Source of the DNA: a virus
Direction: 5' to 3' (one strand)
Length of the DNA: 58,619 nt
Virus record (IMG/VR): IMGVR_UViG_3300036900_000065
Coordinates: 1 to 58,619 of that record
Shown here: piece after piece, positions 1 to 58,619 of the stretch
Numbering within the stretch: position 1 is the first letter of the stretch
How the letters are laid out: each line of letters starts with the position of its first letter
Made by a program: the position numbers and the translations under genes
Notes under the pieces: model-generated
What the model was told of the DNA's origin: nothing
The model's input: the letters and a program-made list of their open reading frames with translations, nothing else
Database searches by the model: none

Positions 1-246
1 ACTTCGTCGTCTCGACCAGAGACATCGAGATGATCGAGAGCCTCGACCTTGTGATCGCAGGTGGGGACAAAGTGGTGGGGATCAACAAGATCGCCCACGA
101 TCAGATCGCATCGCACACCGAAATTCCCCGCGCCTATTACAACCGGATGCTCGCCGACGATCCGCGCCTCTTGGCGGCGAACGTCAATACATGGTTCCGC
201 AAGAACCCGGTCCCGCGCATGGTGCGCTGTCTCGACAACACCGCCC
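1..246. repeat. Terminal direct repeat, left copy
   Basis: The first 246 bases recur at the right end of the window with a single difference: C at 119 versus T at 58492, which is silent (both codons give Thr). The overlap joins the two halves of one open reading frame, so it most likely marks the closure of a circular assembly of 58,373 bp. It could instead reflect true terminal redundancy of the virion DNA; the sequence alone cannot decide. Confidence 0.95.
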
Positions 247-1016
247 GCGCTTTGCTCTCGGATCGCTATCGCCCGCTTGAGAATGAAGACCTCGCGGAGG
301 CGGTGCTGCCGCCGATCATGGAAATGGGCCTCGACGTGATGTCGAGCCAGATCACCGACCAGCGGCTCTACATCAAGGCGGTCGATCCCAAGGTGACGCG
401 CGAACTCGCGGCCATCGGCGGCAAGTTCGGGGATGGCGGGCACAACATCCTGCGGATGCTCGCGCCCGCGATCACGATCAGCAATTCGGAGGTCGGGCAG
501 GGCGCATTGGCGATCTTGGGCGGGGTCTATGACGGCTTCTGCTCCAACCTCGCCACCTTCGGCGAGCGCTCGACCCGCAAGTACCACGTCGGCTCGAAGC
601 ATGAGATCGCCGGGGAGGACACCTACGCCCTCCTGTCGGACGAGACGCGCCGCAAGAAAGATGTGGCGACATGGGCGGAGGTTGGCGACGTGGTGCGGGC
701 CGCCTTCGACCGCGCCCGCTTCGATAGCCTGTGCGAAAAAATCGAGGGCACGCAGAAGGACAAGATCGAGGGCGACCCCGTGCAGGTGGTGAAACTGACC
801 ACCTCGCGCTTCGGCCTGAACGAGAGCGCCGGGACTTCGATCCTCCGCCATCTGATCGAGGGCGGCGACCTGTCGCGTTTCGGATTGTACAACGCGATGA
901 CCCGCGCGGCGCAGGATGTCGAGGACTACGACGACGCGACCGCGATGGAGCGGCAGGGCGCGCAGATCATCGAACTGCCGAAGGCCGAGTGGAAGGCGCT
1001 GGCCGAAGCGGCCTGA
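3..1016 (+). CDS. DUF932-family phage/plasmid protein, 3' part
   Basis: The reading frame is already open at the window edge, and its true start (ATG 58307) lies at the right end. Joined across the repeat it makes a 360-residue protein. The pattern of a tyrosine-containing RAYYNRML block, conserved arginines around RALLSDRYRPL and a C-terminal GTSILRHLIEGGDLSRFGLYNAMT block resembles DUF932, a family of unknown biochemical role found in phages and plasmids. It is the first gene of a plus-strand unit preceded by a promoter-like region and followed by a terminator-like hairpin at 1069. Family assignment is from memory of the pattern; function is unknown. Confidence 0.75.
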   Translation, partial: FVVSTRDIEMIESLDLVIAGGDKVVGINKIAHDQIASHTEIPRAYYNRMLADDPRLLAANVNTWFRKNPVPRMVRCLDNTARALLSDRYRPLENEDLAEAVLPPIMEMGLDVMSSQITDQRLYIKAVDPKVTRELAAIGGKFGDGGHNILRMLAPAITISNSEVGQGALAILGGVYDGFCSNLATFGERSTRKYHVGSKHEIAGEDTYALLSDETRRKKDVATWAEVGDVVRAAFDRARFDSLCEKIEGTQKDKIEGDPVQVVKLTTSRFGLNESAGTSILRHLIEGGDLSRFGLYNAMTRAAQDVEDYDDATAMERQGAQIIELPKAEWKALAEAA

Positions 1017-1068
1017 TCCGAAATTGCCCGACCGGCGAACAGTGGCTTGCTCCAAGGTCGGGCGATGG

Positions 1069-1103
1069 GGGTGCGGGGATAGGGAGGCTCCGCACCCTTT
1101 TCT
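1069..1103 (+). terminator. Rho-independent terminator-like hairpin
   Basis: GGGTGCGG (1069-1076) pairs perfectly with CCGCACCC (1090-1097) across a 13-base loop, and the stem is followed by TTTTCTCT. It lies about 50 bases after the DUF932 stop codon. A second, weaker inverted repeat (GCCCGACC / GGTCGGGC) lies just upstream. Confidence 0.6.
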
Positions 1104-1160
1104 CTCCCCAATCAATCGGGGGAAGCAATCGCCCCGGAAAAATTTTCACAGGTGAGGCCG

Positions 1161-1373
1161 ATGCTTGACGAAAAACCACCGCATGTCGTGCGGCGATTGA
1201 ACATGCTGCGGGATCGCGCCCGCGCCCGCGCCACCGCCGACAGGACCGGCGCTTCCAATTCGGGCCGGATCATCGTCGCCTATTATCCGCGCTGCGCCCG
1301 CTATGGGTGGTGGGTCGATGGCGACCGCTGCACGATGGACCGCGCCGCCGCCGCCTTGATGGGTGAGCGATGA
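1161..1373 (+). CDS. Hypothetical small basic protein
   Basis: This 70-residue, Arg-rich protein begins MLDEKPPHVVRRLN and ends AAALMGER. An in-frame GTG at 1152 exists, but AGGTGAGG directly before ATG 1161 makes the latter the better start. Its TGA overlaps the ATG of the next gene, so the two are probably translationally coupled. I recognise no family; a YYPRCARYGWWVDG stretch looks like a short beta hairpin. Confidence 0.6.
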   Translation: MLDEKPPHVVRRLNMLRDRARARATADRTGASNSGRIIVAYYPRCARYGWWVDGDRCTMDRAAAALMGER

Positions 1374-1567
1374 GCGCGTTCGCCGTCTTTCTGCTCGCGC
1401 TGGCGTTCCTGTTCGTCATGCTGATCCGCTGGGCGTCACAGAGCATCCCGCGCGCCATCATCTTCGTCGCCCTTCTGTGCGCCTCGCCCTACGCGCTCGC
1501 TGTCGGCCTCGGGGTGCTGGCCGCAATCGAGGAAAGTCAACAGCACAAGGTGATGAGCAGGCGATGA
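1370..1567 (+). CDS. Small membrane protein, two predicted segments
   Basis: This 65-residue protein is almost entirely hydrophobic. Residues 2-20 and about 27-52 look like membrane-spanning segments, separated by a short polar RWASQSIPR turn and followed by a polar tail. It overlaps its neighbours by ATGA junctions on both sides. No family is recognised; a role at the inner membrane is the only inference. Confidence 0.6.
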   Translation: MSAFAVFLLALAFLFVMLIRWASQSIPRAIIFVALLCASPYALAVGLGVLAAIEESQQHKVMSRR

Positions 1568-2508
1568 AGATCATCAAGTGGAACGGGCAACCGATCAGCA
1601 AGGCGGGGTGGTATTCGGGCATCCCGCTTGAAGCCTATCATTCGGCGGGCGTCTGCGCGGGGCCTGCGGTGTCCTCGTCCGACCTGCGCACCTGCTGGTC
1701 GAAGTCCCCGGCGCACATGTACTCGAAGTGGGCCGAGAACCCGCGCCGCGAGGAGCAGGCGTCAACCCGCTCGATGGTGCTTGGCGGGGCCGCGCATCAC
1801 CTGTTTCTCGGCGAGGACGGCTTCAAGCTCAAGTTCATCGCCCAGCCGCCGACCTATCGCGACAAGGTGACGGCGGAGGAGAAGCCTTGGCACAACGGCG
1901 CAGGCTACTGCAAAAAGTGGAACGAGGGGCAGGCGGAGGCGGGCCGCATCATCGTCACCCTGAAGGAGCTCGACATCATCAAGCGCATGGCCGCGTCCCT
2001 GACCCTCGATCCGATGGTGCAGAACGGCATCTTGTACGGCGCGGTCGAATGCTCCGGGTTCTGGCAGGACAAGGAGACGGGCTTGTGGATCAAGGTGCGG
2101 CCCGATGTCATCCCGCCGACCGCAGGCGACTACGTGGACTTGAAGACGGCCTCGGAAGTCACCACCCCGGCGTTGCAGTACACGATCCGCTCATACGGCT
2201 ACCAGCAGCAGGGCGGCTTGGTGTGGGAGGCCGCCGAGACGCTGCGGCCCGACGTGCCCTTCGAGACATTCGTGCTGGTGTTCATCGAGACCGCGCCGCC
2301 CTATTGCGCCCGCTCGGTGCCGCTCGCAGCGGATGATCTGGCGCGGGGCCGCTTGATGAACCGCGCCATGCTGCGGCGGGTCAAGTCCTGCATCGAGGCG
2401 CGCCATTGGCCGGGGCCGGGAGAGGACGACCACAGCGAGATGCCGATCAGCAACGATGAGCGGGCGCGGATCGACGCCCGCCTCAAGGTCGAGGGGGTGC
2501 TGCAATGA
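1564..2508 (+). CDS. RecE-like exonuclease (PD-(D/E)XK fold)
   Basis: This 314-residue protein carries the hallmarks of the RecE/exonuclease VIII C-terminal nuclease family: an early YHS...SSSDLR block, SPAHMYSKW, an LGGAAHHLFLG motif, then RPDVI...YVDLKTA, where Asp and Lys fit the metal-binding D...D-x-K core, and a downstream YGYQQQGGLVWEA helix. It would resect double-stranded ends to give 3' single strands for the RecT-like protein two genes downstream, a standard phage recombination pair. It overlaps the preceding and following genes by ATGA junctions. The start at 1564 is fixed by that overlap; the frame is open further upstream without a better signal. Confidence 0.82.
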   Translation: MKIIKWNGQPISKAGWYSGIPLEAYHSAGVCAGPAVSSSDLRTCWSKSPAHMYSKWAENPRREEQASTRSMVLGGAAHHLFLGEDGFKLKFIAQPPTYRDKVTAEEKPWHNGAGYCKKWNEGQAEAGRIIVTLKELDIIKRMAASLTLDPMVQNGILYGAVECSGFWQDKETGLWIKVRPDVIPPTAGDYVDLKTASEVTTPALQYTIRSYGYQQQGGLVWEAAETLRPDVPFETFVLVFIETAPPYCARSVPLAADDLARGRLMNRAMLRRVKSCIEARHWPGPGEDDHSEMPISNDERARIDARLKVEGVLQ

Positions 2509-3014
2509 GGGCGAAGCGGGGCGCGAACCCACGGCACTGGACGCCGCTGCAATTGCTGCCGCGCGAGCAGACCACCCGCCGCCCGGAGATCGTCGCCGAG
2601 ACGATGCGGCACTATGCCATCGGCGAGGACGAGGCGAAGGCGATGCTCGATCAGGAGGAGGCCAAGTGCCTCTTTTTCATCAACAATCTTTATCAGGTGT
2701 CGATGAGCCGCACGTTCGTCGATTGGTTCGGGGCTGAGAAGGACATCGTGCAACTCTGCATCCGCCGCCGCGACGGCGCGATGGTGTGGGATTGGCGGCA
2801 TTTCCAGCAGATCAAGAACGAACTGTGCGGCGAGGAATGCGAGGGCCTGCAATTGTTCCCCGCCGAGAGCCGCAAGGTCGATCAGGCGAACAAATGGCAC
2901 ATCTGGATCGTCGCGGACGGGACGCGAATGCCCTTCGGTTGGCGGGAGCGCGATGTGAAGGACGCGGACCCAGCCATGCAGCACGTCCCCGGATTGAGGC
3001 AGCGCCCGCTATGA
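2505..3014 (+). CDS. Conserved phage protein of the RecE/RecT operon
   Basis: This 169-residue protein contains NNLYQVSM, WDWRHFQQIKNELCGEE, LFPAESRKVDQANKWHIW and MPFGWRERDV blocks. The middle part resembles a small conserved phage family (I recall it as DUF7694, without certainty) often found beside recombination genes. Its role is unknown. ATGA overlaps on both sides place it firmly in the operon. Confidence 0.65.
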   Translation: MRAKRGANPRHWTPLQLLPREQTTRRPEIVAETMRHYAIGEDEAKAMLDQEEAKCLFFINNLYQVSMSRTFVDWFGAEKDIVQLCIRRRDGAMVWDWRHFQQIKNELCGEECEGLQLFPAESRKVDQANKWHIWIVADGTRMPFGWRERDVKDADPAMQHVPGLRQRPL

Positions 3015-3388
3015 CCAAGCGCACCACCGCCGGGGACCGGTTCATCGGCAATCGCATCCGCGAGGCCCGCATCGCCAACGGGCAGTCGATGAAAGACCTC
3101 GCGGAACTGCTCGGCTGCTCATGGCAGCAGGTGCAGAAATACGAGGTCGGGTTCAATCGCGTGAACGGCGCGCGCTTCGATCTGCTCGTCACCGCGCTGC
3201 GCCGCCCGATGTCCTACTTTTTCCCCAACGCCACCGACGTTCGCTTCCATGCGGACCCCGCGCTCGACGCCATGATGGCGACCAAGGACGGGCAGGATTT
3301 GGCGCGGGCCTTTGCGCGCATCCCGGCGCAGCCAGACCGGCGGTTGGTGCGTGATCTCGCGATGCGTCTGGCGAAGGAGCGAGCGTGA
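3011..3388 (+). CDS. XRE/Cro-type helix-turn-helix regulator
   Basis: This 125-residue protein has an XRE helix-turn-helix at about residues 11-60: RFIGNRIREARIANGQSMKDL, then AELLGCSWQQVQKYEVGFNRV, then a further helix. A C-terminal helical region follows, with an LDAMMATKDGQDLARAFARI stretch resembling the tails of short repressors. It probably binds DNA to regulate early phage or host genes. It is embedded in the recombination operon by ATGA overlaps, so it is co-expressed with RecE/RecT rather than standing as a lone immunity gene. Confidence 0.8.
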   Translation: MTKRTTAGDRFIGNRIREARIANGQSMKDLAELLGCSWQQVQKYEVGFNRVNGARFDLLVTALRRPMSYFFPNATDVRFHADPALDAMMATKDGQDLARAFARIPAQPDRRLVRDLAMRLAKERA

Positions 3389-4410
3389 TGGTGAATGTGA
3401 ACGAAGTCGAACAGCGCACCGATCTGGTGAAGGCGTCGGCCATCGAAGTGGGGACGACCCTCGGCGGCGTCCTCGTATCCACGGTGGCCGATCTGGCGAA
3501 GATCAGCGATACGCTGTCGCGGGGCAAGATCGCGGTGCCCGCGCACTGCCGCAACGAGCCGGGGGTGTGCTTCGCCTTGGCGATGCAGGCGCTCGAATGG
3601 GGCCTGCCGATCATGTCGGTCATCACCAAGTCCTATCTGCCGCGCAATGCCGACCGCCTCGGATACGAGAGCCAGTTGATCCACGCGGTGATCGAGAAGA
3701 ACGCGCCGCTCAAGAACCGCCTGCGCTACGAGATCATCGGGGAGGGCGACGAGCGCCGCTGCAAGGTGTCGGGGACGTTCCGGGGCGAGGACAAGCCGCA
3801 TGAATACACCAGCGAGACGCTGGCGAAGATGCACCCCGGCCATGTCACCAAGACCATTGATGGCGAGCAGCGCAAGTTCGTGCGGGGATCGCAACTGTGG
3901 GACGACACCCCGGAGGTGCAGATGTTCTATTCGGCCTCGCGGACATGGGCGCGGCTGTTCGCCCCGGATGTGCTGCTCGGGGCCTACACGCCCGATGAGA
4001 TCGAGAAGATGGAGCCGGTCGATGTGACGCCGATCACGTCGCTGGCGAACCGATTGCGTGACGCCAAGATGGCGCACGCGGGTGAAGGCCGGGGGTTCGA
4101 CGCCGCGCATATCGCGCAGGCCGGGGCCTCGGTGATCGAAGGCGAGGCGCAAAGCCCTGCCGACAAGGAGGCGAGTGATGACGGAGAGCAGCGCGGTGTC
4201 GATGTCGCTGACGGTGACGGACGGGCAGCCCAGCCTGAAGATCGAGGCGATGACCCTCACGACGAGGGGCGAGGCGGACAGGCTGTCGGAGCAGGTGAAA
4301 CAGTACGGGGCGCACCTGCCGGTGCGGCTGTACGCGACGAAGGCCAAGCCGAAGGCGAAGGCCAGCAACCGGCCCGCCCCGCGCCCAAGCCTCGCCCGCG
4401 CCGCAAGTGA
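3388..4410 (+). CDS. RecT-like single-strand annealing protein
   Basis: This 340-residue protein matches the RecT recombinase pattern in its first 220 residues: GKIAVPAHCRNEPGVCFALA, MQALEWGLPIM, RLGYESQLIHAVI, a GTFRGEDKP segment and a very typical TWARLFAPDVLLGAYTPDEI. It would coat and anneal single strands made by the RecE-like nuclease. ATG 3388 overlaps the previous stop; GTG 3385 is an alternative. From about residue 260 the sequence turns into a low-complexity acidic, then basic, tail that overlaps another frame with its own strong ribosome site (4178-4444), so the tail may be a by-product of overlapping coding. Confidence 0.82.
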   Translation: MVNVNEVEQRTDLVKASAIEVGTTLGGVLVSTVADLAKISDTLSRGKIAVPAHCRNEPGVCFALAMQALEWGLPIMSVITKSYLPRNADRLGYESQLIHAVIEKNAPLKNRLRYEIIGEGDERRCKVSGTFRGEDKPHEYTSETLAKMHPGHVTKTIDGEQRKFVRGSQLWDDTPEVQMFYSASRTWARLFAPDVLLGAYTPDEIEKMEPVDVTPITSLANRLRDAKMAHAGEGRGFDAAHIAQAGASVIEGEAQSPADKEASDDGEQRGVDVADGDGRAAQPEDRGDDPHDEGRGGQAVGAGETVRGAPAGAAVRDEGQAEGEGQQPARPAPKPRPRRK

Positions 4411-4444
4411 AGGCGGTGCGACAACGGAGGCCGCGCGCGACTGA
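4178..4444 (+). CDS. Overlapping small protein inside the RecT 3' end
   Basis: An 88-residue frame begins at ATG 4178, six bases after a consensus AAGGAGG (4165-4171), and lies 233 bases deep inside the RecT-like gene in the +1 frame. Its sequence (SLTVTDGQPSLKIEAMTL, then RGEADRLSEQVKQYGAHLP) looks like an ordinary folded protein, whereas the RecT frame here is low complexity. It ends 38 bases into the HNH-like gene. I recognise no family. It could alternatively be the original end of a frameshifted RecT. Confidence 0.6.
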   Translation: MTESSAVSMSLTVTDGQPSLKIEAMTLTTRGEADRLSEQVKQYGAHLPVRLYATKAKPKAKASNRPAPRPSLARAASEGGATTEAARD

Positions 4445-4730
4445 CCCCGCCTATCTCAAGTGGTTGCGGGCGCAGCGCTGCGCCTGCGGCTGCCTGCGGG
4501 GACCGCCATCGGACGCCGCGCATCTGCGCGCCTCATCGCCCGAATATGATAAGCCACTGACCGGCATGGGCGCGAAGCCAGACGATAAGTGGGCCTTGCC
4601 GCTCAACCACTGGTGCCATATGCGCCAGCACGCCCATTGGGGCGAACTGCAATGGTGGAAGGAGCGCGGCGTCGCCGACCCCTTCGCCCTCTGCATCGAG
4701 TACTATCAACGGTTTAAGGAGCATGGATGA
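4407..4730 (+). CDS. HNH-like nuclease of the DUF968/Ref type
   Basis: This 107-residue protein starts at GTG 4407, overlapping the RecT stop (GTGA). It has the layout of small phage HNH-type nucleases: a CACGCLRGPPSDAAHLR block with paired cysteines and a first His, then GMGAKPDDKWALPL, then NHWCHMRQHAHWGELQWW with further His residues. Such proteins are recombination-linked endonucleases in phages (P1 Ref and DUF968 are the nearest named types). It would act on recombination intermediates. The catalytic role is inferred from motifs only. Confidence 0.7.
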   Translation: MKAVRQRRPRATDPAYLKWLRAQRCACGCLRGPPSDAAHLRASSPEYDKPLTGMGAKPDDKWALPLNHWCHMRQHAHWGELQWWKERGVADPFALCIEYYQRFKEHG

Positions 4731-5014
4731 TGAACGAACAACCGCGACCGCCGACCGAGAGCTTGGAGCGGGAGATCGCCCGCGAGGCCGCGCTCGCCTA
4801 TATCCCGCCTCGCCCCGGCGTGAAGGAGGCGGACACCAAGACCTTCGCCAACCTTGCCGATGATGCGGCGACGGGGATCGCGGCGCTGCTATTGTCAACG
4901 GATCAGGCCGACAAGGCGTTGCGCCAGATCGAGGGCGCGGCGACGGCGATGCTCGAAAAGGCGGGGCTCGCCCGCAAGCTGATCGAAGCGGTTCGCGACA
5001 GCGCGCAAAAATGA
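4727..5014 (+). CDS. Hypothetical helical protein
   Basis: This 95-residue protein is mostly alpha-helical by appearance (ADDAATGIAALLLSTDQADK, then LRQIEGAATAMLEKAGLARK). AAGGAG at 4715-4720 supports ATG 4727, which overlaps the HNH-like stop. No domain is recognised. Similar small helical proteins recur in the minus-strand replication operon. Confidence 0.55.
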   Translation: MMNEQPRPPTESLEREIAREAALAYIPPRPGVKEADTKTFANLADDAATGIAALLLSTDQADKALRQIEGAATAMLEKAGLARKLIEAVRDSAQK

Positions 5015-5403
5015 CCACGCTCCGGGCGGTGCTGGTCGGCGCGGTCATCGCAGCGGTGATGATCGTCGCCGTCCGTCACCTCCCGGTCGAGGAGCAGAAG
5101 GCGCGGGCGGAACCGGCCATCAGCGAGCAGGCGCTGCGCGAGTACGGTCTGCGTCAGGCCGCCGTCGACGCCCTCAAGGCGAAGGTCGAGCCGCCGATGG
5201 TGCTGCCGACGCTGGAGCCATTCCAGCCCGCCCCGCCGCCGGTCGCTCCGCCGCCGCCGAAGATCGACCCGCCCGCGCCGCCGCCGACGACCATGGTGGC
5301 GATGAGGCCGGTGCAGCGATGGCCGGTCGAGCGTAGCCTCTGCTCGCGGTTCGGGATGCACAAGGTGCAGGTGGACAGGTGGCGATGGAGGTGCAAGCGA
5401 TGA
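5011..5403 (+). CDS. Membrane-anchored proline-rich protein
   Basis: The 130-residue protein starts with one hydrophobic segment (about residues 4-22) and continues with a charged helix and a long proline-rich stretch (residues about 60-93, runs such as APPPVAPPPPKIDPPAPPP). It ends in an Arg/Trp-rich tail with two cysteines. The layout suggests an inner-membrane anchor with a flexible periplasm-facing stalk, as in some spanins, but no lipobox is seen and a lysis role is only a guess. Confidence 0.5.
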   Translation: MTTLRAVLVGAVIAAVMIVAVRHLPVEEQKARAEPAISEQALREYGLRQAAVDALKAKVEPPMVLPTLEPFQPAPPPVAPPPPKIDPPAPPPTTMVAMRPVQRWPVERSLCSRFGMHKVQVDRWRWRCKR

Positions 5404-5621
5404 TGCTGCCGCCCGACCTGCGACGGCTGCTCGACGGCTGCGGCCTGCCGTGGCGGATCGAGGAGGGCGCGCGGCATCGCAAGGTGATCGTGGATGGTCG
5501 GTTCATCTCGATCCTCCCCAAGTCGAACAGCAATCTGCGCAACGGGACGTGGCGAACGCACCGCAATTCGATGGCGCATATCCGACGAGGAATACGTGAA
5601 GTGATGGAGCAAGAACGATGA
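5400..5621 (+). CDS. HicA-like/dsRBD-fold small phage protein
   Basis: This 73-residue protein has a beta-strand-rich centre (WRIEEGARHRKVIVDGRFIS, ILPKS) and a C-terminal helix (MAHIRRGIREVM), resembling small phage relatives of the HicA fold. No antitoxin partner is obvious. The start at 5400 is chosen because it overlaps the previous stop and has GGAGG at 5388; in-frame starts at 5379 and 5385 are weaker. Assignment is by pattern and uncertain. Confidence 0.5.
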   Translation: MMLPPDLRRLLDGCGLPWRIEEGARHRKVIVDGRFISILPKSNSNLRNGTWRTHRNSMAHIRRGIREVMEQER

Positions 5622-5896
5622 GCAAGAAGCGATTGTCAAAGTCCACCTGCCTGCACTGCGTCTACTTCAAGGCGGCGAGACGCAAGTGGAAGGGCCGCAA
5701 GGAGCGCGGGGCCGCGCGGGTGGACCTGATCGTGAACGCGCTAAAGATTGTGCGCCACACCTTCACGGTGATGTCGGTGGAGGAGCAAACGCAATTCATC
5801 AAAGACATCAGCACGCCGCCGCCGTCTCTCGACACGGTGCTGGATGCGCTCAAGGAGGTCTTCGAGAAGGTCGGCGCAAAGGTGACGGAGCATTGA
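5618..5896 (+). CDS. Hypothetical protein with a CxxC pair
   Basis: This 92-residue basic protein contains one CLHC pair (near residue 11), a Lys/Arg-rich patch and a C-terminal amphipathic region. It overlaps the preceding gene by ATGA and is preceded by GGAGCAAG (5606-5613), the initiation signature shared by many plus-strand genes here. Function unknown. Confidence 0.55.
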   Translation: MSKKRLSKSTCLHCVYFKAARRKWKGRKERGAARVDLIVNALKIVRHTFTVMSVEEQTQFIKDISTPPPSLDTVLDALKEVFEKVGAKVTEH

Positions 5897-5985
5897 CCGA
5901 TGAGAGACTTCGCGCCCCAGCCGGTGCCCGTGCGGCCTGCCTTGGGACGACTGCCCGCTGAAAGACTGGATAAGAGGAGCAAGCG

Positions 5986-6120
5986 ATGACGACATGGGAT
6001 TGGCTGGGAATTGCAGCCGGGGCGTTCGCCCTGATCTGCGTTTGCCTGCCCTGCAAATACGACCCCGCGATCCGGTGGAAGGAACGGCTCGAAGGCTGGC
6101 CAAAGCGAGATGACCGATGA
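5986..6120 (+). CDS. Small single-pass membrane protein (44 aa)
   Basis: The frame MTTWDWLGIAAGAFALICVC continues to a polar Trp/Arg tail. Residues 6-22 form a hydrophobic segment. Support comes from AGAGGAGCAAGCG directly before ATG 5986 and from the ATGA overlap with the next gene at 6117. Function unknown. Confidence 0.55.
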   Translation: MTTWDWLGIAAGAFALICVCLPCKYDPAIRWKERLEGWPKRDDR

Positions 6121-6344
6121 TCGGCGGGCTGATCGAGCGCTGGGCGCTCGCCTACCTCAAGCGCCGGGGCATGGTGGTGCTGCCGCGCGCCTTCGTCGGC
6201 ATGGCGCTGGGGTATTCGCAGGCGGTGAAGCTGGAGGGCGACAACGACATCAATGTCTACCGCGTCGAGGTGCCCGCCTTCGCCAAGCCGATCATCCTCA
6301 ACCATTCGATGTTGATTGATCGGTCCCGCGTAGGATCGCATTAG
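6117..6344 (+). CDS. Hypothetical protein, last gene of the plus-strand operon
   Basis: This 75-residue protein begins MIGGLIERWALAYLKRRGM and has a hydrophobic N-terminal helix followed by an apparently beta-rich half. Its ATG overlaps the stop of the preceding small membrane gene. No family is recognised. It is the last gene before the convergent virion operon. Confidence 0.5.
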   Translation: MIGGLIERWALAYLKRRGMVVLPRAFVGMALGYSQAVKLEGDNDINVYRVEVPAFAKPIILNHSMLIDRSRVGSH

Positions 6345-6396
6345 CGGGCCACTGGCGGCCCTTCCGGCCCCGGAGGGCTGTACCCTACCCGCCGCA

Positions 6397-6447
6397 GGCC
6401 GGGAACCGGCCCCACGGCGGCGGAACGGGGCGGCAATCGACCGCCCC
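6397..6447. terminator. Paired GC-rich hairpins between convergent operons
   Basis: GGCCGG-GAA-CCGGCC (6397-6411) and GGGGCGG-7-CCGCCCC (6427-6447) are perfect inverted repeats in the gap between the convergent plus-strand operon and the minus-strand virion block. Neither has a clear T tract, so a bidirectional termination role is plausible but unproven. Confidence 0.4.
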
Positions 6448-6458
6448 GCCCGATGGGA

Positions 6459-6998
6459 TTAGCGGCGCTGGGGCGTAGGCGTCGGGGCCGAACCGCCCGG
6501 AGCGATGGGATGCGACGGATGCGGCTGACCGGGAGGCAGGCCCTGATCCGGCCCGACCGGATAGGACTTGACCACCCAATCCTGCCCCGGCTTGTGCACC
6601 GCGACGACGACTTGGCTCTCCAATTCCGGCGGCAGCGGCGGGGCGGGCGGCTTGGGCCAGACCTCGGGCGGCACCGGCTGCCCGCCGGGAGGCAACCCCT
6701 GATCGGGATGGCCGGGGCTGGGCCAGATGCCCGGAGGCTGGCTGGGCAGCCCGTGGTCGGGATGGCCGGGATGGTAGATCGGCTGCGACGGATGGCCGCC
6801 GCCGGGAGGCAGGCCCTGATCGGGATAGCTCGGCGCGCCGCCCCAGATGCCCGGAGGGCGACCGCCCGGAGCGATGGGGTGGCCGGGGTGCGGCTGCGGG
6901 CCGGGGCCGCCGATGTCAACATAGGGAGGCGCGCCGCCCCAGATGCCGAGACCGCCGTCATCGAGCAATGTGATTATCGCGAACACGCTTCTTGGCAT
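6459..6998 (-). CDS. Pro/Gly-rich repeat protein (PDQGLPP repeats)
   Basis: This 179-residue protein begins MPRSVFAIITLLDDGG and then consists of degenerate repeats around PDQGLPPG, PPGIWGG and GHPDHGLPSQ. A short non-repetitive segment near residues 124-145 (SQVVVAVHKPGQDWVVKSY) may be a folded strand pair. Proteins of this look are common in alphaproteobacterial phages near lysis or structural genes, with no known function. It is the last gene of the minus-strand virion block. Confidence 0.6.
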   Translation of the reverse strand: MPRSVFAIITLLDDGGLGIWGGAPPYVDIGGPGPQPHPGHPIAPGGRPPGIWGGAPSYPDQGLPPGGGHPSQPIYHPGHPDHGLPSQPPGIWPSPGHPDQGLPPGGQPVPPEVWPKPPAPPLPPELESQVVVAVHKPGQDWVVKSYPVGPDQGLPPGQPHPSHPIAPGGSAPTPTPQRR

Positions 6999-7063
6999 TC
7001 AATCCTCCCTTTCAAGGTAAGGCCCGCTTAATAGCACGGTTCCTGCAACGCGCCAGTGACCGT

Positions 7064-7513
7064 TCAGGCGAAGCCATGCCGCGCGCCCTTGGCGTCGATG
7101 GTCATCGCCTGATGGCGCGGCTGGTCGCTCAGGCCAAGATGAACCCAGCCGCGCGGCGGATATTCGTTGATGAGCTGGTCGACGCCCAGCGCCCGCATGT
7201 GCGGCTCAAGCGCCTTGCAGACATCGGGCGGCGCGCCAAAGTCGGGGCAGGCGAAGTCCACCGCGAGGCCGCGCATGTGCGCCGAGTTCTTGGAGCCGCC
7301 GACCGCCTCGTTGACCTTGGGGCCGCGATAGCCGGAAGTGACGAAGATCGGCCTGCCGCCCAGCAGGGCGCGGACCTCCTCCATGACCTCGGCCATGCGC
7401 TGCAGGTTCGCCCGTTCCGGGCTGCCGATCATCGGCACGTTGTCGATGCCGCGCCGCGCCGCCGTCTCGCTGGCGGTCAGTTCCTCAAGGGTGAAGTGTT
7501 CGGTCAGGTGCAT
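7064..7513 (-). CDS. Peptidase M15-type endolysin
   Basis: This 149-residue protein starts at MHLTEHFTLEEL and contains the M15 zinc-peptidase signature: TSGYRGPKVNEAVGG, then SAHMRGLAVDF, giving the His and Asp ligands, and a final WVHLG for the third ligand. It should cleave stem-peptide cross-links of the host cell wall at lysis. Its neighbours are two very small membrane proteins (7570-7686 and 7688-7852), consistent with a lysis cassette. The frame is open upstream of 7513, but that part is low complexity. Confidence 0.85.
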   Translation of the reverse strand: MHLTEHFTLEELTASETAARRGIDNVPMIGSPERANLQRMAEVMEEVRALLGGRPIFVTSGYRGPKVNEAVGGSKNSAHMRGLAVDFACPDFGAPPDVCKALEPHMRALGVDQLINEYPPRGWVHLGLSDQPRHQAMTIDAKGARHGFA

Positions 7514-7569
7514 GGGTCGCCTCAGTGGCGGCAGGGGCCATGGGGGTTTTGACCCCTGCCCGCCAGCGC

Positions 7570-7686
7570 TCAGAACAGCCAGCGCACCAGACGCCACGCG
7601 AGGTACGCTATCAGGGCTGCCGCCAGAGCCATCGTGATCGCCTCCCGCCACGGGCGCCTGACCGGCGGAAAGTCGTTGTCATCCAT
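7570..7686 (-). CDS. Tiny single-pass membrane protein (38 aa)
   Basis: The frame MDDNDFPPVRRPWREAITMA continues into a hydrophobic helix and ends WRLVRWLF. It lies between the endolysin and another small membrane protein and ends 56 bases before the endolysin start. Position and topology suit a holin or antiholin, which is inference only. Confidence 0.45.
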   Translation of the reverse strand: MDDNDFPPVRRPWREAITMALAAALIAYLAWRLVRWLF

Positions 7687-7687
7687 C

Positions 7688-7852
7688 CTACTGCTCGTCG
7701 CGCATGATGAGATAGACGCCCCGCAACACCAGCGCGGACCCCGGCGCGAACAGCGCCAGCCAACCCGCGAAATTGTGGGTCAGCCGCCACAGGAGGAGCG
7801 CGAGCGCGAGCGCGATCAGCCCGTTGGCGATGAAGACGGATGCGCGCTCCAT
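7688..7852 (-). CDS. Small two-segment membrane protein, holin candidate
   Basis: The 54-residue reading (MERASVFIANGLIALALALL onward) has two hydrophobic segments and a short charged C-terminus (YLIMRDEQ). An in-frame ATG at 7903 would add 17 residues; no strong ribosome site favours either. It overlaps the 3' end of the PEP-CTERM gene by at least 37 bases. Holin function is inferred from size, topology and the endolysin next door. Confidence 0.5.
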   Translation of the reverse strand: MERASVFIANGLIALALALLLWRLTHNFAGWLALFAPGSALVLRGVYLIMRDEQ

Positions 7853-8631
7853 CGCCGACCCATCAGGCCCAAGAGGCCAAAGCCAACCAGCATCATCATC
7901 CATGTGCGCGGTTCAGGCACCGGCGGCCCCGCCAGCGTGTTGACGATGGCGGCGTTGGTCCACGACGTGTCGAACGCGGTCACGTTGAGCTTGCCGTTGC
8001 GGCCAATCGACAGGTCAACCGCCAAGGGGGCGATAATCGTGCCCTTGCTGAAGCTGCCGTTGACGGTGAGGAAGTCGGCATCGCTGTCGAACCCGCCTCC
8101 CGGCACGTTGAACAAGGCGTCCTCGACTTGGAAGGTGGTCGGCAGGGCCAATCCCAGCGCCGCATATTCGGCGGCGAAATTGGCGAAGCTGACGCTGGCG
8201 TCGCCAAGCCCGATCTGCTTGCCGAAGTCCTGCCCGGACGCGATGGTCACGTTCACGCCGTCGAACAGGCCGTTGGCGGCGTCGAACTTCTGCGCCGTCG
8301 CCGTCAGGGTCGGGCCGATGGTGAACGCGCCAAGCGGGCCGATCCCGGTCGCGCCCGTGATCGTCGGCAGGACCGCGCCCAAGGGCTGAATGAAATAGAC
8401 GCGGATCGGATCGTCAATCGAGTGGTTGCCAACCTCGGTGATGGTGAAGGTGTCCGCGTCGTTGAGCAGCACCGGATCGCTGCCGGTCGCCGTTGGGCTG
8501 GTGACATGAAACGAGGTCGGATCGCAAATCGTCGTCCCGGTCGCCGGGTCGGTGGCGCAGGCGGTCTGCGCCTTGGCCGCCATTGGCGTCAGCCACAAGG
8601 CGGCGAGGATGAGTTTGGTCAAAAGGTTCAT
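7816..8631 (-). CDS. Secreted PEP-CTERM-type protein 1
   Basis: This 271-residue protein has an N-terminal signal peptide (MNLLTKLILAALWLTPMAAKA, cleavage after AKA) and a C-terminal sorting tail: PVPEPRTWMMM, a hydrophobic stretch (LVGFGLLGLMG), then RRW. That is the PEPxxW variant of the PEP-CTERM signal, in which a host exosortase processes and anchors or releases the protein. The body looks beta-rich with many Thr, Ser and Asp, as in secreted surface proteins. It sits between tail-fibre genes and the lysis cassette, next to a second such gene. Such tails are a bacterial, largely sphingomonad, feature and unusual on phage proteins. Confidence 0.8.
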   Translation of the reverse strand: MNLLTKLILAALWLTPMAAKAQTACATDPATGTTICDPTSFHVTSPTATGSDPVLLNDADTFTITEVGNHSIDDPIRVYFIQPLGAVLPTITGATGIGPLGAFTIGPTLTATAQKFDAANGLFDGVNVTIASGQDFGKQIGLGDASVSFANFAAEYAALGLALPTTFQVEDALFNVPGGGFDSDADFLTVNGSFSKGTIIAPLAVDLSIGRNGKLNVTAFDTSWTNAAIVNTLAGPPVPEPRTWMMMLVGFGLLGLMGRRWSAHPSSSPTG

Positions 8632-8724
8632 TTGTTCTTGCCCGCAAATTGTGGGGAGGGGGCGCGTGCGTCCGACCCCCTCCCTCCGCATTCGCCAAGA
8701 GGGACGCCTTGGCTCCTGCGATCC

Positions 8725-9447
8725 CTACGCAATCGTCGCGAGGCGGTCCTTGCGGCTGCGCCTGAGGCCCATGAACGCCATCAGCGCGAAGCCGACGCCA
8801 AGCATCGCCCACGTCTTCGGTTCCGGCACCCCGGTGGTCATCGACTGATTGAAGCCGGTGATCGAGCCGCCGCCGCGCAGCGCCAAGCTCGCGCCCTCGG
8901 TCATCGAGAACGGCGAGCCGCTGACGAACGCCGCGCTGTTGCTGCCCGAGAAGCTGTCCGGGTCGGTGAGCGGCGTACCGAACACCGTTTCCAGCAAGGA
9001 GCCGGGGGTGTTGCTCGGATTTGCGCCCTGCGTGTTCGCCGGATCGGCCCAGAACTGCAACATGCTCTGTCCGGAGCCGACCGCATCGTTGAAGGTCAGC
9101 GAGGCCGAGTTGTTGATGAAGCTGACCGGCGCGTCGAAATTGGTGTCGGACGCGAGCAGCTTGACGGTGATCGGCGTTGCCCCCTCGTTGGTGATCGAGG
9201 ACGAGGAGAGTTGGAGGGTGTTGGCCGCGCCGAAGGTGGACTGCGCCAAGGTGATCTGCACAAAGGCGTTGCCGATCGTCTGGTCGATGGTCAGAAGGTT
9301 GTTGGCCCCGCCGCTCACGTCGCACGACAATTGCCCGTCGAAGCAGGTGAAGGTGCTGGCCCCGACGCCAATCGACAATTGCAGGCGAGCCTCGGCGGCG
9401 GGCGTCAGCGCGGCAAGGAAGGTGGATGCGAGAAGCAGCTTTTTCAT
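8725..9447 (-). CDS. Secreted PEP-CTERM-type protein 2
   Basis: This 240-residue protein begins with a signal peptide (MKKLLLASTFLAALTPAAEA) and ends with GVPEPKTWAMLGVG, a hydrophobic stretch and RRSRK, the complete tripartite PEP-CTERM tail. The body is Ser/Thr/Asn-rich with alternating beta-type sequence and two cysteines. It shares architecture but little obvious sequence with the neighbouring PEP-CTERM protein. It is predicted to be exported and handled by the host exosortase; what it does at the cell surface is unknown. Confidence 0.8.
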   Translation of the reverse strand: MKKLLLASTFLAALTPAAEARLQLSIGVGASTFTCFDGQLSCDVSGGANNLLTIDQTIGNAFVQITLAQSTFGAANTLQLSSSSITNEGATPITVKLLASDTNFDAPVSFINNSASLTFNDAVGSGQSMLQFWADPANTQGANPSNTPGSLLETVFGTPLTDPDSFSGSNSAAFVSGSPFSMTEGASLALRGGGSITGFNQSMTTGVPEPKTWAMLGVGFALMAFMGLRRSRKDRLATIA

Positions 9448-9515
9448 TGTGGCGTGTTCCCCAATAGGACCGCGAATGCGGGCGGCGCACATTACAGGAT
9501 GTTAATGACAATTGT

Positions 9516-9740
9516 CTATCGGCTCGGCGGGCAATTCTGGGCGTCACGCACCAGTTTTTCGATCAGCGCCATCTGCCCCTTGTTGCGCTCCTGCGCGTTG
9601 GCCGCGACCTCGCCCAAGACATAGCCTGCGAAGGCGAGGAACCCGATGTTAACGACCAAGAGCGCGATGGCGAGCGGCTGCGACGACATCGCGCCGACCG
9701 TCGCCGTCGCGACCTTCCCGGCTTCTTCTTGGATCGACAT
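9516..9740 (-). CDS. Small single-pass membrane protein near tail fibres
   Basis: This 74-residue protein has a soluble N-terminus (MSIQEEAGKVATATVGAMSS), one membrane segment (about residues 23-44) and a charged tail ending DAQNCPPSR. Proteins of this layout occur near the tail genes of alphaproteobacterial phages. Whether it helps lysis or DNA entry is unknown. The start is chosen for protein-like sequence; the frame extends upstream. Confidence 0.55.
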   Translation of the reverse strand: MSIQEEAGKVATATVGAMSSQPLAIALLVVNIGFLAFAGYVLGEVAANAQERNKGQMALIEKLVRDAQNCPPSR

Positions 9741-9840
9741 CTGCGTTGGACCCCATGGCCCCGCCTCGCAGGCGCGCGGCAATCCGCCGCGCCGCCTCCC
9801 GCATAGCACGCCGCCGCGCCTCGCAGGACCGGCAGACCAT
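9649..9840 (-). CDS. Possible small CxxC protein, coupled to the fibre gene
   Basis: A 63-residue frame starts MVCRSCEARRRAMREAARRI, with a CRSC pair and an Arg-rich helix. Its ATG shares bases with the stop of the upstream tail gene (TGATG), which suggests translational coupling. The last 30 residues overlap the neighbouring membrane gene in another frame and look low complexity, so the functional part may be only the first half. Confidence 0.4.
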   Translation of the reverse strand: MVCRSCEARRRAMREAARRIAARLRGGAMGSNADVDPRRSREGRDGDGRRDVVAAARHRALGR

Positions 9841-10484
9841 CAGCGCGCCCGCCTCGCCCACAGCTTGCCGGTCGCGGTGATGGTCCCGCTGGCGAAATTG
9901 AACAGAACATTCAGATAATAGGTCGTCGCCACGGCGACCGACACCCGGCACGGCCCGACCGGCGCGACCGACAAGGTGGACGCCGATGCGGCGAATTGCG
10001 AGCGCGAACCGCTCATGTCCACGGCTGCCAGCCCCGCTCCATCGGTGGTCCCTATGGACAGCCAGAAGGACGTGACAAGGCCTCCCGCCGACGCGCTCGT
10101 CCACACCTCGGCCTGAACGTCCCAATCGCCGGGGGTGAGGACGAGCGAAAGAATGCGCGCTATTGACGAAGTCGCGAGGCTATAGGGCGCGGTGCGCACG
10201 TTGGACAGAACTTCCCCGATATGGCCCGCCGCCGCATCGGCCCCGCTGGTGACGCCGAACGGCGCTTCCGCATATTGCTTGGTCGCCGCGCCAAGCGCGT
10301 TCGCCGGGTCGCCCGCGAGGATCAAGGGGCCGGTGAGCGTGCCCCCGCCCAGCGGCAGATAGCCGGTCTTCGCCAGCGCGACGGATGTCCATTTCTCGCC
10401 ATCCCACACATAGGTCGGCACGCCCGCGACCGGCGCGGACGGGAACTTGTCGCCAAGGGCGGGCGCATTGGGAAAATCAAGCAT
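9840..10484 (-). CDS. Tail fibre/baseplate-associated protein
   Basis: This 214-residue protein begins MLDFPNAPALGDKF and has a YVWDGEKW motif near residue 25, typical of small phage tail proteins carried with fibres. A GYLPLGGGTLTGPLILAGDP segment matches a linker also found in the collagen-like fibre (GYLPLDGGRVTGPVTFAG). The C-terminal half looks like a beta-sandwich and may bind receptor. It overlaps the preceding fibre gene by eight bases. Confidence 0.6.
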   Translation of the reverse strand: MLDFPNAPALGDKFPSAPVAGVPTYVWDGEKWTSVALAKTGYLPLGGGTLTGPLILAGDPANALGAATKQYAEAPFGVTSGADAAAGHIGEVLSNVRTAPYSLATSSIARILSLVLTPGDWDVQAEVWTSASAGGLVTSFWLSIGTTDGAGLAAVDMSGSRSQFAASASTLSVAPVGPCRVSVAVATTYYLNVLFNFASGTITATGKLWARRAR

Positions 10485-12129
10485 TGGCCGCCTCCAGCCG
10501 CGCCGTCAGCTCCGCGACCTGACCGTCGAGATGCTTGACCGCGTTGGCCAGCGCCGCGATCAGCGGCATGAGCTCAATCGCGGGCTGGTCGCCGCCGCGC
10601 ACCGCATGGGGCAACGCCTCCTGCATTTCCTGCGCGACGAAGCCCAGTTCCTCGCGCGGCTCGACCGCCCATCCGGGGTGATCGGCGGGCGGCTCCGGGT
10701 TGACCCGCTGATAGCGGCGAGGGCGCATCAGCCGCACCGCCTCGATCCCGTCCGGCGCGTCCTGAATGTCGGCCTTGAGCGCCGCGTCCGAGTTCTGCGC
10801 CAGCGTGCCCTTGATGGTGAGGTTGCCGCCGCCGACCAGAGACATCAGGATGGCGTCCGTGTAGTCCTGCCATGTGCGCGCTCCACTGGACCGCTGGAAC
10901 ATGTACTTCCACGACGAGGCCGTGGCGCTGCCCTGCTCGCCGATGCCGAAATAATTGCCGTCGCTGTAAAACGAGCTGGCGTTGGTGAGGGTGATGCCCT
11001 GTCCAGACATGGTGTTAATGGCGCCGCCGAACGTCGCGGCCCCGGTGCCGCGCGCGATCTGCATCGCCGCCGGGTTAATCAGCGCGCCGCTGTCGTCGTA
11101 ACGCTGGATATAAAAATCCGACCCGGCGTTCGCCCCCGTCTCGGCGGCGGAATTGCCAAGCGTCACCCGCCAGCGCAGCGCGCCGCCCGTCATGCCCGCA
11201 AGGCCCCGGTTGACGCTGCCCGCCCCGTCGAGCGCCACGGTATAGCCGAACGCCCCGCTGCCGGAGGTCCCGGCGAACGTCACGGGGCCGGTCACACGCC
11301 CCCCATCGAGCGGCAGATAGCCGGAAAGGTCGGGCTGCGGGGTCGCAATCACCCATTGCGTCGAAGTGCCGTCGTTGTAGCGCGCATAGAGAAGGCCGGT
11401 GTCGCTCTCGAACCAGAGCGCGCCGTCCGCCGCGCCCGCAGGCGGCGTGTCGGACACCAGCAGGGTCGCGGTGCCCGCCGCGCCCTGAGGGCCGGTGTCG
11501 CCCTTGTCGCCCTTCGGTCCCTGCACGCCCTGCACGCCCTGCGGCCCTTGCGCCCCTTGCGGCCCGACCAGCGACACGCCCCCCGGCCATGCGCTGCCCG
11601 CCTTCGGGCCGAAGATGAAATGGGTCGTGGTGTTGATGTAGAAGTCGCCGTCCTTGCCCTGCGCCGTAGGGTCCGATGGGCCATAGAGGACGGTGTTCCC
11701 GTCCACGCCGTCCGTGCCTCTCGGCCCCGGCGGCCCCTGCAGGCCGATGGGCCCCTGCACGCCTTGGACGCCCTGCGCCCCCTGCGGCCCGATCAGCGAC
11801 GCCCCGGCTGGCCAGACGCCGCTCAGCTTCGGGCCGAACATGAAATGCGTGGTGGTGTTGACATAGAAGTCGCCGTTGACGCCGACCGCGTTCAGCGGAT
11901 CGCTCGCGCCATACAGCACCGAATTGCCGCGCGGCCCCGCAGGGCCGGTGTCGCCGGGAGGTCCGGGGACGATGGACGCGGGGCCGGGAGGTCCGGGAGG
12001 TCCGGGAGGCCCCTGCTGCATCGTCTGGATGATCTCGACCTCATCGTCGAAGATCACGATGGTGCTGTCGTCGCTCGACGCGGCGCTCACGTTGTCCGAA
12101 TTGTCGATGTCAACTTCGTTGAAGGTCAT
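10477..12129 (-). CDS. Collagen-like tail fibre with S74 chaperone domain
   Basis: This 550-residue protein has four parts. Residues 1-38 are an acidic N-terminus, probably for baseplate attachment. Residues about 40-220 combine Gly-x-y collagen runs with two copies of a module around VLYGxSDP...GDFYxNTTTHFxFGPK. Residues about 250-440 form a beta-rich shaft. The last 105 residues (NSDAALKADIQDAPDGIEAV, RRYQRVNPE, EELGFVAQEMQEALP, then a coiled coil) match the peptidase S74 intramolecular chaperone, which trimerises the fibre and cuts itself off. It is likely a host-recognition fibre. Confidence 0.85.
   Translation of the reverse strand: MTFNEVDIDNSDNVSAASSDDSTIVIFDDEVEIIQTMQQGPPGPPGPPGPASIVPGPPGDTGPAGPRGNSVLYGASDPLNAVGVNGDFYVNTTTHFMFGPKLSGVWPAGASLIGPQGAQGVQGVQGPIGLQGPPGPRGTDGVDGNTVLYGPSDPTAQGKDGDFYINTTTHFIFGPKAGSAWPGGVSLVGPQGAQGPQGVQGVQGPKGDKGDTGPQGAAGTATLLVSDTPPAGAADGALWFESDTGLLYARYNDGTSTQWVIATPQPDLSGYLPLDGGRVTGPVTFAGTSGSGAFGYTVALDGAGSVNRGLAGMTGGALRWRVTLGNSAAETGANAGSDFYIQRYDDSGALINPAAMQIARGTGAATFGGAINTMSGQGITLTNASSFYSDGNYFGIGEQGSATASSWKYMFQRSSGARTWQDYTDAILMSLVGGGNLTIKGTLAQNSDAALKADIQDAPDGIEAVRLMRPRRYQRVNPEPPADHPGWAVEPREELGFVAQEMQEALPHAVRGGDQPAIELMPLIAALANAVKHLDGQVAELTARLEAANA
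11473..11925 (-). repeat. Duplicated module plus collagen run in the tail fibre
   Basis: Residues about 69-143 and 144-219 of the fibre are a tandem duplication: each copy has N-S/T-VLYG-x-SDP, GDFY-V/I-NTTTHF, FGPK and SL-I/V-GPQGAQG, then a collagen-like stretch. Divergence shows the duplication is not recent. Confidence 0.8.
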
Positions 12130-12470
12130 CGCGTCGGCCCCGCATTGTTGGTGAGCAGGCCCGCCCACACCCGCACCTTATAGCCGCCGCGCGTGAAGAT
12201 GTTCGACTGGTCGAAGTCGCCCAGCCCCAGCCGCGCCAAGACATCCTGCGCGATGCGGAGCGTAAACGTGCCGTTGGGCGCGTCGACGAACCTGATCTCC
12301 TCGGTGTCGGTGGCCAGCCGCAGCACCGCCGCCTGATCGGACGCATGACGGCGCAGCATCATCTCCATCACGCCGCCGGTCAGGTCGATGGGGTCGCCAG
12401 CGAGCGTCTGCCAGAGGAACGTGCGGTAGAAGTCCGCGTCGTTCTGCGTGGTGATGTTGACGATTGCCAT
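12126..12470 (-). CDS. Small beta-sandwich-like virion protein
   Basis: This 114-residue protein begins MAIVNITTQNDADFYRTFLW. It has a PIDLTGGVMEMMLRRHASD block and repeated beta-type strands ending YKVRVWAG, a layout seen in phage baseplate/neck proteins that share a BppU-like domain. ATGA overlap with the fibre gene ties it to fibre assembly. Exact role unknown. Confidence 0.5.
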   Translation of the reverse strand: MAIVNITTQNDADFYRTFLWQTLAGDPIDLTGGVMEMMLRRHASDQAAVLRLATDTEEIRFVDAPNGTFTLRIAQDVLARLGLGDFDQSNIFTRGGYKVRVWAGLLTNNAGPTR

Positions 12471-12475
12471 CGCCT

Positions 12476-13132
12476 TTACCTCGTCGGCTTGAGCCAGTTG
12501 GCGCGCGCCGCCGTGATCGGCGCGGCATAGGCCGCGTCGATCTCCTCCAGCGTCGTCATCGTGCCCGCATCAATCGCCGCACGGTTGTCCGACGATATGC
12601 TGAAACAGTTGTTGATGTGGGTGAGCAGGTCGTCGTTCATCGCCTGCATCCCGGTGGCGTCGAGGTCGATGATGGTCCCGTCCGCGCAATGCCAAGGCGT
12701 CACCACGGTCGGCTCGACCTGCGCCGCGCTGAACACCCCCGTGATCTTGGCCTGCGCGCGGTCGTCGGTCTTGATCGGGAAGCCCGCGCTGGTGACGAGG
12801 CCGCCCTGTTCTTTCCGCCAGCGCGCGTCGTCGTTGTACGCCTTGAGCTGCGACGGCGTGTAGCTGTCGGGCGCGGGCTGGATGAAACTCGCGGCGTTGA
12901 ACAGCCACGGCCTGACCAGCGGATATTTCTGCAGCACTTCGGCCAGATCGGCCTCGCTCGGGATTGGCGTGGGCGACCGGCTGAGCGACCACTCGACATA
13001 GGCGGGATCGCTGACCGGAACCATCGTGTTCGTCCGGCTCTGATAGACCTGAGACGCGCCCTCGCCGATCATCCAAAAGTGATCGAAGGGGTTGATCGCC
13101 ATCGCCGTCGCCACTCTGGGAATGTCAGACAT
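12476..13132 (-). CDS. Tail fibre-associated protein, DUF4376-like
   Basis: This 218-residue protein has a C-terminal domain with the pattern FPIKTDDRAQAKITG, VTPWHCADGTIIDLDATGM, MNDDLLTHINNCFSI and TLEEIDAAYA, which matches DUF4376, a helical domain found in phage tail-fibre and fibre-assembly proteins. The N-terminal part (NPFDHFWMIG, SRTNTMVPVSD) resembles a short fibre-attachment region. It lies between the beta-helix fibre and the collagen-like fibre, so it is probably a fibre chaperone or fibre component. Confidence 0.65.
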   Translation of the reverse strand: MSDIPRVATAMAINPFDHFWMIGEGASQVYQSRTNTMVPVSDPAYVEWSLSRSPTPIPSEADLAEVLQKYPLVRPWLFNAASFIQPAPDSYTPSQLKAYNDDARWRKEQGGLVTSAGFPIKTDDRAQAKITGVFSAAQVEPTVVTPWHCADGTIIDLDATGMQAMNDDLLTHINNCFSISSDNRAAIDAGTMTTLEEIDAAYAAPITAARANWLKPTR

Positions 13133-14435
13133 ATTGCCCTCCTGTCGCAAGCACGCCCGCCACGCTTCCCGGCAGATAGCTGACCGCGCGCCCGCCCACG
13201 TCGATGACGCCGTTGCCCGACGCCACATACCTGTAGCCGGTGACAGCGCCGTTGAGGTTCTGCACGGTATAGACCGGATTGATCTGCCCGCCGCCGCCCG
13301 CGCTGGCGAAGGCGTAGAGCGACACGGCGTTCATGACGTTGAGCGTCGGATAGGGGTTGGACCAGAACGAGATCACGCCGTTCTGGGACGCCCCCAGATG
13401 CGCGCCGTTGGCGGAGCCGCCATAAATGAAGTCCGGCCCCTGCATGGCGATGTGCCCGCCGCCCGGACCCGCGAAGACGTGCCCTCCCGGCGCATTGTAG
13501 AAGGCGACGGCGTCGCACCACACATTGCCCGAATTGGCGACCCACAAACCGATGGCCTGATCCGACGCGCTGGCCTGCGTGGCCTGAAAGGAGACGCCAT
13601 CCACGGTGTAGGAGCCGCCGAACACGCGGAAGCAGCTGCCGGTGCCCGAGTTGATGAGCTTGACCAAGTTCGGGTTGGCGTGATTGCCGTGGATGAAGAC
13701 CGTGCCCGACCCGTTCGGCGTCGGCGCGTCGAGCAGCGATGTCTCCGGATAGGTGCCGTCCGCCAGATAGATGTGGAAGGTGAAGCCGCTGAGATTGTAC
13801 TTGGCCGTCTGCAACAGCGCCCTGCGCAGCGACTTGTACGGCCCATGCCCGTGCGCGGCGTCGATGGTCGCTGAGGTGCCGTCATAGAGACTGTCGTCGC
13901 CCTGTACGTTGTCGCAGTAGAGCGAGCGCGGGTTCGTCATCATGATGAGCGAGCCGCTCAACCCGCCGGTCAGCATCTGCCACGCATTGGCCCCGTTGTA
14001 GGCGACCTCGATGATCTGGTTTGCATAGAGTTCGCCGCCGCCCATCGGCGTGCCATCGGCGTGCACCACCGGCAGCCAGCCCAGCCCGCTGACGCTGATC
14101 TGCACCGCCTGCGTGTTGGCGTTCGCCACCTTGATGCGGAAGTGCTGGCCCAAGACATAACCGGCAAGCGGCGGCGTCGGGGTGATGGCGAGGAAGTTCG
14201 GCGTGCCCTGATCGTCGCAATAGTTGACGACGCCGCCCTGCACCGACTTCGACAGTTGCCGCAGGTCGTTCGCATCGGGCGTGAAGGCGCTGTCGTTGAG
14301 GAAATTCACGATCTCGCGCTGCGGATGCTCGATGGCCGCCGCAGGCGGGATCGACCCCATCGTCCCGGTCGCCGGATTGCCGTTGATGTACGGCGCGTCC
14401 GGATCGGTGACGCCGTAGGGCTGGTTATAGAGCAT
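13125..14435 (-). CDS. Tail fibre/tailspike with probable beta-helix
   Basis: This 436-residue protein begins MLYNQPYGVTDPDAPYINGN, a common N-terminal block of phage tail fibres, with PQREIVNFLNDSAF and DLRQLSKSV after it. From about residue 165 short beta strands repeat (FTFHIYLADGTYPETSL, TVFIHGNH, SYTVDGVSFQA, GNVWCDAVAFYN), which suggests a right-handed beta-helix such as polysaccharide-binding or degrading tailspikes use. No catalytic residues can be assigned. It probably contacts surface glycans. Confidence 0.7.
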   Translation of the reverse strand: MLYNQPYGVTDPDAPYINGNPATGTMGSIPPAAAIEHPQREIVNFLNDSAFTPDANDLRQLSKSVQGGVVNYCDDQGTPNFLAITPTPPLAGYVLGQHFRIKVANANTQAVQISVSGLGWLPVVHADGTPMGGGELYANQIIEVAYNGANAWQMLTGGLSGSLIMMTNPRSLYCDNVQGDDSLYDGTSATIDAAHGHGPYKSLRRALLQTAKYNLSGFTFHIYLADGTYPETSLLDAPTPNGSGTVFIHGNHANPNLVKLINSGTGSCFRVFGGSYTVDGVSFQATQASASDQAIGLWVANSGNVWCDAVAFYNAPGGHVFAGPGGGHIAMQGPDFIYGGSANGAHLGASQNGVISFWSNPYPTLNVMNAVSLYAFASAGGGGQINPVYTVQNLNGAVTGYRYVASGNGVIDVGGRAVSYLPGSVAGVLATGGQYV

Positions 14436-14447
14436 CGCGCTTCTCCC

Positions 14448-15230
14448 TCATGGTGTGCCCGCCATTTCGCCGCCCTCTTGCAGGCCCGAATAGTCGAAGA
14501 TGATCTCGGTATGCGCGGGCTTCCATCGGTTGAGCAGGCATTCGAGGTCTTCCGCGAGGCCGATGCGAAGATGCGGATCGACGCCGGTCTGTCCCGACGC
14601 CGCGCGGAACCACGTCAGCCGCGCCGCGCCGACATGCACCGTCCAATAGTAATAGTTCGATTGCGGCCCCAGACCGTAGTTCGGCCACTCGGACAATTCG
14701 CCGTCCGCGACCGGCGCGCCGTTCAGGCCATAGATGACCTGCCCCCACGCGTTCCGCATCGGGTCGCCGCCGTCGCCATAGACGCGACAGTCGCCGCAGC
14801 CGTCCATGGCGACGGTAAACGGGCGATACTCGGTGATGGTGATCGGATAGCCGATGGCCGCCGCGATCTCGATGAAGAACTCGCGCGACTGCGCGCCCTC
14901 GATGGTCATCCGCTGAACGAGCGCGAACTGCCGCTCGCCGATGGATTGCGGGGCCTTGTAGCAGGGGTCGGGCAGTCCCCAATTGCGCTCCCAATCGGTC
15001 AGCAGCCCCGATTGGTCGCCCTGCACCGGCAGGGTGAAGCGCGGGTCGCTCTCCTGCTCCAAGAGCAGCGAGGCGCTCGTCTCCACGTCGCCCCAGATGC
15101 GCGTGAGGCCGCGCACCGTCAGCATCAGCGCCTCGTCCCAATCGCGTGGCCACGCGTCGCCCTGCGGCAGCAGGCCTTCGAGCGCGTTGGCGTAGTCCTC
15201 GCCCGCGCGGGTGACGTGGCTATCCGGCAT
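14448..15230 (-). CDS. Mu gp48-like baseplate protein (DUF2313/YmfQ type)
   Basis: This 260-residue protein begins MPDSHVTRAGEDYANALEGL, with LLPQGDAWPRD, LLEQESDPRFTLP, LTDWERNWGLPDPC, ERQFALVQR and EIAAAIGYPITITEYRPF, the typical DUF2313/YmfQ pattern of Mu gp48-like proteins. In Mu this is the gene after the gp47/BaseplateJ protein; the order is the same here. It probably links wedge and fibres. Confidence 0.78.
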   Translation of the reverse strand: MPDSHVTRAGEDYANALEGLLPQGDAWPRDWDEALMLTVRGLTRIWGDVETSASLLLEQESDPRFTLPVQGDQSGLLTDWERNWGLPDPCYKAPQSIGERQFALVQRMTIEGAQSREFFIEIAAAIGYPITITEYRPFTVAMDGCGDCRVYGDGGDPMRNAWGQVIYGLNGAPVADGELSEWPNYGLGPQSNYYYWTVHVGAARLTWFRAASGQTGVDPHLRIGLAEDLECLLNRWKPAHTEIIFDYSGLQEGGEMAGTP

Positions 15231-16299
15231 CGTACAGCACCGTTCCCAGCACCGGCATGTATCCGGGCGCGGGCATCTCGGTCGTCTCGTAGGCGAGTTC
15301 GTGCGTCTCCTCGCCGACCGCGTTGCTGATCGCCTCGTCAACCCACGACCGATACCAAGTCTGACCCGGCTTCGAGCGGCTCATCTCCATGTCCGCCAGC
15401 GACTGCTCGATGCGCGCCCGCACGGTCGGGTCGTCGGTGGTCAGGTCGCTTATGGTGATGTCATAGAAGAACAGGATCGGGGCCATCACGAAGCAGTCCT
15501 TGACCGTCACCGGACGCTTGCTGTCGATGTAGGCCCGCACCTCGTCGATGTCGGCTGGCTGCGGCAGGCCGTGATTGTCGGGATACATGTCGTCCATCAG
15601 GAAGCGCACGGTCATCGAGCCGGGGCCGATCTCCTGCGCCGCCCATGCGCGCGTCACGCCGGGGACCGCCATCGCCCACGCGACATAGTCGGCCTGCGCG
15701 CCGCCCATCGGCGGGTTCTGGATGCGGGCGAGGATGCGCTCGCGCAGCTGGTCGTCGGTCTCCTCCTCGACGCCGCCGCGCATGTCGCCATAGAGGGAGC
15801 CGCCGGTGATGCCGGGGATCGGCGGGGTGATCGACACCCCATCGCCATCGGGCAGGTTGCCTATCGTGCCTGCGGTCAGCGCCGCCGCCGTTGCGTCGCC
15901 AATTCCGCTCGACCCGATGACGGCCTCGACCCCGGTCTGATAGCTGATCCCGTTCGCGCCCTTGACCACCGATCCGGGAGGGACCGTATAGCCTGTCGTC
16001 CCGGTGAAGCGGACGACGCCGCTGGCGTAGGTGGCCGCCTTGCGTCCCTTCGACCCGTCCGCATTGACCAGCCAGATCACGCCATGCCGGTCGAGCCATT
16101 CCGTCTCGGCGGTGTCGGGCAGCAGCTGCTTCGCCAGCCAGTCGAGATAGAGCAGCGTGAGGTGGGTGAGGCCCGACTGCCCGTCCGTCATGATGCGCAG
16201 CGCGCTATTCGGGACCAGCGCCTTCGCGCCAAGCTGCGACAGCACGTAGTCGCGCGCCAGCTTGCGCGTATCCTTCAATGAGGGGGTGATCCAAGGCAT
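15220..16299 (-). CDS. Baseplate J-like wedge protein (Mu gp47)
   Basis: This 359-residue protein starts MPWITPSLKDTRKLARDYV, the usual BaseplateJ opening. It has GVVRFTGTTGYTVPPGSVV, ATAAALTAGTIGNLPDG, EETDDQLRERILARIQNPP and GGAQADYVAWAMAVPGVTRA, all matching the family. Together with the gp46-like protein it forms the baseplate wedge of Mu-type tails. Its start overlaps the gp46-like stop as TGATG. Confidence 0.88.
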   Translation of the reverse strand: MPWITPSLKDTRKLARDYVLSQLGAKALVPNSALRIMTDGQSGLTHLTLLYLDWLAKQLLPDTAETEWLDRHGVIWLVNADGSKGRKAATYASGVVRFTGTTGYTVPPGSVVKGANGISYQTGVEAVIGSSGIGDATAAALTAGTIGNLPDGDGVSITPPIPGITGGSLYGDMRGGVEEETDDQLRERILARIQNPPMGGAQADYVAWAMAVPGVTRAWAAQEIGPGSMTVRFLMDDMYPDNHGLPQPADIDEVRAYIDSKRPVTVKDCFVMAPILFFYDITISDLTTDDPTVRARIEQSLADMEMSRSKPGQTWYRSWVDEAISNAVGEETHELAYETTEMPAPGYMPVLGTVLYDAG

Positions 16300-16805
16300 C
16301 AGGCGGCTCCCCGCAAATCGTCCCAGAGGTCGGCGTAGCGAAGCTCGATGGTCGGTTCCGGCCCGCGATAGATCGTCACGCCCACGTCGATCCGGTCGAT
16401 GTCGGTCTTCTCCGCCAGCACGTCGATCCGCGATGCGATCTTGTTGTCGACGAACGGCCGCATGGCGTCCCGCGTCCAGCCGTCCGCGCGCGATAGCGTC
16501 GAGCCTTTCTCCGCCGTCGCCCCGACGATCTTGGCCCGCTTCAAGAGCCACAGCAGGCTCCCGACCGGCCAGCCGCCCCATATCTCCTCCGCGTCCATGT
16601 CGGCCCACCAGCCCCTGCGGTCGGTGCTGTCGGGATCGGGCAAGTCCTCGCTGGCCGGGGCGAGCGCGTCGGTGCCCAGCGCGATGATCACCGCCGTCTG
16701 CAGGTCGTAGCCGTCCGCGATCAGGTTCTGGTCGGTCATCAGCCAGTTCAGCGTCACCGCATAGGCCGGGAAGTCGAGTTGTTGCAGATAGCGAATGTCG
16801 CTCAT
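16299..16805 (-). CDS. Phage GP46 family wedge protein
   Basis: This 168-residue protein carries the diagnostic DSTDRRGWWADMDAEEIWGG motif of the Mu gp46 family, plus LWLLKRAKI and an IDVGVTIYRGPEP strand near the end. It is a baseplate wedge component of the gp25-like/GP46 class. It overlaps both neighbours by a few bases in the order gp45, gp46, gp47 seen in Mu. Confidence 0.85.
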   Translation of the reverse strand: MSDIRYLQQLDFPAYAVTLNWLMTDQNLIADGYDLQTAVIIALGTDALAPASEDLPDPDSTDRRGWWADMDAEEIWGGWPVGSLLWLLKRAKIVGATAEKGSTLSRADGWTRDAMRPFVDNKIASRIDVLAEKTDIDRIDVGVTIYRGPEPTIELRYADLWDDLRGAA

Positions 16806-17743
16806 GAGCAGGGGTCTCCCGCAAGCTGGATGGGCACGCTCGACCAGCAGCCGCCGCTGTCCACCCAGATCGCGTTGCCGCCGAACTTCATGTGGATGTG
16901 GGTCTGGTCGATCCGCAACGAGTGGTCATTGTCCTTGAACTGGCAGGCGATCTGGTCGCCCTTGATGATCACCTTGAAGCTGCCGCCGCTCTCGTTCAGC
17001 GTCCATGTGTTCGCCCCCTTGTCATAGGTCGCGACCGGGGTGTCGCCGCTCATGATCTGCACCTTGCTGGCGGTGCAGCGGACTTCGGTGTTGACCGTAT
17101 CGCCTTCGTGCTTGTAGTCGGCGGTTCTCGCATCCGCCGCCGCACGCTGCTCCCGCGTCATCGGCGGCCCCGCCTTGGTGCCGACGCCGGGGCGCTCCTG
17201 CGCCGTCTTGACCACATGGCGCAGCGACACCATGCGCTGCTGCGGTTCGCTCTTGCCGGTCAGCTTGCCGTCGCGGTCGCGCAGCATCTTGCCGCCCGGA
17301 GCGGTGCCTTGGCCGTCGTCATCGAGCGACAGGAGGAACAGGCCCGCGCGCCTGAGCAGGGTCATCTGCCCTTGGTCGTCGTATTGCGCGTTCTCCCCCG
17401 GCTTCATTCCCATGGGCCGGTGCCGCCGGTCGTCGATGCCGATGATCACCGGATGGTTGCGCTGGCCGCCGAGAAAGAGCGCGATGCCCTCCGCCGCCGG
17501 TCCCTTGGGCTGCTCGACCCCGCCGATGCTGCCCGCCTGCTGCTTGTCCGGCTCGTCGCGCGGCAAAGGCACGGACGAGAAGCCGAACGACTGAATGCGC
17601 TCGACCGCCTTCCGCATGTCCGAGTTCATCCCGTCGATGAACATCTCCTGCATCATCTTGAGATCGTCGCCGACGTTGAGCGTCACGCGCGCCGCCATGT
17701 GCATGATGCGGCCCGACATTTCGTTGAGGCTGTTGCGGTTCAT
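16802..17743 (-). CDS. Baseplate assembly protein V / spike (Mu gp45)
   Basis: This 313-residue protein matches the gpV/gp45 spike family: an early helix (MMQEMFIDGMNSDMRKAVER), an OB-like domain with PKGPAAEGIALFLGGQRNHPVIIGIDDRR, HRPMGMKPGENAQYDDQGQ and a beta-helical tail of short repeats ending HMKFGGNAIWVDSGG. The spike punctures the outer membrane. The start at 17743 overlaps the upstream hub gene's stop by four bases. Confidence 0.85.
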   Translation of the reverse strand: MNRNSLNEMSGRIMHMAARVTLNVGDDLKMMQEMFIDGMNSDMRKAVERIQSFGFSSVPLPRDEPDKQQAGSIGGVEQPKGPAAEGIALFLGGQRNHPVIIGIDDRRHRPMGMKPGENAQYDDQGQMTLLRRAGLFLLSLDDDGQGTAPGGKMLRDRDGKLTGKSEPQQRMVSLRHVVKTAQERPGVGTKAGPPMTREQRAAADARTADYKHEGDTVNTEVRCTASKVQIMSGDTPVATYDKGANTWTLNESGGSFKVIIKGDQIACQFKDNDHSLRIDQTHIHMKFGGNAIWVDSGGCWSSVPIQLAGDPCS

Positions 17744-18993
17744 CGCCGGAATAGCCTCCGCCGCAAGTCCTGCACCCTGTCCGCCTCGGCCCGCGATGCG
17801 GCGTCCGACGCCTTCTTGTCTTTCTCGTCCTGCACCTGCTGCCCGTGGAAGATCATCGCCTCCTTTGCATAGTTGAAGCGCCCGTTCATGTGGATCGGCT
17901 TGACCATCGTCAGCGTGGTGGAGGTGCCCCCGTCCGTCTGCTCGTAGGTGCAGCCGGAGCATCCCATCACTTCGTCGTAGAGGATCAGCGACGGCGCGGT
18001 GACGGTGTAGTATTCGCCCGCCCGCCAGATGTCCTCGGATGCGTTGGCGTCCTTGAACCAGCCCTGCACCGTGATCTGCGCCTCGATCTCGCTGCCCTCG
18101 GTGAACACCTTCTCCATCTCGGCCCGCCGCTGGATGCCGTGCATGGTGTCGGCCACGTCGGCCACCACGACCAAGTGCCGGTTGCGCGACGAGGTGCCGT
18201 CGACCTGCGCCACCTGCTTGTTCTGCGGGTCGCCGTTAGCGCTGTCGCTGCCGATGTTCTGGCCGGTGGCGAAGATCTGACGATAGATCATCGGGTCGCG
18301 CGCTACGCAGTTGGCCGACTTGATGTTGATCCCCTCGACCAGCCAGCCCAGCGTGGTCGCCGGATGCTCGCCGATCAGCAGCAGGCCGCCATTGGCCTCC
18401 GACCCGATCACGATGGAGCGCATCTTGGCGTAACGCTCGATGGCCTGCATCGGGGTCTCCCCCGGCTGTACCTGAATGTTCTCGAACGGCGTGCCGTCCA
18501 CGTTGCCGCGCGTGTGGACGCCGATGTTGAGATGCGCCGACAAGTCCTTCGCCAGTTGCTCGACCGACTTGCCGTCATGCCCGTTGAGCTTGTCGAGCGG
18601 CACCGACGAGTTGACCAGATCGGCGGTGTCGCCGCAGCCGATCAGCCGCACGCCGTGCTGCTGCCCATCGAAGCCGACATGGCGCTCCGAGATGTATCCG
18701 AACACCGCAGGCGCGCCGCCAAGCAGCACCCGCACCACGTCGCCGGGGACGAATTGCGCGCCGTTGACGGTGAGCGGGATCGGCACCTCCTCGGTGCAGT
18801 CGAAGGTGAAGGTCGGGAACGCCTCGGTCCATTTCTGCTCGACGCGCACCGTCGTCCAGTTGGAGAAGAACTGACCCTTGACTTCGAGGCTCGCGATCTC
18901 CTTCGGCCCCGGCATCCGCTCATAGACGGGCGCGTCAATCGTGTCCTGCTCCGGGGCGGGCTTGTTGATGACGCGGAAGGGAATGTCGTTCAT
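17740..18993 (-). CDS. Baseplate hub protein (Mu gp44-like, gpD fold)
   Basis: This 417-residue protein begins MNDIPFRVINKPAPEQD. It has FDCTEEVPIPLTVNGAQF, GDVVRVLLGGAPAVFGYISE, a GKSVEQLAKDLSAHLNIGV block and AIERYAKMRSIVIGSEANG, the signature of phage hub proteins of the late-control gpD/gp44 type. It forms the central ring above the spike. Its order between the gp43-like and gp45-like genes matches Mu. Confidence 0.82.
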   Translation of the reverse strand: MNDIPFRVINKPAPEQDTIDAPVYERMPGPKEIASLEVKGQFFSNWTTVRVEQKWTEAFPTFTFDCTEEVPIPLTVNGAQFVPGDVVRVLLGGAPAVFGYISERHVGFDGQQHGVRLIGCGDTADLVNSSVPLDKLNGHDGKSVEQLAKDLSAHLNIGVHTRGNVDGTPFENIQVQPGETPMQAIERYAKMRSIVIGSEANGGLLLIGEHPATTLGWLVEGINIKSANCVARDPMIYRQIFATGQNIGSDSANGDPQNKQVAQVDGTSSRNRHLVVVADVADTMHGIQRRAEMEKVFTEGSEIEAQITVQGWFKDANASEDIWRAGEYYTVTAPSLILYDEVMGCSGCTYEQTDGGTSTTLTMVKPIHMNGRFNYAKEAMIFHGQQVQDEKDKKASDAASRAEADRVQDLRRRLFRR

Positions 18994-18995
18994 CG

Positions 18996-19664
18996 TCACA
19001 CCGCCAGCATGACGCCCTCGCGCGGCATGAATGCCGGGTGGCAAACCGAATTTTCGGCCACCAGTTCCTGATAGCGCGACGGGTCGGCATAGGCCCGCTG
19101 CGCCATCCGCAGCGCGGGCATGACCGCCTGAAAGTTGTACGAGATGACGCGCGGAAGCTGGCGACCGCGATCCGCGAGGTGTTGCGTCACATCGCCCTGC
19201 AGGCGGATGAGCGCCATATAGGTCGCCGCGTCGAGGTCGTCGGCGGCGATCTCCGCCGTCTCCGCGAACGCCGCGTTGATCTGCAACGCGATGGCGTCCG
19301 CCTCCTGCCTCGACCTGAACGCCATATAGGCGACGATCCGCGCCTCCGTCGCCAAGGTGAGGCGCACGATGTCCATCACCGTGCCGATCCCCGGCGGGCT
19401 GGTGGGCGTCTCGGCCAGCGCCGCCTTGCGCACGCGGTCCATGGTGGGGAGCGTCGCCCCGCAAAACCGCGCCAGATCGACGCAGACATTGAAGGCGAAG
19501 CAGAACGATTGCGGGTCCGTCAGATCGCGATCCGCCACCATCATCCCGACCGCGCGGCGGAGCGCGGCGCCGACATCGCCGGTCAGGCTGACAGCCGACG
19601 ACAGCACCACCGGCCCGATGCGCTGGATGATGCCGAGAACTTCTTTGGCCTCGTCGCCGGTCAT
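18996..19664 (-). CDS. C-terminal half of the gp43/DNA-circularisation family
   Basis: This 222-residue protein resembles the C-terminal half of Mu gp43 (gpN): RLTLATEARIVAYMAFRS, DDLDAATYMALIRLQGDV, QLPRVISYNFQAVMPALRMA and YQELVAENSVCHPAFMP, matching the family's usual ending. In Mu the N-terminal domain is part of the same chain; here that domain is a separate gene (19661-20272) whose stop overlaps this start (ATGA). The two products presumably assemble into one ring subunit. Confidence 0.72.
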   Translation of the reverse strand: MTGDEAKEVLGIIQRIGPVVLSSAVSLTGDVGAALRRAVGMMVADRDLTDPQSFCFAFNVCVDLARFCGATLPTMDRVRKAALAETPTSPPGIGTVMDIVRLTLATEARIVAYMAFRSRQEADAIALQINAAFAETAEIAADDLDAATYMALIRLQGDVTQHLADRGRQLPRVISYNFQAVMPALRMAQRAYADPSRYQELVAENSVCHPAFMPREGVMLAV

Positions 19665-20272
19665 ATCTTCATCTCGGTGCGGAATTGGAGGCTGTTGATC
19701 GCTTGGGTGACGGTCGGCGCGCCCGCCTTGGCGCTCTTGTGCACCTCGGCGTAGCGCATGAGCTTTAAGACCTTGGCGTCCGACATGCGGGTCGGCGGGC
19801 CGATCAGCTGGTCCTCCAGCTTGAACGCGCTGTCCTCGATCTGCCCCGCGGTGTTGATTTGCGCCCGGAATTGCGGGTCGCCATATTCAACGAAGTCCAT
19901 CTCGACCGTGCACATGCCGCCGCGCTCGCGGCCCTCGGTGACGGTGTAGCTGACGACCGTCACCTTCACGTCGGCCATTTGATAAGGCAGCGGCAGGCGC
20001 AACAGGCCGGGGCCGTCCTTGTCCAGTTCCCCGATGAGCCGGTTCTTCTGCTCCCAATAGTGCGGGCCGATCAGATAGCCCTGCACAAGGAAGCGCAGCG
20101 CCTTGCGCCCCAAGTCCTCGGCATAGGGCATGTTGCGCTTCGGATATTCATGCACCGCCACCCGCCGCCCGCCGACGCGCGCATCCGTCTCGACGAAGAA
20201 CTGCGCGTTGCGGAAGGCCGCCGGTTGATAGCGGTCGCGCCATGGGTTCGGGAGCTTCGTCTTGATCGTCAT
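19661..20272 (-). CDS. DNA-circularisation N-terminal domain protein (gp43-like)
   Basis: This 203-residue protein has the DNA_circ_N pattern: PNPWRDRYQPAAFRNAQFFV, GGRRVAVHEYPKRNMPYAED, LGRKALRFLVQGYLIGPHYW, RLIGELDKDGPGLLRLPLP and a CTVEMDFVEYG strand. In Mu-like phages this domain, despite its name, belongs to a baseplate/tail protein. It ends after the domain instead of continuing into the C-terminal half, which is encoded by the next gene. Confidence 0.8.
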   Translation of the reverse strand: MTIKTKLPNPWRDRYQPAAFRNAQFFVETDARVGGRRVAVHEYPKRNMPYAEDLGRKALRFLVQGYLIGPHYWEQKNRLIGELDKDGPGLLRLPLPYQMADVKVTVVSYTVTEGRERGGMCTVEMDFVEYGDPQFRAQINTAGQIEDSAFKLEDQLIGPPTRMSDAKVLKLMRYAEVHKSAKAGAPTVTQAINSLQFRTEMKI

Positions 20273-22968
20273 ACGTCAACGCCCACGTCTTCGGTGCGCT
20301 GCATCTGCTTGTGCTGCCGGATGGTCGGCGGCTGGAACAATTGCCCGTCCGTCTTGGCGCTCGCCTCCGCCTTGGTGCCGTTGGAATTGACGGTGACGTT
20401 GACCGATCCGGACGACGCCTGCGCGCCGACCGCGCCGTCGATCCGCGCCGTGCTTGTGGGCGGCAGGGTCGCGCCAATCGCCTCGCGGCTGAACTGGCTA
20501 TAGTTGCCGCGCCGCCCGCCGATGTCGAAGTGCATGAGGTCGGGGACGCCGCCGCCGCCGATCTGCGTGCCGAATTGCCCGCCCCACTGGAACTTGCCGG
20601 TGAGCTCCGGGTGCATCTTTTCCTGATAGCCGTAGGCGTTCTGAGCCAGTTGCTTGTAGAGACCGGTCTCGTCCCAGCCGCGATTGTTCACCGCCCTGCC
20701 ATCCGGCCCGATGATCTGGAAGTCCTCGGCCATGCCGCGCGGGTGGAAGCCCCTGCGGCTGGGGTCGCGGCCCGCCGACGTCATCTGAATTTTATAGCCG
20801 GGAGGAAGCCCCTCCGCCGCCGCGCTGACGATCTCCGCGATGCGCGGGTCGGCGCGGTTCTCGCCCCAGACGCCCTTGGCGTTCGGCAGGCGTCGGTCGC
20901 CGGTGTAGGCTCCGGGCGCTGGCGTGGCGGTGGCCTGCCCGTTCGGCGGCAGGGCTTTGTTCATCGCCGACAGATATGCGGGGACGTTGTTCTCGGACCC
21001 CGGAGCCCACCGGTTGATGGCCTGCCCCAGCGTCAGGTTCTTGTAGCCGCCGCTCTCGAACAGCAGCTTCTCCTGCGCGCTCCTGCCCGCCTGGTAATTG
21101 GGAAACACCGCGAAGCGCCCGTCCGACCCGGTTGCCCCGTGCGCCTTGGCGAAGGCCCCGTATTCGATATTGCCGGGGTTGTTGTTGCGGAACGAGCGCG
21201 ACCCCGGAAAAAAGCCTTCGTGCTTCTGCATCGCGTCCAGCAAAGCGGTGCGCTGCGCTGGCGAATAGTCGCTCATCTTCGCGCCCGCGCCGGAACCGCC
21301 TGCGCCGCCGCCTGTCGCGCTGCCGCCGCCCGTCAGGGGCGCGCTGGCCCCGCCGCCGCCGCCATAGGTGCCGCTCGCGCCGCCGCCGCCGCTGCTGCCG
21401 CCCAACCCGAAGCCACCGCCGCCGCCCCCGTCGCCGCCGCCCCACGACGCCTTGGTGATCATCCCGCCGCCATCGCCGCCGCTCACCGTCGCGCCCGCCG
21501 AGATGTACGACTTAAAATCAACCATGCCCTGAAAGACGCCGGTCCTGATGATCCGGGTTGCGCCGCTCTCGCCATCGCCGCCGCCGAAGGCGATCTTCGA
21601 CACGCCGGGACCGCCCTTGGGCCAGAAGCGCTGCGGCAGTTCGCCCGTCTCGGCGGGCCTCGGCCACATCACCGCGCCCGCCGCGCCGACCCCGCCCATC
21701 GCCGCCCCGCCGCCGCCCGCCATCATCGCGCGGATCATCGGCCAATAGCGCGCGATCAGCATGGCGTTGCCGGTCGCGCCCGCCGCCGACGACGCCGGAT
21801 TGTCCATCAATTGCCCGCCGACCGTCGTGCCAAGCTGGCGGATGTCGGACGCCTTCGAGATGTACTGATGGAAGTCGTCGCTGGCCGCGCTGAGATGCAG
21901 CATGTGCCGCCAGCCGCCGGTCGCGGGCGCTCTCGATGATGGCGAAATGCTCTTGAGGACTTCGTCGGCCCGCCGCTTGCGCTCAAGCTCCTCGGGCGTC
22001 GGCCCGCGCGGCGCTGCTGGCGCAACCGGCTCGTCCTCTGGATAGTGCATACCGAATTTGTGCCCAATCGCCCGCCCAAGCGCAGCAGGTCCCGCTGGCA
22101 GCCATGCGGGCGGCTTCCAATTGGCGATCTGGTTGAGAAGGCCGAGAAGTTTGTCGAGGTTCTTGAGGTCTTCCGCCAAGGCGGGAAAGAGCGCGGCGCC
22201 CACCGTGGTCTTAAAATCGTCCCATGTGGAGCCGAGTTTGATCAGCGCGTCTGAATAAGCCTTCGCCTTCGCCACCTGCTCATCGGTGATCGGCTGCTGC
22301 TCCTGCATGGTCTTGACGAGATCGACCCACTTGAGCCGCGTCGCATCCGCGCCCAGCCCCAGCATCTCGAAGAAGCGCCGCGCCTTGACCCCGGACGGGT
22401 CTTCCCTTTCCAGAACCTCCTTGAAGTCGTAGGCCGCCTTGAGCTTGTCGATTGTCGTGGTGGCGTTGTTGATCGCGTCGAGGACCGGCCCCGCGCCCAT
22501 GGCGATCATCTGCCCGCGCAACTGCCCGATACGCAGCGCGAAGTCCTCGGTGTTGCGCTTGAAGGTCTTGAGGCCCTCCGCCATCGCATCCGGCGCGATC
22601 CCCGCGCGCTGCGCCTCTATCGAGAACGCCTTCAGCGCGCTCGTGCTGACGCCAAGCTCCTTCGACGAGGTCTTGAGGTCGAGGATGCTCTTGGAAATGT
22701 CGCCAAGCGTGCTGACCAGCTTGTAGGCGGCCACGCCCGCGCCCGCCGCGCCAAGGCCGAAGCCGCCCAGCGCCGGGACCGCCCCGAGAAGTTCCTGCCC
22801 GACGCCCTTGATCGACTTGCCGAGAGCCGCCCAGCCGGTCGCCGCCTGCGCCGCGCCCTTGCCGCCCATGTGCTGGACGAGGCCGATCTCGCGCCCGATG
22901 CGGCGGATGTCCGCCAGCGCCTCGTCCGAGACGACGGTGGCTCTTAGGCGGAGGACTTCATCTGCCAT
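20269..22968 (-). CDS. Tape measure protein with two wall-cleaving domains
   Basis: This 899-residue protein follows the tail chaperone, as expected of the tape measure. The N-terminal part is helical with a hydrophobic segment (about residues 62-90). A Gly-rich linker covers about 480-560. It is followed by a RNNNPGNIEYGAFAKAHGA block with SDGRFAVFPNY and INRWAPGSENNVPAYL, resembling a lytic-transglycosylase-type domain. An M15-like segment then follows (MTSAGRDPSRRGFHPRGMAE, then DLMHFDIGG), with plausible zinc ligands. Both would locally open peptidoglycan during DNA entry. Length sets tail length. Confidence 0.82.
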   Translation of the reverse strand: MADEVLRLRATVVSDEALADIRRIGREIGLVQHMGGKGAAQAATGWAALGKSIKGVGQELLGAVPALGGFGLGAAGAGVAAYKLVSTLGDISKSILDLKTSSKELGVSTSALKAFSIEAQRAGIAPDAMAEGLKTFKRNTEDFALRIGQLRGQMIAMGAGPVLDAINNATTTIDKLKAAYDFKEVLEREDPSGVKARRFFEMLGLGADATRLKWVDLVKTMQEQQPITDEQVAKAKAYSDALIKLGSTWDDFKTTVGAALFPALAEDLKNLDKLLGLLNQIANWKPPAWLPAGPAALGRAIGHKFGMHYPEDEPVAPAAPRGPTPEELERKRRADEVLKSISPSSRAPATGGWRHMLHLSAASDDFHQYISKASDIRQLGTTVGGQLMDNPASSAAGATGNAMLIARYWPMIRAMMAGGGGAAMGGVGAAGAVMWPRPAETGELPQRFWPKGGPGVSKIAFGGGDGESGATRIIRTGVFQGMVDFKSYISAGATVSGGDGGGMITKASWGGGDGGGGGGFGLGGSSGGGGASGTYGGGGGASAPLTGGGSATGGGAGGSGAGAKMSDYSPAQRTALLDAMQKHEGFFPGSRSFRNNNPGNIEYGAFAKAHGATGSDGRFAVFPNYQAGRSAQEKLLFESGGYKNLTLGQAINRWAPGSENNVPAYLSAMNKALPPNGQATATPAPGAYTGDRRLPNAKGVWGENRADPRIAEIVSAAAEGLPPGYKIQMTSAGRDPSRRGFHPRGMAEDFQIIGPDGRAVNNRGWDETGLYKQLAQNAYGYQEKMHPELTGKFQWGGQFGTQIGGGGVPDLMHFDIGGRRGNYSQFSREAIGATLPPTSTARIDGAVGAQASSGSVNVTVNSNGTKAEASAKTDGQLFQPPTIRQHKQMQRTEDVGVDV

Positions 22969-22980
22969 GCGCTGCCGCCC

Positions 22981-23465
22981 TTATCGGGGCCGCGTGGCCT
23001 CCGCAGCGGCCAGCAGCCTGTCCGTCCAAACCATGTGCCGCTCGACTTCGCTCGTCGGCATGTTGAGAAATTCCGCCGGAGGACGCGAGTAGAACCGCGC
23101 CATGCGATAGCAATTCAGAATTGCATCGCCTGCGCGTCCGGCACGAAAAAACCCATCAGCCTATGCGCGCAAGTCGCGAAGTCCTTGCCGCCCAGCGCCT
23201 TCACCGTCGACGGCGGCACCGCGCCAAGCTGCGAGATGACGTTCGCCATCACCGCAGGGTTGGGCGACACCTCGCCGGTCTGCCAGTCGATGTTGACCGG
23301 CCACTTCTCGCCAAGCTGGAGCATGTCGGCCCCGGTCGGCTCGCGGAAGGTCAGCGTCTTCGTCATTTCGCCGTTCGCCATCACCGGCTTTTTCAGTTCG
23401 ACCACGATCTCGGTTGAGGGGGACGCCGCCGCATCCGCCTTCTCACCCACTGCTTCACCCGCCAT
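22981..23465 (-). CDS. Frameshifted tail assembly chaperone (long form)
   Basis: A -1 slip on TTTTTTC (23151-23145, read T TTT TTC) moves ribosomes from the chaperone frame into an overlapping frame that stops at 22981, giving about 161 residues. The appended part reads RAGDAILNCYRMARFYSRPP, AEFLNMPTSEVERH and MVWTDRLL, which looks like a genuine chaperone extension with a YSRPPAEFLNMP motif seen in other phages. Such long forms bind the tape measure protein during tail assembly. Without frameshifting, an ATG at 23103 could also start a 40-residue piece. Confidence 0.7.
23115..23465 (-). CDS. Tail assembly chaperone (short form, Mu gp41-like)
   Basis: This 116-residue protein has an acidic, Ala-rich N-terminus, then ELKKPVMANGEMTKTLTFRE, PTGADMLQLGEKW and VSPNPAVMANVISQL, typical of the FluMu gp41-type tail chaperones. 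It lies between tube and tape measure, the invariant position. The codons GGT TTT TTC near its end contain the slippery site for the long form. Confidence 0.8.
   Translation of the reverse strand: MAGEAVGEKADAAASPSTEIVVELKKPVMANGEMTKTLTFREPTGADMLQLGEKWPVNIDWQTGEVSPNPAVMANVISQLGAVPPSTVKALGGKDFATCAHRLMGFFVPDAQAMQF
23145..23151 (-). other. Slippery heptamer for -1 frameshifting
   Basis: On the minus strand, T TTT TTC sits in the correct phase (codons GGT TTT TTC) 27 bases before the zero-frame stop, with the -1 frame open past the stop to 22981. It fits the X XXY YYZ consensus. No downstream pseudoknot was established by eye. Confidence 0.65.
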
Positions 23466-23477
23466 GAAGGAACCCTC

Positions 23478-23840
23478 TTATATTTCGTCGCCATCAATCC
23501 CCTCGAACCGGACCCGGAACTGACCATCCGCCGTGTTGATGTCGATTGGCCCCTTGCACCACGCGTTGCGCAGCACGTAGGTCCGCCCGTTCACAAGCTC
23601 CGCCGTGATGGTCGCGTCGATGACGCCCTCCAAGAACTCGGTGCTGATCTCGGGCAGGGTCGAAACATCGCCCTCGATATAGGGGACGCGCGGCAGCTCC
23701 TGATAGCCGTGCACGTAGTCCTGACCGGCGATGCCGTTGCGCTCGACGGCGGAGATCGAGACGGTCAGTGATCCCTTGAGGGGATACATCGAGCCATCGA
23801 CCTTGAGGTAGGCGGTTCCTGCAATCGGACCCTGCGGCAT
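23478..23840 (-). CDS. Tail tube protein (Mu gpM-like)
   Basis: This 120-residue protein reads IAGTAYLKVDGSMYPLKGSL, GIAGQDYVHGYQELPRVPYI and then EGDVSTLPEI, ATITAELVNGRTYVL and FRVRFEGIDGDEI, the Mu gpM/tail-tube pattern. It follows the sheath in transcription order, though with cargo genes in between, and polymerises into the inner tube. Confidence 0.85.
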   Translation of the reverse strand: MPQGPIAGTAYLKVDGSMYPLKGSLTVSISAVERNGIAGQDYVHGYQELPRVPYIEGDVSTLPEISTEFLEGVIDATITAELVNGRTYVLRNAWCKGPIDINTADGQFRVRFEGIDGDEI

Positions 23841-23999
23841 TGAAGCCTCCTGTCTGGGGTGCCGCGATGGCATTCCACGCCGCCGGGGAGGGCGCAAGGT
23901 GGGCCGGGGCCGCCGTCGCGGCCCGCCGGGCGGGGATGGCCGGGGCCGGGAGGGGAGCCATATTCGCCCCAGCCGCGCCCGAAGGCCGCCAGTGGCCGC

Positions 24000-24236
24000 C
24001 TAATCCGTTCTGGTGGCGGGCGGCTGGGGCGGGTTGTAGGCGGGCCGGGAGGCCGCCATCAGCTTGCGGGTTCGCCAGCCCCTCTTGGCCGCCGCCGACC
24101 GGCCCGCCGTTCCAACGTCACGAGAAACAGCGCGGCGGGCGCGGGCGCGCTGGGCCTCGTAAACCGCATGGCATTGGCGGCACCATCGCTGCCCTTGCCG
24201 GTCGTTGGGGCCGCCGCAACGGCTGCATTCCTTCAT
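24000..24236 (-). CDS. Zinc-ribbon-like basic protein
   Basis: This 78-residue protein starts MKECSRCGGPNDRQGQRWCR and has a CSRC...CRQC pair of knuckles, followed by a long Arg/Ala-rich tail. Its ATG overlaps the preceding stop by four bases. It is probably a nucleic-acid-binding or structural zinc protein; no family recognised. Confidence 0.55.
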   Translation of the reverse strand: MKECSRCGGPNDRQGQRWCRQCHAVYEAQRARARRAVSRDVGTAGRSAAAKRGWRTRKLMAASRPAYNPPQPPATRTD

Positions 24237-24721
24237 CCGACCGGCACCCCCTTGAGCAGCGGCGCGCCCGGATAAATCGCCGCGATGGCCGCCGCCGGGG
24301 CCGGATAGCGCGCCATCATCTCGTCCCGGCGGGCGTCGAAGGCGGTCCAGACGAACCCCGCCATGCCGCCGCCGATCACCATCACCCGCGCGTCGTAGCT
24401 GCGGCCCTCGCCCTCGCAGATGGCGAACTCGCCGGGGACACGCGAAAGTGGCGCGAGATCACCATTGATGCGGATGTCAAGGTCGAGAAAAATTATTTTC
24501 GACAGGCCCCGCCATTGCGGTTCGAACATCATCATCGCCGCCCACGGCCCCGGCAGGCGAAGCTCGGTGATGTCGATGCAGAGCACGCCCTCGACATCTC
24601 CCGGCTCTTGGGTCAGGCAGATAAGCCGGTGCGGCAGCGACAGGTGCGGCCAGACATTATCGCGCCATCGCCGCAGCCGCCCGACGCCGCCGCCTGCCGT
24701 CGCCACGATCAGGTCGCCCAT
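24233..24721 (-). CDS. Glycosyltransferase-like protein
   Basis: This 162-residue protein begins MGDLIVATAGGGVGRLRRWR, with VWPHLSLPHRLICLTQEPGD and LRLPGPWAAMMMFEPQWRGL. The FLDLDIRINGDL segment provides a DxD-type motif characteristic of GT-A glycosyltransferases. It would use a nucleotide-sugar donor. GGAGG six bases before ATG 24721 sets the start. It is short for the fold and may be a minimal or decayed version. Located between sheath and tube genes, it could decorate virion proteins or change host glycans. Confidence 0.6.
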   Translation of the reverse strand: MGDLIVATAGGGVGRLRRWRDNVWPHLSLPHRLICLTQEPGDVEGVLCIDITELRLPGPWAAMMMFEPQWRGLSKIIFLDLDIRINGDLAPLSRVPGEFAICEGEGRSYDARVMVIGGGMAGFVWTAFDARRDEMMARYPAPAAAIAAIYPGAPLLKGVPVG

Positions 24722-24813
24722 TGACAACCTCCGACGCCGCCTCGATCATTCCGCCCGCAGGCTGACCATAGCATCGCGAAAGATGCGTTCAGCGATCCGG
24801 CGAGAAGCAAGGC

Positions 24814-24842
24814 GGCCCGTCCCTCTCCCGTTGGGGCGGGCC
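24814..24842. other. GC-rich hairpin upstream of the 48-aa gene
   Basis: GGCCCGTCCC (24814-24823) pairs with GGGGCGGGCC (24833-24842) with one G-T wobble and a nine-base loop. It lies in the only gap between minus-strand genes that contains a plus-strand gene and resembles the stem-loops before other plus-strand genes. It could terminate or attenuate transcription on either strand. Confidence 0.45.
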
Positions 24843-24865
24843 GTTTCAAACCCAAGGAGGGGACC

Positions 24866-25012
24866 ATGGCGCAACTCAAGATCGAAGTCACCGACGAGGA
24901 CGACGAGGAAGTCGTGTTCACATCCGACGACGCCAGCCAGACCAAGGACGACCGCAAGCAGGACGTGATCGCGGCGCTCGAAAAGGCCCTGCGCGACCTC
25001 AAGGACGAGTGA
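24866..25012 (+). CDS. 48-aa acidic protein, antisense within the tail operon
   Basis: The frame reads MAQLKIEVTDEDDEEVVFTS, then DDASQTKDDRKQDVIAALEK and a final helix ending DLKDE. It is strongly acidic. AAGGAGGGGACC precedes the ATG, one of the best ribosome sites in the window. It is the only plus-strand gene between 6.4 and 35.9 kb and occupies the gap between two minus-strand cargo genes, overlapping the 3' end of one by 14 bases. Acidic miniproteins can mimic DNA or block host proteins; that is speculation here. Confidence 0.6.
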   Translation: MAQLKIEVTDEDDEEVVFTSDDASQTKDDRKQDVIAALEKALRDLKDE

Positions 25013-25658
25013 GCGCGCGCACCCCATCGTCCAGCGTCGCCTTCTGGAAGCAGGGGATCGCGGAGTGCGGACAGGCGTTGACGATGTTGACCCCTGCCGC
25101 CGTCAGATAAGGCACGAACACCCGGAACTGCTCGGCCCAGATCAGCCAGCTGCGCGCCCGCCGGGGATCGCTCTCGCCCGCCCCGCCATAGTCGAAGCCG
25201 AACAGCACGATCCGCTTCGCCCGCTTGAGCAGCGCGATCTGCAATGCGCCGAAGCCGGACGTGCCGCCGCTGTACACCACGCCCGGATCATCCGAGACAG
25301 CCCGGCCCTCCCGGCGATGCAGGAACGTCACGTTGCGCGGCGGCGCGGGGTCAAGCTGCCCATCGTGCGCCGCCCAATAGACGCGGGTCGGCAGCCCCGC
25401 GAGCCTGTCGCGCCACTCGCCATAGCGGATCATGTCCATGCCGAAGCCCGCGTCGGCCCACGGGATCGAGAAGAGGCTGCCCTTCACCGCGAGGATGGTC
25501 GCCCCGCGCAGGCGCTCGAAGTCGAAGTCGATGAGAGAGGGGCCGCCGCCGACGATGCCCACCGTGTCCCAATTGGGCGGCTCGACCCGGCCATAGTCCG
25601 TCGCCGGTTCTTCCTCGACCGGCTTGATCGCCGCCTTCGCCGCCACCTTGCCCCCCAT
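24999..25658 (-). CDS. Rossmann-like protein of the MptE/DUF115 type
   Basis: This 219-residue protein has VGIVGGGPSLIDFDFERL, a nucleotide- or substrate-binding glycine motif, then ILAVKGSLFSIPWADAGFGM, a VVYSGGTSGFGALQIALLKR helix and IVLFGFDYGGAGE. This resembles phage proteins related to 6-hydroxymethylpterin pyrophosphokinase MptE-like/DUF115 enzymes, often found beside glycosyltransferases. A sugar-modification role with the neighbouring gene is inferred from that association. The start at 25658 is the furthest upstream of the frame and not certain. Confidence 0.55.
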   Translation of the reverse strand: MGGKVAAKAAIKPVEEEPATDYGRVEPPNWDTVGIVGGGPSLIDFDFERLRGATILAVKGSLFSIPWADAGFGMDMIRYGEWRDRLAGLPTRVYWAAHDGQLDPAPPRNVTFLHRREGRAVSDDPGVVYSGGTSGFGALQIALLKRAKRIVLFGFDYGGAGESDPRRARSWLIWAEQFRVFVPYLTAAGVNIVNACPHSAIPCFQKATLDDGVRALTRP

Positions 25659-25718
25659 CCACCCGCCTCGTTGGTAAGTCCGCCCGCCGCGTGACTTACC
25701 AACTTAGCTGGCTGGACG

Positions 25719-27314
25719 CTATCGCAGGGGCGGCGGCTGCGGGATGCTCGCCGTCCTGCGCGCATTGGTGGTGGCGTTCGGCGTGACTGAAATTTCAGTG
25801 TCGACACCCCGGTTATACTGCAGCCTGAACTGAGCCAGCACGGCGAAAATCCTCAATTGGTTGATGAGGTCCGGGGGATAAAGCACATTGACGCGGTTGG
25901 GATCGTTGGGGTCGCGCTCGACGATCAGATTGTTCTTGAACGCCGTCGCGTTCTCCACCCGACCCAAGAACTCGTCGGCGCGATATTGCGCGATCAGTTC
26001 CGCCTTGATGATCTTCGGCGTGACGATCGCCTGCCCGGCCCCGAACCGCGTCCCGTCGTCCGCCAGCTTGTGGCGCGGATACTTGCTGGTGATCGCGTAG
26101 CGCTGCGAGCGGAACAGGGCGGCGAGCGTGGCGAGCGTCGGCACCAGTTCATAAGCGTCGTCGCCCTGACCGTAGAGGTTCTTCTGGTAGGTGGTGCTCT
26201 CCCGCAGGATCGCCGGGACGCCGTCGTCGTTGACGCCCTGCGTGGCGATGCCGACCCCGGACAGGGTGTTGCACATCGCCTTGGTGAACCGCTGGTGCTT
26301 GGGCGCGGGCAGGCACCCTTCCAGCGCGAGGGTCTGCAACGGGCGGGCCGGATCGTTCAGCAGCGCGCGGGCCGCCTTGGCCGCATAGGCCGCCGCCCAC
26401 ATCCACGGCGGCGTCGGGGAGTTCAACTCGATCCCCAGCAGCGACAGGACGCCGCTGTTCTGCGTCGGGCCAAGCGCGGTCAGGTCGGTCATCGTGCCCT
26501 TGTAGGCCCCGAACACATGGCCATAGAGCTGGCGCATCCAGCCCCAGCGCCCCGTGTCGGAGAAGCCATATTCGGCCTCGAGCGCCGCGAGATTGGTGCT
26601 GTCGGTGAAGCCGGTGGCGACATACTCGTAAATCTCGTCGCCAAGATTGCTGATCGCCTCGGTCAGATCGACCGTGCCCGTGCCGCCCGCCAGCCTGTTG
26701 TTGGGCGGCGCGGTGATCCCCAAGCCGACCGGGATGCGCTCCGCCGCCAGCGCCCCGCCATAGGCGAAGCGCACGTCGATCTCGTTGCCCTCGACGCCCT
26801 TGAACTTGCAGGTCAGGTCGAGAGCGCCCAGCGTGCCGACCAGCGCCGTCACCGGCATCGACGGGTCGGCGTTGATGGCGACCTCGATCTTCTTCGCCGT
26901 GTCGGCCACGTCCTCGCCCGCCACGATCTGCACCTGCACCCTGCGGCCAGCGATATAGACCGGCAGCGTGCCTGCGGAGGTCGCAGGCGTGGCGACGGTG
27001 ATCGCCCCCGTCGCCGGGACGCCCGCCGTCGCCTCCATGATCGGCACGACCCAAAGCTCCTGCGCGAAATTGTTCTTGGTGAAGAACTCGACCATCCCGT
27101 CGAGCATCGAGCCGTAACCGAACAATTGGCGCGCGTCGGCTTGGCTGGGCACCGGGACCGGCACGTTCTCGACGGCGGTCCCATCCGCCGTCATCAGACC
27201 GAACAGGAGCGAGGTCAGCCGCGACCGGGGATAGCCCGCCATGCTCGGATCGACTTCCACCCAATAGAGCGGCATCTTCCAGTTGGCGGGAATGGAGTTG
27301 AACGAGACGGGCAT
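25719..27314 (-). CDS. Contractile tail sheath protein (Mu gpL-like)
   Basis: This 531-residue protein begins MPVSFNSIPANWKMPLYWVE, followed by the family's VDPSMAG and LLFGLMTADGTA segments. It continues with a FFTKNNFAQELWVVPI helix, a GRWGWMRQLYGHVFGAYKGT segment and a C-terminal RADEFLGRVENATAFKNNLI arm, as in Mu-type sheath proteins. It makes the contractile layer around the tube and defines the phage as a myovirus. It ends in a poly-Pro tail. Confidence 0.88.
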   Translation of the reverse strand: MPVSFNSIPANWKMPLYWVEVDPSMAGYPRSRLTSLLFGLMTADGTAVENVPVPVPSQADARQLFGYGSMLDGMVEFFTKNNFAQELWVVPIMEATAGVPATGAITVATPATSAGTLPVYIAGRRVQVQIVAGEDVADTAKKIEVAINADPSMPVTALVGTLGALDLTCKFKGVEGNEIDVRFAYGGALAAERIPVGLGITAPPNNRLAGGTGTVDLTEAISNLGDEIYEYVATGFTDSTNLAALEAEYGFSDTGRWGWMRQLYGHVFGAYKGTMTDLTALGPTQNSGVLSLLGIELNSPTPPWMWAAAYAAKAARALLNDPARPLQTLALEGCLPAPKHQRFTKAMCNTLSGVGIATQGVNDDGVPAILRESTTYQKNLYGQGDDAYELVPTLATLAALFRSQRYAITSKYPRHKLADDGTRFGAGQAIVTPKIIKAELIAQYRADEFLGRVENATAFKNNLIVERDPNDPNRVNVLYPPDLINQLRIFAVLAQFRLQYNRGVDTEISVTPNATTNARRTASIPQPPPLR

Positions 27315-27335
27315 GGCGCGGTTCTCCTTGTCGGG

Positions 27336-27542
27336 TCAGGGGTGAGTGCGGCGCTTGGCCGCCTTTACAGCAGCTGCTGTTTTTTCACGCTCGCCTTCGC
27401 GCGCGTACCTTGCCTTCGCCGCCGCGCTGATCGCGGCGCGATGCTCCGGCGACTTCGGCACGCCCTTGACCGACGCGCTCTGCTTCGCCTTCGACGCCTC
27501 GCTCCGCACATGCCGCTTGTCTATGCGACGGTCATCGCGCAT
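27336..27542 (-). CDS. Small basic protein with a NUMOD3-like motif
   Basis: This 68-residue protein contains KGVPKSPEHRAAISAAAKAR, the DNA-binding helix-turn pattern of NUMOD3, usually found in homing endonucleases. No GIY-YIG or HNH nuclease part is present, so it may be a remnant or a stand-alone DNA-binding protein. It overlaps the preceding tail gene by 11 bases and sits just before the sheath gene. Confidence 0.55.
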   Translation of the reverse strand: MRDDRRIDKRHVRSEASKAKQSASVKGVPKSPEHRAAISAAAKARYAREGEREKTAAAVKAAKRRTHP

Positions 27543-28122
27543 GGCCCGCCCCGTTCCCTTTGCGCCCCGCCGCCGCGTTGATCTCGTAAATGCGGATGAT
27601 CTGCAGCACCGTAGCCGGGTCCACATCGGGCGGATATTGCAGCGTGACGCGCAGCGTGTCGAAGTCGTCGAGAACGACCGGCGGGAACCACCCGGAAAAT
27701 TCCACCTGCATCTCGACGCGAATTTCGAACAGCGTGGTCTCCCCGACCTTCGCGTATTGCGATTGCCGGTCCATCGCCGTGATGCCTTCGGTCAGATTGA
27801 CGAACTTGGGATCGGTCAGGAGGATGTCGTCCACTTCCGACATCGTCTCCTCCAGCTGATAGAGCTTGTTCTGGTCGTCGGTGTCGGCGTGCACCGCGCC
27901 CGAGAAGCCAAGCGTCAGGCTATGCTTGAATTTCGGCTCCGCATGGTTCGCGTTCCCCATCGGAGTGCGCTGCTCGCGCAGGATGTAGACGCCCAGCAGC
28001 GGCAGGTCGCCGGGGTTGACCTGCAGCATCGGCGTCTTGCGATAGGTCCGGAAGCGCGTCCCGAAGGCCGCCGCCAGATTGTCGTGCGCCTTGGTCGCGA
28101 TCATGCTGGCGTAGTGGCTCAT
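27532..28122 (-). CDS. Tail completion/terminator-like protein
   Basis: This 196-residue protein begins MSHYASMIATKAHDNLAAAF and contains an LLGVYILREQRTPMGNA loop and beta-rich stretches typical of neck or tail-terminator proteins. It lies between the head-tail joining protein and the sheath, the expected site of the tail terminator. Assignment is positional. Confidence 0.5.
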   Translation of the reverse strand: MSHYASMIATKAHDNLAAAFGTRFRTYRKTPMLQVNPGDLPLLGVYILREQRTPMGNANHAEPKFKHSLTLGFSGAVHADTDDQNKLYQLEETMSEVDDILLTDPKFVNLTEGITAMDRQSQYAKVGETTLFEIRVEMQVEFSGWFPPVVLDDFDTLRVTLQYPPDVDPATVLQIIRIYEINAAAGRKGNGAGHAR

Positions 28123-28493
28123 GGGCCAGTGTCTTCCACTGGTTCTGGGTTGTAGGTGCGCAGCAGCAGCAGCCCGCCGCCCTGCCCGTCCTCGTCCACG
28201 TCCCCGATCCAGAACTTCCGCCCGACATGCGGGTGCATGGCGTCGGTGATCTCGACAAGGTCGCCGCGCTCTGGCGGCCTGACCGGGAAGTCGCGGAACC
28301 TGACCCCCAACGATGTTTGCTGGTCCGAAAAGATCGTTTCGTCCTGCATCTGCACGTCGACAGGCCCGGACGAATAGACGCCGCGCAAATCAAAGGCCGG
28401 ATCACCGGGGCTGCTGACCAGCGGGGTGAACCGGCACTTGATCGAGAAGATGTCGGAGGCCGGTGACAGCACCAGCCTGTCGAAGTCCACCAT
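28119..28493 (-). CDS. Head-tail joining protein (lambda FII-like)
   Basis: This 124-residue protein is beta-rich: FSIKCRFTPLV, DVQMQDETIFSDQQTSLGVR, PERGDLVEI, GRKFWIGDVDEDGQGG. The DLVEI...GRKFWIG pattern resembles phage head-tail joining proteins of the FII class. Its place directly after the major capsid gene supports that. Confidence 0.55.
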   Translation of the reverse strand: MVDFDRLVLSPASDIFSIKCRFTPLVSSPGDPAFDLRGVYSSGPVDVQMQDETIFSDQQTSLGVRFRDFPVRPPERGDLVEITDAMHPHVGRKFWIGDVDEDGQGGGLLLLRTYNPEPVEDTGP

Positions 28494-28502
28494 GCGCCAT
28501 CC

Positions 28503-29516
28503 TCAAGAATGCGTGCCCTTGAGCAGCGCCAATGGACGCGAGCAGAAGTTGAGCGCGTTCATCTGCGTGTCCATGTGCACGCCCTTGTCGTTGGGCATGT
28601 CGTACTGCTTGACGTAGCGCGGCAGCCCCATGGTGTTGACCGTCTCGATGTAGTCCGCAGGCGCATAGATGGTCGGGAACAGGTTGGGCACGCCGGTCGG
28701 ATAGAAGTACGCGAGGTCGGTCTCGACCATCGGCGCGCCCTGCGCGTAGCCGCGATAATTGGTCCACAGGATGCCGCCGAACGCGAACGATCCCCACGTC
28801 TGCCCGCCTGAGATGTAGGCGCTGCGCAGCTCCGCCGCGTCCTGCGTGTTGAGATAGGTCGAGCGCACTTCCAGCGAGCCGATCAGCGCGTCGAAGAACG
28901 CATCGCCGCAGATCGCCTCGACCCCGGTGAAGCCCTGCCCGTCGAGGTTCGCGCCCATGGTGCGGATGAGCGCGGCGCATTGCTGCCGAACCGCGCCCGT
29001 GTTGGTCGTCGCGCTGAACACGAAGTTGATCGCGGCTGGCGGGGTGATGCCGTACTCGTTGAACAGGTTGAGCGTGGTCCCGTCCGCGTAGGTGACGATG
29101 CCCTTGACCGCGCCGACCCGCGAGTACTCCTGCGTGTATTCGAGCGACTGACCCGCGCTCTGCATCCGCTCGGCCACCTTGGTCATCACCGCCTCGGTGC
29201 CCGTCTCCTGCCCGAATGGACGGACGCCCTGCACTTCCTCGGCCATGATGGCGTCGTTGATCTCGAAATGCGGCACGCCCAGCATCCGCATCGAGCGGCG
29301 CGGCTTCGGCATGGTGTGGCCGGGGCCGCCGCGCGGCGTCGGCGCGACCAGCGTGAGGATGTTGTTCTTCTCCTCAATCGCCACCACTGTGGTGGCGATG
29401 GCCGTTTCGTTGAACAGCCCACGGCCCGAGATGTAGCCGGGGACGAACTTCAGATTGTTGATGGCGATGGAGAGCGGCACCACGCCGAAGGCATCGCCGC
29501 GAAAGATGTCAAGCAT
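28503..29516 (-). CDS. Major capsid protein (lambda gpE family)
   Basis: This 337-residue protein begins MLDIFRGDAFGVVPLSIAIN and has VVAIEEKNNILTLVAPTPRG, FEINDAIMAEEVQGVR, then FGGILWTNYRGYA, AYFYPTGVPNLFPTIYAPAD and YVKQYDMPNDKGVHMDTQMN, all characteristic of the lambda E capsid family. It forms the HK97-fold shell with the decoration protein encoded upstream. Confidence 0.9.
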   Translation of the reverse strand: MLDIFRGDAFGVVPLSIAINNLKFVPGYISGRGLFNETAIATTVVAIEEKNNILTLVAPTPRGGPGHTMPKPRRSMRMLGVPHFEINDAIMAEEVQGVRPFGQETGTEAVMTKVAERMQSAGQSLEYTQEYSRVGAVKGIVTYADGTTLNLFNEYGITPPAAINFVFSATTNTGAVRQQCAALIRTMGANLDGQGFTGVEAICGDAFFDALIGSLEVRSTYLNTQDAAELRSAYISGGQTWGSFAFGGILWTNYRGYAQGAPMVETDLAYFYPTGVPNLFPTIYAPADYIETVNTMGLPRYVKQYDMPNDKGVHMDTQMNALNFCSRPLALLKGTHS

Positions 29517-29571
29517 TTCCGTGATCCTCTGTTAGCAGCTGCCTGTCGGCGAGCGGGATTGAAGGGGCCGC

Positions 29572-30315
29572 TCAATAGCGGACGATGATGCCTGCGGCGG
29601 CGAGCGTCTGAAGTCCGATGGCCTGCTCGGGCGCGGTGATCGCGCCCCACACGATCAGGTTGCCGTTGACCTCCGCGTCCCGCACGATGACCGAGATGCG
29701 CAGCCCGTTGGTTGGATTGCTGCCGCCCGCATAGAGCGCCAGCGCTTGGCAATCCGCGCCGACCGCAGCCGGGACGTAGGTGCCGGGGGTGGTGGCGGTC
29801 GGGGCGACCGTCTGCTTGAGCGGCTGGCCGACGACGACCGACACCGGATCGGCCAGATAGGCGTTGGCGCGCGAGCGCTGCCCGTTCGCCTCGGTCAGCA
29901 CGAACTCCGCCGTGTGATGCGGTTCGTTGAAGATCGTGAACTGCGGCGCGCCCGCCAGCGGGTTGACGTCCGCGAACGGGTCAACGCCTGCGACGATGCC
30001 CTTGCTCTCGTCGTCCTTGGCCCGCTCCTCGGGCGACATGAAGGCGCGCGCCTCGTCCTCCTTGACCCGCTCCTCGGGGCTGAGCGCGGCGCGCCGCGCG
30101 GCCTCCTTGCGCTTCGCCTCGCCCGCCTTGCGCGCCTCCTCGATGCGCTGCTCGCTGGCGTCGAACTCCTCCTCGCGGCGCTTGGCGTCGGCTGCATACG
30201 TCGCCTTGCGGGTCTCCGCCGCCCTCTGCTCCGCTTCCTGCAGGCGGGTCTCCTCGGCCTGCGCCCGCGCCTCGGCGTCCGCCTTGCGGGCCTCGATGGT
30301 GTCTTGCTCAGCCAT
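29572..30315 (-). CDS. Capsid decoration protein with long coiled-coil N-terminus
   Basis: This 247-residue protein has residues 1-110 as a charged, Ala/Glu/Arg-rich coiled coil (ADAEARAQAEETRLQEAEQR and similar), then a gpD-like domain: FTIFNEPHHTAEFVLTEANG, RSRANAYLADPVSVVVGQPL, ALALYAGGSNPTNG and EVNGNLIVWGA. Lambda gpD is only about 110 residues, so the long helical extension is unusual; it could be a scaffolding or surface element. Position between protease and capsid genes matches lambda. Confidence 0.75.
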   Translation of the reverse strand: MAEQDTIEARKADAEARAQAEETRLQEAEQRAAETRKATYAADAKRREEEFDASEQRIEEARKAGEAKRKEAARRAALSPEERVKEDEARAFMSPEERAKDDESKGIVAGVDPFADVNPLAGAPQFTIFNEPHHTAEFVLTEANGQRSRANAYLADPVSVVVGQPLKQTVAPTATTPGTYVPAAVGADCQALALYAGGSNPTNGLRISVIVRDAEVNGNLIVWGAITAPEQAIGLQTLAAAGIIVRY

Positions 30316-30344
30316 GTCCGAAACTCCCTTTCCTGTTTGGTCGG

Positions 30345-31361
30345 TTACTTGTTGGTGCGGGCGTTGAGCTTGGCGGTGATTTTGTCCCACGACGCCGCCG
30401 TCTGCTTCTGCACGGGCACGCCGTGGTGCGAGTTCAGCACCGGCTCCTCGACCGCCGCCGTCAGCAGTTCCTTGCGCACCTGCTCGACCGACGTGTTGGC
30501 GCGCACATAGGCCCCGACCCGCTCGGGCGCGCGCGCCAGCGTGCACAGGTCGGTGACGCTGGCGACATAGGCCTGATGCTCCTCGATCCCCTGACGGCGG
30601 GCCGCGTTCAGGTCGATCACCTCCGCCGATGACGAGCGCGGCGCGGGGTCGGCGACCGGCGGGGCAGGCGGGGCCGGTTGTGGAACCGGCTCCACCACCG
30701 GCCCCTCGGGCTTCGCGTCAGGAGGAGGCGGGTCGCCCTGATCGTCGCCCGTCTGTGCGCGGACCCGCTCCGCAGCTGCTTGAGGCAGCAGGCGCAGCGA
30801 ATAACGCGCCGCCATCTTCACCTCTTTCGTCACCTCGTCGGCGAAGCCCCATTCCTTCGCCTCCGCCGCGTCCATCAGCCGGTCTTCCTTCATCAGCGCC
30901 TTGACCTTGGCGGTGCTGGACTTCGAGCGCGCGGCGTAGGTCGCGGTCAGCGACTTGTCGATCCGGTCGAGGTCGTCGGCCACCGCCCGCATGTCGTCGG
31001 CGTTGCCGAACGAGAAGCCCGACGCCCCGTGCACCAGCATGAAGCTGTTCGCGGGCATGACGATCTTGGCCGCCGCCATGGCGATGAACGAGGCCGCCGA
31101 CGCCGCGAGGCCGTCGATATGCGCCGTCACCGTCGCCTTGTGGTTCTTGATCGCGTTGTGGATCGCCACCCCGTCGAACACGTCGCCGCCGGGAGAGTTG
31201 ATCCGCAGGGTGATCGCGTCCACGTCGCCCAACGCGTTGAGCTCGTCCAAGAACGACTTGGCGCTGACCGTATCCTCGCCCCACCATGACTTGCCGATCT
31301 CGTCATAGATGACGATCTCCGCAGACTTGTCTGCAGCCTTCATCGTGAACCACTGGCGCAT
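30345..31361 (-). CDS. ClpP-like prohead protease
   Basis: This 338-residue protein has a ClpP/S49-type serine protease domain: LRINSPGGDVFDGVAIHNAI, then DGLAASAASFIAMAA with the nucleophile at about Ser88, SFMLVHGASGF with His111, and a later Asp in the DDLDRID helix. The C-terminal half is Pro-rich, then helical (AARRQGIEEHQAYVASVTDL), and could act as scaffold. It matures the prohead. GGGAGG seven bases upstream sets the start at 31361. Confidence 0.85.
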   Translation of the reverse strand: MRQWFTMKAADKSAEIVIYDEIGKSWWGEDTVSAKSFLDELNALGDVDAITLRINSPGGDVFDGVAIHNAIKNHKATVTAHIDGLAASAASFIAMAAAKIVMPANSFMLVHGASGFSFGNADDMRAVADDLDRIDKSLTATYAARSKSSTAKVKALMKEDRLMDAAEAKEWGFADEVTKEVKMAARYSLRLLPQAAAERVRAQTGDDQGDPPPPDAKPEGPVVEPVPQPAPPAPPVADPAPRSSSAEVIDLNAARRQGIEEHQAYVASVTDLCTLARAPERVGAYVRANTSVEQVRKELLTAAVEEPVLNSHHGVPVQKQTAASWDKITAKLNARTNK

Positions 31362-31373
31362 GTCGTCGCCTCC

Positions 31374-32918
31374 CTATGCCGCGTCGTCGTCCGCCGCGTC
31401 CTGCGCGGCCTGATCTATCGCGTCCTGCTGATCCGCCGCCGCCTGATCCGCCGCCGCCTGATCGCTTGGCGACATCGGCTGGCTGGCCGCCGAATAGACA
31501 ACCGGGAACACCAGATCGAGCTTCTCCTCGCGCGCCTTGTCGGCGGCGATGCGGCGGTCGTTCTCCTCCGGGTCGCTGCCCTCGGCCTCGATCACGTCGC
31601 TGCGCGCCTTGAAGCCTGCATCGACCGCCAGCTTCTCCGCCTGCCGGTCCTTGAGCGGGTCGACCCAATCATTGCGCTGCGGTATCCACTTGGCGCGCTG
31701 ATAGCCGGGCCGATTGGCGAGATAGACGCTCGGCGCGATGGCGATGGCCTCGGCCAGCACCGCCGTGTCCAGCCAGCGCTTCCAGATCGGGGCGCACATC
31801 TGGAACACGATGATGTTGTGCTGGAACTGCTCCAGCTTGCGCCGGAACTCGACGATGGAGCCGCGCAGCGACGAATAGTTCGCCCGCCTGAGGTCGGAGG
31901 TGGCGAGGGTGTAGGGGATGCCCAGCGCGCCATAGAGCGCCAGCTGCTGGCGGTACTGATAGGCCTCATAGGAACCGCCGACATCGGCAGGCTCCGAGAA
32001 CTTGATGTCCTCGCCGGGCAGCAGCGTCTGCATCGTCCCCGGCTCAAGGCCCGACAGGCCGATGTTGTCCTGCGGCGCGGTGGCGTCGAGGCCGTCGATG
32101 GGGATCACGTCCTCGGGGGTGGCGGTGGTGACGAAGCCCGCGAACATCGCCGCGATCCGCTTCCGTTCAAGCTCCGCGTCGTCGTACTGGTCGAGCAGGA
32201 ACATGCGGACCAGCGCCGGGGTGACGAGCGGCACGCCGCGCATCTGCCCCGGTCGGGTGCACTTGAAGACGTGCAGCACTTCCGACGCCGGGACGCGCAC
32301 GGGCGTCAAGCTGCCGCTGGCGTCGACCGGCACGTCGCCGGGGTGGTTGGGGAAGAACCAGTAGGCGGCCCGCTTGCCCCGCAGGTCAAGCTCGATCCCG
32401 TTCATGATGTAGTTGCCGTTCGCCGCATATTGGTTGTACCAGTATGGGCACATCTCACTTTCGAGCAATTGCACCTGCATCGGCACCGCCATGCCGTCCT
32501 CGGGGCGGCGGTTGCGGAAGCGGATGAAGCATTCGCCCGCCTCGAAGATCGCGCGGGCGACGATGGTCTGCAGGCCGTAAAAATCCGCGATCCCGTCCGC
32601 GTCGGCCAGATCGGTCCAGTCGAGCCACGTCTCCATGATGTCCTCGCGGACATCCGGCTGGGCCTTGAGCAGCGACGACGGCTTGATCCCGGTGCCGATC
32701 AGGTTAGCGACCCAACTCTCGATGGCGGCGGTGGCGTGCGGATTGTTCCGCATCGCATCACGGGCGCGTGATCGCAGCAGCGGGCCGGTCGAGGCCATGA
32801 TGACGTTGGTGGTGTACTGGGTCGGCGCCCACGACCGGAGCCGCCGCCGCTGGCCCGCCGCGTCGAACTGGTTGCGGATGGCGGGCTTCTTGCCGAACAG
32901 AAAGTCCTTGAGGCCCAT
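31374..32918 (-). CDS. Portal protein (lambda gpB family)
   Basis: This 514-residue protein matches the lambda portal family: LRSRARDAMRNNPHATAAIE, SWVANLIGTGIKP, AGECFIRFRNR, LLESEMCPYW, VLHVFKCTRPGQMRGVPLV and a REEKLDLVFPVV tail. A dodecamer of it forms the DNA channel at the capsid vertex. The Ala/Asp/Gln-rich C-terminus is low complexity. Confidence 0.88.
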   Translation of the reverse strand: MGLKDFLFGKKPAIRNQFDAAGQRRRLRSWAPTQYTTNVIMASTGPLLRSRARDAMRNNPHATAAIESWVANLIGTGIKPSSLLKAQPDVREDIMETWLDWTDLADADGIADFYGLQTIVARAIFEAGECFIRFRNRRPEDGMAVPMQVQLLESEMCPYWYNQYAANGNYIMNGIELDLRGKRAAYWFFPNHPGDVPVDASGSLTPVRVPASEVLHVFKCTRPGQMRGVPLVTPALVRMFLLDQYDDAELERKRIAAMFAGFVTTATPEDVIPIDGLDATAPQDNIGLSGLEPGTMQTLLPGEDIKFSEPADVGGSYEAYQYRQQLALYGALGIPYTLATSDLRRANYSSLRGSIVEFRRKLEQFQHNIIVFQMCAPIWKRWLDTAVLAEAIAIAPSVYLANRPGYQRAKWIPQRNDWVDPLKDRQAEKLAVDAGFKARSDVIEAEGSDPEENDRRIAADKAREEKLDLVFPVVYSAASQPMSPSDQAAADQAAADQQDAIDQAAQDAADDDAA

Positions 32919-33341
32919 CTAAAGACCTTTGTCGGCTTGGGTGGTCATCCTGATCTGCCGGATGCGCCCGCCGCCGCCCAGCGCCTCAGCGAGGTCTTCT
33001 TCCAGCCCGTTGAGGATTTGCTGCAATTCGGACAGCGAGCGGAACTCGGTCCGCTTGTCGCCATAACCCGCTGAGTTGACGCCCGAATTGATGACGGTGG
33101 TGATCTGGGCGATTTGACCCGCCAGTTCGTCTGGCGTGGACTTGCCCCGGCGGGTCGCCAGCCATTTCCGGGTCGCCACGAGTTGCGCGCTCGGCCCCAC
33201 TTGCCACGTCTTGCGCGGCGGGATGCTGGCCGGTCCCGGTTGCTCGGCGATGAAGGGGGAAGCAACCACCGGCCCGCCCGCCGCCGCGATCTGCGCCCTG
33301 AGCGCCGCGTTCTCCCGCAGCAGGTCTTCGTTGGTTGGCAT
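32919..33341 (-). CDS. gpW-like head completion protein with helical extension
   Basis: This 140-residue protein has an N-terminal coiled helix (NEDLLRENAALRAQIAAAGG) and a C-terminal part with VNSAGYGDKRTEFRSLSELQ and RIRQIRMTTQADKG, as in gpW-type connectors that sit between terminase and portal genes. Lambda gpW is much shorter; the extra N-terminal region is of unknown use. Confidence 0.65.
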   Translation of the reverse strand: MPTNEDLLRENAALRAQIAAAGGPVVASPFIAEQPGPASIPPRKTWQVGPSAQLVATRKWLATRRGKSTPDELAGQIAQITTVINSGVNSAGYGDKRTEFRSLSELQQILNGLEEDLAEALGGGGRIRQIRMTTQADKGL

Positions 33342-33354
33342 TCGCGGGGCGCAA

Positions 33355-35331
33355 TCAGGCCCCCAGATAGTTCGACCGGATGATCCGTCGCGCGCGCCGC
33401 ATGACCTGTTGGATGACCGGCGGCGGCGGGGAGACTTGCGGTGCTTGGACTACCTCGGGTGGGGTTGCCGGCTGCGTGCCGTCGCCACCCTTAGTGGCTG
33501 CGGGTTTGTTTGGCAATGGGATACGCTGGACGTTCAGGAGATAGCCGCACGCCGCCTGCATCGCCTCGCAGTCGAAGAAATGGTTGTCCCGGCTCCGCTG
33601 CACCCACTCGACCCGCCCCGATGGCTGCTTGAGCCGCGCCTCGGACACAAGCTGATGGCAATAGTCGTCGTCGACGCCCCGGAACACCTTCCACGCCCCG
33701 GTGTGGCCCTCGGGCCAGCGCAGGCGCTCATGCACCCATGACTTCCAGTGGTCGGTGTCCAGCCGCACAAGGTCGAGGCCGTACTTGGCCGCCTTGCCGT
33801 CCTTCCGGCTGACCTCGATCTTCGAGAAGATCAATGGCGTCCGCATCGCCGTGGCCGACCCCTTGGTGGGCCGCACCCGCCGCATGAACCGGCGACAGAA
33901 CTCGTAGACGCGGTTCAGGGGCAGGGTGTCGGTCTTGCCGGGGCGGAAGCCGCTGTCGACGAAGCAGAGCTTGATCGGCAGGCCGCCGACCGGGGTCGTG
34001 AGCAGATCGCCCAGCGCCGCCCACACTTCCTCCTCCGCCGTGTCGCCGCGCAGATAGCCGTAGTTCACCAGCCATGACGAGGCGCGCGGTCCCCAAGCCC
34101 GGATCACCCATGGGATCGTCGTGCGCTGCACGTCGCAGGTGAGCGTCAGATAGAGCGCCTCCTCGGGCACGTCGCCGCGCGCATAGGCCGACATGCGCGA
34201 CTTCTCCTTGATCTCCATCCACTCGGGCACGTCGCCGCCGCCGGGGGAATGCAATTCCCCGAAGCCCGCGTTCATCGCCTGCTGCACCATCGCGTCGTCG
34301 CCGGATTGCTGCGCCTCGACCAGCGTGGCGATGCGTTCCGCGAAGGTGACGAACGGCGAAGCCAGCCCCGACACCCAATAGGAGAGCGTCAGGCGCTCGC
34401 GCGGCGCGCCGTGGATTATTCCTCGCCTGTCGATGGATTGCCCCGGCGCGACGAAGCGCCCGCGCTCGTTCATCATCGCCTTATGCTCGTCGCGGATGTG
34501 GCCGCCGCACTCGTCGCGCGGGCAGAGCATGAACGCCTCGCGGCCCGCCTCCATCGGCGAGGCGTGGTTCGGGAAGCGCATCAGGTCGAAGCGCGGCACG
34601 AAATACTCGCCGCAATGCGGGCACGGCCAGCACCAGTGATGGCGGGTGCCCTGCTGCCAGAGTTGCCAGATCGGACTTTCAATGTCCTCGACCACGGCAA
34701 CGTCCCAGAAGATGAGGCCCGACGAACCATCGCGCTGCGCCGCCACTCTGCCGCGCTTGGGCGTCGATGTCACCACGCAGACAAAGTCTGCATAGGTGTC
34801 GCCGCGCCGCTCGACCAGACCCAGCGGGCCGCCCTGATCGTTCACGTTCGCCCGCATCTCGTCGTACTCATCGACCAGCGCCAGCGCGGCGGGATCGGAT
34901 TTGAGCGCCGTGGTCGATCCGGCGTGCGCGAGGCGGAACGGCACGCCCGACACCATCTTGCGCGTCTTGGTCATCCGCTTGCCGCGCGCCACCTTGTCGA
35001 CCAGCGTGGCGGCCCCGTCGAGCAGCGCCATCACGCGCGGCTCGAACTGCTCCGAGAGGAATTGCTTGTTGGGGCCGACGTAGAGGATCGGCACCGGCTG
35101 CTGGTCGAGCCGCTGGCCCGCCACGTCGAGCATGAGCTCGGTCTTGCCGGTCTGTGCGCCGAACACCAGCACGACCCGCTTGTGCGTCCCCGCCGCAATC
35201 GTCCGCCCCGGCTCGACGATGTACGGCGTCAGGTACGGATCACGCGGCCCCGGCACCCCCGATGTCTGCGGATGCGTGCGGTTCGCCGCCGCCCATACGT
35301 CCGGTGGCATCGGCCTCGATGGCCGCGCCAT
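33355..35331 (-). CDS. Terminase large subunit (GpA family)
   Basis: This 658-residue protein (start at MARPSRPMPPDVW) has the GpA pattern: RVVLVFGAQTGKTELMLDVA (Walker A-like), ALALVDEYDEMRANVNDQGG (Walker B), VVTSTPKRG, a zinc-like CWPCPHCGEYF, LTLTCDVQRTTIPWVIRAWG and IKLCFVDSGFRPGKTD with nuclease acidic residues. It cuts and packages the DNA. A longer start at 35400 is possible; the chosen one overlaps the small subunit by 92 bases. Confidence 0.88.
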   Translation of the reverse strand: MARPSRPMPPDVWAAANRTHPQTSGVPGPRDPYLTPYIVEPGRTIAAGTHKRVVLVFGAQTGKTELMLDVAGQRLDQQPVPILYVGPNKQFLSEQFEPRVMALLDGAATLVDKVARGKRMTKTRKMVSGVPFRLAHAGSTTALKSDPAALALVDEYDEMRANVNDQGGPLGLVERRGDTYADFVCVVTSTPKRGRVAAQRDGSSGLIFWDVAVVEDIESPIWQLWQQGTRHHWCWPCPHCGEYFVPRFDLMRFPNHASPMEAGREAFMLCPRDECGGHIRDEHKAMMNERGRFVAPGQSIDRRGIIHGAPRERLTLSYWVSGLASPFVTFAERIATLVEAQQSGDDAMVQQAMNAGFGELHSPGGGDVPEWMEIKEKSRMSAYARGDVPEEALYLTLTCDVQRTTIPWVIRAWGPRASSWLVNYGYLRGDTAEEEVWAALGDLLTTPVGGLPIKLCFVDSGFRPGKTDTLPLNRVYEFCRRFMRRVRPTKGSATAMRTPLIFSKIEVSRKDGKAAKYGLDLVRLDTDHWKSWVHERLRWPEGHTGAWKVFRGVDDDYCHQLVSEARLKQPSGRVEWVQRSRDNHFFDCEAMQAACGYLLNVQRIPLPNKPAATKGGDGTQPATPPEVVQAPQVSPPPPVIQQVMRRARRIIRSNYLGA

Positions 35332-35872
35332 GATCGCGACGCGCTCCCATAGCAGCTGCTTTTTGGGTGGCAAGATCGGCGATGCGGTCGAGGATGTCAT
35401 TGCGTGCCGTTTCGATTGTGCGCCTTAGCTGCAAGTCGCGAGTACACCGCGCGGGCAGGCCCGACAGTTCAGAGCGGAGCAGTCCGACCAAGTCCTCGAC
35501 CGCCTCCAATGCTTCGTCAAGGTCGATGAGGCGGCCTTCGCGTATGGCCGTGCGCAGTTCGATCTCCCGCGCGCGGGCATCCGAGATGCGGGTGGCCGCC
35601 GCCGTCTTGGTCTGGCGCTTCTCAACGTCGTCGCGGAACCGGATGTATCCCTGCACCACGTCGACCAGCGCATAGCGGGTGTTCGCCCCGGTGCCGTGCT
35701 TCGGTATCCATCCCTCGCGCGATAGCTGGCGGATGCGCTCCGCCGATTTCATCAACAGGCGGGCCGCCATCTCCGCCGTCATCAACGATCCGCGCGGCGC
35801 GTCCGGGGCCGGGGCCGCCATTTCCGGGGCCGGGGCCGCGCCCTCGCCGCTAAGAGATTGATCTTCCGGCAT
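35240..35872 (-). CDS. Terminase small subunit (Nu1-like)
   Basis: This 210-residue protein has an Ala/Pro-rich N-terminus, then a winged-helix DNA-recognition region (MTAEMAARLLMKSAERIRQL, SREGWIPKHGTG, NTRYALVDVVQGYIRF) like lambda Nu1. A long helix with TRISDARAREIELRTAIREG follows. It recognises the packaging site and loads the GpA-like motor. AGGAGG sits six bases before ATG 35872; ATG 35875 is the alternative. Confidence 0.8.
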   Translation of the reverse strand: MPEDQSLSGEGAAPAPEMAAPAPDAPRGSLMTAEMAARLLMKSAERIRQLSREGWIPKHGTGANTRYALVDVVQGYIRFRDDVEKRQTKTAAATRISDARAREIELRTAIREGRLIDLDEALEAVEDLVGLLRSELSGLPARCTRDLQLRRTIETARNDILDRIADLATQKAAAMGARRDHGAAIEADATGRMGGGEPHASADIGGAGAA

Positions 35873-35891
35873 CATTCACCTCCTCGAAAAA

Positions 35892-35929
35892 ATGATAAGG
35901 GGAGCTTGCCAAGCAAGGTCGGCTTGCCA
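35892..35929 (+). promoter_or_regulatory. Upstream element ATGATAAGG-N4-CTTGCCA, copy 1
   Basis: ATGATAAGG (35892-35900), four bases, then CTTGCCA (35905-35911), with a second CTTGCCA at 35923-35929. It lies in the divergent gap between the small terminase and amidoligase genes. TTGCCA could be a -35 box, with TATCTG 18 bases after the first copy as a poor -10. The same spaced pair occurs at 38590. Confidence 0.5.
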
Positions 35930-35963
35930 TATCTGGGCTTCGTAATTCTTTCGGAGCAAGCCA

Positions 35964-37001
35964 ATGCCTCTCACTTTCGGCACCGAGTTCGAATGCTTCA
36001 TCCCGCAAGGGACGACGCAGGCGATGCTCGCCGCCGCCATCAACGCTCGCCTTATCGCCCCGGCGACCTGCGCGGTGGAAGGATACAACCACAACGCCCG
36101 CCCTCATTGGAAGATCGTAACCGATGGCTCGCTGGGCGACTATTCGCGCGGGGTTGAGATCGTCTCCCCGATCCTCGAAGGCGAGGAAGGCATTGCGCAG
36201 ATGCGCCTTGTTTGCGAGGCCCTGACCGATTTCGGTTGCACGGTCAACCAGAGCGCGGGCTTCCACGTTCATGTAGGCGCGCGCGGCGAGGGCCTCGGCT
36301 TCTTCAAGAAGCTGGTGCGCCTTTACCAGACCTATGAGCGGGTGATCGACGGCATGATGCCGGTGTCTCGCCGCGCCTCGTCAAACACCTATTGCCGCTC
36401 GCTGGCGGGCGCAGCGCCTTCCGCGATCAGCGCCGCCCTCTCGGTTGGCGATCTGGCGCGCGTACTCACCCACGCCAGCCGCGCGATGGCCGACCGCTAC
36501 CACAAGGTCAACATCACCGCCTATTCGCGCCACTCGACGGTCGAGTTCCGGCAGCATTCGGGAACGGTCGATGCGACCAAGGCGGAGAACTGGGTGCGCC
36601 TTTGCCTCAAGATGGTCGAGACCGCCAAGCGGCCCGACGTGATCTTCGAGACGGCGACCGGCGCGGCCCCGCGCAACACGGCCCGCTATGGCTCGAAGCG
36701 CCACGCCATCATCGAGATGATTATGCGCGAGAACGGCGCGACCCGTACCGAGATCGTAGCAGCCACCAATTGGCCCTCGGTCTCGATTGCGCAGATTGCG
36801 GCCTCCTCGGGCCTCAACATTCTCACGACCCGCACGGGCCGCGAGACACGCTACTCGCTCAATGCGGTGGCGACCACCCCCACCCACCACGACGTTTCGG
36901 TGGATGGGTTCTGCACCTTGATCGGTGCGACCGATGCGGAGCGCGCCTACGTGCAGCGGCGCACCGCGAACCTCGGCGGCCCCGTAGCTTGGACCGCCTA
37001 A
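35964..37001 (+). CDS. Amidoligase-family protein with C-terminal winged helix
   Basis: This 345-residue protein matches the amidoligase (glutamine-synthetase-fold COOH-NH2 ligase) family. Residues 5-12 are FGTEFECF; HWKIVTDGSLGDYSRGVEIV follows, then SPILEGEEGI, NQSAGFHVHVGARGEG (99-110), YHKVNITAYSRHSTVEFRQH (about 179-198) and SGT. These are the metal, ATP and substrate blocks. Residues about 248-305 look like a winged helix (IIEMIMRENGATRTEIVAAT). The family is predicted to form peptide-like amide bonds. Two gamma-glutamylcyclotransferase-like genes follow on the same strand. GGAGCAAGC precedes the start. Confidence 0.82.
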   Translation: MPLTFGTEFECFIPQGTTQAMLAAAINARLIAPATCAVEGYNHNARPHWKIVTDGSLGDYSRGVEIVSPILEGEEGIAQMRLVCEALTDFGCTVNQSAGFHVHVGARGEGLGFFKKLVRLYQTYERVIDGMMPVSRRASSNTYCRSLAGAAPSAISAALSVGDLARVLTHASRAMADRYHKVNITAYSRHSTVEFRQHSGTVDATKAENWVRLCLKMVETAKRPDVIFETATGAAPRNTARYGSKRHAIIEMIMRENGATRTEIVAATNWPSVSIAQIAASSGLNILTTRTGRETRYSLNAVATTPTHHDVSVDGFCTLIGATDAERAYVQRRTANLGGPVAWTA

Positions 37002-37019
37002 TTGAGAAGGATGGATGCA

Positions 37020-37229
37020 ATGCGACACGAAGATAAGACGATGACGACGACCCCGGATCAATCGCTCGTAACATGGCGCGCGACGATGGGGTTCAATCAG
37101 CGCGAGGCGGCGGAAGCCTTGGGATGCTCCCCCGCCGATCTGGCCGATTGGGAGCGCGGCGCGGCCACCACGCCCCGCTTCATCAGGCTGGCGATGGCCG
37201 CGCTCGCTCTCGGCATCGAGGCCGAATGA
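37020..37229 (+). CDS. Small XRE-type helix-turn-helix protein
   Basis: This 69-residue protein contains a compact helix-turn-helix: LVTWRATMGFNQREAAEALG, CSPADLADWERGAATTPRF. It is likely a DNA-binding regulator of neighbouring genes. GAGAAGG upstream makes ATG 37020 a reasonable start; TTG 37002 and ATG 37011 are in frame. Confidence 0.65.
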   Translation: MRHEDKTMTTTPDQSLVTWRATMGFNQREAAEALGCSPADLADWERGAATTPRFIRLAMAALALGIEAE

Positions 37230-37239
37230 CCGCCCTACG

Positions 37240-37264
37240 CCCCGGAGGTCGCAAGCCTTCGGGG
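37240..37264 (+). other. Intergenic stem-loop
   Basis: CCCCGGAGG pairs with CCTTCGGGG (one wobble) over a seven-base loop between the small regulator and the first cyclotransferase-like gene. It is followed by GAGGGGTCAGAAGG, a string repeated almost exactly after the next intergenic stem-loop (37949 on). No T tract. Confidence 0.45.
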
Positions 37265-37288
37265 TCGAGGGGTCAGAAGGAGCAAGCC

Positions 37289-37918
37289 ATGTCACTTTAT
37301 TTCGCCTACGGATCGAACTTGAGCAAGGTGCAGATGCACTGCCGCTGCCCCGATGCGGTGCCGGTCGGATCGCTCACCCTCGAAGACTGGACGCTGGTGT
37401 TCCGCGCGGTGGCCGACATCGCGCCGTCGCCGGGAGACACCGTGCAGGGCGCGGTCTGGAAACTCTCGCCATCCGACGAGGCCAACCTCGACCAGTACGA
37501 GGGGGTGCGGAGCGGGATGTACCGCAAGGTCTATATTCCCATCGAGCCTTATGACTTCGCCGGGGATCATCACGAGGACATGCTGGTCTACGTGATGAAC
37601 TCGACCGGCATCATGCCGCCGACCATCTCCTACCTGCGCACGATCCGGGACGGCTATCGCGACTTCTCCCTGCCGATGGCCGCGCTCGACGATGCGGTGG
37701 AGCGATCCCACGATAACAAGGCCCCATCGCATGTCGAGCGGCAGCGCCGGATGCGGTCTGGCCGACTGCCGCTGGCCGCGCGGCCCAGCGCGATCCGGGC
37801 CGCGCAGGAAGCCGCCGCCAAGGCGGAGCGCGAGAAGAAGGCTCGCCCCCTGAGCAAGAAGGCCAAGCGGCGCGCCAAGGCGAAGGCCAAGGCCCGACGC
37901 GGGATTGGTTCGTACTGA
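37289..37918 (+). CDS. Gamma-glutamylcyclotransferase-like protein 1
   Basis: This 209-residue protein opens MSLYFAYGSNLSK, the AIG2/GGCT nucleotide-free substrate loop (YGSNL, 7-11), with GAVWKLSPSDEANLDQYEGV placing the catalytic Glu at residue 71, then MYRKVYIPIE. GGCT-fold enzymes release 5-oxoproline from gamma-glutamyl amines or peptides. After about residue 150 it has a long Lys/Arg/Ala-rich tail that may bind nucleic acid. It follows the amidoligase on the same strand, suggesting action on the same linkage type. Confidence 0.8.
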   Translation: MSLYFAYGSNLSKVQMHCRCPDAVPVGSLTLEDWTLVFRAVADIAPSPGDTVQGAVWKLSPSDEANLDQYEGVRSGMYRKVYIPIEPYDFAGDHHEDMLVYVMNSTGIMPPTISYLRTIRDGYRDFSLPMAALDDAVERSHDNKAPSHVERQRRMRSGRLPLAARPSAIRAAQEAAAKAEREKKARPLSKKAKRRAKAKAKARRGIGSY

Positions 37919-37928
37919 CGCCCCCGAC

Positions 37929-37948
37929 GCCCCGCCATCGCGCGGGGC
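37929..37948 (+). other. Intergenic stem-loop
   Basis: GCCCCGC pairs perfectly with GCGGGGC over a six-base loop, followed by GAGGGGTCAGAAGG. It stands between the two cyclotransferase-like genes and matches the arrangement at 37240. Confidence 0.45.
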
Positions 37949-38000
37949 TGAGGGGTCAGAAGGGGCCGCTGATCGACCCCGCAAATCAGGAGCAAGGCGG

Positions 38001-38381
38001 ATGAAAATTTTCGTGTACGGAACCCTGCAGCGGGGACGCCGCAACCACCGCATCCTTGAGGCCGCGACGTTCATCGGCAGGGCGGTGACGGTGCGCAGGT
38101 TCGGGATGACCGACGTGGGCTTCCCGTTCATGCTGCCGTGGCAGGAGATCGCGCGCGTAGCTGGCGAGCTATTCGACATCGGCGACGACGCCGACATTCT
38201 CGCGGCGCTCGACCGCCTCGAAGGCGAAGGCCGGATGTACGACCGCGTGCAAGGCTTCGTTGAATGCAAAGGCCGACGCCATCTCGCGAGCTTCTATGTG
38301 AAGCGCCCGACCGGAAGGCCAGCGGGCCGCGAGGTGCCGGTCAACGAGCGCGGCCTCTTGGAATGGAGGGCCGCATCATGA
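38001..38381 (+). CDS. Gamma-glutamylcyclotransferase-like protein 2
   Basis: This 126-residue protein is a compact GGCT/AIG2 domain: MKIFVYGTLQRGRRN, a VAGELFDIGDDADILAALDR segment and LEGEGRMYDRV with catalytic Glu near residue 74, then LASFYVKRP. It differs from the first cyclotransferase-like protein (YGTL rather than YGSNL, no basic tail), so the pair may have distinct substrates. GGAGCAAG precedes the start, and the stop overlaps the next gene's ATG. Confidence 0.8.
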   Translation: MKIFVYGTLQRGRRNHRILEAATFIGRAVTVRRFGMTDVGFPFMLPWQEIARVAGELFDIGDDADILAALDRLEGEGRMYDRVQGFVECKGRRHLASFYVKRPTGRPAGREVPVNERGLLEWRAAS

Positions 38382-38584
38382 CGCGGCACGCCGACGCCAC
38401 CATCCGCCGATTGCGGGGTCAGCGCGGCCTCGCCGCCGAGATCGCGCGAGAATGCGGGATCAATCGGGCGGCGGTCTACCAATGGAGCAAGGTGCCCGCG
38501 CGGCACGCCCTCCGGGTCGCCCGCCTTCTCGACCTCGATGTACGGCGCGTTCGCCCTGACATTTTCGCCCCGCCGCGCGACTGA
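38378..38584 (+). CDS. YdaS/Cro-like repressor A
   Basis: This 68-residue protein contains LRGQRGLAAEIARECGINRA, AVYQWSKVPARHALRVARLL and a RVRPDIFAP ending, the YdaS/Cro-type single helix-turn-helix. It is clearly related to the protein encoded at 57953-58168, which shares AVYQW and RPDIF. It is coupled to the second cyclotransferase-like gene by ATGA. Likely a DNA-binding regulator. Confidence 0.75.
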   Translation: MTRHADATIRRLRGQRGLAAEIARECGINRAAVYQWSKVPARHALRVARLLDLDVRRVRPDIFAPPRD

Positions 38585-38589
38585 GAATG

Positions 38590-38609
38590 ATGATAAGGCC
38601 CCCTTGCCA
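38590..38609 (+). promoter_or_regulatory. Upstream element ATGATAAGG-N4-CTTGCCA, copy 2
   Basis: ATGATAAGG, CCCC, CTTGCCA: the same two words at the same spacing as at 35892. It is followed by GGCCG-CTCT-CGGCC and lies 62 bases before the gene at 38672. TTGCCA may be a -35 box; CATGTG 17 bases on is a weak -10. Confidence 0.5.
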
Positions 38610-38671
38610 CTTTGGCCGCTCTCGGCCATGTGGAGGGGACGGGCATATCCCGCCCGCATAGGAGCAAGCCG

Positions 38672-39484
38672 ATGGAACTTTCTTTCACCAAGCACAACTC
38701 GCAATGGGTGATCCGCGCGGACGCCCATATCGCGCCCGGAACCACAATCGACGTTCCCAAGCGCGGCGGCGGATCGAAGCCGGTCACGATTGGCCCGCAG
38801 GTCGGGACCAAGTCTGGCGACTATCTTTTCGCCATCGCCACCCAGCCCCGCGCGCCCGCCGCCCCGACGCAGGCGGTCGGCGACCTCTCGGGCATCCTCG
38901 CCATTTTCAACACCGCCCGCCGCCATCTCAAGCACCCCTCGATTGTACTCGACGGGTTCCGGGTGGCGCGGGCCGGGGATAGCGCGCGCGAGCCGGGATC
39001 GCTGACGATCACCAGCGTGGAGCGCACCCATACCGACCGCTTCGGCAACGACGCCCGCGACTGGTATGGCCGGGTGTCGCTCGACGGCACGTTCCAGCCC
39101 GCGCGCCAAGCGCCCGCCGATCTCGGCGAGAAGCTGCGCGCCTTCGCCGCCGACCCCGCCGGGGTTGCCGCCGCCTATGGCCACCTGCACGGGCGCTGCT
39201 GCTTCTGCAACACCGCCCTGACCGACGAGCGATCCACCTCGGTCGGCTATGGCCCGATCTGCGCCGACCACTTCGGGTTGCCATGGGGCGCTCGCCCCGC
39301 GCCGACCCGCCGCGCGGCCTCGGCTGGCCCGCTCAACGACATCGAGGCCGCAGCCGACCGGCGCTTCGACGAGGCCGACGAGCGCGCCATGCAGGAGATG
39401 GAGGCGCGGGCGGATCGCGAGGGCACGATCCGCGACGAGCGCAACAAGCACCGCGCCCGCGCCATGATGGAGCGCCGCGCCTAA
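38672..39484 (+). CDS. DUF6011-like zinc-binding phage protein
   Basis: This 270-residue protein has a middle section with HGRCCFCNTALTDERSTSVG followed by YGPICADHFGLPW, a four-ligand zinc motif like DUF6011. The N-terminal 100 residues are beta-rich; the C-terminus is a charged helix (DRRFDEADERAMQEMEARAD). Function unknown. GGAGCAAGCC sits just before the start. Confidence 0.6.
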   Translation: MELSFTKHNSQWVIRADAHIAPGTTIDVPKRGGGSKPVTIGPQVGTKSGDYLFAIATQPRAPAAPTQAVGDLSGILAIFNTARRHLKHPSIVLDGFRVARAGDSAREPGSLTITSVERTHTDRFGNDARDWYGRVSLDGTFQPARQAPADLGEKLRAFAADPAGVAAAYGHLHGRCCFCNTALTDERSTSVGYGPICADHFGLPWGARPAPTRRAASAGPLNDIEAAADRRFDEADERAMQEMEARADREGTIRDERNKHRARAMMERRA

Positions 39485-39507
39485 CCCACGCCCCACTGGC
39501 GGCTTCC

Positions 39508-39534
39508 GCCCCGGCTCCGCGAGGAGACCGGGGC
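39508..39534 (+). other. Intergenic stem-loop
   Basis: GCCCCGG pairs with CCGGGGC over 13 bases, followed by TGGGGCGTCAGGAAC, a string close to that after the stem-loop at 41818 (TGGGGCGTCGGAAC). Confidence 0.4.
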
Positions 39535-39592
39535 TGGGGCGTCAGGAACGGGCATGGCGCCCTTCCACATGCTCATAAGGAGCCAGACGACC

Positions 39593-39889
39593 ATGATGCT
39601 TATCCTCACCAAGATCGACCAGCGCGCCTATCGCGAGGACGAGGGCGATGCCCCGCGCCTCGTCAAGGTCGCGATCCAGTCGGAGCGCATCCGCTGCTTC
39701 AACCCCCGCCGCGAGGGCGCGGGCACCCGCCTGACCTTCGCCGATGGCGGCGGCTTCGCGGTTCAGGAGGACGGCGCGGCCATCCTCGCCATGCTCGGCG
39801 AGACAGCCGGGGCGCGCGAATATGCGACGGCCCCGGTCGCTCCGATCACCGTGGCAGCGCCCGCCCCGGAAGGCGAGGCCCTCAACTAA
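39593..39889 (+). CDS. Hypothetical small beta-rich protein
   Basis: This 98-residue protein reads MMLILTKIDQRAYREDEGDA, VKVAIQSERIRCFNPRREGA and ends Ala/Pro-rich. AAGGAG lies ten bases before ATG 39593; ATG 39554 with AGGAAC upstream is a possible earlier start adding 13 residues. The pattern of an early beta strand pair and FADGGGFAVQEDGAAI suggests a small SH3-like or LysM-unrelated fold. No family recognised. Confidence 0.5.
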   Translation: MMLILTKIDQRAYREDEGDAPRLVKVAIQSERIRCFNPRREGAGTRLTFADGGGFAVQEDGAAILAMLGETAGAREYATAPVAPITVAAPAPEGEALN

Positions 39890-39900
39890 AGCCATCGCCC

Positions 39901-39928
39901 GCCGCGCATCCCTTTCGGGGTGCGCGGC
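39901..39928 (+). other. Intergenic stem-loop with tetraloop
   Basis: GCCGCGCATCCC pairs with GGGGTGCGCGGC (one wobble) around a TTTC loop, the strongest of the plus-strand intergenic hairpins. It stands 24 bases before the ATG at 39952. It resembles a terminator without a T tract. Confidence 0.5.
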
Positions 39929-39951
39929 CCGACCGTTTGGGAGCAAGCCGA

Positions 39952-40554
39952 ATGAGCCAGCACTACGTCCTCGACCTCCAATGCCCGCGATGCGGGGCGC
40001 GGGGCGAGGCCATCGCGACCAAGCGCGACCTCCCGCCGCCGATCCCCTGCGAGGCCTGCGCCGCCGCCGACGAACCCGCCGAGATGGGGATCGTCAAGGT
40101 GACGGTGCGGGCCGGAAATGACGAAGGAGCAAAGCAAATGAGATATGTTCTTATCAATCCGGTCCTGCGCACCGCCACGGCGGGCGACTACGCCACCCTC
40201 CAAGACGCGGAGGTTGCGGCGGGCCTCGACCCCAACAAGGTCGATCACGGGATGCTCACCCGCAGCATCGGTTACGTGGTTTATGAGTTCGGGCTGTTCG
40301 AGCCGCCCGCCCAACAGCACTACTTCGCCATGGGCCGCTCGCTGATCGCGGGCGCGGCGGTCCTCTACGGCGTCGACGCGTGGGGCGAGAGCGTCAACCT
40401 GCACCGCTCGACCATTCCCGACATCCGATGGTTCCTCGGCGCGAACGATGTCGAGGCCGCGATTGAGGCGGGCGAGATCATCCGCCCGACCACCTCCATC
40501 AATGGCGAAGTGACGTGGCGCTGGCCGGACGCCCACCCATGGAGGCCGCGATGA
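39952..40554 (+). CDS. Zinc-ribbon protein fused in frame to a second domain
   Basis: This 200-residue protein has an N-terminal zinc ribbon (LQCPRCGARGEA then IPCEACAA, residues about 8-39) and a second domain starting at Met63 (MRYVLINPVLRTATAGDYAT). GGAGCAAAGC followed by an in-frame ATG at 40138 sits exactly at the domain boundary, so the second domain may also be made alone as a 138-residue protein. The second domain contains GESVNLHRSTIPDIRWFLGA, with no known role. It could be two ancestral genes fused by loss of a stop. Confidence 0.6.
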   Translation: MSQHYVLDLQCPRCGARGEAIATKRDLPPPIPCEACAAADEPAEMGIVKVTVRAGNDEGAKQMRYVLINPVLRTATAGDYATLQDAEVAAGLDPNKVDHGMLTRSIGYVVYEFGLFEPPAQQHYFAMGRSLIAGAAVLYGVDAWGESVNLHRSTIPDIRWFLGANDVEAAIEAGEIIRPTTSINGEVTWRWPDAHPWRPR

Positions 40555-40754
40555 GCCTGTCCAAAGAGGAGGAGCTTCGCGCCGCCGCCAAGATGATTGC
40601 GCTGCTCGATCAGGCCACCGCCGCGATGCAGGACGACAATCTGCTCCTCGCGCTCAAGCTGATCGTGCAGGCGCACGACATCGCGGACACCCTGCCGATC
40701 AAGAAGGATCGCCGCCCCGGCCCTCACAAATCTGTGGAGGGCGGGAATGTTTGA
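40551..40754 (+). CDS. Hypothetical helical protein
   Basis: This 67-residue protein is predicted to be a helical hairpin (KEEELRAAAKMIALLDQATA, then DNLLLALKLIVQAHDIADTL) with a short basic tail. It is coupled by ATGA to the gene before and overlaps the next by eight bases. Unknown function. Confidence 0.5.
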   Translation: MSLSKEEELRAAAKMIALLDQATAAMQDDNLLLALKLIVQAHDIADTLPIKKDRRPGPHKSVEGGNV

Positions 40755-41097
40755 CCTTAAGCGGCCATGCGCCTCCTGCCCGTTCCGCAAAGGCAAGGGC
40801 AGCGCCTTTCGCCTCACCGCGCGGCGGCTGGCCGAGATACGGCGCAGCGTCTCGTTCCAATGCCACAAGACCGTCGACTACGACGCATGGGACGACGACA
40901 TCAGGCGGCAGGGCGACCGGCCCCAGCAATGCGCGGGCCTGATGGCGGTGCTGCATCGGCAGCGCGAGCAGAACCAGATCACGCAGGTGGCGGTGCGGAC
41001 AGGCGTTCTCGATCCCGCCCAACTCGACCCCAAGGGCGAGGCCTATGCGACGTGGGCCGAAGCCTGCCGCGCCCATCTGAAAGGCGTCGAACCATGA
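40747..41097 (+). CDS. DUF6283-like cysteine-rich protein
   Basis: This 116-residue protein has RPCASCPFRKGKG, a CxxCPFR motif, then VSFQCHKTVDYD and PQQCAGLMAVLHR; these cysteines and histidines fit the DUF6283 pattern, a small metal-binding phage/bacterial family of unknown role. It overlaps neighbours on both sides. Confidence 0.65.
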   Translation: MFDLKRPCASCPFRKGKGSAFRLTARRLAEIRRSVSFQCHKTVDYDAWDDDIRRQGDRPQQCAGLMAVLHRQREQNQITQVAVRTGVLDPAQLDPKGEAYATWAEACRAHLKGVEP

Positions 41098-41561
41098 GCC
41101 ATATCCGGGGTTCCTTCCTCGCCATGCAGGCCGCGTTCGGCCCAATGCCACGCGTCGAGTTCATGCTGGCGCACGGGCGCGAATACAAGGTCGGCCCGCA
41201 CAGCTATTCGCTGCGGCGCGGCCCGCCCAACCAGTGCTACGCCAACGCCGGGGCGCTCGCGCTTGATCTCGACCATCTGACCTACGTCGAGGGCCAGATA
41301 CTGGTGTGCGGCCTGCCGCTCGACCACGCATGGTGCGTCGACGAGCAGGGGATCGTGGTCGAGCCGACGATCCGCGATCCGGATCACGTCAGCGAGTTCT
41401 ACGGCGTGCCGTTCCGCACCGACTATCTGCTCAAGGCGGTGCTGCGGAACAAGATGTGGGGCGTCCTCGACGCGATGACCTCGCCCAAGACCGCGACCAA
41501 GCTATACGAGCTTGGCCTCGACGCGGGGCAGGCGTGGCTCACCGACCGGAGGCGGGCATGA
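41094..41561 (+). CDS. Putative cysteine-peptidase-fold protein
   Basis: This 155-residue protein carries PNQCYANAGALALDLDHLTY, then LDHAWCVDEQGIVVEPTIRD and EFYGVPF. The Cys, His and acidic residues are spaced as in papain/transglutaminase-like folds, and a CYANA...HAW...EPT family exists in phages and bacteria without proven activity. It could cut or join peptides or amides. The evidence is pattern only. Confidence 0.55.
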   Translation: MSHIRGSFLAMQAAFGPMPRVEFMLAHGREYKVGPHSYSLRRGPPNQCYANAGALALDLDHLTYVEGQILVCGLPLDHAWCVDEQGIVVEPTIRDPDHVSEFYGVPFRTDYLLKAVLRNKMWGVLDAMTSPKTATKLYELGLDAGQAWLTDRRRA

Positions 41562-41797
41562 TCGCGCGCCTTCTGTTCATCGCCCTTATGCTTGCGGCCC
41601 CGGATGAGGCCGGGGCGGGCCAGCGGACGATCTATGGGGCCGATGGCCGCGCCGTTGGCCGCGAGGCCGCCGACAGCCAAGGCAATACGACCCTTTACGG
41701 GGCCGATGGGCGGGTTGAGGGCCGATCCTCTGCCTCCGGGCGCACCACCACCTTTTATGGCGCGGATGGGCGGCGGGTGGGCGCTGTGCGCGAATAA
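41558..41797 (+). CDS. Secreted YGADGR-repeat protein
   Basis: This 79-residue protein has a signal peptide (MIARLLFIALMLAAPDEAGA) and then three repeats around T-x-YGADGR-x-x-GR, separated by Ser/Gly spacers. Such repeats occur in small periplasmic proteins of Gram-negative bacteria. It is probably exported; its purpose is unknown. Confidence 0.6.
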   Translation: MIARLLFIALMLAAPDEAGAGQRTIYGADGRAVGREAADSQGNTTLYGADGRVEGRSSASGRTTTFYGADGRRVGAVRE

Positions 41798-41817
41798 GCC
41801 CAGCCCCTCCCCCAAGC

Positions 41818-41877
41818 AGCCCCGGCGCGCCCGCCAAGGTCGCCGGGGCTGGGGCGTCGGAACCATCCCGGTTCCGA
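41818..41877 (+). other. Two consecutive intergenic stem-loops
   Basis: AGCCCCGGCG (41818-41827) pairs with CGCCGGGGCT (41841-41850), and TCGGAACC (41857-41864) pairs with GGTTCCGA (41870-41877). Both are perfect, and they sit between two plus-strand genes, directly before GGAGCAAGC. Confidence 0.5.
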
Positions 41878-41890
41878 TTGGAGCAAGCGA

Positions 41891-42385
41891 ATGGAAAAGC
41901 TCAACACCGAAACGCACTACGTTCTGAAAAAAGACCCCTCGGTCAGAGTGATCACCGCCGATTTTATCCGGGTCGATGTTACGCAGAACATCATCAACAG
42001 CGCCGCCCCAAGCCACTCTGCACGGTGTTTTGCCGCCCTCTCCGTCAAGGAGCTTGGCGCGAGCAGCATCCGCGTCACCAAGGACACAATCGCATTCAAT
42101 CTTCTGCACCTACGGGAGCGCCGCGTTTACACGATGCCCGCGATTGCCGCCCTGCATATCGAGCAGTTCGACACCGACGCGGAAAAATATGGCCCGGAAG
42201 TCGCGCGGGCCAACCAGAAGCCGTTCTCGTTCATCCTGCAACGGCCAGCCAAAGCGGAGATCACTCGGATTGCTTCCAAGCGCGGCCCAGACAAGGAGCC
42301 GCGCAAGCGACAGGCCAATCAGGGGGTGCGGTTCTGCGTTCGCAGATCGCGCGGCCACCGCATCATTGAGGTCAAACCAGAATGA
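41891..42385 (+). CDS. Hypothetical protein
   Basis: This 164-residue protein begins MEKLNTETHYVLKKDPSVRV and has a beta-rich first half and a Lys/Arg-rich C-terminus (KRGPDKEPRKRQANQ). It uses more AT-rich codons than its neighbours (AAAAAAG, TTTTATC), which could signal recent acquisition. It ends with an ATGA overlap to the next gene. No family recognised. Confidence 0.5.
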   Translation: MEKLNTETHYVLKKDPSVRVITADFIRVDVTQNIINSAAPSHSARCFAALSVKELGASSIRVTKDTIAFNLLHLRERRVYTMPAIAALHIEQFDTDAEKYGPEVARANQKPFSFILQRPAKAEITRIASKRGPDKEPRKRQANQGVRFCVRRSRGHRIIEVKPE

Positions 42386-42921
42386 GCGCGCGCGCCGACC
42401 GCCAATGCGGCGATTGCCAATTGTGCTGCAAGCTCCTCCCCGTCCGCTCGCTCGGCAAAGGATCGAACGAGCGCTGCCGCCATCAGCAGCACCACAAGGG
42501 CTGCAAGGTCTACGCGAAGCTGTTCCAGATCGCGCCCGAATGCCGCCTCTGGAATTGCCGCTGGCTGGTCGATGACGCCGGGGACACCACGCGCCCGGAT
42601 CGCGCGCACTACGTCATTGACGTCATGCCCGACTTTATCAGGGCGGATGACGGCGACGGCCAGATCGTCGAGGTGCCGGTCGTGCAGGTGTGGGTGGACC
42701 CGAAATTCCCCGACGCCCATCGCGACCCCGCCCTGCGCGCGTGGCTCGACCGGGAGGGACAGGTGGCCCTGATCCGCTACAATAGCGGCGACGGCTTCTG
42801 CCTGTTCCCGCCCAGCCGCATGGCGAGCGGCGAATGGATGGAGAAGGGCAGCATCAACGACGGCGCGCCGACCCACTCGTTCGCGGAGGTCATGCGCGTC
42901 CTCGGGGATGAGATCCGATGA
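42382..42921 (+). CDS. YkgJ-like cysteine-cluster protein
   Basis: This 179-residue protein has CGDCQLCCKLLPVRSLGKGS, then CRHQQHHKGCKVYAKL and ECRLWNCRW, an eight-cysteine arrangement resembling the YkgJ/CxxCxxCC family that binds a metal or iron-sulfur cluster. Its enzyme activity is unknown. The stop lies inside the first copy of a 24-base direct repeat. Confidence 0.6.
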   Translation: MSARADRQCGDCQLCCKLLPVRSLGKGSNERCRHQQHHKGCKVYAKLFQIAPECRLWNCRWLVDDAGDTTRPDRAHYVIDVMPDFIRADDGDGQIVEVPVVQVWVDPKFPDAHRDPALRAWLDREGQVALIRYNSGDGFCLFPPSRMASGEWMEKGSINDGAPTHSFAEVMRVLGDEIR

Positions 42922-42957
42922 AGCCCGTCCTCCGGGGATGAGATCCGATGAAGCCCG
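42904..42957 (+). repeat. 30-base tandem duplication at a gene boundary
   Basis: GGGGATGAGATCCGATGAAG plus CCCG occurs at 42904-42927 and again at 42934-42957, a perfect 24-base direct repeat with 30-base period. It duplicates the overlapping stop/start junction: the first ATG (42918) now opens a seven-codon frame MKPVLRG followed by TGA, and the real gene starts at the second ATG, 42948. Confidence 0.85.
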
Positions 42958-44057
42958 GACCCACCCTGATCGACACGCTCTACCGCGCCAGCTTCCGCAA
43001 CGAGCGCATCCCCGGCTGGACCGACAACGGTCTATGGCGGGATGCGCTGCGGCGCGCCAAGCGCTTCGTGCTCGATGACGAGATGTCCACCTTCCTCGGG
43101 GAACTCGGCACGCAGGCGTTCGTCAACAGCCGCACCAGCCGCACCATCGAGGTCGAGCAGCGGCGCATGGTCGCGATCCGCAACCGCAAGGTCGAGGCGC
43201 TGCGGATGGGCGCGCGCCTGCCGTCCGAGATCACATGGATCGAGTACAATCTGCGCAATTGTCAGGTGCGCTCCAACGAATTGCTCGGGCGCAAGGCGAT
43301 CCCCAGCGAGATGCCGAAATACGAGGGCTGGCTCCTGATGCGCCATCCCAAGTTGGAGACGGCGTTCTCCGCCGCCGTCGTCTCGCATGACCCGGACGTC
43401 GACCACGGCGACGGCTTCGACATCTGGACCTTTCCGGTCGGGCTGGCGTGGACCGCCGACATGGACACGGTGCTGCCGTGGCGCTCGCTGGCCTTCGCTG
43501 AGGCCAGCGACCGGCCCAGCGAAGTCTCGACCGGCCTCACCGGCTATCATAGCGACCGCTGCGGCTTCGTCTACCACCCGCTGGTCGAGACGCCGAACCG
43601 GCCCAAGGTGGTTGCGAACCTGCTGGCCGAATGGTCCGGGGTTCAGCGCCGCATGTGGGCGCTCTTGGCGACGATCAACGATCTGCCGGTCGAATTGCGC
43701 GAGGTGCGCGCCGCCAAGGGCTTCGTGGCCAAGGGAGCCTATCGGCGCTTCCTCGACCACCGCACGGTGACGCTCACGGTCCCGGTCGCCAAGTACACCA
43801 AGGTGATCCGCTCGGCCCTCGCCATCGCCCACCGCCGGGGCGGGCCGGTGCGCGAGCATTGGCGGCGGGATTGGCGGCGGCCCCTGTCCGCCTTGTGCGA
43901 ACATGAGTGGGGCGCGGACGAGAAGCATATGTTCTGCAATCTGTGCCGGGGCCGCAAGATTTGGGTTCACGAGCATACGCGGGGCGACACCACGCGGGGC
44001 TTCGTCAGCCACGACTTCAATGTCACCCATGGCGACGACAAACGGAGCAGGCGTTGA
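42948..44057 (+). CDS. Conserved phage protein with C-terminal zinc finger
   Basis: This 369-residue protein ends with REHWRRDWRRPLSALCEHEW, then EKHMFCNLCRGRKIWVHEHT and RGDTTRGFVSHDFNV, a recognisable C-terminal block found in several phage proteins, with Cys/His ligands for one zinc. The N-terminal 280 residues have a helical region (about residues 30-110) and a middle section WTFPVGLAWTADMDTVLPWR. No function is known. Its start lies in the second copy of a 30-base duplication. Confidence 0.6.
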   Translation: MKPGPTLIDTLYRASFRNERIPGWTDNGLWRDALRRAKRFVLDDEMSTFLGELGTQAFVNSRTSRTIEVEQRRMVAIRNRKVEALRMGARLPSEITWIEYNLRNCQVRSNELLGRKAIPSEMPKYEGWLLMRHPKLETAFSAAVVSHDPDVDHGDGFDIWTFPVGLAWTADMDTVLPWRSLAFAEASDRPSEVSTGLTGYHSDRCGFVYHPLVETPNRPKVVANLLAEWSGVQRRMWALLATINDLPVELREVRAAKGFVAKGAYRRFLDHRTVTLTVPVAKYTKVIRSALAIAHRRGGPVREHWRRDWRRPLSALCEHEWGADEKHMFCNLCRGRKIWVHEHTRGDTTRGFVSHDFNVTHGDDKRSRR

Positions 44058-44257
44058 GGAATTTCAAAGACTACCGTCATCACGAACTGGTGAAGTGCTT
44101 CAATTGCTTCGCGCCGCTCTACGGGGTCGATCCGAAGCCGAACGATGGCGCATCGGGGCGATGGAGCCAGTGGTGCGATGCGTGCCGGACCTCGACCTTC
44201 TATGACATCCGCAGCGAGGTTAGCGGGCACCGCGTAGTGCCGCGCAAGCGGGCCTGA
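44054..44257 (+). CDS. Small zinc-ribbon protein, TTG start
   Basis: This 67-residue protein reads through VKCFNCFAPLYGV and WCDACRTSTFYD, giving two CxxC knuckles. The only reasonable start is TTG 44054, which overlaps the previous stop (TTGA) and has GGAGCAGG just upstream. Zinc-ribbon proteins of this size often bind nucleic acid. Confidence 0.55.
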   Translation: MRNFKDYRHHELVKCFNCFAPLYGVDPKPNDGASGRWSQWCDACRTSTFYDIRSEVSGHRVVPRKRA

Positions 44258-44266
44258 TAGGCTGCG

Positions 44267-44281
44267 GCCCGCGAGGCGGGC
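44267..44281 (+). other. Short intergenic stem-loop
   Basis: GCCCGC pairs with GCGGGC around three bases, followed by GTTCTAGAGGGG, upstream of the membrane-protein gene at 44304. Confidence 0.35.
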
Positions 44282-44303
44282 GTTCTAGAGGGGACACATT
44301 CCC

Positions 44304-44534
44304 ATGATTTCGCTCAGCGGTCTTCTGCTCGGCGTCATCAATATCGCCATCGTGGTGGCGATATTGGTGCTGATCGGCGCGCTCATCGTCATGGTCGCCA
44401 AGTGGTTCCAGTGGCCTATCGACTGGAACGTGCAGCGGCTCTACCTGCTCGTCGTGGCGCTGATCGCGCTCTACATGATCGTCGCGCTGCTGCTCGGCCT
44501 GCCCGCCGTCCACATCATCGGCGAGCGCTACTGA
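44304..44534 (+). CDS. Small membrane protein with two segments
   Basis: This 76-residue protein has two hydrophobic stretches (about residues 8-34 and 46-66) separated by KWFQWPIDWNVQR. Such small two-segment membrane proteins are frequent in alphaproteobacterial phages. Holin or superinfection functions are possible but not supported by anything else here. Last plus-strand gene before the convergent Mom-like gene. Confidence 0.6.
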   Translation: MISLSGLLLGVINIAIVVAILVLIGALIVMVAKWFQWPIDWNVQRLYLLVVALIALYMIVALLLGLPAVHIIGERY

Positions 44535-44565
44535 TCCCGGTTGGAGCGTGGGGGTTGATGCTGCC

Positions 44566-45351
44566 TCACCGCCGCTCGGGAGGGTGTCCCGCCGCTGCCT
44601 GCTTCCCACGCGCAATCGGTTCGCCCTTATACATTCCGGCCCCGCGCGCCGCAATTTCCGAGAACGGAACCTCGGGCACGGCGAGGCGGGCGCGCGCCGC
44701 CGGATTGAGGAAATAGATATAGCGCAGCATGAACCCCGGCAACGGCTCGCCCGCACTCGACCACAGGCCGCCGTTCTTCGAGAAATGGGCGAAGCGATCC
44801 TTGCCCGTGACTTGCGACATCTTGTGCCCGATGGTGCCGTCCGCGAAGCGCAGCACGTCCTTGTTGACCTTGATCTTCGTCAGGACGAAGCCCGACGCCC
44901 GATAGATCGTGCCGTCGCCGCACTGGCAGGCGTCCGCGAACGACACCACCCACTCGATGTGCGGATACGCCTTGCGGATCATCCTGAGCGCGATCCCCAA
45001 GGCGCGGCTCTCCGAATTGCGCGGCAGCACGTCCGAGAACGCCATCCGGTTTAATTCGAGAAAGGCGTTCCAGCCGGTGTCGCGCACCAGACCGACCACG
45101 TTCGACTTGTCGAGCGACGGGCCGAACTGCATGGCCCCCTCAAGCCGCCCGTTCAGGAACACGCCCAGCGACAATTGCGAGTTGCGCACGAACTTGCCCG
45201 AATAGTGGATGCGCCGCACCAAGGCGTCCGCATCGCGCTTCTCGATGGGCGCGATGCGGATGTCCTTCGCGGCGGCGGGCCGGACGCTTGCAGTCGCCCC
45301 TACAGTTTGAAGCACGTCGGTTCGTGCTGGCCCATTGGTCATTGCGCTCAC
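44566..45351 (-). CDS. Mom-like DNA adenine modification protein
   Basis: This 261-residue protein closely follows the phage Mom-family pattern: RIHYSGKFVRNSQLSLGVFL, LEGAMQFGPSLDKSNVVGLV, AFLELNRMAFSDVLPRNSES, RALGIALRMIRKAYPHIEWV and SFADACQCGDGTIYRASGFV. Mu Mom is an acetyltransferase-fold protein that adds a carbamoylmethyl group to adenine and blocks restriction. The start is GTG 45351 (GTGA overlap with the preceding stop), or ATG 45342. No partner Com-like gene is obvious. Confidence 0.8.
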   Translation of the reverse strand: MSAMTNGPARTDVLQTVGATASVRPAAAKDIRIAPIEKRDADALVRRIHYSGKFVRNSQLSLGVFLNGRLEGAMQFGPSLDKSNVVGLVRDTGWNAFLELNRMAFSDVLPRNSESRALGIALRMIRKAYPHIEWVVSFADACQCGDGTIYRASGFVLTKIKVNKDVLRFADGTIGHKMSQVTGKDRFAHFSKNGGLWSSAGEPLPGFMLRYIYFLNPAARARLAVPEVPFSEIAARGAGMYKGEPIARGKQAAAGHPPERR

Positions 45352-45563
45352 AGAGGCTCCCCCTCCTCATGCTCAATCGCCAAAGGCGCGGCGGGCGGCA
45401 ACCGCTGGCGCGTCGGGGCGGGCCGGATGCGAAGCTCATGCGGCCTGCCGCCCATCATGCCGCGCCGCTCGACCTCGACCAGCGCCTCGGCCCGCCGCCG
45501 CTCCATCTCATGCCCGCGCCGCCGCCGCGCGCGCCACCATTGCAGGACCGCCACCACTGTCAT
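45348..45563 (-). CDS. Small basic helical protein
   Basis: This 71-residue protein begins MTVVAVLQWWRARRRRGHEM and is Arg-rich, with one hydrophobic N-terminal turn. Stop/start overlaps of four bases link it to both neighbours, which is the main support. Function unknown. Confidence 0.5.
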   Translation of the reverse strand: MTVVAVLQWWRARRRRGHEMERRRAEALVEVERRGMMGGRPHELRIRPAPTRQRLPPAAPLAIEHEEGEPL

Positions 45564-45763
45564 CGCATCCCCCACCACTTCGCCTGACACTCGTCGCAGA
45601 ATTGCGCCGCATGTCCATCGGCCTGCCACATGATCAGCGGCACGCTGTCCTCCGGGATCACGGCGGAGCAATACGAGCAGAGCGCCGATGGCGGGCTGTC
45701 CGGGCGGCCCCAATTCACCTTCGCCCAATCGAAGCCGGGGCGCGGCTCCAGCACAAAGCTCAA
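45560..45763 (-). CDS. Zinc-knuckle protein
   Basis: This 67-residue protein has SALCSYCSAVIPEDSVPLIM and FCDECQAKWWGMR, giving CxxC...CxxC. It lies in the overlapping run of small genes upstream of Mom. Possibly a metal-binding regulator; whether it plays the part of Com for the Mom-like protein is a guess. Confidence 0.55.
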   Translation of the reverse strand: MSFVLEPRPGFDWAKVNWGRPDSPPSALCSYCSAVIPEDSVPLIMWQADGHAAQFCDECQAKWWGMR

Positions 45764-45915
45764 TTCCTGATCCCCAAAGCCAGCCCAATCTTGTCGAGCT
45801 TCTTGCCGTTCGCCTCGACCATCGCCTGAACCAAGTCAATTTTCGCTGACAGCGCGGCGATGGCGGCGCGAAGCGCCTTCACCGCCTCCCGCTCCGCTTC
45901 CTGCTGGTCGCTCAT
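45760..45915 (-). CDS. Small coiled-coil protein (51 aa)
   Basis: The frame MSDQQEAEREAVKALRAAIA continues as one heptad-patterned helix. It overlaps both neighbours by four bases. Function unknown. Confidence 0.45.
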   Translation of the reverse strand: MSDQQEAEREAVKALRAAIAALSAKIDLVQAMVEANGKKLDKIGLALGIRN

Positions 45916-46070
45916 TGCGCCTGCTCCCCGACATCGAGCCAAGTCTGCACCGCATCCAAGATCACCTCGGTCAATCGCGTCTCCGCGTCCCGGTCGCCGA
46001 CGATCCCCTCGCCCTCAAGCGCGATCTTCGCCAGCATCCACGCGACGTATTTCACCAGCTCCTGCTGCAC
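45912..46070 (-). CDS. Small helical protein (52 aa), GTG start
   Basis: Starting at GTG 46070, immediately after the ParB-like gene's stop, the frame reads VQQELVKYVAWMLAKIALEG, then TRLTEVILDAVQTWLDVGEQ. It ends with an ATGA overlap into the next gene. Amphipathic helices and tight spacing support it as real. Function unknown. Confidence 0.5.
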   Translation of the reverse strand: MQQELVKYVAWMLAKIALEGEGIVGDRDAETRLTEVILDAVQTWLDVGEQAQ

Positions 46071-46071
46071 C

Positions 46072-46797
46072 CTACCGCTCCGCCAGATAGGCCCGCGCCA
46101 GTTCCGCCAGCGCGTTGCCGTTCTGGTTCTTGTTGGCGTTCGCCTCCGATGGCGGCCCCAGCGCCAGCCCCGCCACCCGGATCGCCTCGGCCACCATGTC
46201 GGCCTGATGCGACAGCAGGAGGAACGTCATCTCGCGGAAGTCCGACCGCGCCCCCGTCGCCAGATCGGGCAGCGCCCCCAGCGCCTCGACCCCTATCGCC
46301 ATCTCGCGCAGGTCTTTCTCGTCGAAGCCCAGCGTGCCCAGCGCGAAGCCCTGATCGTACAGGTCGCTCAATTCGAGCCGCAACGTCTCCGCGTCCCAGC
46401 CCGCGTTCTCCGCGATCCGATTGTCCGCGATCACGTAGGCCCGCTTCTGCGCGTCCGTCCATCCGCGCGCCACCAGCACCGGGATCATCCCCGCCGGGAT
46501 GTCCTCGCCCGTCACCATTCGGATCACCCCCGGCGGACGCCCGTCCTCCCCGGCATAGATCAAATCGGCGGCCCGCACCCGCCCATGGCCCGCCACAATC
46601 TCCCCGGAGGGGTCGATCAGCACCGGCATCGTCCAGCCGAACTCGCGCATCGACCCCGCAATTTCCAGCACCTGCTCCGCCGTATGAGTGCGCGAATTGC
46701 GCGCATAGGGCCGCAATTCCGCAATCGGGCGGCCCTCCAGCGGCCCGCTGCCGCCGATTATCGTCGCAATTTCAAGGTTTTGCTCGGTCGTTTCCAT
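46072..46797 (-). CDS. ParB-nuclease-domain protein
   Basis: This 241-residue protein has the ParB N-terminal fold: IAELRPYARNSRTHTAEQVL, EIAGSMREFGWTMPVLIDPS, GEIVAGHGRVRAADLIYAGE, with the GHGR box, then VLVARGWTDAQKRAYVIADN. In many phages this domain is joined to a DNA methylase; no methylase part is visible here. It may act in nucleotide-dependent DNA binding or regulation. The C-terminal 60 residues are unrelated to ParB. Confidence 0.72.
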   Translation of the reverse strand: METTEQNLEIATIIGGSGPLEGRPIAELRPYARNSRTHTAEQVLEIAGSMREFGWTMPVLIDPSGEIVAGHGRVRAADLIYAGEDGRPPGVIRMVTGEDIPAGMIPVLVARGWTDAQKRAYVIADNRIAENAGWDAETLRLELSDLYDQGFALGTLGFDEKDLREMAIGVEALGALPDLATGARSDFREMTFLLLSHQADMVAEAIRVAGLALGPPSEANANKNQNGNALAELARAYLAER

Positions 46798-46975
46798 GTT
46801 TCCGCCGCAAGCCAAGCCGGTTTTACAGTCCCCGAGATACTTTTAGGGGATGCCGCCGCGCCGTCCCCGCATCGTTCCATGGCCCCCATAGTACCTTGTG
46901 GATGGGCACTGGCGGCCTTCCGCTTGGGATGGGCCTGCCCTAGCTCCCCGGCCCGCGATGGCCGCCCATGGCCCA

Positions 46976-47563
46976 TTAGCGGCGCGTCCTCATCGCCTTT
47001 TCGACCGCCAATGGGAGGGTGCGGAGCAACTCACGGCGCATGGAGGCCTCGAAGTCCTCATAGAAGGGCACGCGCTTGGGGATGCGGGTTTGCGGCTTGA
47101 GCGTGTAGACCAGCTTGAGCCTGCCCTTGCCGTCGCGGGTGTAGAGCTTCCCCTGCTTGCGGAACGAGTTGACAAGGTTGGCGGGCTTCAGTCGCTTCGG
47201 CACGCCATGCGGGCCGCGCGGCACGTCCGACGCCGGGATGGCGAGGTTCGACCCACGCAGCGGCGTCTTCATTCCGCCCCTCGCCTGCATCTGCAGATTG
47301 CCCCTGTCCAGCTTGTCGTAAATCTCCACCGATAGCGACGACTTCGAGGCGCGGCTGTCCCGTGTGGTCAGCGATGCGGCGATGAACGACGAATTGCGAG
47401 CGTGCACGGCTCCCGGCCATGTCTGCCGGATCAGGAGGTTGCGCGTCACCTCCGCCGACCTGTTCAACGCCAGCGCCAGCGCATAGGGCACTTGATCCGC
47501 CGCCGCGCCAAGGCTGCGCGCCACCTGCTCCGCGTTCAGATAGCCGATCTCGACCTTGAACAT
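46976..47563 (-). CDS. Possible structural/morphogenesis-like protein
   Basis: This 195-residue protein begins MFKVEIGYLNAEQVARSLGA and has basic helical and loop segments (ALNRSAEVTRNLLIRQTWPG, RPHGVPKRL-type linkers) resembling small phage virion proteins, although it sits in the replication operon. GTG 47575, overlapping the previous stop, is an alternative start. Identification is weak. Confidence 0.45.
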   Translation of the reverse strand: MFKVEIGYLNAEQVARSLGAAADQVPYALALALNRSAEVTRNLLIRQTWPGAVHARNSSFIAASLTTRDSRASKSSLSVEIYDKLDRGNLQMQARGGMKTPLRGSNLAIPASDVPRGPHGVPKRLKPANLVNSFRKQGKLYTRDGKGRLKLVYTLKPQTRIPKRVPFYEDFEASMRRELLRTLPLAVEKAMRTRR

Positions 47564-47571
47564 TTCACTGC

Positions 47572-48129
47572 TCACGCATGGAGGCGCGCGGATAGGGCCG
47601 CCAATTCCACGGGCGTCAAATCCCACGCAGCCACGACCACCCACATGTCGCTGCGCCCGATGCGCCGCAGCAGCAGCGGATCGACCGGCGGCTTGCGCGA
47701 CCATTCGGCCTCAAACAGGATGTGATAGTTCTCGATCCCGCGCTTGGGTCGCAGATGGATTGGGACGAGCGGCGTCTGCGCCTCGAACGACCATCGCCCC
47801 GGCGGCGTCTTGAACCCCGGCCACGGGACCGCGATCTTCCGGCTGCGCCATCCGCGCCCGTCGTGGAAATGCGCCTCGTCGCGATCCCAGCGCAAGATGC
47901 AGACCGGCGCGTCGGCCCGCACGATGGCGAGCTTCGGCAACCCTTCCGCGTTCAATCCTGCTTCGACAATCGCGCGGCCCGCGTTGATGATGACCTTGCC
48001 CTGCGCGATGAGTTGATAGGCGCGCTGGACTTCACGGTCGATGGGCTGGCTGTAGTGCTGGTGCGTCTTGTAGGCGCGATACAGTTCCAGCGCCTTGCCG
48101 CGTTCGATCTCGATGGGCTGCACGTCCAT
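47572..48129 (-). CDS. Hypothetical protein
   Basis: This 185-residue protein begins MDVQPIEIERGKALELYRAY, well supported by AAGGAGGCGACC directly upstream. A RWDRDEAHFHDGRGWRSRKI block and an ILFEAEWSRKPPVDPLLLRR region look like a mixed alpha/beta fold. No family recognised. Confidence 0.55.
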   Translation of the reverse strand: MDVQPIEIERGKALELYRAYKTHQHYSQPIDREVQRAYQLIAQGKVIINAGRAIVEAGLNAEGLPKLAIVRADAPVCILRWDRDEAHFHDGRGWRSRKIAVPWPGFKTPPGRWSFEAQTPLVPIHLRPKRGIENYHILFEAEWSRKPPVDPLLLRRIGRSDMWVVVAAWDLTPVELAALSARLHA

Positions 48130-48235
48130 GGTCGCCTCCTTGGTGGATATGGAAGGGGCGACGATTGCGGCACCGCCGCCCCCTCCTCGGTTGGCGCGCA
48201 GATGCGGAGCAAGCAGACATGCGCGCGGCCCGATC

Positions 48236-48553
48236 TCATGCGTCCGCCACCGCGCATTCAAGCGAGCAGTAGACGGCTGGCCCCTGATACGTCTTGCCGC
48301 AACGGTCGCAGGCGCGCGGCTCGAAGGCGTCGTCGACATAGGCGCTGATCGCGTCGGTCCACATCGCCGGGGATGTCCGCCGATAGCGGTGCGCGATCCT
48401 CGGCCCGACATAGATCGCCACCTCGCGTGCATTGCCCGCCCATGCGATGCACTCGTTCACCATGTAAGGCGTGCCGGGTTCGTAGCGGAAGGTCATCGTG
48501 TTCTCGGCCATGTCGTGCGTGACGCTGACCAGCCCCTGCTCGATTGCGATCAT
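48236..48553 (-). CDS. Protein with C-terminal zinc ribbon
   Basis: This 105-residue protein ends with ACDRCGKTYQGPAVYCSLEC, a four-cysteine zinc ribbon, after a beta-rich N-terminal half (YEPGTPYMVNECIAWAG). It is coupled to the next upstream gene by ATGA. Function unknown. Confidence 0.5.
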   Translation of the reverse strand: MIAIEQGLVSVTHDMAENTMTFRYEPGTPYMVNECIAWAGNAREVAIYVGPRIAHRYRRTSPAMWTDAISAYVDDAFEPRACDRCGKTYQGPAVYCSLECAVADA

Positions 48554-48774
48554 TGCACGACCCTCGGTTCAGCCATCCCGACCAGTGCGTCATCCAGCCG
48601 CTTGACCCGCTCGACCGTCGCCAGCGCCGCCTGCATCCGGGCCACCTGATAATCGGCAATCGCCTGCCGCAACTTGCCCTGCGCGACCAGCCGGGGATAG
48701 ACGCGCTCGCGCTGCTTCAATTCGCGCTTGAGTTCGTCAATCTGCTCATTGAGCGTGACGACCACTTCACCCAT
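48550..48774 (-). CDS. Small coiled-coil protein
   Basis: This 74-residue protein is a long helix (TLNEQIDELKRELKQRERVY, AQGKLRQAIADYQVARMQAA) ending in a short tail. It may dimerise. ATGA and short overlaps with neighbours support it as a gene. Confidence 0.5.
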   Translation of the reverse strand: MGEVVVTLNEQIDELKRELKQRERVYPRLVAQGKLRQAIADYQVARMQAALATVERVKRLDDALVGMAEPRVVQ

Positions 48775-48982
48775 CGCCCTGCTCCGCGATCCACTGCTGC
48801 ACCGCCTTCGCGGCGTCGATGTAGGCGGGCGAAGGCGTCTTGCTGATCTCCTGCCCCGGAACATAGGCGGCCCAGATGCGATTGCGAAGACGCTGCGGCA
48901 ACTGATACCAGTGCGCGCGGCACCCCCACATTCGGGGCGGCGTCTCGATTGGACATCCCGGCCAATGACAGGTGTGGCTCAT
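48767..48982 (-). CDS. Cysteine-rich small phage protein
   Basis: This 71-residue protein reads MSHTCHWPGCPIETPPRMWG, CRAHWYQLPQRLRNRIWAAY, VPGQEISKTPSPAYIDAAKA. The C-C-C-H arrangement and the PGQE block recur in phage proteins of unknown function. It may bind zinc. Confidence 0.55.
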   Translation of the reverse strand: MSHTCHWPGCPIETPPRMWGCRAHWYQLPQRLRNRIWAAYVPGQEISKTPSPAYIDAAKAVQQWIAEQGDG

Positions 48983-49008
48983 TCAGCGGCTCCGCTCCCG
49001 CCCTTATC

Positions 49009-50583
49009 TTATCTTTCCGGCCCGAACGCAACCTTGAGCGGATGCGCCTCGCTGCCGCCCGTGCCGATGATCGGGGCGGCCTTCGCCTTGCCGCGCACGA
49101 ACGCGATCATCCGGCTCTTGATCCAGCTTGCCGTCGCCTTGCCGGGATTGATCGGCTGGACGTGTTTCATGTCGTGCGCGGGCCACGTCCCGATCCGCTC
49201 GCGGTACTGGTTCGCCGCCCAGCCGGTCCTATAGCCGCGCATGAGCTCGTGGCCGCGCAGCTCGGCATAGAACACCAGCTTGTCCTGATGCGTCACCGGC
49301 TCGCCCGCGACCTTGGCCTTCTTCGGCTTCGGCTTGAGAATGCGAAGCTCGCCCGCCTCAACCAGCACGGTGCATTGAACCTCGGCCTTGAACCCGCACA
49401 TGGGGCACACCGCCATCCGGGGCGGCTTGAGATAGTGGCATGACGGGCAATCCTTCGGCAGGCGGATCGCCTCGGTGCGGTTCGAGTGCGCGGGCGTCTT
49501 GCCGTCATGCAGGCCGACATAGCTCACGTCGATGTCCGTCACCTTGCCCAGCCGGTTGTGGTTGTCCGAATGATCGAGGATCAGGCAATGGTCCTTCGGC
49601 TCGGAGCCGGGAGGCGCAAGGCGCAATCCGCGCCCGACGATCTGCACGAACAGCATGTCGCTCTTGGTCGGACGGTTCATCGAGATGCAGCGCACATCCC
49701 AATCAATGCCGACCGTCAAGGTGCCGATATTGACCACCACCTTAACCTCGCCCGAATGGAACGCAGACTTGATCCGCGCCCGCTCGTCGTCCTTGGTGAA
49801 GGCGTCCTGATAGGCGCATGGCACGCCCGCCGCTTCGAACTTCTCCTGCAAGTGCCGGGCGTGCGCCCGATCAACCGCATAGCACAGCGTCTTGTCGCGG
49901 CCCCACAATTCCTGCCACGTCTTGACCGCATCGCCCACCAGCTTCGGTTGCGACATGCGCTCCGATAGCTGCCCCTCATGATAGTCGCCGCCAACCGTCT
50001 TGATGTCGTCCAGTTCCGGGTGATCGGGCGCGTAGACCTCGAAGGGCGACAGGTGGCCCGCGTCGATCATTTCCTGCGTCGTCGCCGCGCGATAGAAATG
50101 GTCGAACCAAGACCCCAGCCCCTTGGTCCACGGCGTGGCGCTCAATCCGATCATCGGCACGTTCGCCCATGCGGGCATGTGATCCTTGGAGAGCCACTTC
50201 TCGTAAAAAGAGAACCATTTGTGGACCTCATCGAGCAGCACGATGTCGGCCTGCGGCAGTTCGCGCTTCATCAGCGTCTGGATCGACGCCACCTGCACCG
50301 GCTTCGACCAATCGGTCATGTGATGCGAGGCTTGGATCACCCCGACGTCATAGATGCCCTGCGAATAGAACATCTGCACCGTCTGATCGACCAAGCTGAT
50401 CGCAGGCACGGTGAACAGAACCTTCTTGCCCTTGGCCCGCGCGCTCTCCGTGATGGCCGACGCAATGACCGTCTTGCCGATGCCGGTCGGGGCCTGCATA
50501 CATATGCGCCGCTTCCGCTCCGCGACTGCGCTCCGCAACGCGCCAATGACTTCGTGCTGATCGGTCCTGAGCTCAAAGCGCAT
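49009..50583 (-). CDS. SF2 DNA/RNA helicase (DEVH box)
   Basis: This 524-residue protein carries the SF2 helicase motifs: CMQAPTGIGKTVIASAI (Walker A, 29-45), IVLLDEVHKW (DEVH), IGLSATPWTKGL, a VVVNIGTLTVGIDWD strand and FVQIVGRGLRLAP (motif VI). A C-terminal CPSCHYLKPPRMAVCPMCGF zinc ribbon follows. It unwinds DNA or double-stranded nucleic acid ahead of the phage primase encoded upstream in the same operon. The N-terminus MRFELRTDQHEVIGALRSAV is typical of UvrB/XPB-like phage helicases. Confidence 0.87.
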   Translation of the reverse strand: MRFELRTDQHEVIGALRSAVAERKRRICMQAPTGIGKTVIASAITESARAKGKKVLFTVPAISLVDQTVQMFYSQGIYDVGVIQASHHMTDWSKPVQVASIQTLMKRELPQADIVLLDEVHKWFSFYEKWLSKDHMPAWANVPMIGLSATPWTKGLGSWFDHFYRAATTQEMIDAGHLSPFEVYAPDHPELDDIKTVGGDYHEGQLSERMSQPKLVGDAVKTWQELWGRDKTLCYAVDRAHARHLQEKFEAAGVPCAYQDAFTKDDERARIKSAFHSGEVKVVVNIGTLTVGIDWDVRCISMNRPTKSDMLFVQIVGRGLRLAPPGSEPKDHCLILDHSDNHNRLGKVTDIDVSYVGLHDGKTPAHSNRTEAIRLPKDCPSCHYLKPPRMAVCPMCGFKAEVQCTVLVEAGELRILKPKPKKAKVAGEPVTHQDKLVFYAELRGHELMRGYRTGWAANQYRERIGTWPAHDMKHVQPINPGKATASWIKSRMIAFVRGKAKAAPIIGTGGSEAHPLKVAFGPER

Positions 50584-50782
50584 TGGCGCGGCCTCCCATG
50601 CGCTGCTTGAGTGCCGACAGCACTTCCATTGCTTCCGCTCTTTCCGTTTCGTAGCTGGTTCTCGCCGTCGTGCTTAAGGTCGGATCGCCACGGATCAGCC
50701 TGTCTGCCTTCTCTATGGCGGCTTCAATTTTGTAGGCGGCCAGCGCGTCAGCGTTGTGTTTGCCGTCGATCAACTCACGCAT
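50573..50782 (-). CDS. Small helical protein
   Basis: This 69-residue protein begins MRELIDGKHNADALAAYKIE and is predicted as two or three helices. It overlaps the helicase gene by 11 bases and the upstream gene by eight. It shares the flavour (LMLNDPS/LIRGDPT, EAAFEAK/YETERAE) of the next gene upstream, so the two may be duplicates. Confidence 0.5.
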   Translation of the reverse strand: MRELIDGKHNADALAAYKIEAAIEKADRLIRGDPTLSTTARTSYETERAEAMEVLSALKQRMGGRANAL

Positions 50783-50993
50783 TGCCCGCCACCTCCATGC
50801 GCCGCATGAACAAGGCCACCACCTCGTCCTTTTTCGCCCGCTTCGCTTCGAACGCGGCCCACTCCGCTGCGGTCACACTCGGATCGTTCAGCATCAATTC
50901 CTCGGCCTTGGCGAAGGCCTCCTCGACTTCATGGATGCGCAGCGCCGCGATTGAGTTCGCCAGCGCGTCCATGTGGTCGGCGTAGTCAGACAT
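50775..50993 (-). CDS. Small helical protein, relative of the preceding gene
   Basis: This 72-residue protein reads MSDYADHMDALANSIAALRI, then EAFAKAEELMLNDPSVTAAE. The pattern K-A-x-x-L-x-x-x-D-P-S/T, followed by a T/S-A stretch and E-x-x-x-A, matches the neighbouring gene (KADRLIRGDPTLSTTARTSYE), suggesting an old tandem duplication. Function unknown. Confidence 0.5.
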   Translation of the reverse strand: MSDYADHMDALANSIAALRIHEVEEAFAKAEELMLNDPSVTAAEWAAFEAKRAKKDEVVALFMRRMEVAGNA

Positions 50994-51336
50994 CGACCGG
51001 CTCCCCGCCATGCCAGCGCAGCCCGTCGAGCGACGGGTCGGGCGCATGATCCTCAAGCTCGGCCAGCAGCGCCTTGAGGCCGCCGATCTTCCTCATCCCC
51101 ACGTCATAGTCGCGCTGGGCGATGCTGCCCGCCGCGAGCAACGTCGCGCCCATCTCGCTGTCGCTCTCGATGAAGTCGCGCAGGGCGTCGATGAGATTGG
51201 TCAGCGCCTCGGGCCAATGCAGCGGACGCTCGATCATGCGGGTGCGCTCCTCTTGCCGTCCTTGCTCGCGGGCCACTTGCATCAACAAATCGACCGTGCT
51301 GTCGCAGCCCACCGCGAAGCGAACATGCTCTTTCAT
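50986..51336 (-). CDS. Hypothetical helical protein
   Basis: This 116-residue protein begins MKEHVRFAVGCDSTVDLLMQ and ends with GLRWHGGEPVDV. Mostly helical. Overlaps with both neighbours are its main support. Confidence 0.5.
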   Translation of the reverse strand: MKEHVRFAVGCDSTVDLLMQVAREQGRQEERTRMIERPLHWPEALTNLIDALRDFIESDSEMGATLLAAGSIAQRDYDVGMRKIGGLKALLAELEDHAPDPSLDGLRWHGGEPVDV

Positions 51337-51572
51337 GACTTCTCTCCATGCGGATGCTCGCGGACCCATTGCGCTTCGGGCGCAAGGCCCGATGACGATC
51401 GGCTGCCCTTGAGCATTTCCTCGATCCGCGCCTGCTCGCGCGCCGACATGCGGTTTGGCCGGATGATGTAGAGATCGTCCTCGAAGCGATGGCAGCGCCC
51501 GCAATAGCGGTGCGCCTTGTCGTGCGTGGAGTAGCTCTCGGCGCGGCACATCCCGCAGACATACGGCTCCAT
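51333..51572 (-). CDS. Zinc-binding small protein
   Basis: This 79-residue protein has YVCGMCRAESYSTHDKAHRY followed by CGRCHRFEDDLYIIRP: CxxC...CxxC. GGGAGGCGTG before ATG 51572 and a TGATG overlap with the primase stop support the start. A regulator or ssDNA-binding role is possible. Confidence 0.55.
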   Translation of the reverse strand: MEPYVCGMCRAESYSTHDKAHRYCGRCHRFEDDLYIIRPNRMSAREQARIEEMLKGSRSSSGLAPEAQWVREHPHGEKS

Positions 51573-52489
51573 CACGCCTCCCTATCCGCCCAATCCGTGC
51601 CCGCCTTATCAGGGACGCGCACTTCGACCTGCAAGTCAACCTTATCTTTTTGGGCCTCAAGCGCAAGCCTGCGCGCCAGCGTAAGAGCCGCCTGCTGGCC
51701 GACGAAATTCAGATCGTTGTCGCCATAGACGATCACCCGCTTGGTCCCCAACGGCGGTCGCCATCGTTGCAGCAAGACCTCGGATGTCGTCGCCCACACC
51801 GGATGACCGAAGCGCGCCATCGCCGCCAGCGCCGTCTCGATGCCCTCGGCCACGCCCATCGTCGTCGACGCCGGGGCGAGGCGGATCGCGCCGCCCGCCG
51901 GGATTGATCCGGGCCAGAACATCCGCACCGGCATGAGCGCAGCCTTGCGCCCATCGGCGGTCAGGTAGGTGCGATGGATCGTCGCCCCCTTGCCGCTGGC
52001 GTCCGAATAGACCGCGAGCATCCCCGGATGTCGCCCGCCAGAACGGTGTTTCAGATCAGGATGGAACCGCAACGATTTCGGCGCGAGGGCCATGATGTCG
52101 ATGCCCCGCCCCGCCATATAGCGGGCCACCGGGTCGCCATCGGCGACCGGCAGCGAGGCTTGGTAGAGATCGCGCAAGGCGGCGCGGGCGGGCACCCACT
52201 CGCGGCGGCGCTTGGGCGGCGGCAGGTTGCCCAGCACCCCATCGACCTCGGTCATCGCCCGCTTGAAGTCCCAGCCGTTGAGAAGGCACAGAAGTTTCAG
52301 CCCCCTCCCCGCGCCACACTGCGAGCAGAAATAATCCCCTTGGCCGCGCACGTCGGTGAAGCGGAACCGATCCTTGCCGCCGCATGACGGGCAGGCTTGG
52401 TGCTGGCCGTTCAGGACTTTGATGGGCACGCCCAGCGCGGGCAATATCTCCCGCCATCGCCCCTCCGCCGCTACGATGGTGTCTGTCAT
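51572..52489 (-). CDS. DNA primase with zinc ribbon and TOPRIM
   Basis: This 305-residue protein has an N-terminal zinc-binding domain (QACPSCGGKDRFRFTD, YFCSQCGAGRGLKLL; cysteines 33, 36, 55, 58) and a TOPRIM-like core with MGVAEGIETALAAMARFG and RVIVYGDNDLNFVGQQAA, giving the conserved Glu and DxD. It makes RNA primers for phage replication and is the natural partner of the helicase in the same operon. Confidence 0.85.
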   Translation of the reverse strand: MTDTIVAAEGRWREILPALGVPIKVLNGQHQACPSCGGKDRFRFTDVRGQGDYFCSQCGAGRGLKLLCLLNGWDFKRAMTEVDGVLGNLPPPKRRREWVPARAALRDLYQASLPVADGDPVARYMAGRGIDIMALAPKSLRFHPDLKHRSGGRHPGMLAVYSDASGKGATIHRTYLTADGRKAALMPVRMFWPGSIPAGGAIRLAPASTTMGVAEGIETALAAMARFGHPVWATTSEVLLQRWRPPLGTKRVIVYGDNDLNFVGQQAALTLARRLALEAQKDKVDLQVEVRVPDKAGTDWADREA

Positions 52490-52686
52490 TCGAGCGCGCG
52501 CGGATTGGTGCCCTTCGCCCTTGGGTTCGTTCCATTGGCGCGCGAGTTGGTCCCCGCCGCGCGTTGCTTCCCCGGCGGCAGCGGAGCGCCGCCAACCCAC
52601 CGATGCTTCCAATGCTTGCGGCCTGCCTTGTCGAACCAGACCGTGAGTTTCAATTCCGCCCCGTCTGCGCTGCGTCGATTTGCCAT
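52486..52686 (-). CDS. Small basic repeat protein
   Basis: This 66-residue protein begins MANRRSADGAELKLTVWFDK and ends with a threefold GTNxRAxG repeat. GAGGG lies upstream, and its stop overlaps the primase ATG (ATGA). It opens the minus-strand replication operon. Function unknown. Confidence 0.5.
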   Translation of the reverse strand: MANRRSADGAELKLTVWFDKAGRKHWKHRWVGGAPLPPGKQRAAGTNSRANGTNPRAKGTNPRALE

Positions 52687-53424
52687 TTTCGCCCTCGCGC
52701 ATCTGCTAATGTTCTAAGTGAGTTGCTATGTTTGTAAGTAAGTAGATAAGTTCCTCTTTCCTGAACTGCCTCTTCCTCCTCCCTTCCAGTCCCCCTCCCC
52801 ATCCAATGCCCACCCCTCGTCGGGCATGGGTTCTCGTTCCGCCGGATGGCGGTTCGAGAAGACTTGGTGGCGGTAGGGGACCGGATGCGCTGGCCGTCGC
52901 GCCTCCCGATCTGAAATTTTCCGGCTCGCGTGTCAGATCAGGGCAAGCCCTCAGTCCCACGTGCGATCCTGCGGGCTTGACGGTGCGTAAAAGCGGGACT
53001 ATTTCTAGTGCTAGTCCCGCTCGGTCTGCACGCACCGTCGAGTACCGGATCAGATGGCCCCTCGGCTTACACCGCTGGGGCCATCGCCGTTTTGAAGACT
53101 GCGCCCGCCGCTCCTGATTTGGCAAGCGCCGCGTCACCAATCGGTCATAAATTTTTCTCTTGTCCAACGCCTAGTGGCTCGCGCGCACCGGACCCACTAC
53201 TCGTTGAGTTGTCCCCGTCGAGTTATCCCCAGCGATGGGTCAACACCATTGACTTTCCGCGCCGCGTCGGCTGGGGCCGCGCGCCGTTTTTCCCCCGATG
53301 ATAAGACGATCTTCGCGACGATAAGAATGACTTACATGGGGCTTGCCATTTCCCACGGAATGCGCCACCTCCCGACCCACGCAGACCGCCAATCCGGCAC
53401 CCTGCGTTGATAAGGAGCAAGGTA
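52687..53424. other. Non-coding region between replication operons
   Basis: This 738-base gap contains no convincing gene. Near 52707-52752 it is unusually AT-rich for this genome, with TAAGTAAGTAGATAAG. Near 52944-53085 it has a chain of inverted repeats, described separately. Towards the right end it has ATGATAAGACGAT, GATAAGAATG, CTTGCCA (53342-53348) and GGAGCAAG before the next gene. Reading frames inside it are low complexity. It separates two divergent operons and is the best candidate for a replication origin or regulatory hub. Confidence 0.55.
52944..53085. other. Nested hairpin cluster (possible ori or structured RNA)
   Basis: Three inverted repeats in 142 bases: CAAGCCC/GGGCTTG (52944-52979); an outer CTTGACGGTGCGT/ACGCACCGTCGAG (52976-53042, one wobble) enclosing an inner GCGGGACTA/TAGTCCCGC (52993-53020) with a ten-base loop; and GATGGCCCC/GGGGCCATC (53053-53085). 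The first shares its right arm with the second, so they could be alternative folds. No coding frame explains them. Confidence 0.6.
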
Positions 53425-54456
53425 ATGACTGCAACTGCGACTGCGTCGGTATTGCAGGCCCCGGCCTACAATCTCGACGATCCCTCTACCCTCACCATCG
53501 ACCTGAACAATCCGAAGCCGAAGGAAATTCTTGCGATCAGCAAGACCTTCGAGGAGGCGATGCGCGCCAACCCCGACCCCGGCCCGCTGCCGGTCAACAC
53601 GGGCTGGCACGACATCACCCCCGCCATCGCGGTGAACCTCTTGCGGCGCAACTATCGCGGCGCGAACCGTTCGCTCGATGCGGCGACGGTGGTCTACTAC
53701 GCCATCCAGATGAAAGAGGGTGAATGGCGGGCCACGGGCCAGCCGATCATCCTCAACGTCGAGGGCGGACTGCTCGACGCCCAGCATCGCTTGTATGCGG
53801 GGCTGGTGTCTGGCGAAACGTTCAAGTCGTTCGTGGTGACGGATGTCGAAGCGCGCAGCGATATGTTCGCGTTCATCGACAATAGCAAGGCGCGCACCGG
53901 GGCGGATGCTTTGCGCACCGCTGGCTTCAACGGTGTGTCGCCCACCATCGCGAAGGTCTTGCGCTTCGCGGAGGAGATCCGGGTGGGCTTGTACAGCCCG
54001 ACCGGAGCCACTCGGCTGGCCCGCATCACCCCGGCTCACTTGATCCGGCTGGTGCAGACCTACCCGAACGTGCTGGCGGCATCGCGCTCGGCGGCCTCCG
54101 ATTGGGCCGATGCGGTCGACTACCTCGACGGTCGCAAGGAGGTGGTGGCCTACGTCGGTATGCGGATCACCGACGAGCATGACGACGCCTTGGCCGACGA
54201 GTTCATCGAGGACATTCTCGATGGCGAGACGGCCCGCGCGACGGACCATCCGATTGCGGCCTTCCGCAAGAAGATGGACGACAACAACCGCGCGGCGAAG
54301 AAGATGAAGCGGTCGGTGATGACCGCCTACATGATCCAAGCCTTCAATGCTTGGCATCTCCAGCAGACCTTGGGTCGCCGCTGGTGGTGGAACCCGCAAA
54401 ACGAAGCGTTCCCGGCCATCGTTGGCGCGGGGCCTGCTGCGCAAGCTGCGGAGTAA
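53425..54456 (+). CDS. ParB-like DxQHR-type protein
   Basis: This 343-residue protein contains GEWRATGQPIILNVEGGLLD followed by AQHRLYAGLVSGE, resembling the ParB/sulfiredoxin-like DGQHR family of phage and mobile-element proteins, here with Ala in place of Gly. Helical regions follow (AHLIRLVQTYPNVLAASRSA). The family may act on nucleic acids or nucleotides, but no role is proven. GGAGCAAG precedes ATG 53425, and a clear terminator follows at 54463. Confidence 0.65.
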   Translation: MTATATASVLQAPAYNLDDPSTLTIDLNNPKPKEILAISKTFEEAMRANPDPGPLPVNTGWHDITPAIAVNLLRRNYRGANRSLDAATVVYYAIQMKEGEWRATGQPIILNVEGGLLDAQHRLYAGLVSGETFKSFVVTDVEARSDMFAFIDNSKARTGADALRTAGFNGVSPTIAKVLRFAEEIRVGLYSPTGATRLARITPAHLIRLVQTYPNVLAASRSAASDWADAVDYLDGRKEVVAYVGMRITDEHDDALADEFIEDILDGETARATDHPIAAFRKKMDDNNRAAKKMKRSVMTAYMIQAFNAWHLQQTLGRRWWWNPQNEAFPAIVGAGPAAQAAE

Positions 54457-54462
54457 AAACTT

Positions 54463-54495
54463 GGGGCGGGTCGCGAAGGCCCGCCCCTCTTTTTT
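54463..54495 (+). terminator. Rho-independent terminator
   Basis: GGGGCGGG pairs perfectly with CCCGCCCC around a nine-base loop, followed by TCTTTTTT. This is the clearest terminator in the window and ends the gene at 53425. It lies only 16 bases before the next plus-strand start. Confidence 0.8.
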
Positions 54496-54510
54496 CCACG
54501 GGAGAGGATC

Positions 54511-55599
54511 ATGCCAGACAATTCCAATGTCGTGCCGATGGTGCCCGACGCAACCGCCGCCATTGGCGCGCGGATCGACGCCGCCTACGAGCGCGCCCAG
54601 CGCGGCCTGCGGAAACAGACTGAGGGCCGTGCGGAGTGGATCGAAGGCTCGCTGGAGCTTGCCGCCGCCCTGCTTGAAGGCCGCGAGCGCATGGGCAACC
54701 CCGCCTTCGGCGCGTGGCTTCGGGACAATCACCACGATCACCTCAACGCGACCGACCGTGCAGCGTTGATGAATATCGGGCGCGATCCATCGCTTGCGCG
54801 CGCGGCTCTCGAAGCATCGCAAAGTATTTCTTACCAGATCATTTGGGGCGAAGCGCGGTATCATTATCCTACCGATATGAGAATGATACCGCGCAACGCG
54901 CGCTCTACTGCGAACGGCCCGTGGACTGCCGCTATCGACGCAAGACTTACTGCGTTGTTCCACCAGATCGGCAACCACCCTGCGCGGCTTGCGGCGATGA
55001 TCACTGCCGAGTTTCCAGAGGCGGTCGCCAATCGAGCCGACCGCATGTTCACGCCGGGAATGGTCAAGACGGCGCTGCGGGACCGCCTCGGCTTGGTCGA
55101 GCAGTCGCCCAGCCGAAGCCGCGCCGCTCCGACCCCCGCCACCACCCGCCCGCGCCGTGCGCCGCCTCGCGAACCAGTGGTTGCACCCGCCGCCCCATCG
55201 GGCCGCATCCTATCCCGGCAGGAGATCGACCCTGAGTTCACCGGCACCGCCGCCGAGTTCACGATGATCCACGGCCACGTCCGCACGCAGACCGCCGCCC
55301 AGCAAGCAACGGCGGCCTTCGGCGCTCTCGCGTCCAAGTTCCGCACCATCGCCCGCCAATGGCGCGACTACGAGGCGACGATGGCAAGCTCAAGCACCCC
55401 GATCAATTTCAGCGACCCCTATTGGGCGGGATGGCTGCGGGAGCCGGATGCGCGCGACCTCCTTCGCCTGACCGAAGCCTTAGAATACCTGCGCCCGCGC
55501 ATTGCGGAAGCGGAGGCGGCTCTTGCCCGCGCGGAGGCCGCTCGGGCACCAGTGGCCGCGACAGGCCCCACCACGGGCGAACTAGCGCGCGCCGAATAG
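54511..55599 (+). CDS. Hypothetical protein
   Basis: This 362-residue protein begins MPDNSNVVPMVPDATAAIGA and has a helical core (EGSLELAAALLEGRERMGNP, FGAWLRDNHHDHLNATDRAA) followed by an Arg/Pro-rich linker and a C-terminal helical part (EALEYLRPRIAEAEAALARA). The first part resembles phage proteins paired with ParB-like genes. A stretch near 54790-54900 is more AT-rich than the rest. Function unknown. Confidence 0.6.
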   Translation: MPDNSNVVPMVPDATAAIGARIDAAYERAQRGLRKQTEGRAEWIEGSLELAAALLEGRERMGNPAFGAWLRDNHHDHLNATDRAALMNIGRDPSLARAALEASQSISYQIIWGEARYHYPTDMRMIPRNARSTANGPWTAAIDARLTALFHQIGNHPARLAAMITAEFPEAVANRADRMFTPGMVKTALRDRLGLVEQSPSRSRAAPTPATTRPRRAPPREPVVAPAAPSGRILSRQEIDPEFTGTAAEFTMIHGHVRTQTAAQQATAAFGALASKFRTIARQWRDYEATMASSSTPINFSDPYWAGWLREPDARDLLRLTEALEYLRPRIAEAEAALARAEAARAPVAATGPTTGELARAE

Positions 55600-56115
55600 C
55601 GGCGTGGTGCGGAACGCAAGGTCGGGCCGCAAGAAGCTCATCTGGTAGTCCCACAAGGCGCACGCATCCGCCTCGTCATCCGTCTCGACCGGCCAGCCGA
55701 TCTGCCGACAGCGCTCGACCGTCATCGGCTTGGCGATCTTCGCCTTGAAATTTCGCCCGATGAAATGCGAGCGCACCTGACTGACCGTGGCCTCGCGCAA
55801 CTCGACCACGTTGTAGGCCCATTCCTCAAGATGCTCGGCCAGCCCGAATAGGAGCTTGGTCGTCTCGACATTGGTGTCCCCGTGCATGAACGAGGGCACC
55901 GCAGGGCACTCGTACACGATCAATGCGGGCTGCTCGTCGCGCACGTTCCACGTATCTTCGAGCCACGCCCGGAAGGCGCGATAGATCACGGGCCGCGATG
56001 TTCCGGGCTTGCCGAAGCGCAGGTGGCCGAACTCTGGTGCCGCGCCCGGAGGACCGTAGGCCCAGCCGGTGGTGGTCGCGAGGTCGAGCGCGAGGACGTT
56101 GCCGGTGAACTTCAC
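55582..56115 (-). CDS. RuvC-like Holliday junction nuclease
   Basis: This 177-residue protein has the RNase-H-fold resolvase motifs: NVLALDLATTTGWAY (catalytic Asp at 11), ALIVYECPAVPSF (Glu at 69), LREATVSQVRSHFIG and a DDEADACALWDYQMS ending. It resolves branched DNA from RecE/RecT recombination. Its 3' end overlaps that of the convergent gene by 18 bases. Confidence 0.82.
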   Translation of the reverse strand: MKFTGNVLALDLATTTGWAYGPPGAAPEFGHLRFGKPGTSRPVIYRAFRAWLEDTWNVRDEQPALIVYECPAVPSFMHGDTNVETTKLLFGLAEHLEEWAYNVVELREATVSQVRSHFIGRNFKAKIAKPMTVERCRQIGWPVETDDEADACALWDYQMSFLRPDLAFRTTPLFGAR

Positions 56116-56780
56116 GATTGCACCGCCGCCAACAGCCTCGGCAGTTCGGCTTCAAGTTCATGCAATGGGCGATAGGGCGGGCGATTGTACCAGCACCCGC
56201 CTTTCTCGTACCAGATGTCGGGATTGCCCTTGCCCTCGCGGCCCCATAGCCAGCCGCGCAATTCGATGCGGTAGTCGTCAAGGTGGACGAGCGCCAGCAC
56301 ATAAGGCAGGTGGTCGCGATCCCCCGGCTTGATGCCAAGGTTGGTGCCGGTGCCGGGGACCGGCGTGGCGCGCACCTCGACGCATCCGCCCACGTCGATC
56401 TCGCCCGCGACGTATCCGATCTTCGGGGTCCACTTGAGCCGATAGTGCTTGGCGACCCCGCACTCGCCAACCGCGCCCACGATGTCGAAAGTCTCCGGGT
56501 TCTCGGTCAGGTTGCCATAGTGGACGTGCCCGCTCGCCTTCGCATAGGCGAACTTCGCCTTGCCGATCTCGATAGCCTTCGCCAGCCACGCCTCGGATAG
56601 CCTGACGATGACGGGTGCCTGCTCGCCGGTCGGCTTCTCTGGCCGATGCGCGCCGCAATACCATGTGCCCAATCTGCCCTCGCGCAGCGACACGTCGTAA
56701 CCGAACGCGCCCCACTTGCCGCAATGGCAATGATGAACCAGCGCGTTGCCCTCGTAGCCGACAGCGCCGGGGTGGATCAT
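56112..56780 (-). CDS. Zinc finger plus nuclease-like protein
   Basis: This 222-residue protein has an N-terminal HHCHCGKWGAFGYDV zinc element and a later core, FDIVGAVGECGVAKHYRLKW, DVGGCVEVRATPVPGTG, VLALVHLDDYRIELRGWLWG, resembling the PD-(D/E)XK-type nucleases carried by phages. Catalysis is unproven. Confidence 0.5.
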   Translation of the reverse strand: MIHPGAVGYEGNALVHHCHCGKWGAFGYDVSLREGRLGTWYCGAHRPEKPTGEQAPVIVRLSEAWLAKAIEIGKAKFAYAKASGHVHYGNLTENPETFDIVGAVGECGVAKHYRLKWTPKIGYVAGEIDVGGCVEVRATPVPGTGTNLGIKPGDRDHLPYVLALVHLDDYRIELRGWLWGREGKGNPDIWYEKGGCWYNRPPYRPLHELEAELPRLLAAVQS

Positions 56781-56932
56781 TTACCGCGCTTGCTCGCCTT
56801 GATCGTCACCAGCTTGCCGCCGACCCCCTTCACTTTGAGTTTGCCGGACTTTAATCCCGCTCGCGCGGCCTGCGCCTCGCGCAGGTTCCGCAACTGCTGT
56901 TCGTGCGGGCCGATTTTTGCCTTCTCGCTCAT
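56777..56932 (-). CDS. Small basic protein overlapping a larger frame
   Basis: The frame MSEKAKIGPHEQQLRNLREA continues to a Lys/Gly-rich tail (51 aa). AAGGAG precedes its ATG by five bases. It lies entirely inside the 3' part of another frame (56781-57107), whose sequence becomes low complexity there, so it is probably the true product of this stretch. Confidence 0.5.
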   Translation of the reverse strand: MSEKAKIGPHEQQLRNLREAQAARAGLKSGKLKVKGVGGKLVTIKASKRGK

Positions 56933-57107
56933 GCTCGCTCCTTCGGTGGTTCTCGGCGCACCATTCGTCCACATCCGCCTGCGTGAACTTGTGGTGCGCC
57001 ATCTGCGCCTCGAAGTCTGTGCGGGTGATGGCTTCGAGGCCGTAGTCGGTGAGCAGACAGCCCAGCACGTCGTGCCTGTCGATCTTCGGGGCCGCCTTCT
57101 TCGCCAT
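56781..57107 (-). CDS. Hypothetical protein with overlapped 3' end
   Basis: The first 55 residues (MAKKAAPKIDRHDVLGCLLT, TRTDFEAQMAHHKFTQADVD, EWCAENHRR) look like an ordinary protein; the rest is low complexity and overlaps a second frame. The true functional part may end earlier, or a frameshift may have extended it. Confidence 0.45.
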   Translation of the reverse strand: MAKKAAPKIDRHDVLGCLLTDYGLEAITRTDFEAQMAHHKFTQADVDEWCAENHRRSEHEREGKNRPARTAVAEPARGAGRASGIKVRQTQSEGGRRQAGDDQGEQAR

Positions 57108-57535
57108 CAGGCCGCCCCGACCGGCTCGCCCATCGTATCCTCGGCGACTTGCGCCTTCGGCTTGCGCCCGCCGCGCTTCGGCTTCACCCCGGATGGCATG
57201 TCGGGGAATAGCGCCATCTGCGTCGGCACGCCGTGCGCGCGCACCACCTTTTCCAGCATCGCCCGCTCCTCCGCCTCAAGCTCGGTGATCAGCCCCGCCA
57301 GCTTCGCTTGGGTCTGCTCGATTTTGATTTGCAGCTTCATCACCTTTTGCGGGATGCCCTGCTGCGCCGCGCGCTCGTATATCGTGCTGATCGCATCGCG
57401 CTGACGGCGGGCCGCGTTCATGTAGGTGCCGCGCGCGCTCTCGATCACGTCGAACTTGTCCAGCACGTCCCTGATAACGCTGTTGACCAGACGCGGGGTG
57501 ACTTCAATATTTCCGGACTTCGCTGCCTTTGCCAT
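57107..57535 (-). CDS. Coiled-coil protein with basic tail
   Basis: This 142-residue protein has MKLQIKIEQTQAKLAGLITE, a long coiled coil, and a Lys/Arg-rich tail (VKPKRGGRKPKAQVAED). Similar coiled proteins occur next to regulators in other phages. It overlaps the GcrA-like gene by 32 bases. Confidence 0.5.
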   Translation of the reverse strand: MAKAAKSGNIEVTPRLVNSVIRDVLDKFDVIESARGTYMNAARRQRDAISTIYERAAQQGIPQKVMKLQIKIEQTQAKLAGLITELEAEERAMLEKVVRAHGVPTQMALFPDMPSGVKPKRGGRKPKAQVAEDTMGEPVGAA

Positions 57536-58034
57536 CTGGCTTCCTCTGCTGGGGTTGCGGCGTCCTGTACGCCTCGGTGTGGATGTCGCAGTACGGCGAC
57601 AGACTGCCCTTGTCGGTGAGCGCGCGCAATCGACCGCAGCACATCCGCAGCCCATATTCGCCGCGCTTGTCCAGCACCGCCTTGCAGCCGTCCGCCGGGA
57701 GATCGAGATACTCGACCTCGCCGGGCCGGTCCTGCGGCGGTCGGACGGTCTTAACGAGGCGCACCGTTCGCGGCCTCCTCGGTTCGGTGAACCGGCGCGC
57801 GTGCGCCATTCCAAGCCGCATCCGCCGCCCGCTGACCGCGCCGCGCGTCACCTTGACGCCCAGCGCCTTCGTCATCGCCGCCGCGACCGACGTGAGCGAG
57901 CCGCCACGATCCCACAACCTCTTGAGCATGGCGTCGTCGGCGGCGGTCCATGTCAGGCGCGGCGGCGCTTGAAGATGTCGGGCCTGATCCTTTCCGGCGG
58001 GATGTTCAGGAGCTTCGATACCGTGTTCACCCAT
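57504..58034 (-). CDS. GcrA-like transcription regulator
   Basis: This protein of up to 176 residues matches GcrA-type regulators: LTWTAADDAMLKRLWDRGGS, SVAAAMTKALGVKVTRGAVS, GRRMRLGMAHARR and a C-terminal CxxxL...GLRMCCG...SPYCDIHTEAY block. In Alphaproteobacteria GcrA controls cell-cycle genes and responds to CcrM methylation. Here it may redirect host transcription. The start is unclear: ATG 58034 lies 82 bases inside the upstream YdaS-like gene, and no closer ATG, GTG or TTG is in frame. Confidence 0.75.
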   Translation of the reverse strand: MGEHGIEAPEHPAGKDQARHLQAPPRLTWTAADDAMLKRLWDRGGSLTSVAAAMTKALGVKVTRGAVSGRRMRLGMAHARRFTEPRRPRTVRLVKTVRPPQDRPGEVEYLDLPADGCKAVLDKRGEYGLRMCCGRLRALTDKGSLSPYCDIHTEAYRTPQPQQRKPDGKGSEVRKY

Positions 58035-58168
58035 TGCGGCGGCACCCGCTTCCACTGATACACCGCCGCCCGATGCACCCCGCACGCCCTCGCCACTTCG
58101 GTCGGGAGACCGCGTGTCGTTCTTATCTTCGTCATTGTCTTGTCGAGGTCGGTGAGTTGCGCCGACAT
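57953..58168 (-). CDS. YdaS/Cro-like repressor B
   Basis: This 71-residue protein has TKIRTTRGLPTEVARACGVH, RAAVYQWKRVPPQWVNTVSK and RIRPDIFKR, matching the protein at 38378-38584. It diverges from the DUF932 gene across a region with a TGGCAAG/CTTGCCA inverted repeat, so it is well placed to act as an early repressor. GAGGAAA precedes ATG 58168. Confidence 0.75.
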   Translation of the reverse strand: MSAQLTDLDKTMTKIRTTRGLPTEVARACGVHRAAVYQWKRVPPQWVNTVSKLLNIPPERIRPDIFKRRRA

Positions 58169-58221
58169 ATTTTTCCTCGCTTTTTTCCATGGGGACTACC
58201 TATCGCCGTTCTTCAGCCGGA

Positions 58222-58263
58222 TGGCAAGTGGCCCTTGCCAACGGGAAGGTCCGGGCATACAAC
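58222..58263 (+). promoter_or_regulatory. Putative promoter and operator for the DUF932 operon
   Basis: TGGCAAG-TGGCC-CTTGCCA (58222-58240) is a perfect seven-base inverted repeat. TTGCCA within it (58235-58240) followed by 17 bases and TACAAC (58258-58263) reads as a -35/-10 pair. Ribosome site and start follow at 58296-58309. The palindrome overlaps the -35 box, as an operator would. Confidence 0.55.
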
Positions 58264-58306
58264 CAGAATTAGCGGGATTGGCCCGCTGCTATATCGGAGC
58301 AAGCAC

Positions 58307-58619
58307 ATGAGAACCGGACTGACCCTGACCCAATTGGCCGTCGAGATCGAGCGACGGGCCAAGGCGAAAGATGACTTCGTCGTCTCGACCAGAGACATCG
58401 AGATGATCGAGAGCCTCGACCTTGTGATCGCAGGTGGGGACAAAGTGGTGGGGATCAACAAGATCGCCCACGATCAGATCGCATCGCACACTGAAATTCC
58501 CCGCGCCTATTACAACCGGATGCTCGCCGACGATCCGCGCCTCTTGGCGGCGAACGTCAATACATGGTTCCGCAAGAACCCGGTCCCGCGCATGGTGCGC
58601 TGTCTCGACAACACCGCCC
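58307..58619 (+). CDS. DUF932-family protein, 5' part
   Basis: The true start of the gene continued at position 3: MRTGLTLTQLAVEIERRAKA then into the shared sequence. GGAGCAAGC (58296-58304) precedes ATG 58307. The part from 58374 duplicates the start of the window. Confidence 0.8.
   Translation, partial: MRTGLTLTQLAVEIERRAKAKDDFVVSTRDIEMIESLDLVIAGGDKVVGINKIAHDQIASHTEIPRAYYNRMLADDPRLLAANVNTWFRKNPVPRMVRCLDNTA
58374..58619. repeat. Terminal direct repeat, right copy
   Basis: Identical to 1-246 except T at 58492 (C at 119), silent. See the left copy. Confidence 0.95.

Follow-up and report, generated by a model that had tools for sequence, protein, structure and literature searches.

Phage-encoded PEP-CTERM proteins as probable mobile cargo for sorting by a host exosortase

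The DNA analyzed here, called the window, is the whole of IMG/VR virus record IMGVR_UViG_3300036900_000065 (58,619 bases). The ends of the window repeat each other directly over 246 bases with one mismatch (positions 1-246 and 58374-58619), and therefore the genome is probably complete. No integrase above the cut-off was found in the window. The genes of interest lie on the minus strand in the order tail fiber, fiber-related protein, 74-aa transmembrane (TM) protein, A, B, M, and M15 endolysin, with the following features:

10477-12129, minus strand: collagen-like/S74 tail fiber
9840-10484, minus strand: fiber-related protein
9516-9740, minus strand: 74-aa TM protein
9491-9518, minus strand: weak candidate sigma-70-type promoter upstream of A (TAGACA-16-TGTAAT), predicted from sequence only
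8725-9447, minus strand: gene A, PEP-CTERM protein of 240 aa with 57 viral relatives
9388-9447, minus strand: predicted A signal peptide, aa 1-20, ending in AEA before R (read from sequence)
8830-9387, minus strand: A ectodomain, aa 21-206 (AlphaFold2, alignment, dN/dS)
8743-8826, minus strand: A PEP-CTERM tail with PEP and W, TM helix, and basic cluster (PF07589, TIGR02595)
7816-8631, minus strand: gene B, second PEP-CTERM protein of 271 aa, with relatives beside A-family genes
8569-8631, minus strand: predicted B signal peptide, aa 1-21, ending in AKA before Q (read from sequence)
7840-7917, minus strand: B PEP-CTERM tail (PF07589, aa 237-260)
7688-7852, minus strand: M, 54-aa protein with two TM segments, its start overlapping the end of B
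7064-7513, minus strand: M15 endolysin adjoining the cassette (PF08291, phrog_894)

Genes A and B were also called by an independent codon-usage gene call. As a preliminary description of this DNA had stated, they lie between fiber and lysis genes, with the collagen/S74 fiber on one side and the M15 endolysin on the other. There was no significant excess of promoters in the set of regions upstream of A-family genes, and no terminator was found in the window. A Gly/Pro-rich low-complexity protein is encoded at 6459-6998 (minus strand); similar proteins directly adjoin A in four other loci (L003, L020, L022, and L043), and others like it occur near a PEP-CTERM tail in several more, matches that may be inflated by composition bias.

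Three further regions of the window drew attention. The gene at 44566-45351 (minus strand) strongly matches the Mom protein family (PF25680, E 9e-54), which suggests a Mu-like modification of the phage DNA. Next to the terminase, 35964-38381 (plus strand) contains an Amidoligase_2 gene followed by two gamma-glutamyl cyclotransferase (GGACT/AIG2-like) genes, possibly a cassette for peptide ligation and cleavage. A PD-(D/E)XK DUF3799 protein and a RecT-family protein, encoded at 1564-4410 (plus strand), are likely to form a phage recombination module.

The tails of the two proteins are VPEPKTWAMLGVGFALMAFMGLRRSRKDR (A) and VPEPRTWMMMLVGFGLLGLMGRRW (B). The preliminary description had proposed that both carry complete PEP-CTERM sorting signals and are exported, and had named a profile search as the check. 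Both passed Pfam PF07589 (22.2 bits for A and 26.5 bits for B, relative to a gathering score of 20.7), and a signal peptide can be read at the N terminus of each. With TIGR02595 (cut-off 16), A passed at 21.7 and B was just under at 14.7, and with the PEPxxWA model NF035944 (cut-off 35), both were just under (25.3 and 32.7). The scores of 28.1 and 25.2 with the FxDxF model NF038126 (cut-off 50) came mostly from the tail, and so the proteins are not members of that family, although it is the closest NCBIfam subfamily by score. When the tail residues were shuffled, a tripartite tail arose in only 1 (A) and 3 (B) of 300,000 trials, and among the 90 proteins called in the window, no other has one. 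The basic cluster of B is minimal (GRRW...H), and the match between the A and B profiles is confined to the tail. No Cys is found at the predicted cleavage site of either protein (between AEA and RLQ in A, and between AKA and QTAC in B), where a lipobox would have one. Searches of Pfam, NCBIfam, and PHROGs found no enzymatic domain in A or B, and neither protein had a PHROG match.

The preliminary description had called for a survey of related phages, and conservation proved far wider than its author could have known: two scans of viral contigs found A encoded by 57 further contigs, giving 58 members with that of the window. Identity to the ectodomain of the window's A ranges from 45 to 90%. 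By a hydropathy rule, a signal peptide is present in all 56 members with a complete start, and 53 of the 54 members with a complete C terminus end in the pattern PE[P/A/T]-x-x-[W/L], hydrophobic stretch, and basic residues; in the exception (L024), the reading frame is altered at the tail. Within the tail, P1, E2, G12, and W/L6 are each 100% conserved, with basic residues after the helix, and most ectodomains retain a Cys pair (C35, C42). The pairwise dN/dS of the ectodomains was 0.06-0.20, indicating strong purifying selection, and the tail has accumulated far more amino-acid changes than the ectodomain while nonetheless retaining its pattern. Therefore, selection acts on both the ectodomain and the tail type. 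One clade of the family (L019 9950-10657, L044 7206-7922, and L046 4616-5332) has tails of the form PEPA/F-x-L..GLGLLG..RRR rather than PEPxTWAM, which may suit another exosortase class or another host. Such PEPA-x-L..GLGLLG..RRR tails presumably resemble those of bacteria outside the alphaproteobacteria; searches with the capsid and tail proteins of these three contigs did not settle the host.

Outside viral contigs, a peptide-pattern scan of genome contigs from 84,980 species yielded no relative of A, 289 alphaproteobacterial genomes gave tail-level matches only, and no relative was found among plasmids or cultured phages. Three narrower searches, of 1, 18, and 26 genomes, were also empty, these being small samples. 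Because the bacterial searches consisted of peptide patterns and a sample of genomes, rare bacterial homologs may exist, and as far as checked, family A has been found only in phages. A peptide-pattern scan for B gave no match, although relatives of B were later found beside A.

Most of the A-bearing contigs have little else in common with the window, and their GC content ranges from 38 to 66%. Positions of A include the terminase-portal gap, the end of the late operon downstream of the replication helicase, the interior of the head module, and sites by an integrase or near fiber and endolysin genes. When these slots, assigned by hand, were mapped on a maximum-likelihood tree of the A ectodomains, at least 11 slot changes were counted, and two contigs with ectodomains 95% identical (L041 and L050) carry A in different slots. 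Among cultured phages, Ochrobactrum phage vB_OspP_OH (MT028492, Wolominvirus) is closest to several of the A-bearing phages, which it resembles in helicase (43%), portal (40%), and gene order. It differs in that both slots used for A by these relatives are empty: the terminase directly abuts the portal, and no gene follows the helicase. The corresponding slots are occupied by A and a second PEP-CTERM gene after the helicase in G010 and G021, and by A between terminase and portal in G390. Among 40 contigs with a large terminase subunit (TerL) close to that of the window, 39 had no PF07589 match above the cut-off, and the protein of the remaining one, the nearest relative (G025), is unrelated to A. 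An integrase above the cut-off was found in 9 of the 41 A-bearing records, so A is carried by temperate and integrase-less phages alike. The empty slots, the rarity of PEP-CTERM matches in TerL relatives, and the integrase count indicate that A is optional cargo; it is absent from a conserved locus in relatives and present in unrelated phages, which is one mark of a moron. Relatives by TerL encode other PEP-CTERM-like proteins, unrelated to A or B (L139 691-1611, L140 748-1608, and L141 249-1629), with tails of the VPELSTWGMM, VPEVSTWAMM, and P-x-PAA-x-WLF types.

These neighborhoods also bear on when the genes are expressed. The position of A and B, from which late expression was suggested previously, is compatible with it in this phage. 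In other phages, A may instead adjoin an integrase or come after an early helicase, and 7 of 31 A genes run on the strand opposite to both neighbors; thus, location is an inconstant clue to timing. A spanin or holin role for A and B was considered and rejected, because A is outside the lysis modules in other phages.

The slots are not reserved for A. A DNA pattern for PEPxTWAM matched at least 120 stretches in viral contigs, some of which may be host flanks; among the matches listed, 82 were read (79 loci), and 77 were true C-terminal tails, belonging to A, A-like proteins, family E (10 members, near FxDxF), family F (8 members), and others. Family E scores 46 relative to the NF038126 cut-off of 50, and families F and A-like reach 39-41 on NF035944, above its cut-off of 35. 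Members of E or F occupy A-type slots next to an integrase (L192, L209), at the terminase and portal (L220, L239), after a helicase (L238), and near an endolysin (L211). Unrelated PEP-CTERM families (E, F, and A-like) fill the same slots in related phages. A B-type gene lies directly downstream of an A-family gene in four contigs (L023, L025, L040, and L186), and PEP-CTERM genes of two further types adjoin A in five (C- and D-type genes in L009, L026, L029, L010, and L021). Since only the sorting tail is common to the slot-filling genes, surface display is likely to be their common function.

Relatives of M, recognized by the motif N-G-hydrophobic-WRLTGsFxGW..PG, sit at the end of PEP-CTERM genes and often overlap the stop codon. 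A direct scan found M at 11 viral loci, in 10 of which the end of a PEP-CTERM gene and the start of the M match lie no more than about 60 bp apart; in the 11th, a contig-truncated A is about 380 bp away. Seven of these loci are contigs that had been used for the query, and the other four (two distinct sequences) all fit the arrangement. M may act as a membrane partner of the sorted protein, or it may be a holin in this phage.

The preliminary description had proposed that the two proteins rely on an exosortase of the host, and in agreement with this, no exosortase gene was found in the 41 A-bearing records, the window included. The sorting of A and B would therefore depend on the host. Of the 289 alphaproteobacterial genomes, 34 encode an exosortase and 36 a PEP-CTERM protein, and 23 have both, compared to about 4 expected by chance. 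The TerL of the window is closest to those of Bradyrhizobium prophages (76-80%), with further matches in prophages of other Rhizobiales. Because the TerL match is limited to the head and packaging module, we regard Rhizobiales-type hosts, to which the related phages point, as a lead rather than an assignment. An exosortase was absent from 18 of 21 tested genomes related by TerL, a possible reason for the usual absence of the cassette from those phages. A sphingomonad host, inferred earlier from the PEPxxW form of the tail, is neither supported nor excluded, as several alphaproteobacteria have such tails and the packaging genes most resemble those of Bradyrhizobium prophages.

The A ectodomain was predicted by AlphaFold2 to be an all-β sandwich (mean pLDDT 79), whereas the model of B was poor (pLDDT 56). 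Foldseek matches of A were generic β-sandwiches at a weak TM of about 0.3, among them CBM6, CBM22, CBM61, Eph ligand-binding domains, and phage tail domains, and a sequence search of the PDB gave nothing significant. The fold matches of the model are thus only a hint of a binding role. That the ectodomain is so strongly conserved suggests that its target is conserved too.

In the model proposed for bacterial PEP-CTERM proteins, the protein is held by its helix, cleaved by exosortase, and passed outward (PMC1569441). By the same route, the host Sec system would carry A and B across the inner membrane, where the C-terminal hydrophobic helix would hold them, after which the host exosortase would read the PEP motif and remove the tail, and the cleaved proteins would be passed to the cell surface or the exopolysaccharide layer. 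The cassette of A, an exchangeable second PEP-CTERM protein, and often M moves between unrelated phages as a moron. The benefit would most probably lie in a remodeled surface of the infected cell, chiefly one whose receptor or glycan is masked or altered, so that neither other phages nor the progeny of the phage itself can adsorb there. We give this account as a whole, mobile phage cargo that is exported by Sec, sorted by the host exosortase, and remodels the infected-cell surface, a probability of roughly two in three. Processing of A and B by an exosortase, judged from their tails, appears likely. That the proteins block superinfection or readsorption, which we infer by analogy, is the benefit that we favor, though only tentatively, and strong ectodomain conservation, not usually a property of an arms-race receptor blocker, counts against it. 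Also weighing against the account are the absence of exosortase from most genomes related by TerL, the 39 of 40 TerL relatives that have no PEP-CTERM match above the cut-off, and the generic nature of the fold matches. Somewhat more doubtful still is the proposal that A, the exchangeable PEP-CTERM protein, and a coupled M make up a modular envelope-conversion system with display by the host exosortase and superinfection exclusion.

The main alternative, which we consider unlikely but worth serious weight, is that A and B serve to bind or loosen the exopolysaccharide matrix or floc of the host instead of affecting phage adsorption, thereby aiding progeny release, spread, or biofilm retention. 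Bacterial PEP-CTERM proteins have been linked to exopolysaccharide (PMC1569441) and to floc formation (PMC9012009), carbohydrate-binding modules (CBM6, CBM22, and CBM61) are among the fold matches of A, and the genes adjoin the endolysin in this phage; against this, those fold matches are weak, the domain databases revealed nothing enzymatic, and the endolysin-adjacent position is not general among A-bearing phages. A distinctly less probable explanation leaves exosortase uninvolved and makes the tail a membrane anchor only, with A and B acting in the periplasm, for example in blocking entry or timing lysis. A signal peptide, a TM helix, and a basic stop would be sufficient for this, and two small TM genes, M among them, lie nearby. 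However, PEP and W, which an anchor does not need, persist in 53 of 54 members despite drift in the helix, and the same type of tail is found on several unrelated phage ectodomains.

The remaining explanations have little probability. If A and B were exosortase decoys, abundant phage substrates that saturate the enzyme and stop the maturation of host surface proteins, the interchange of unrelated ectodomains in one slot would be explained, but the strong purifying selection on the A ectodomain would not. It is at least as improbable that they are virion proteins decorating the fibers: they follow the tail-fiber genes on the same strand in this phage, and phage tail domains are among the Foldseek matches, but virions assemble in the cytoplasm, from which Sec signal peptides would export A and B, other phages carry A next to integrase, helicase, or terminase genes, and PHROG matches are lacking. 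Least probable is that PEP-CTERM genes are chance bacterial passengers or mis-binned host DNA with no role in the phage. The closeness of family E to bacterial FxDxF proteins and the possible host flanks in the pattern survey speak for it; the purifying selection on A, its presence in many contigs within modules for the head, replication, or lysis, the lack of relatives in the 84,980-species scan, plasmids, and cultured phages, and the finding of tail-level matches only in the 289 alphaproteobacterial genomes speak against it.

Returning to sorting by the host exosortase, A and B share with the PEP-CTERM/exosortase (EpsH) proteins of bacteria (Haft et al. 2006, PMC1569441) the signal peptide, PEP motif, TM helix, and basic cluster. 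They differ in being encoded by phages that have no exosortase, in the location of A inside phage modules, and in an A ectodomain family that was not found in the bacterial genomes searched. A sigma-54 motif has been described for bacterial PEP-CTERM genes (PMC1569441), and it was found upstream of A in 0 of 54 cases. By proposed function, A and B may be likened to T5 Llp (PMC9586334) and Rtp45 (PMC12685063), small exported phage lipoproteins that stop adsorption by binding outer-membrane receptors; unlike these, A and B are larger and β-rich, lack a lipobox, and end in an exosortase tail. The earlier statement that no phage PEP-CTERM protein has been characterized held in the open-access literature searched. 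PEP-CTERM proteins and phage morons are both known; as far as checked, their combination and the phage-specific family A are new.

These results suggest that phages commonly recruit the exosortase of the host for coating or altering the infected cell's surface. Little is understood of the natural role of PEP-CTERM/exosortase systems, and phage-specific, selected, and mobile exosortase substrates would show viral exploitation of this sorting route. With 58 members, empty slots, and a conserved tail, family A is defined well enough for direct testing, and it would offer a compact native substrate for testing exosortase sorting. Family A would also suggest a new way for soil phages to alter the infected-cell surface, and if true, exosortase-based envelope conversion would constitute a previously undescribed class of phage-host interaction.
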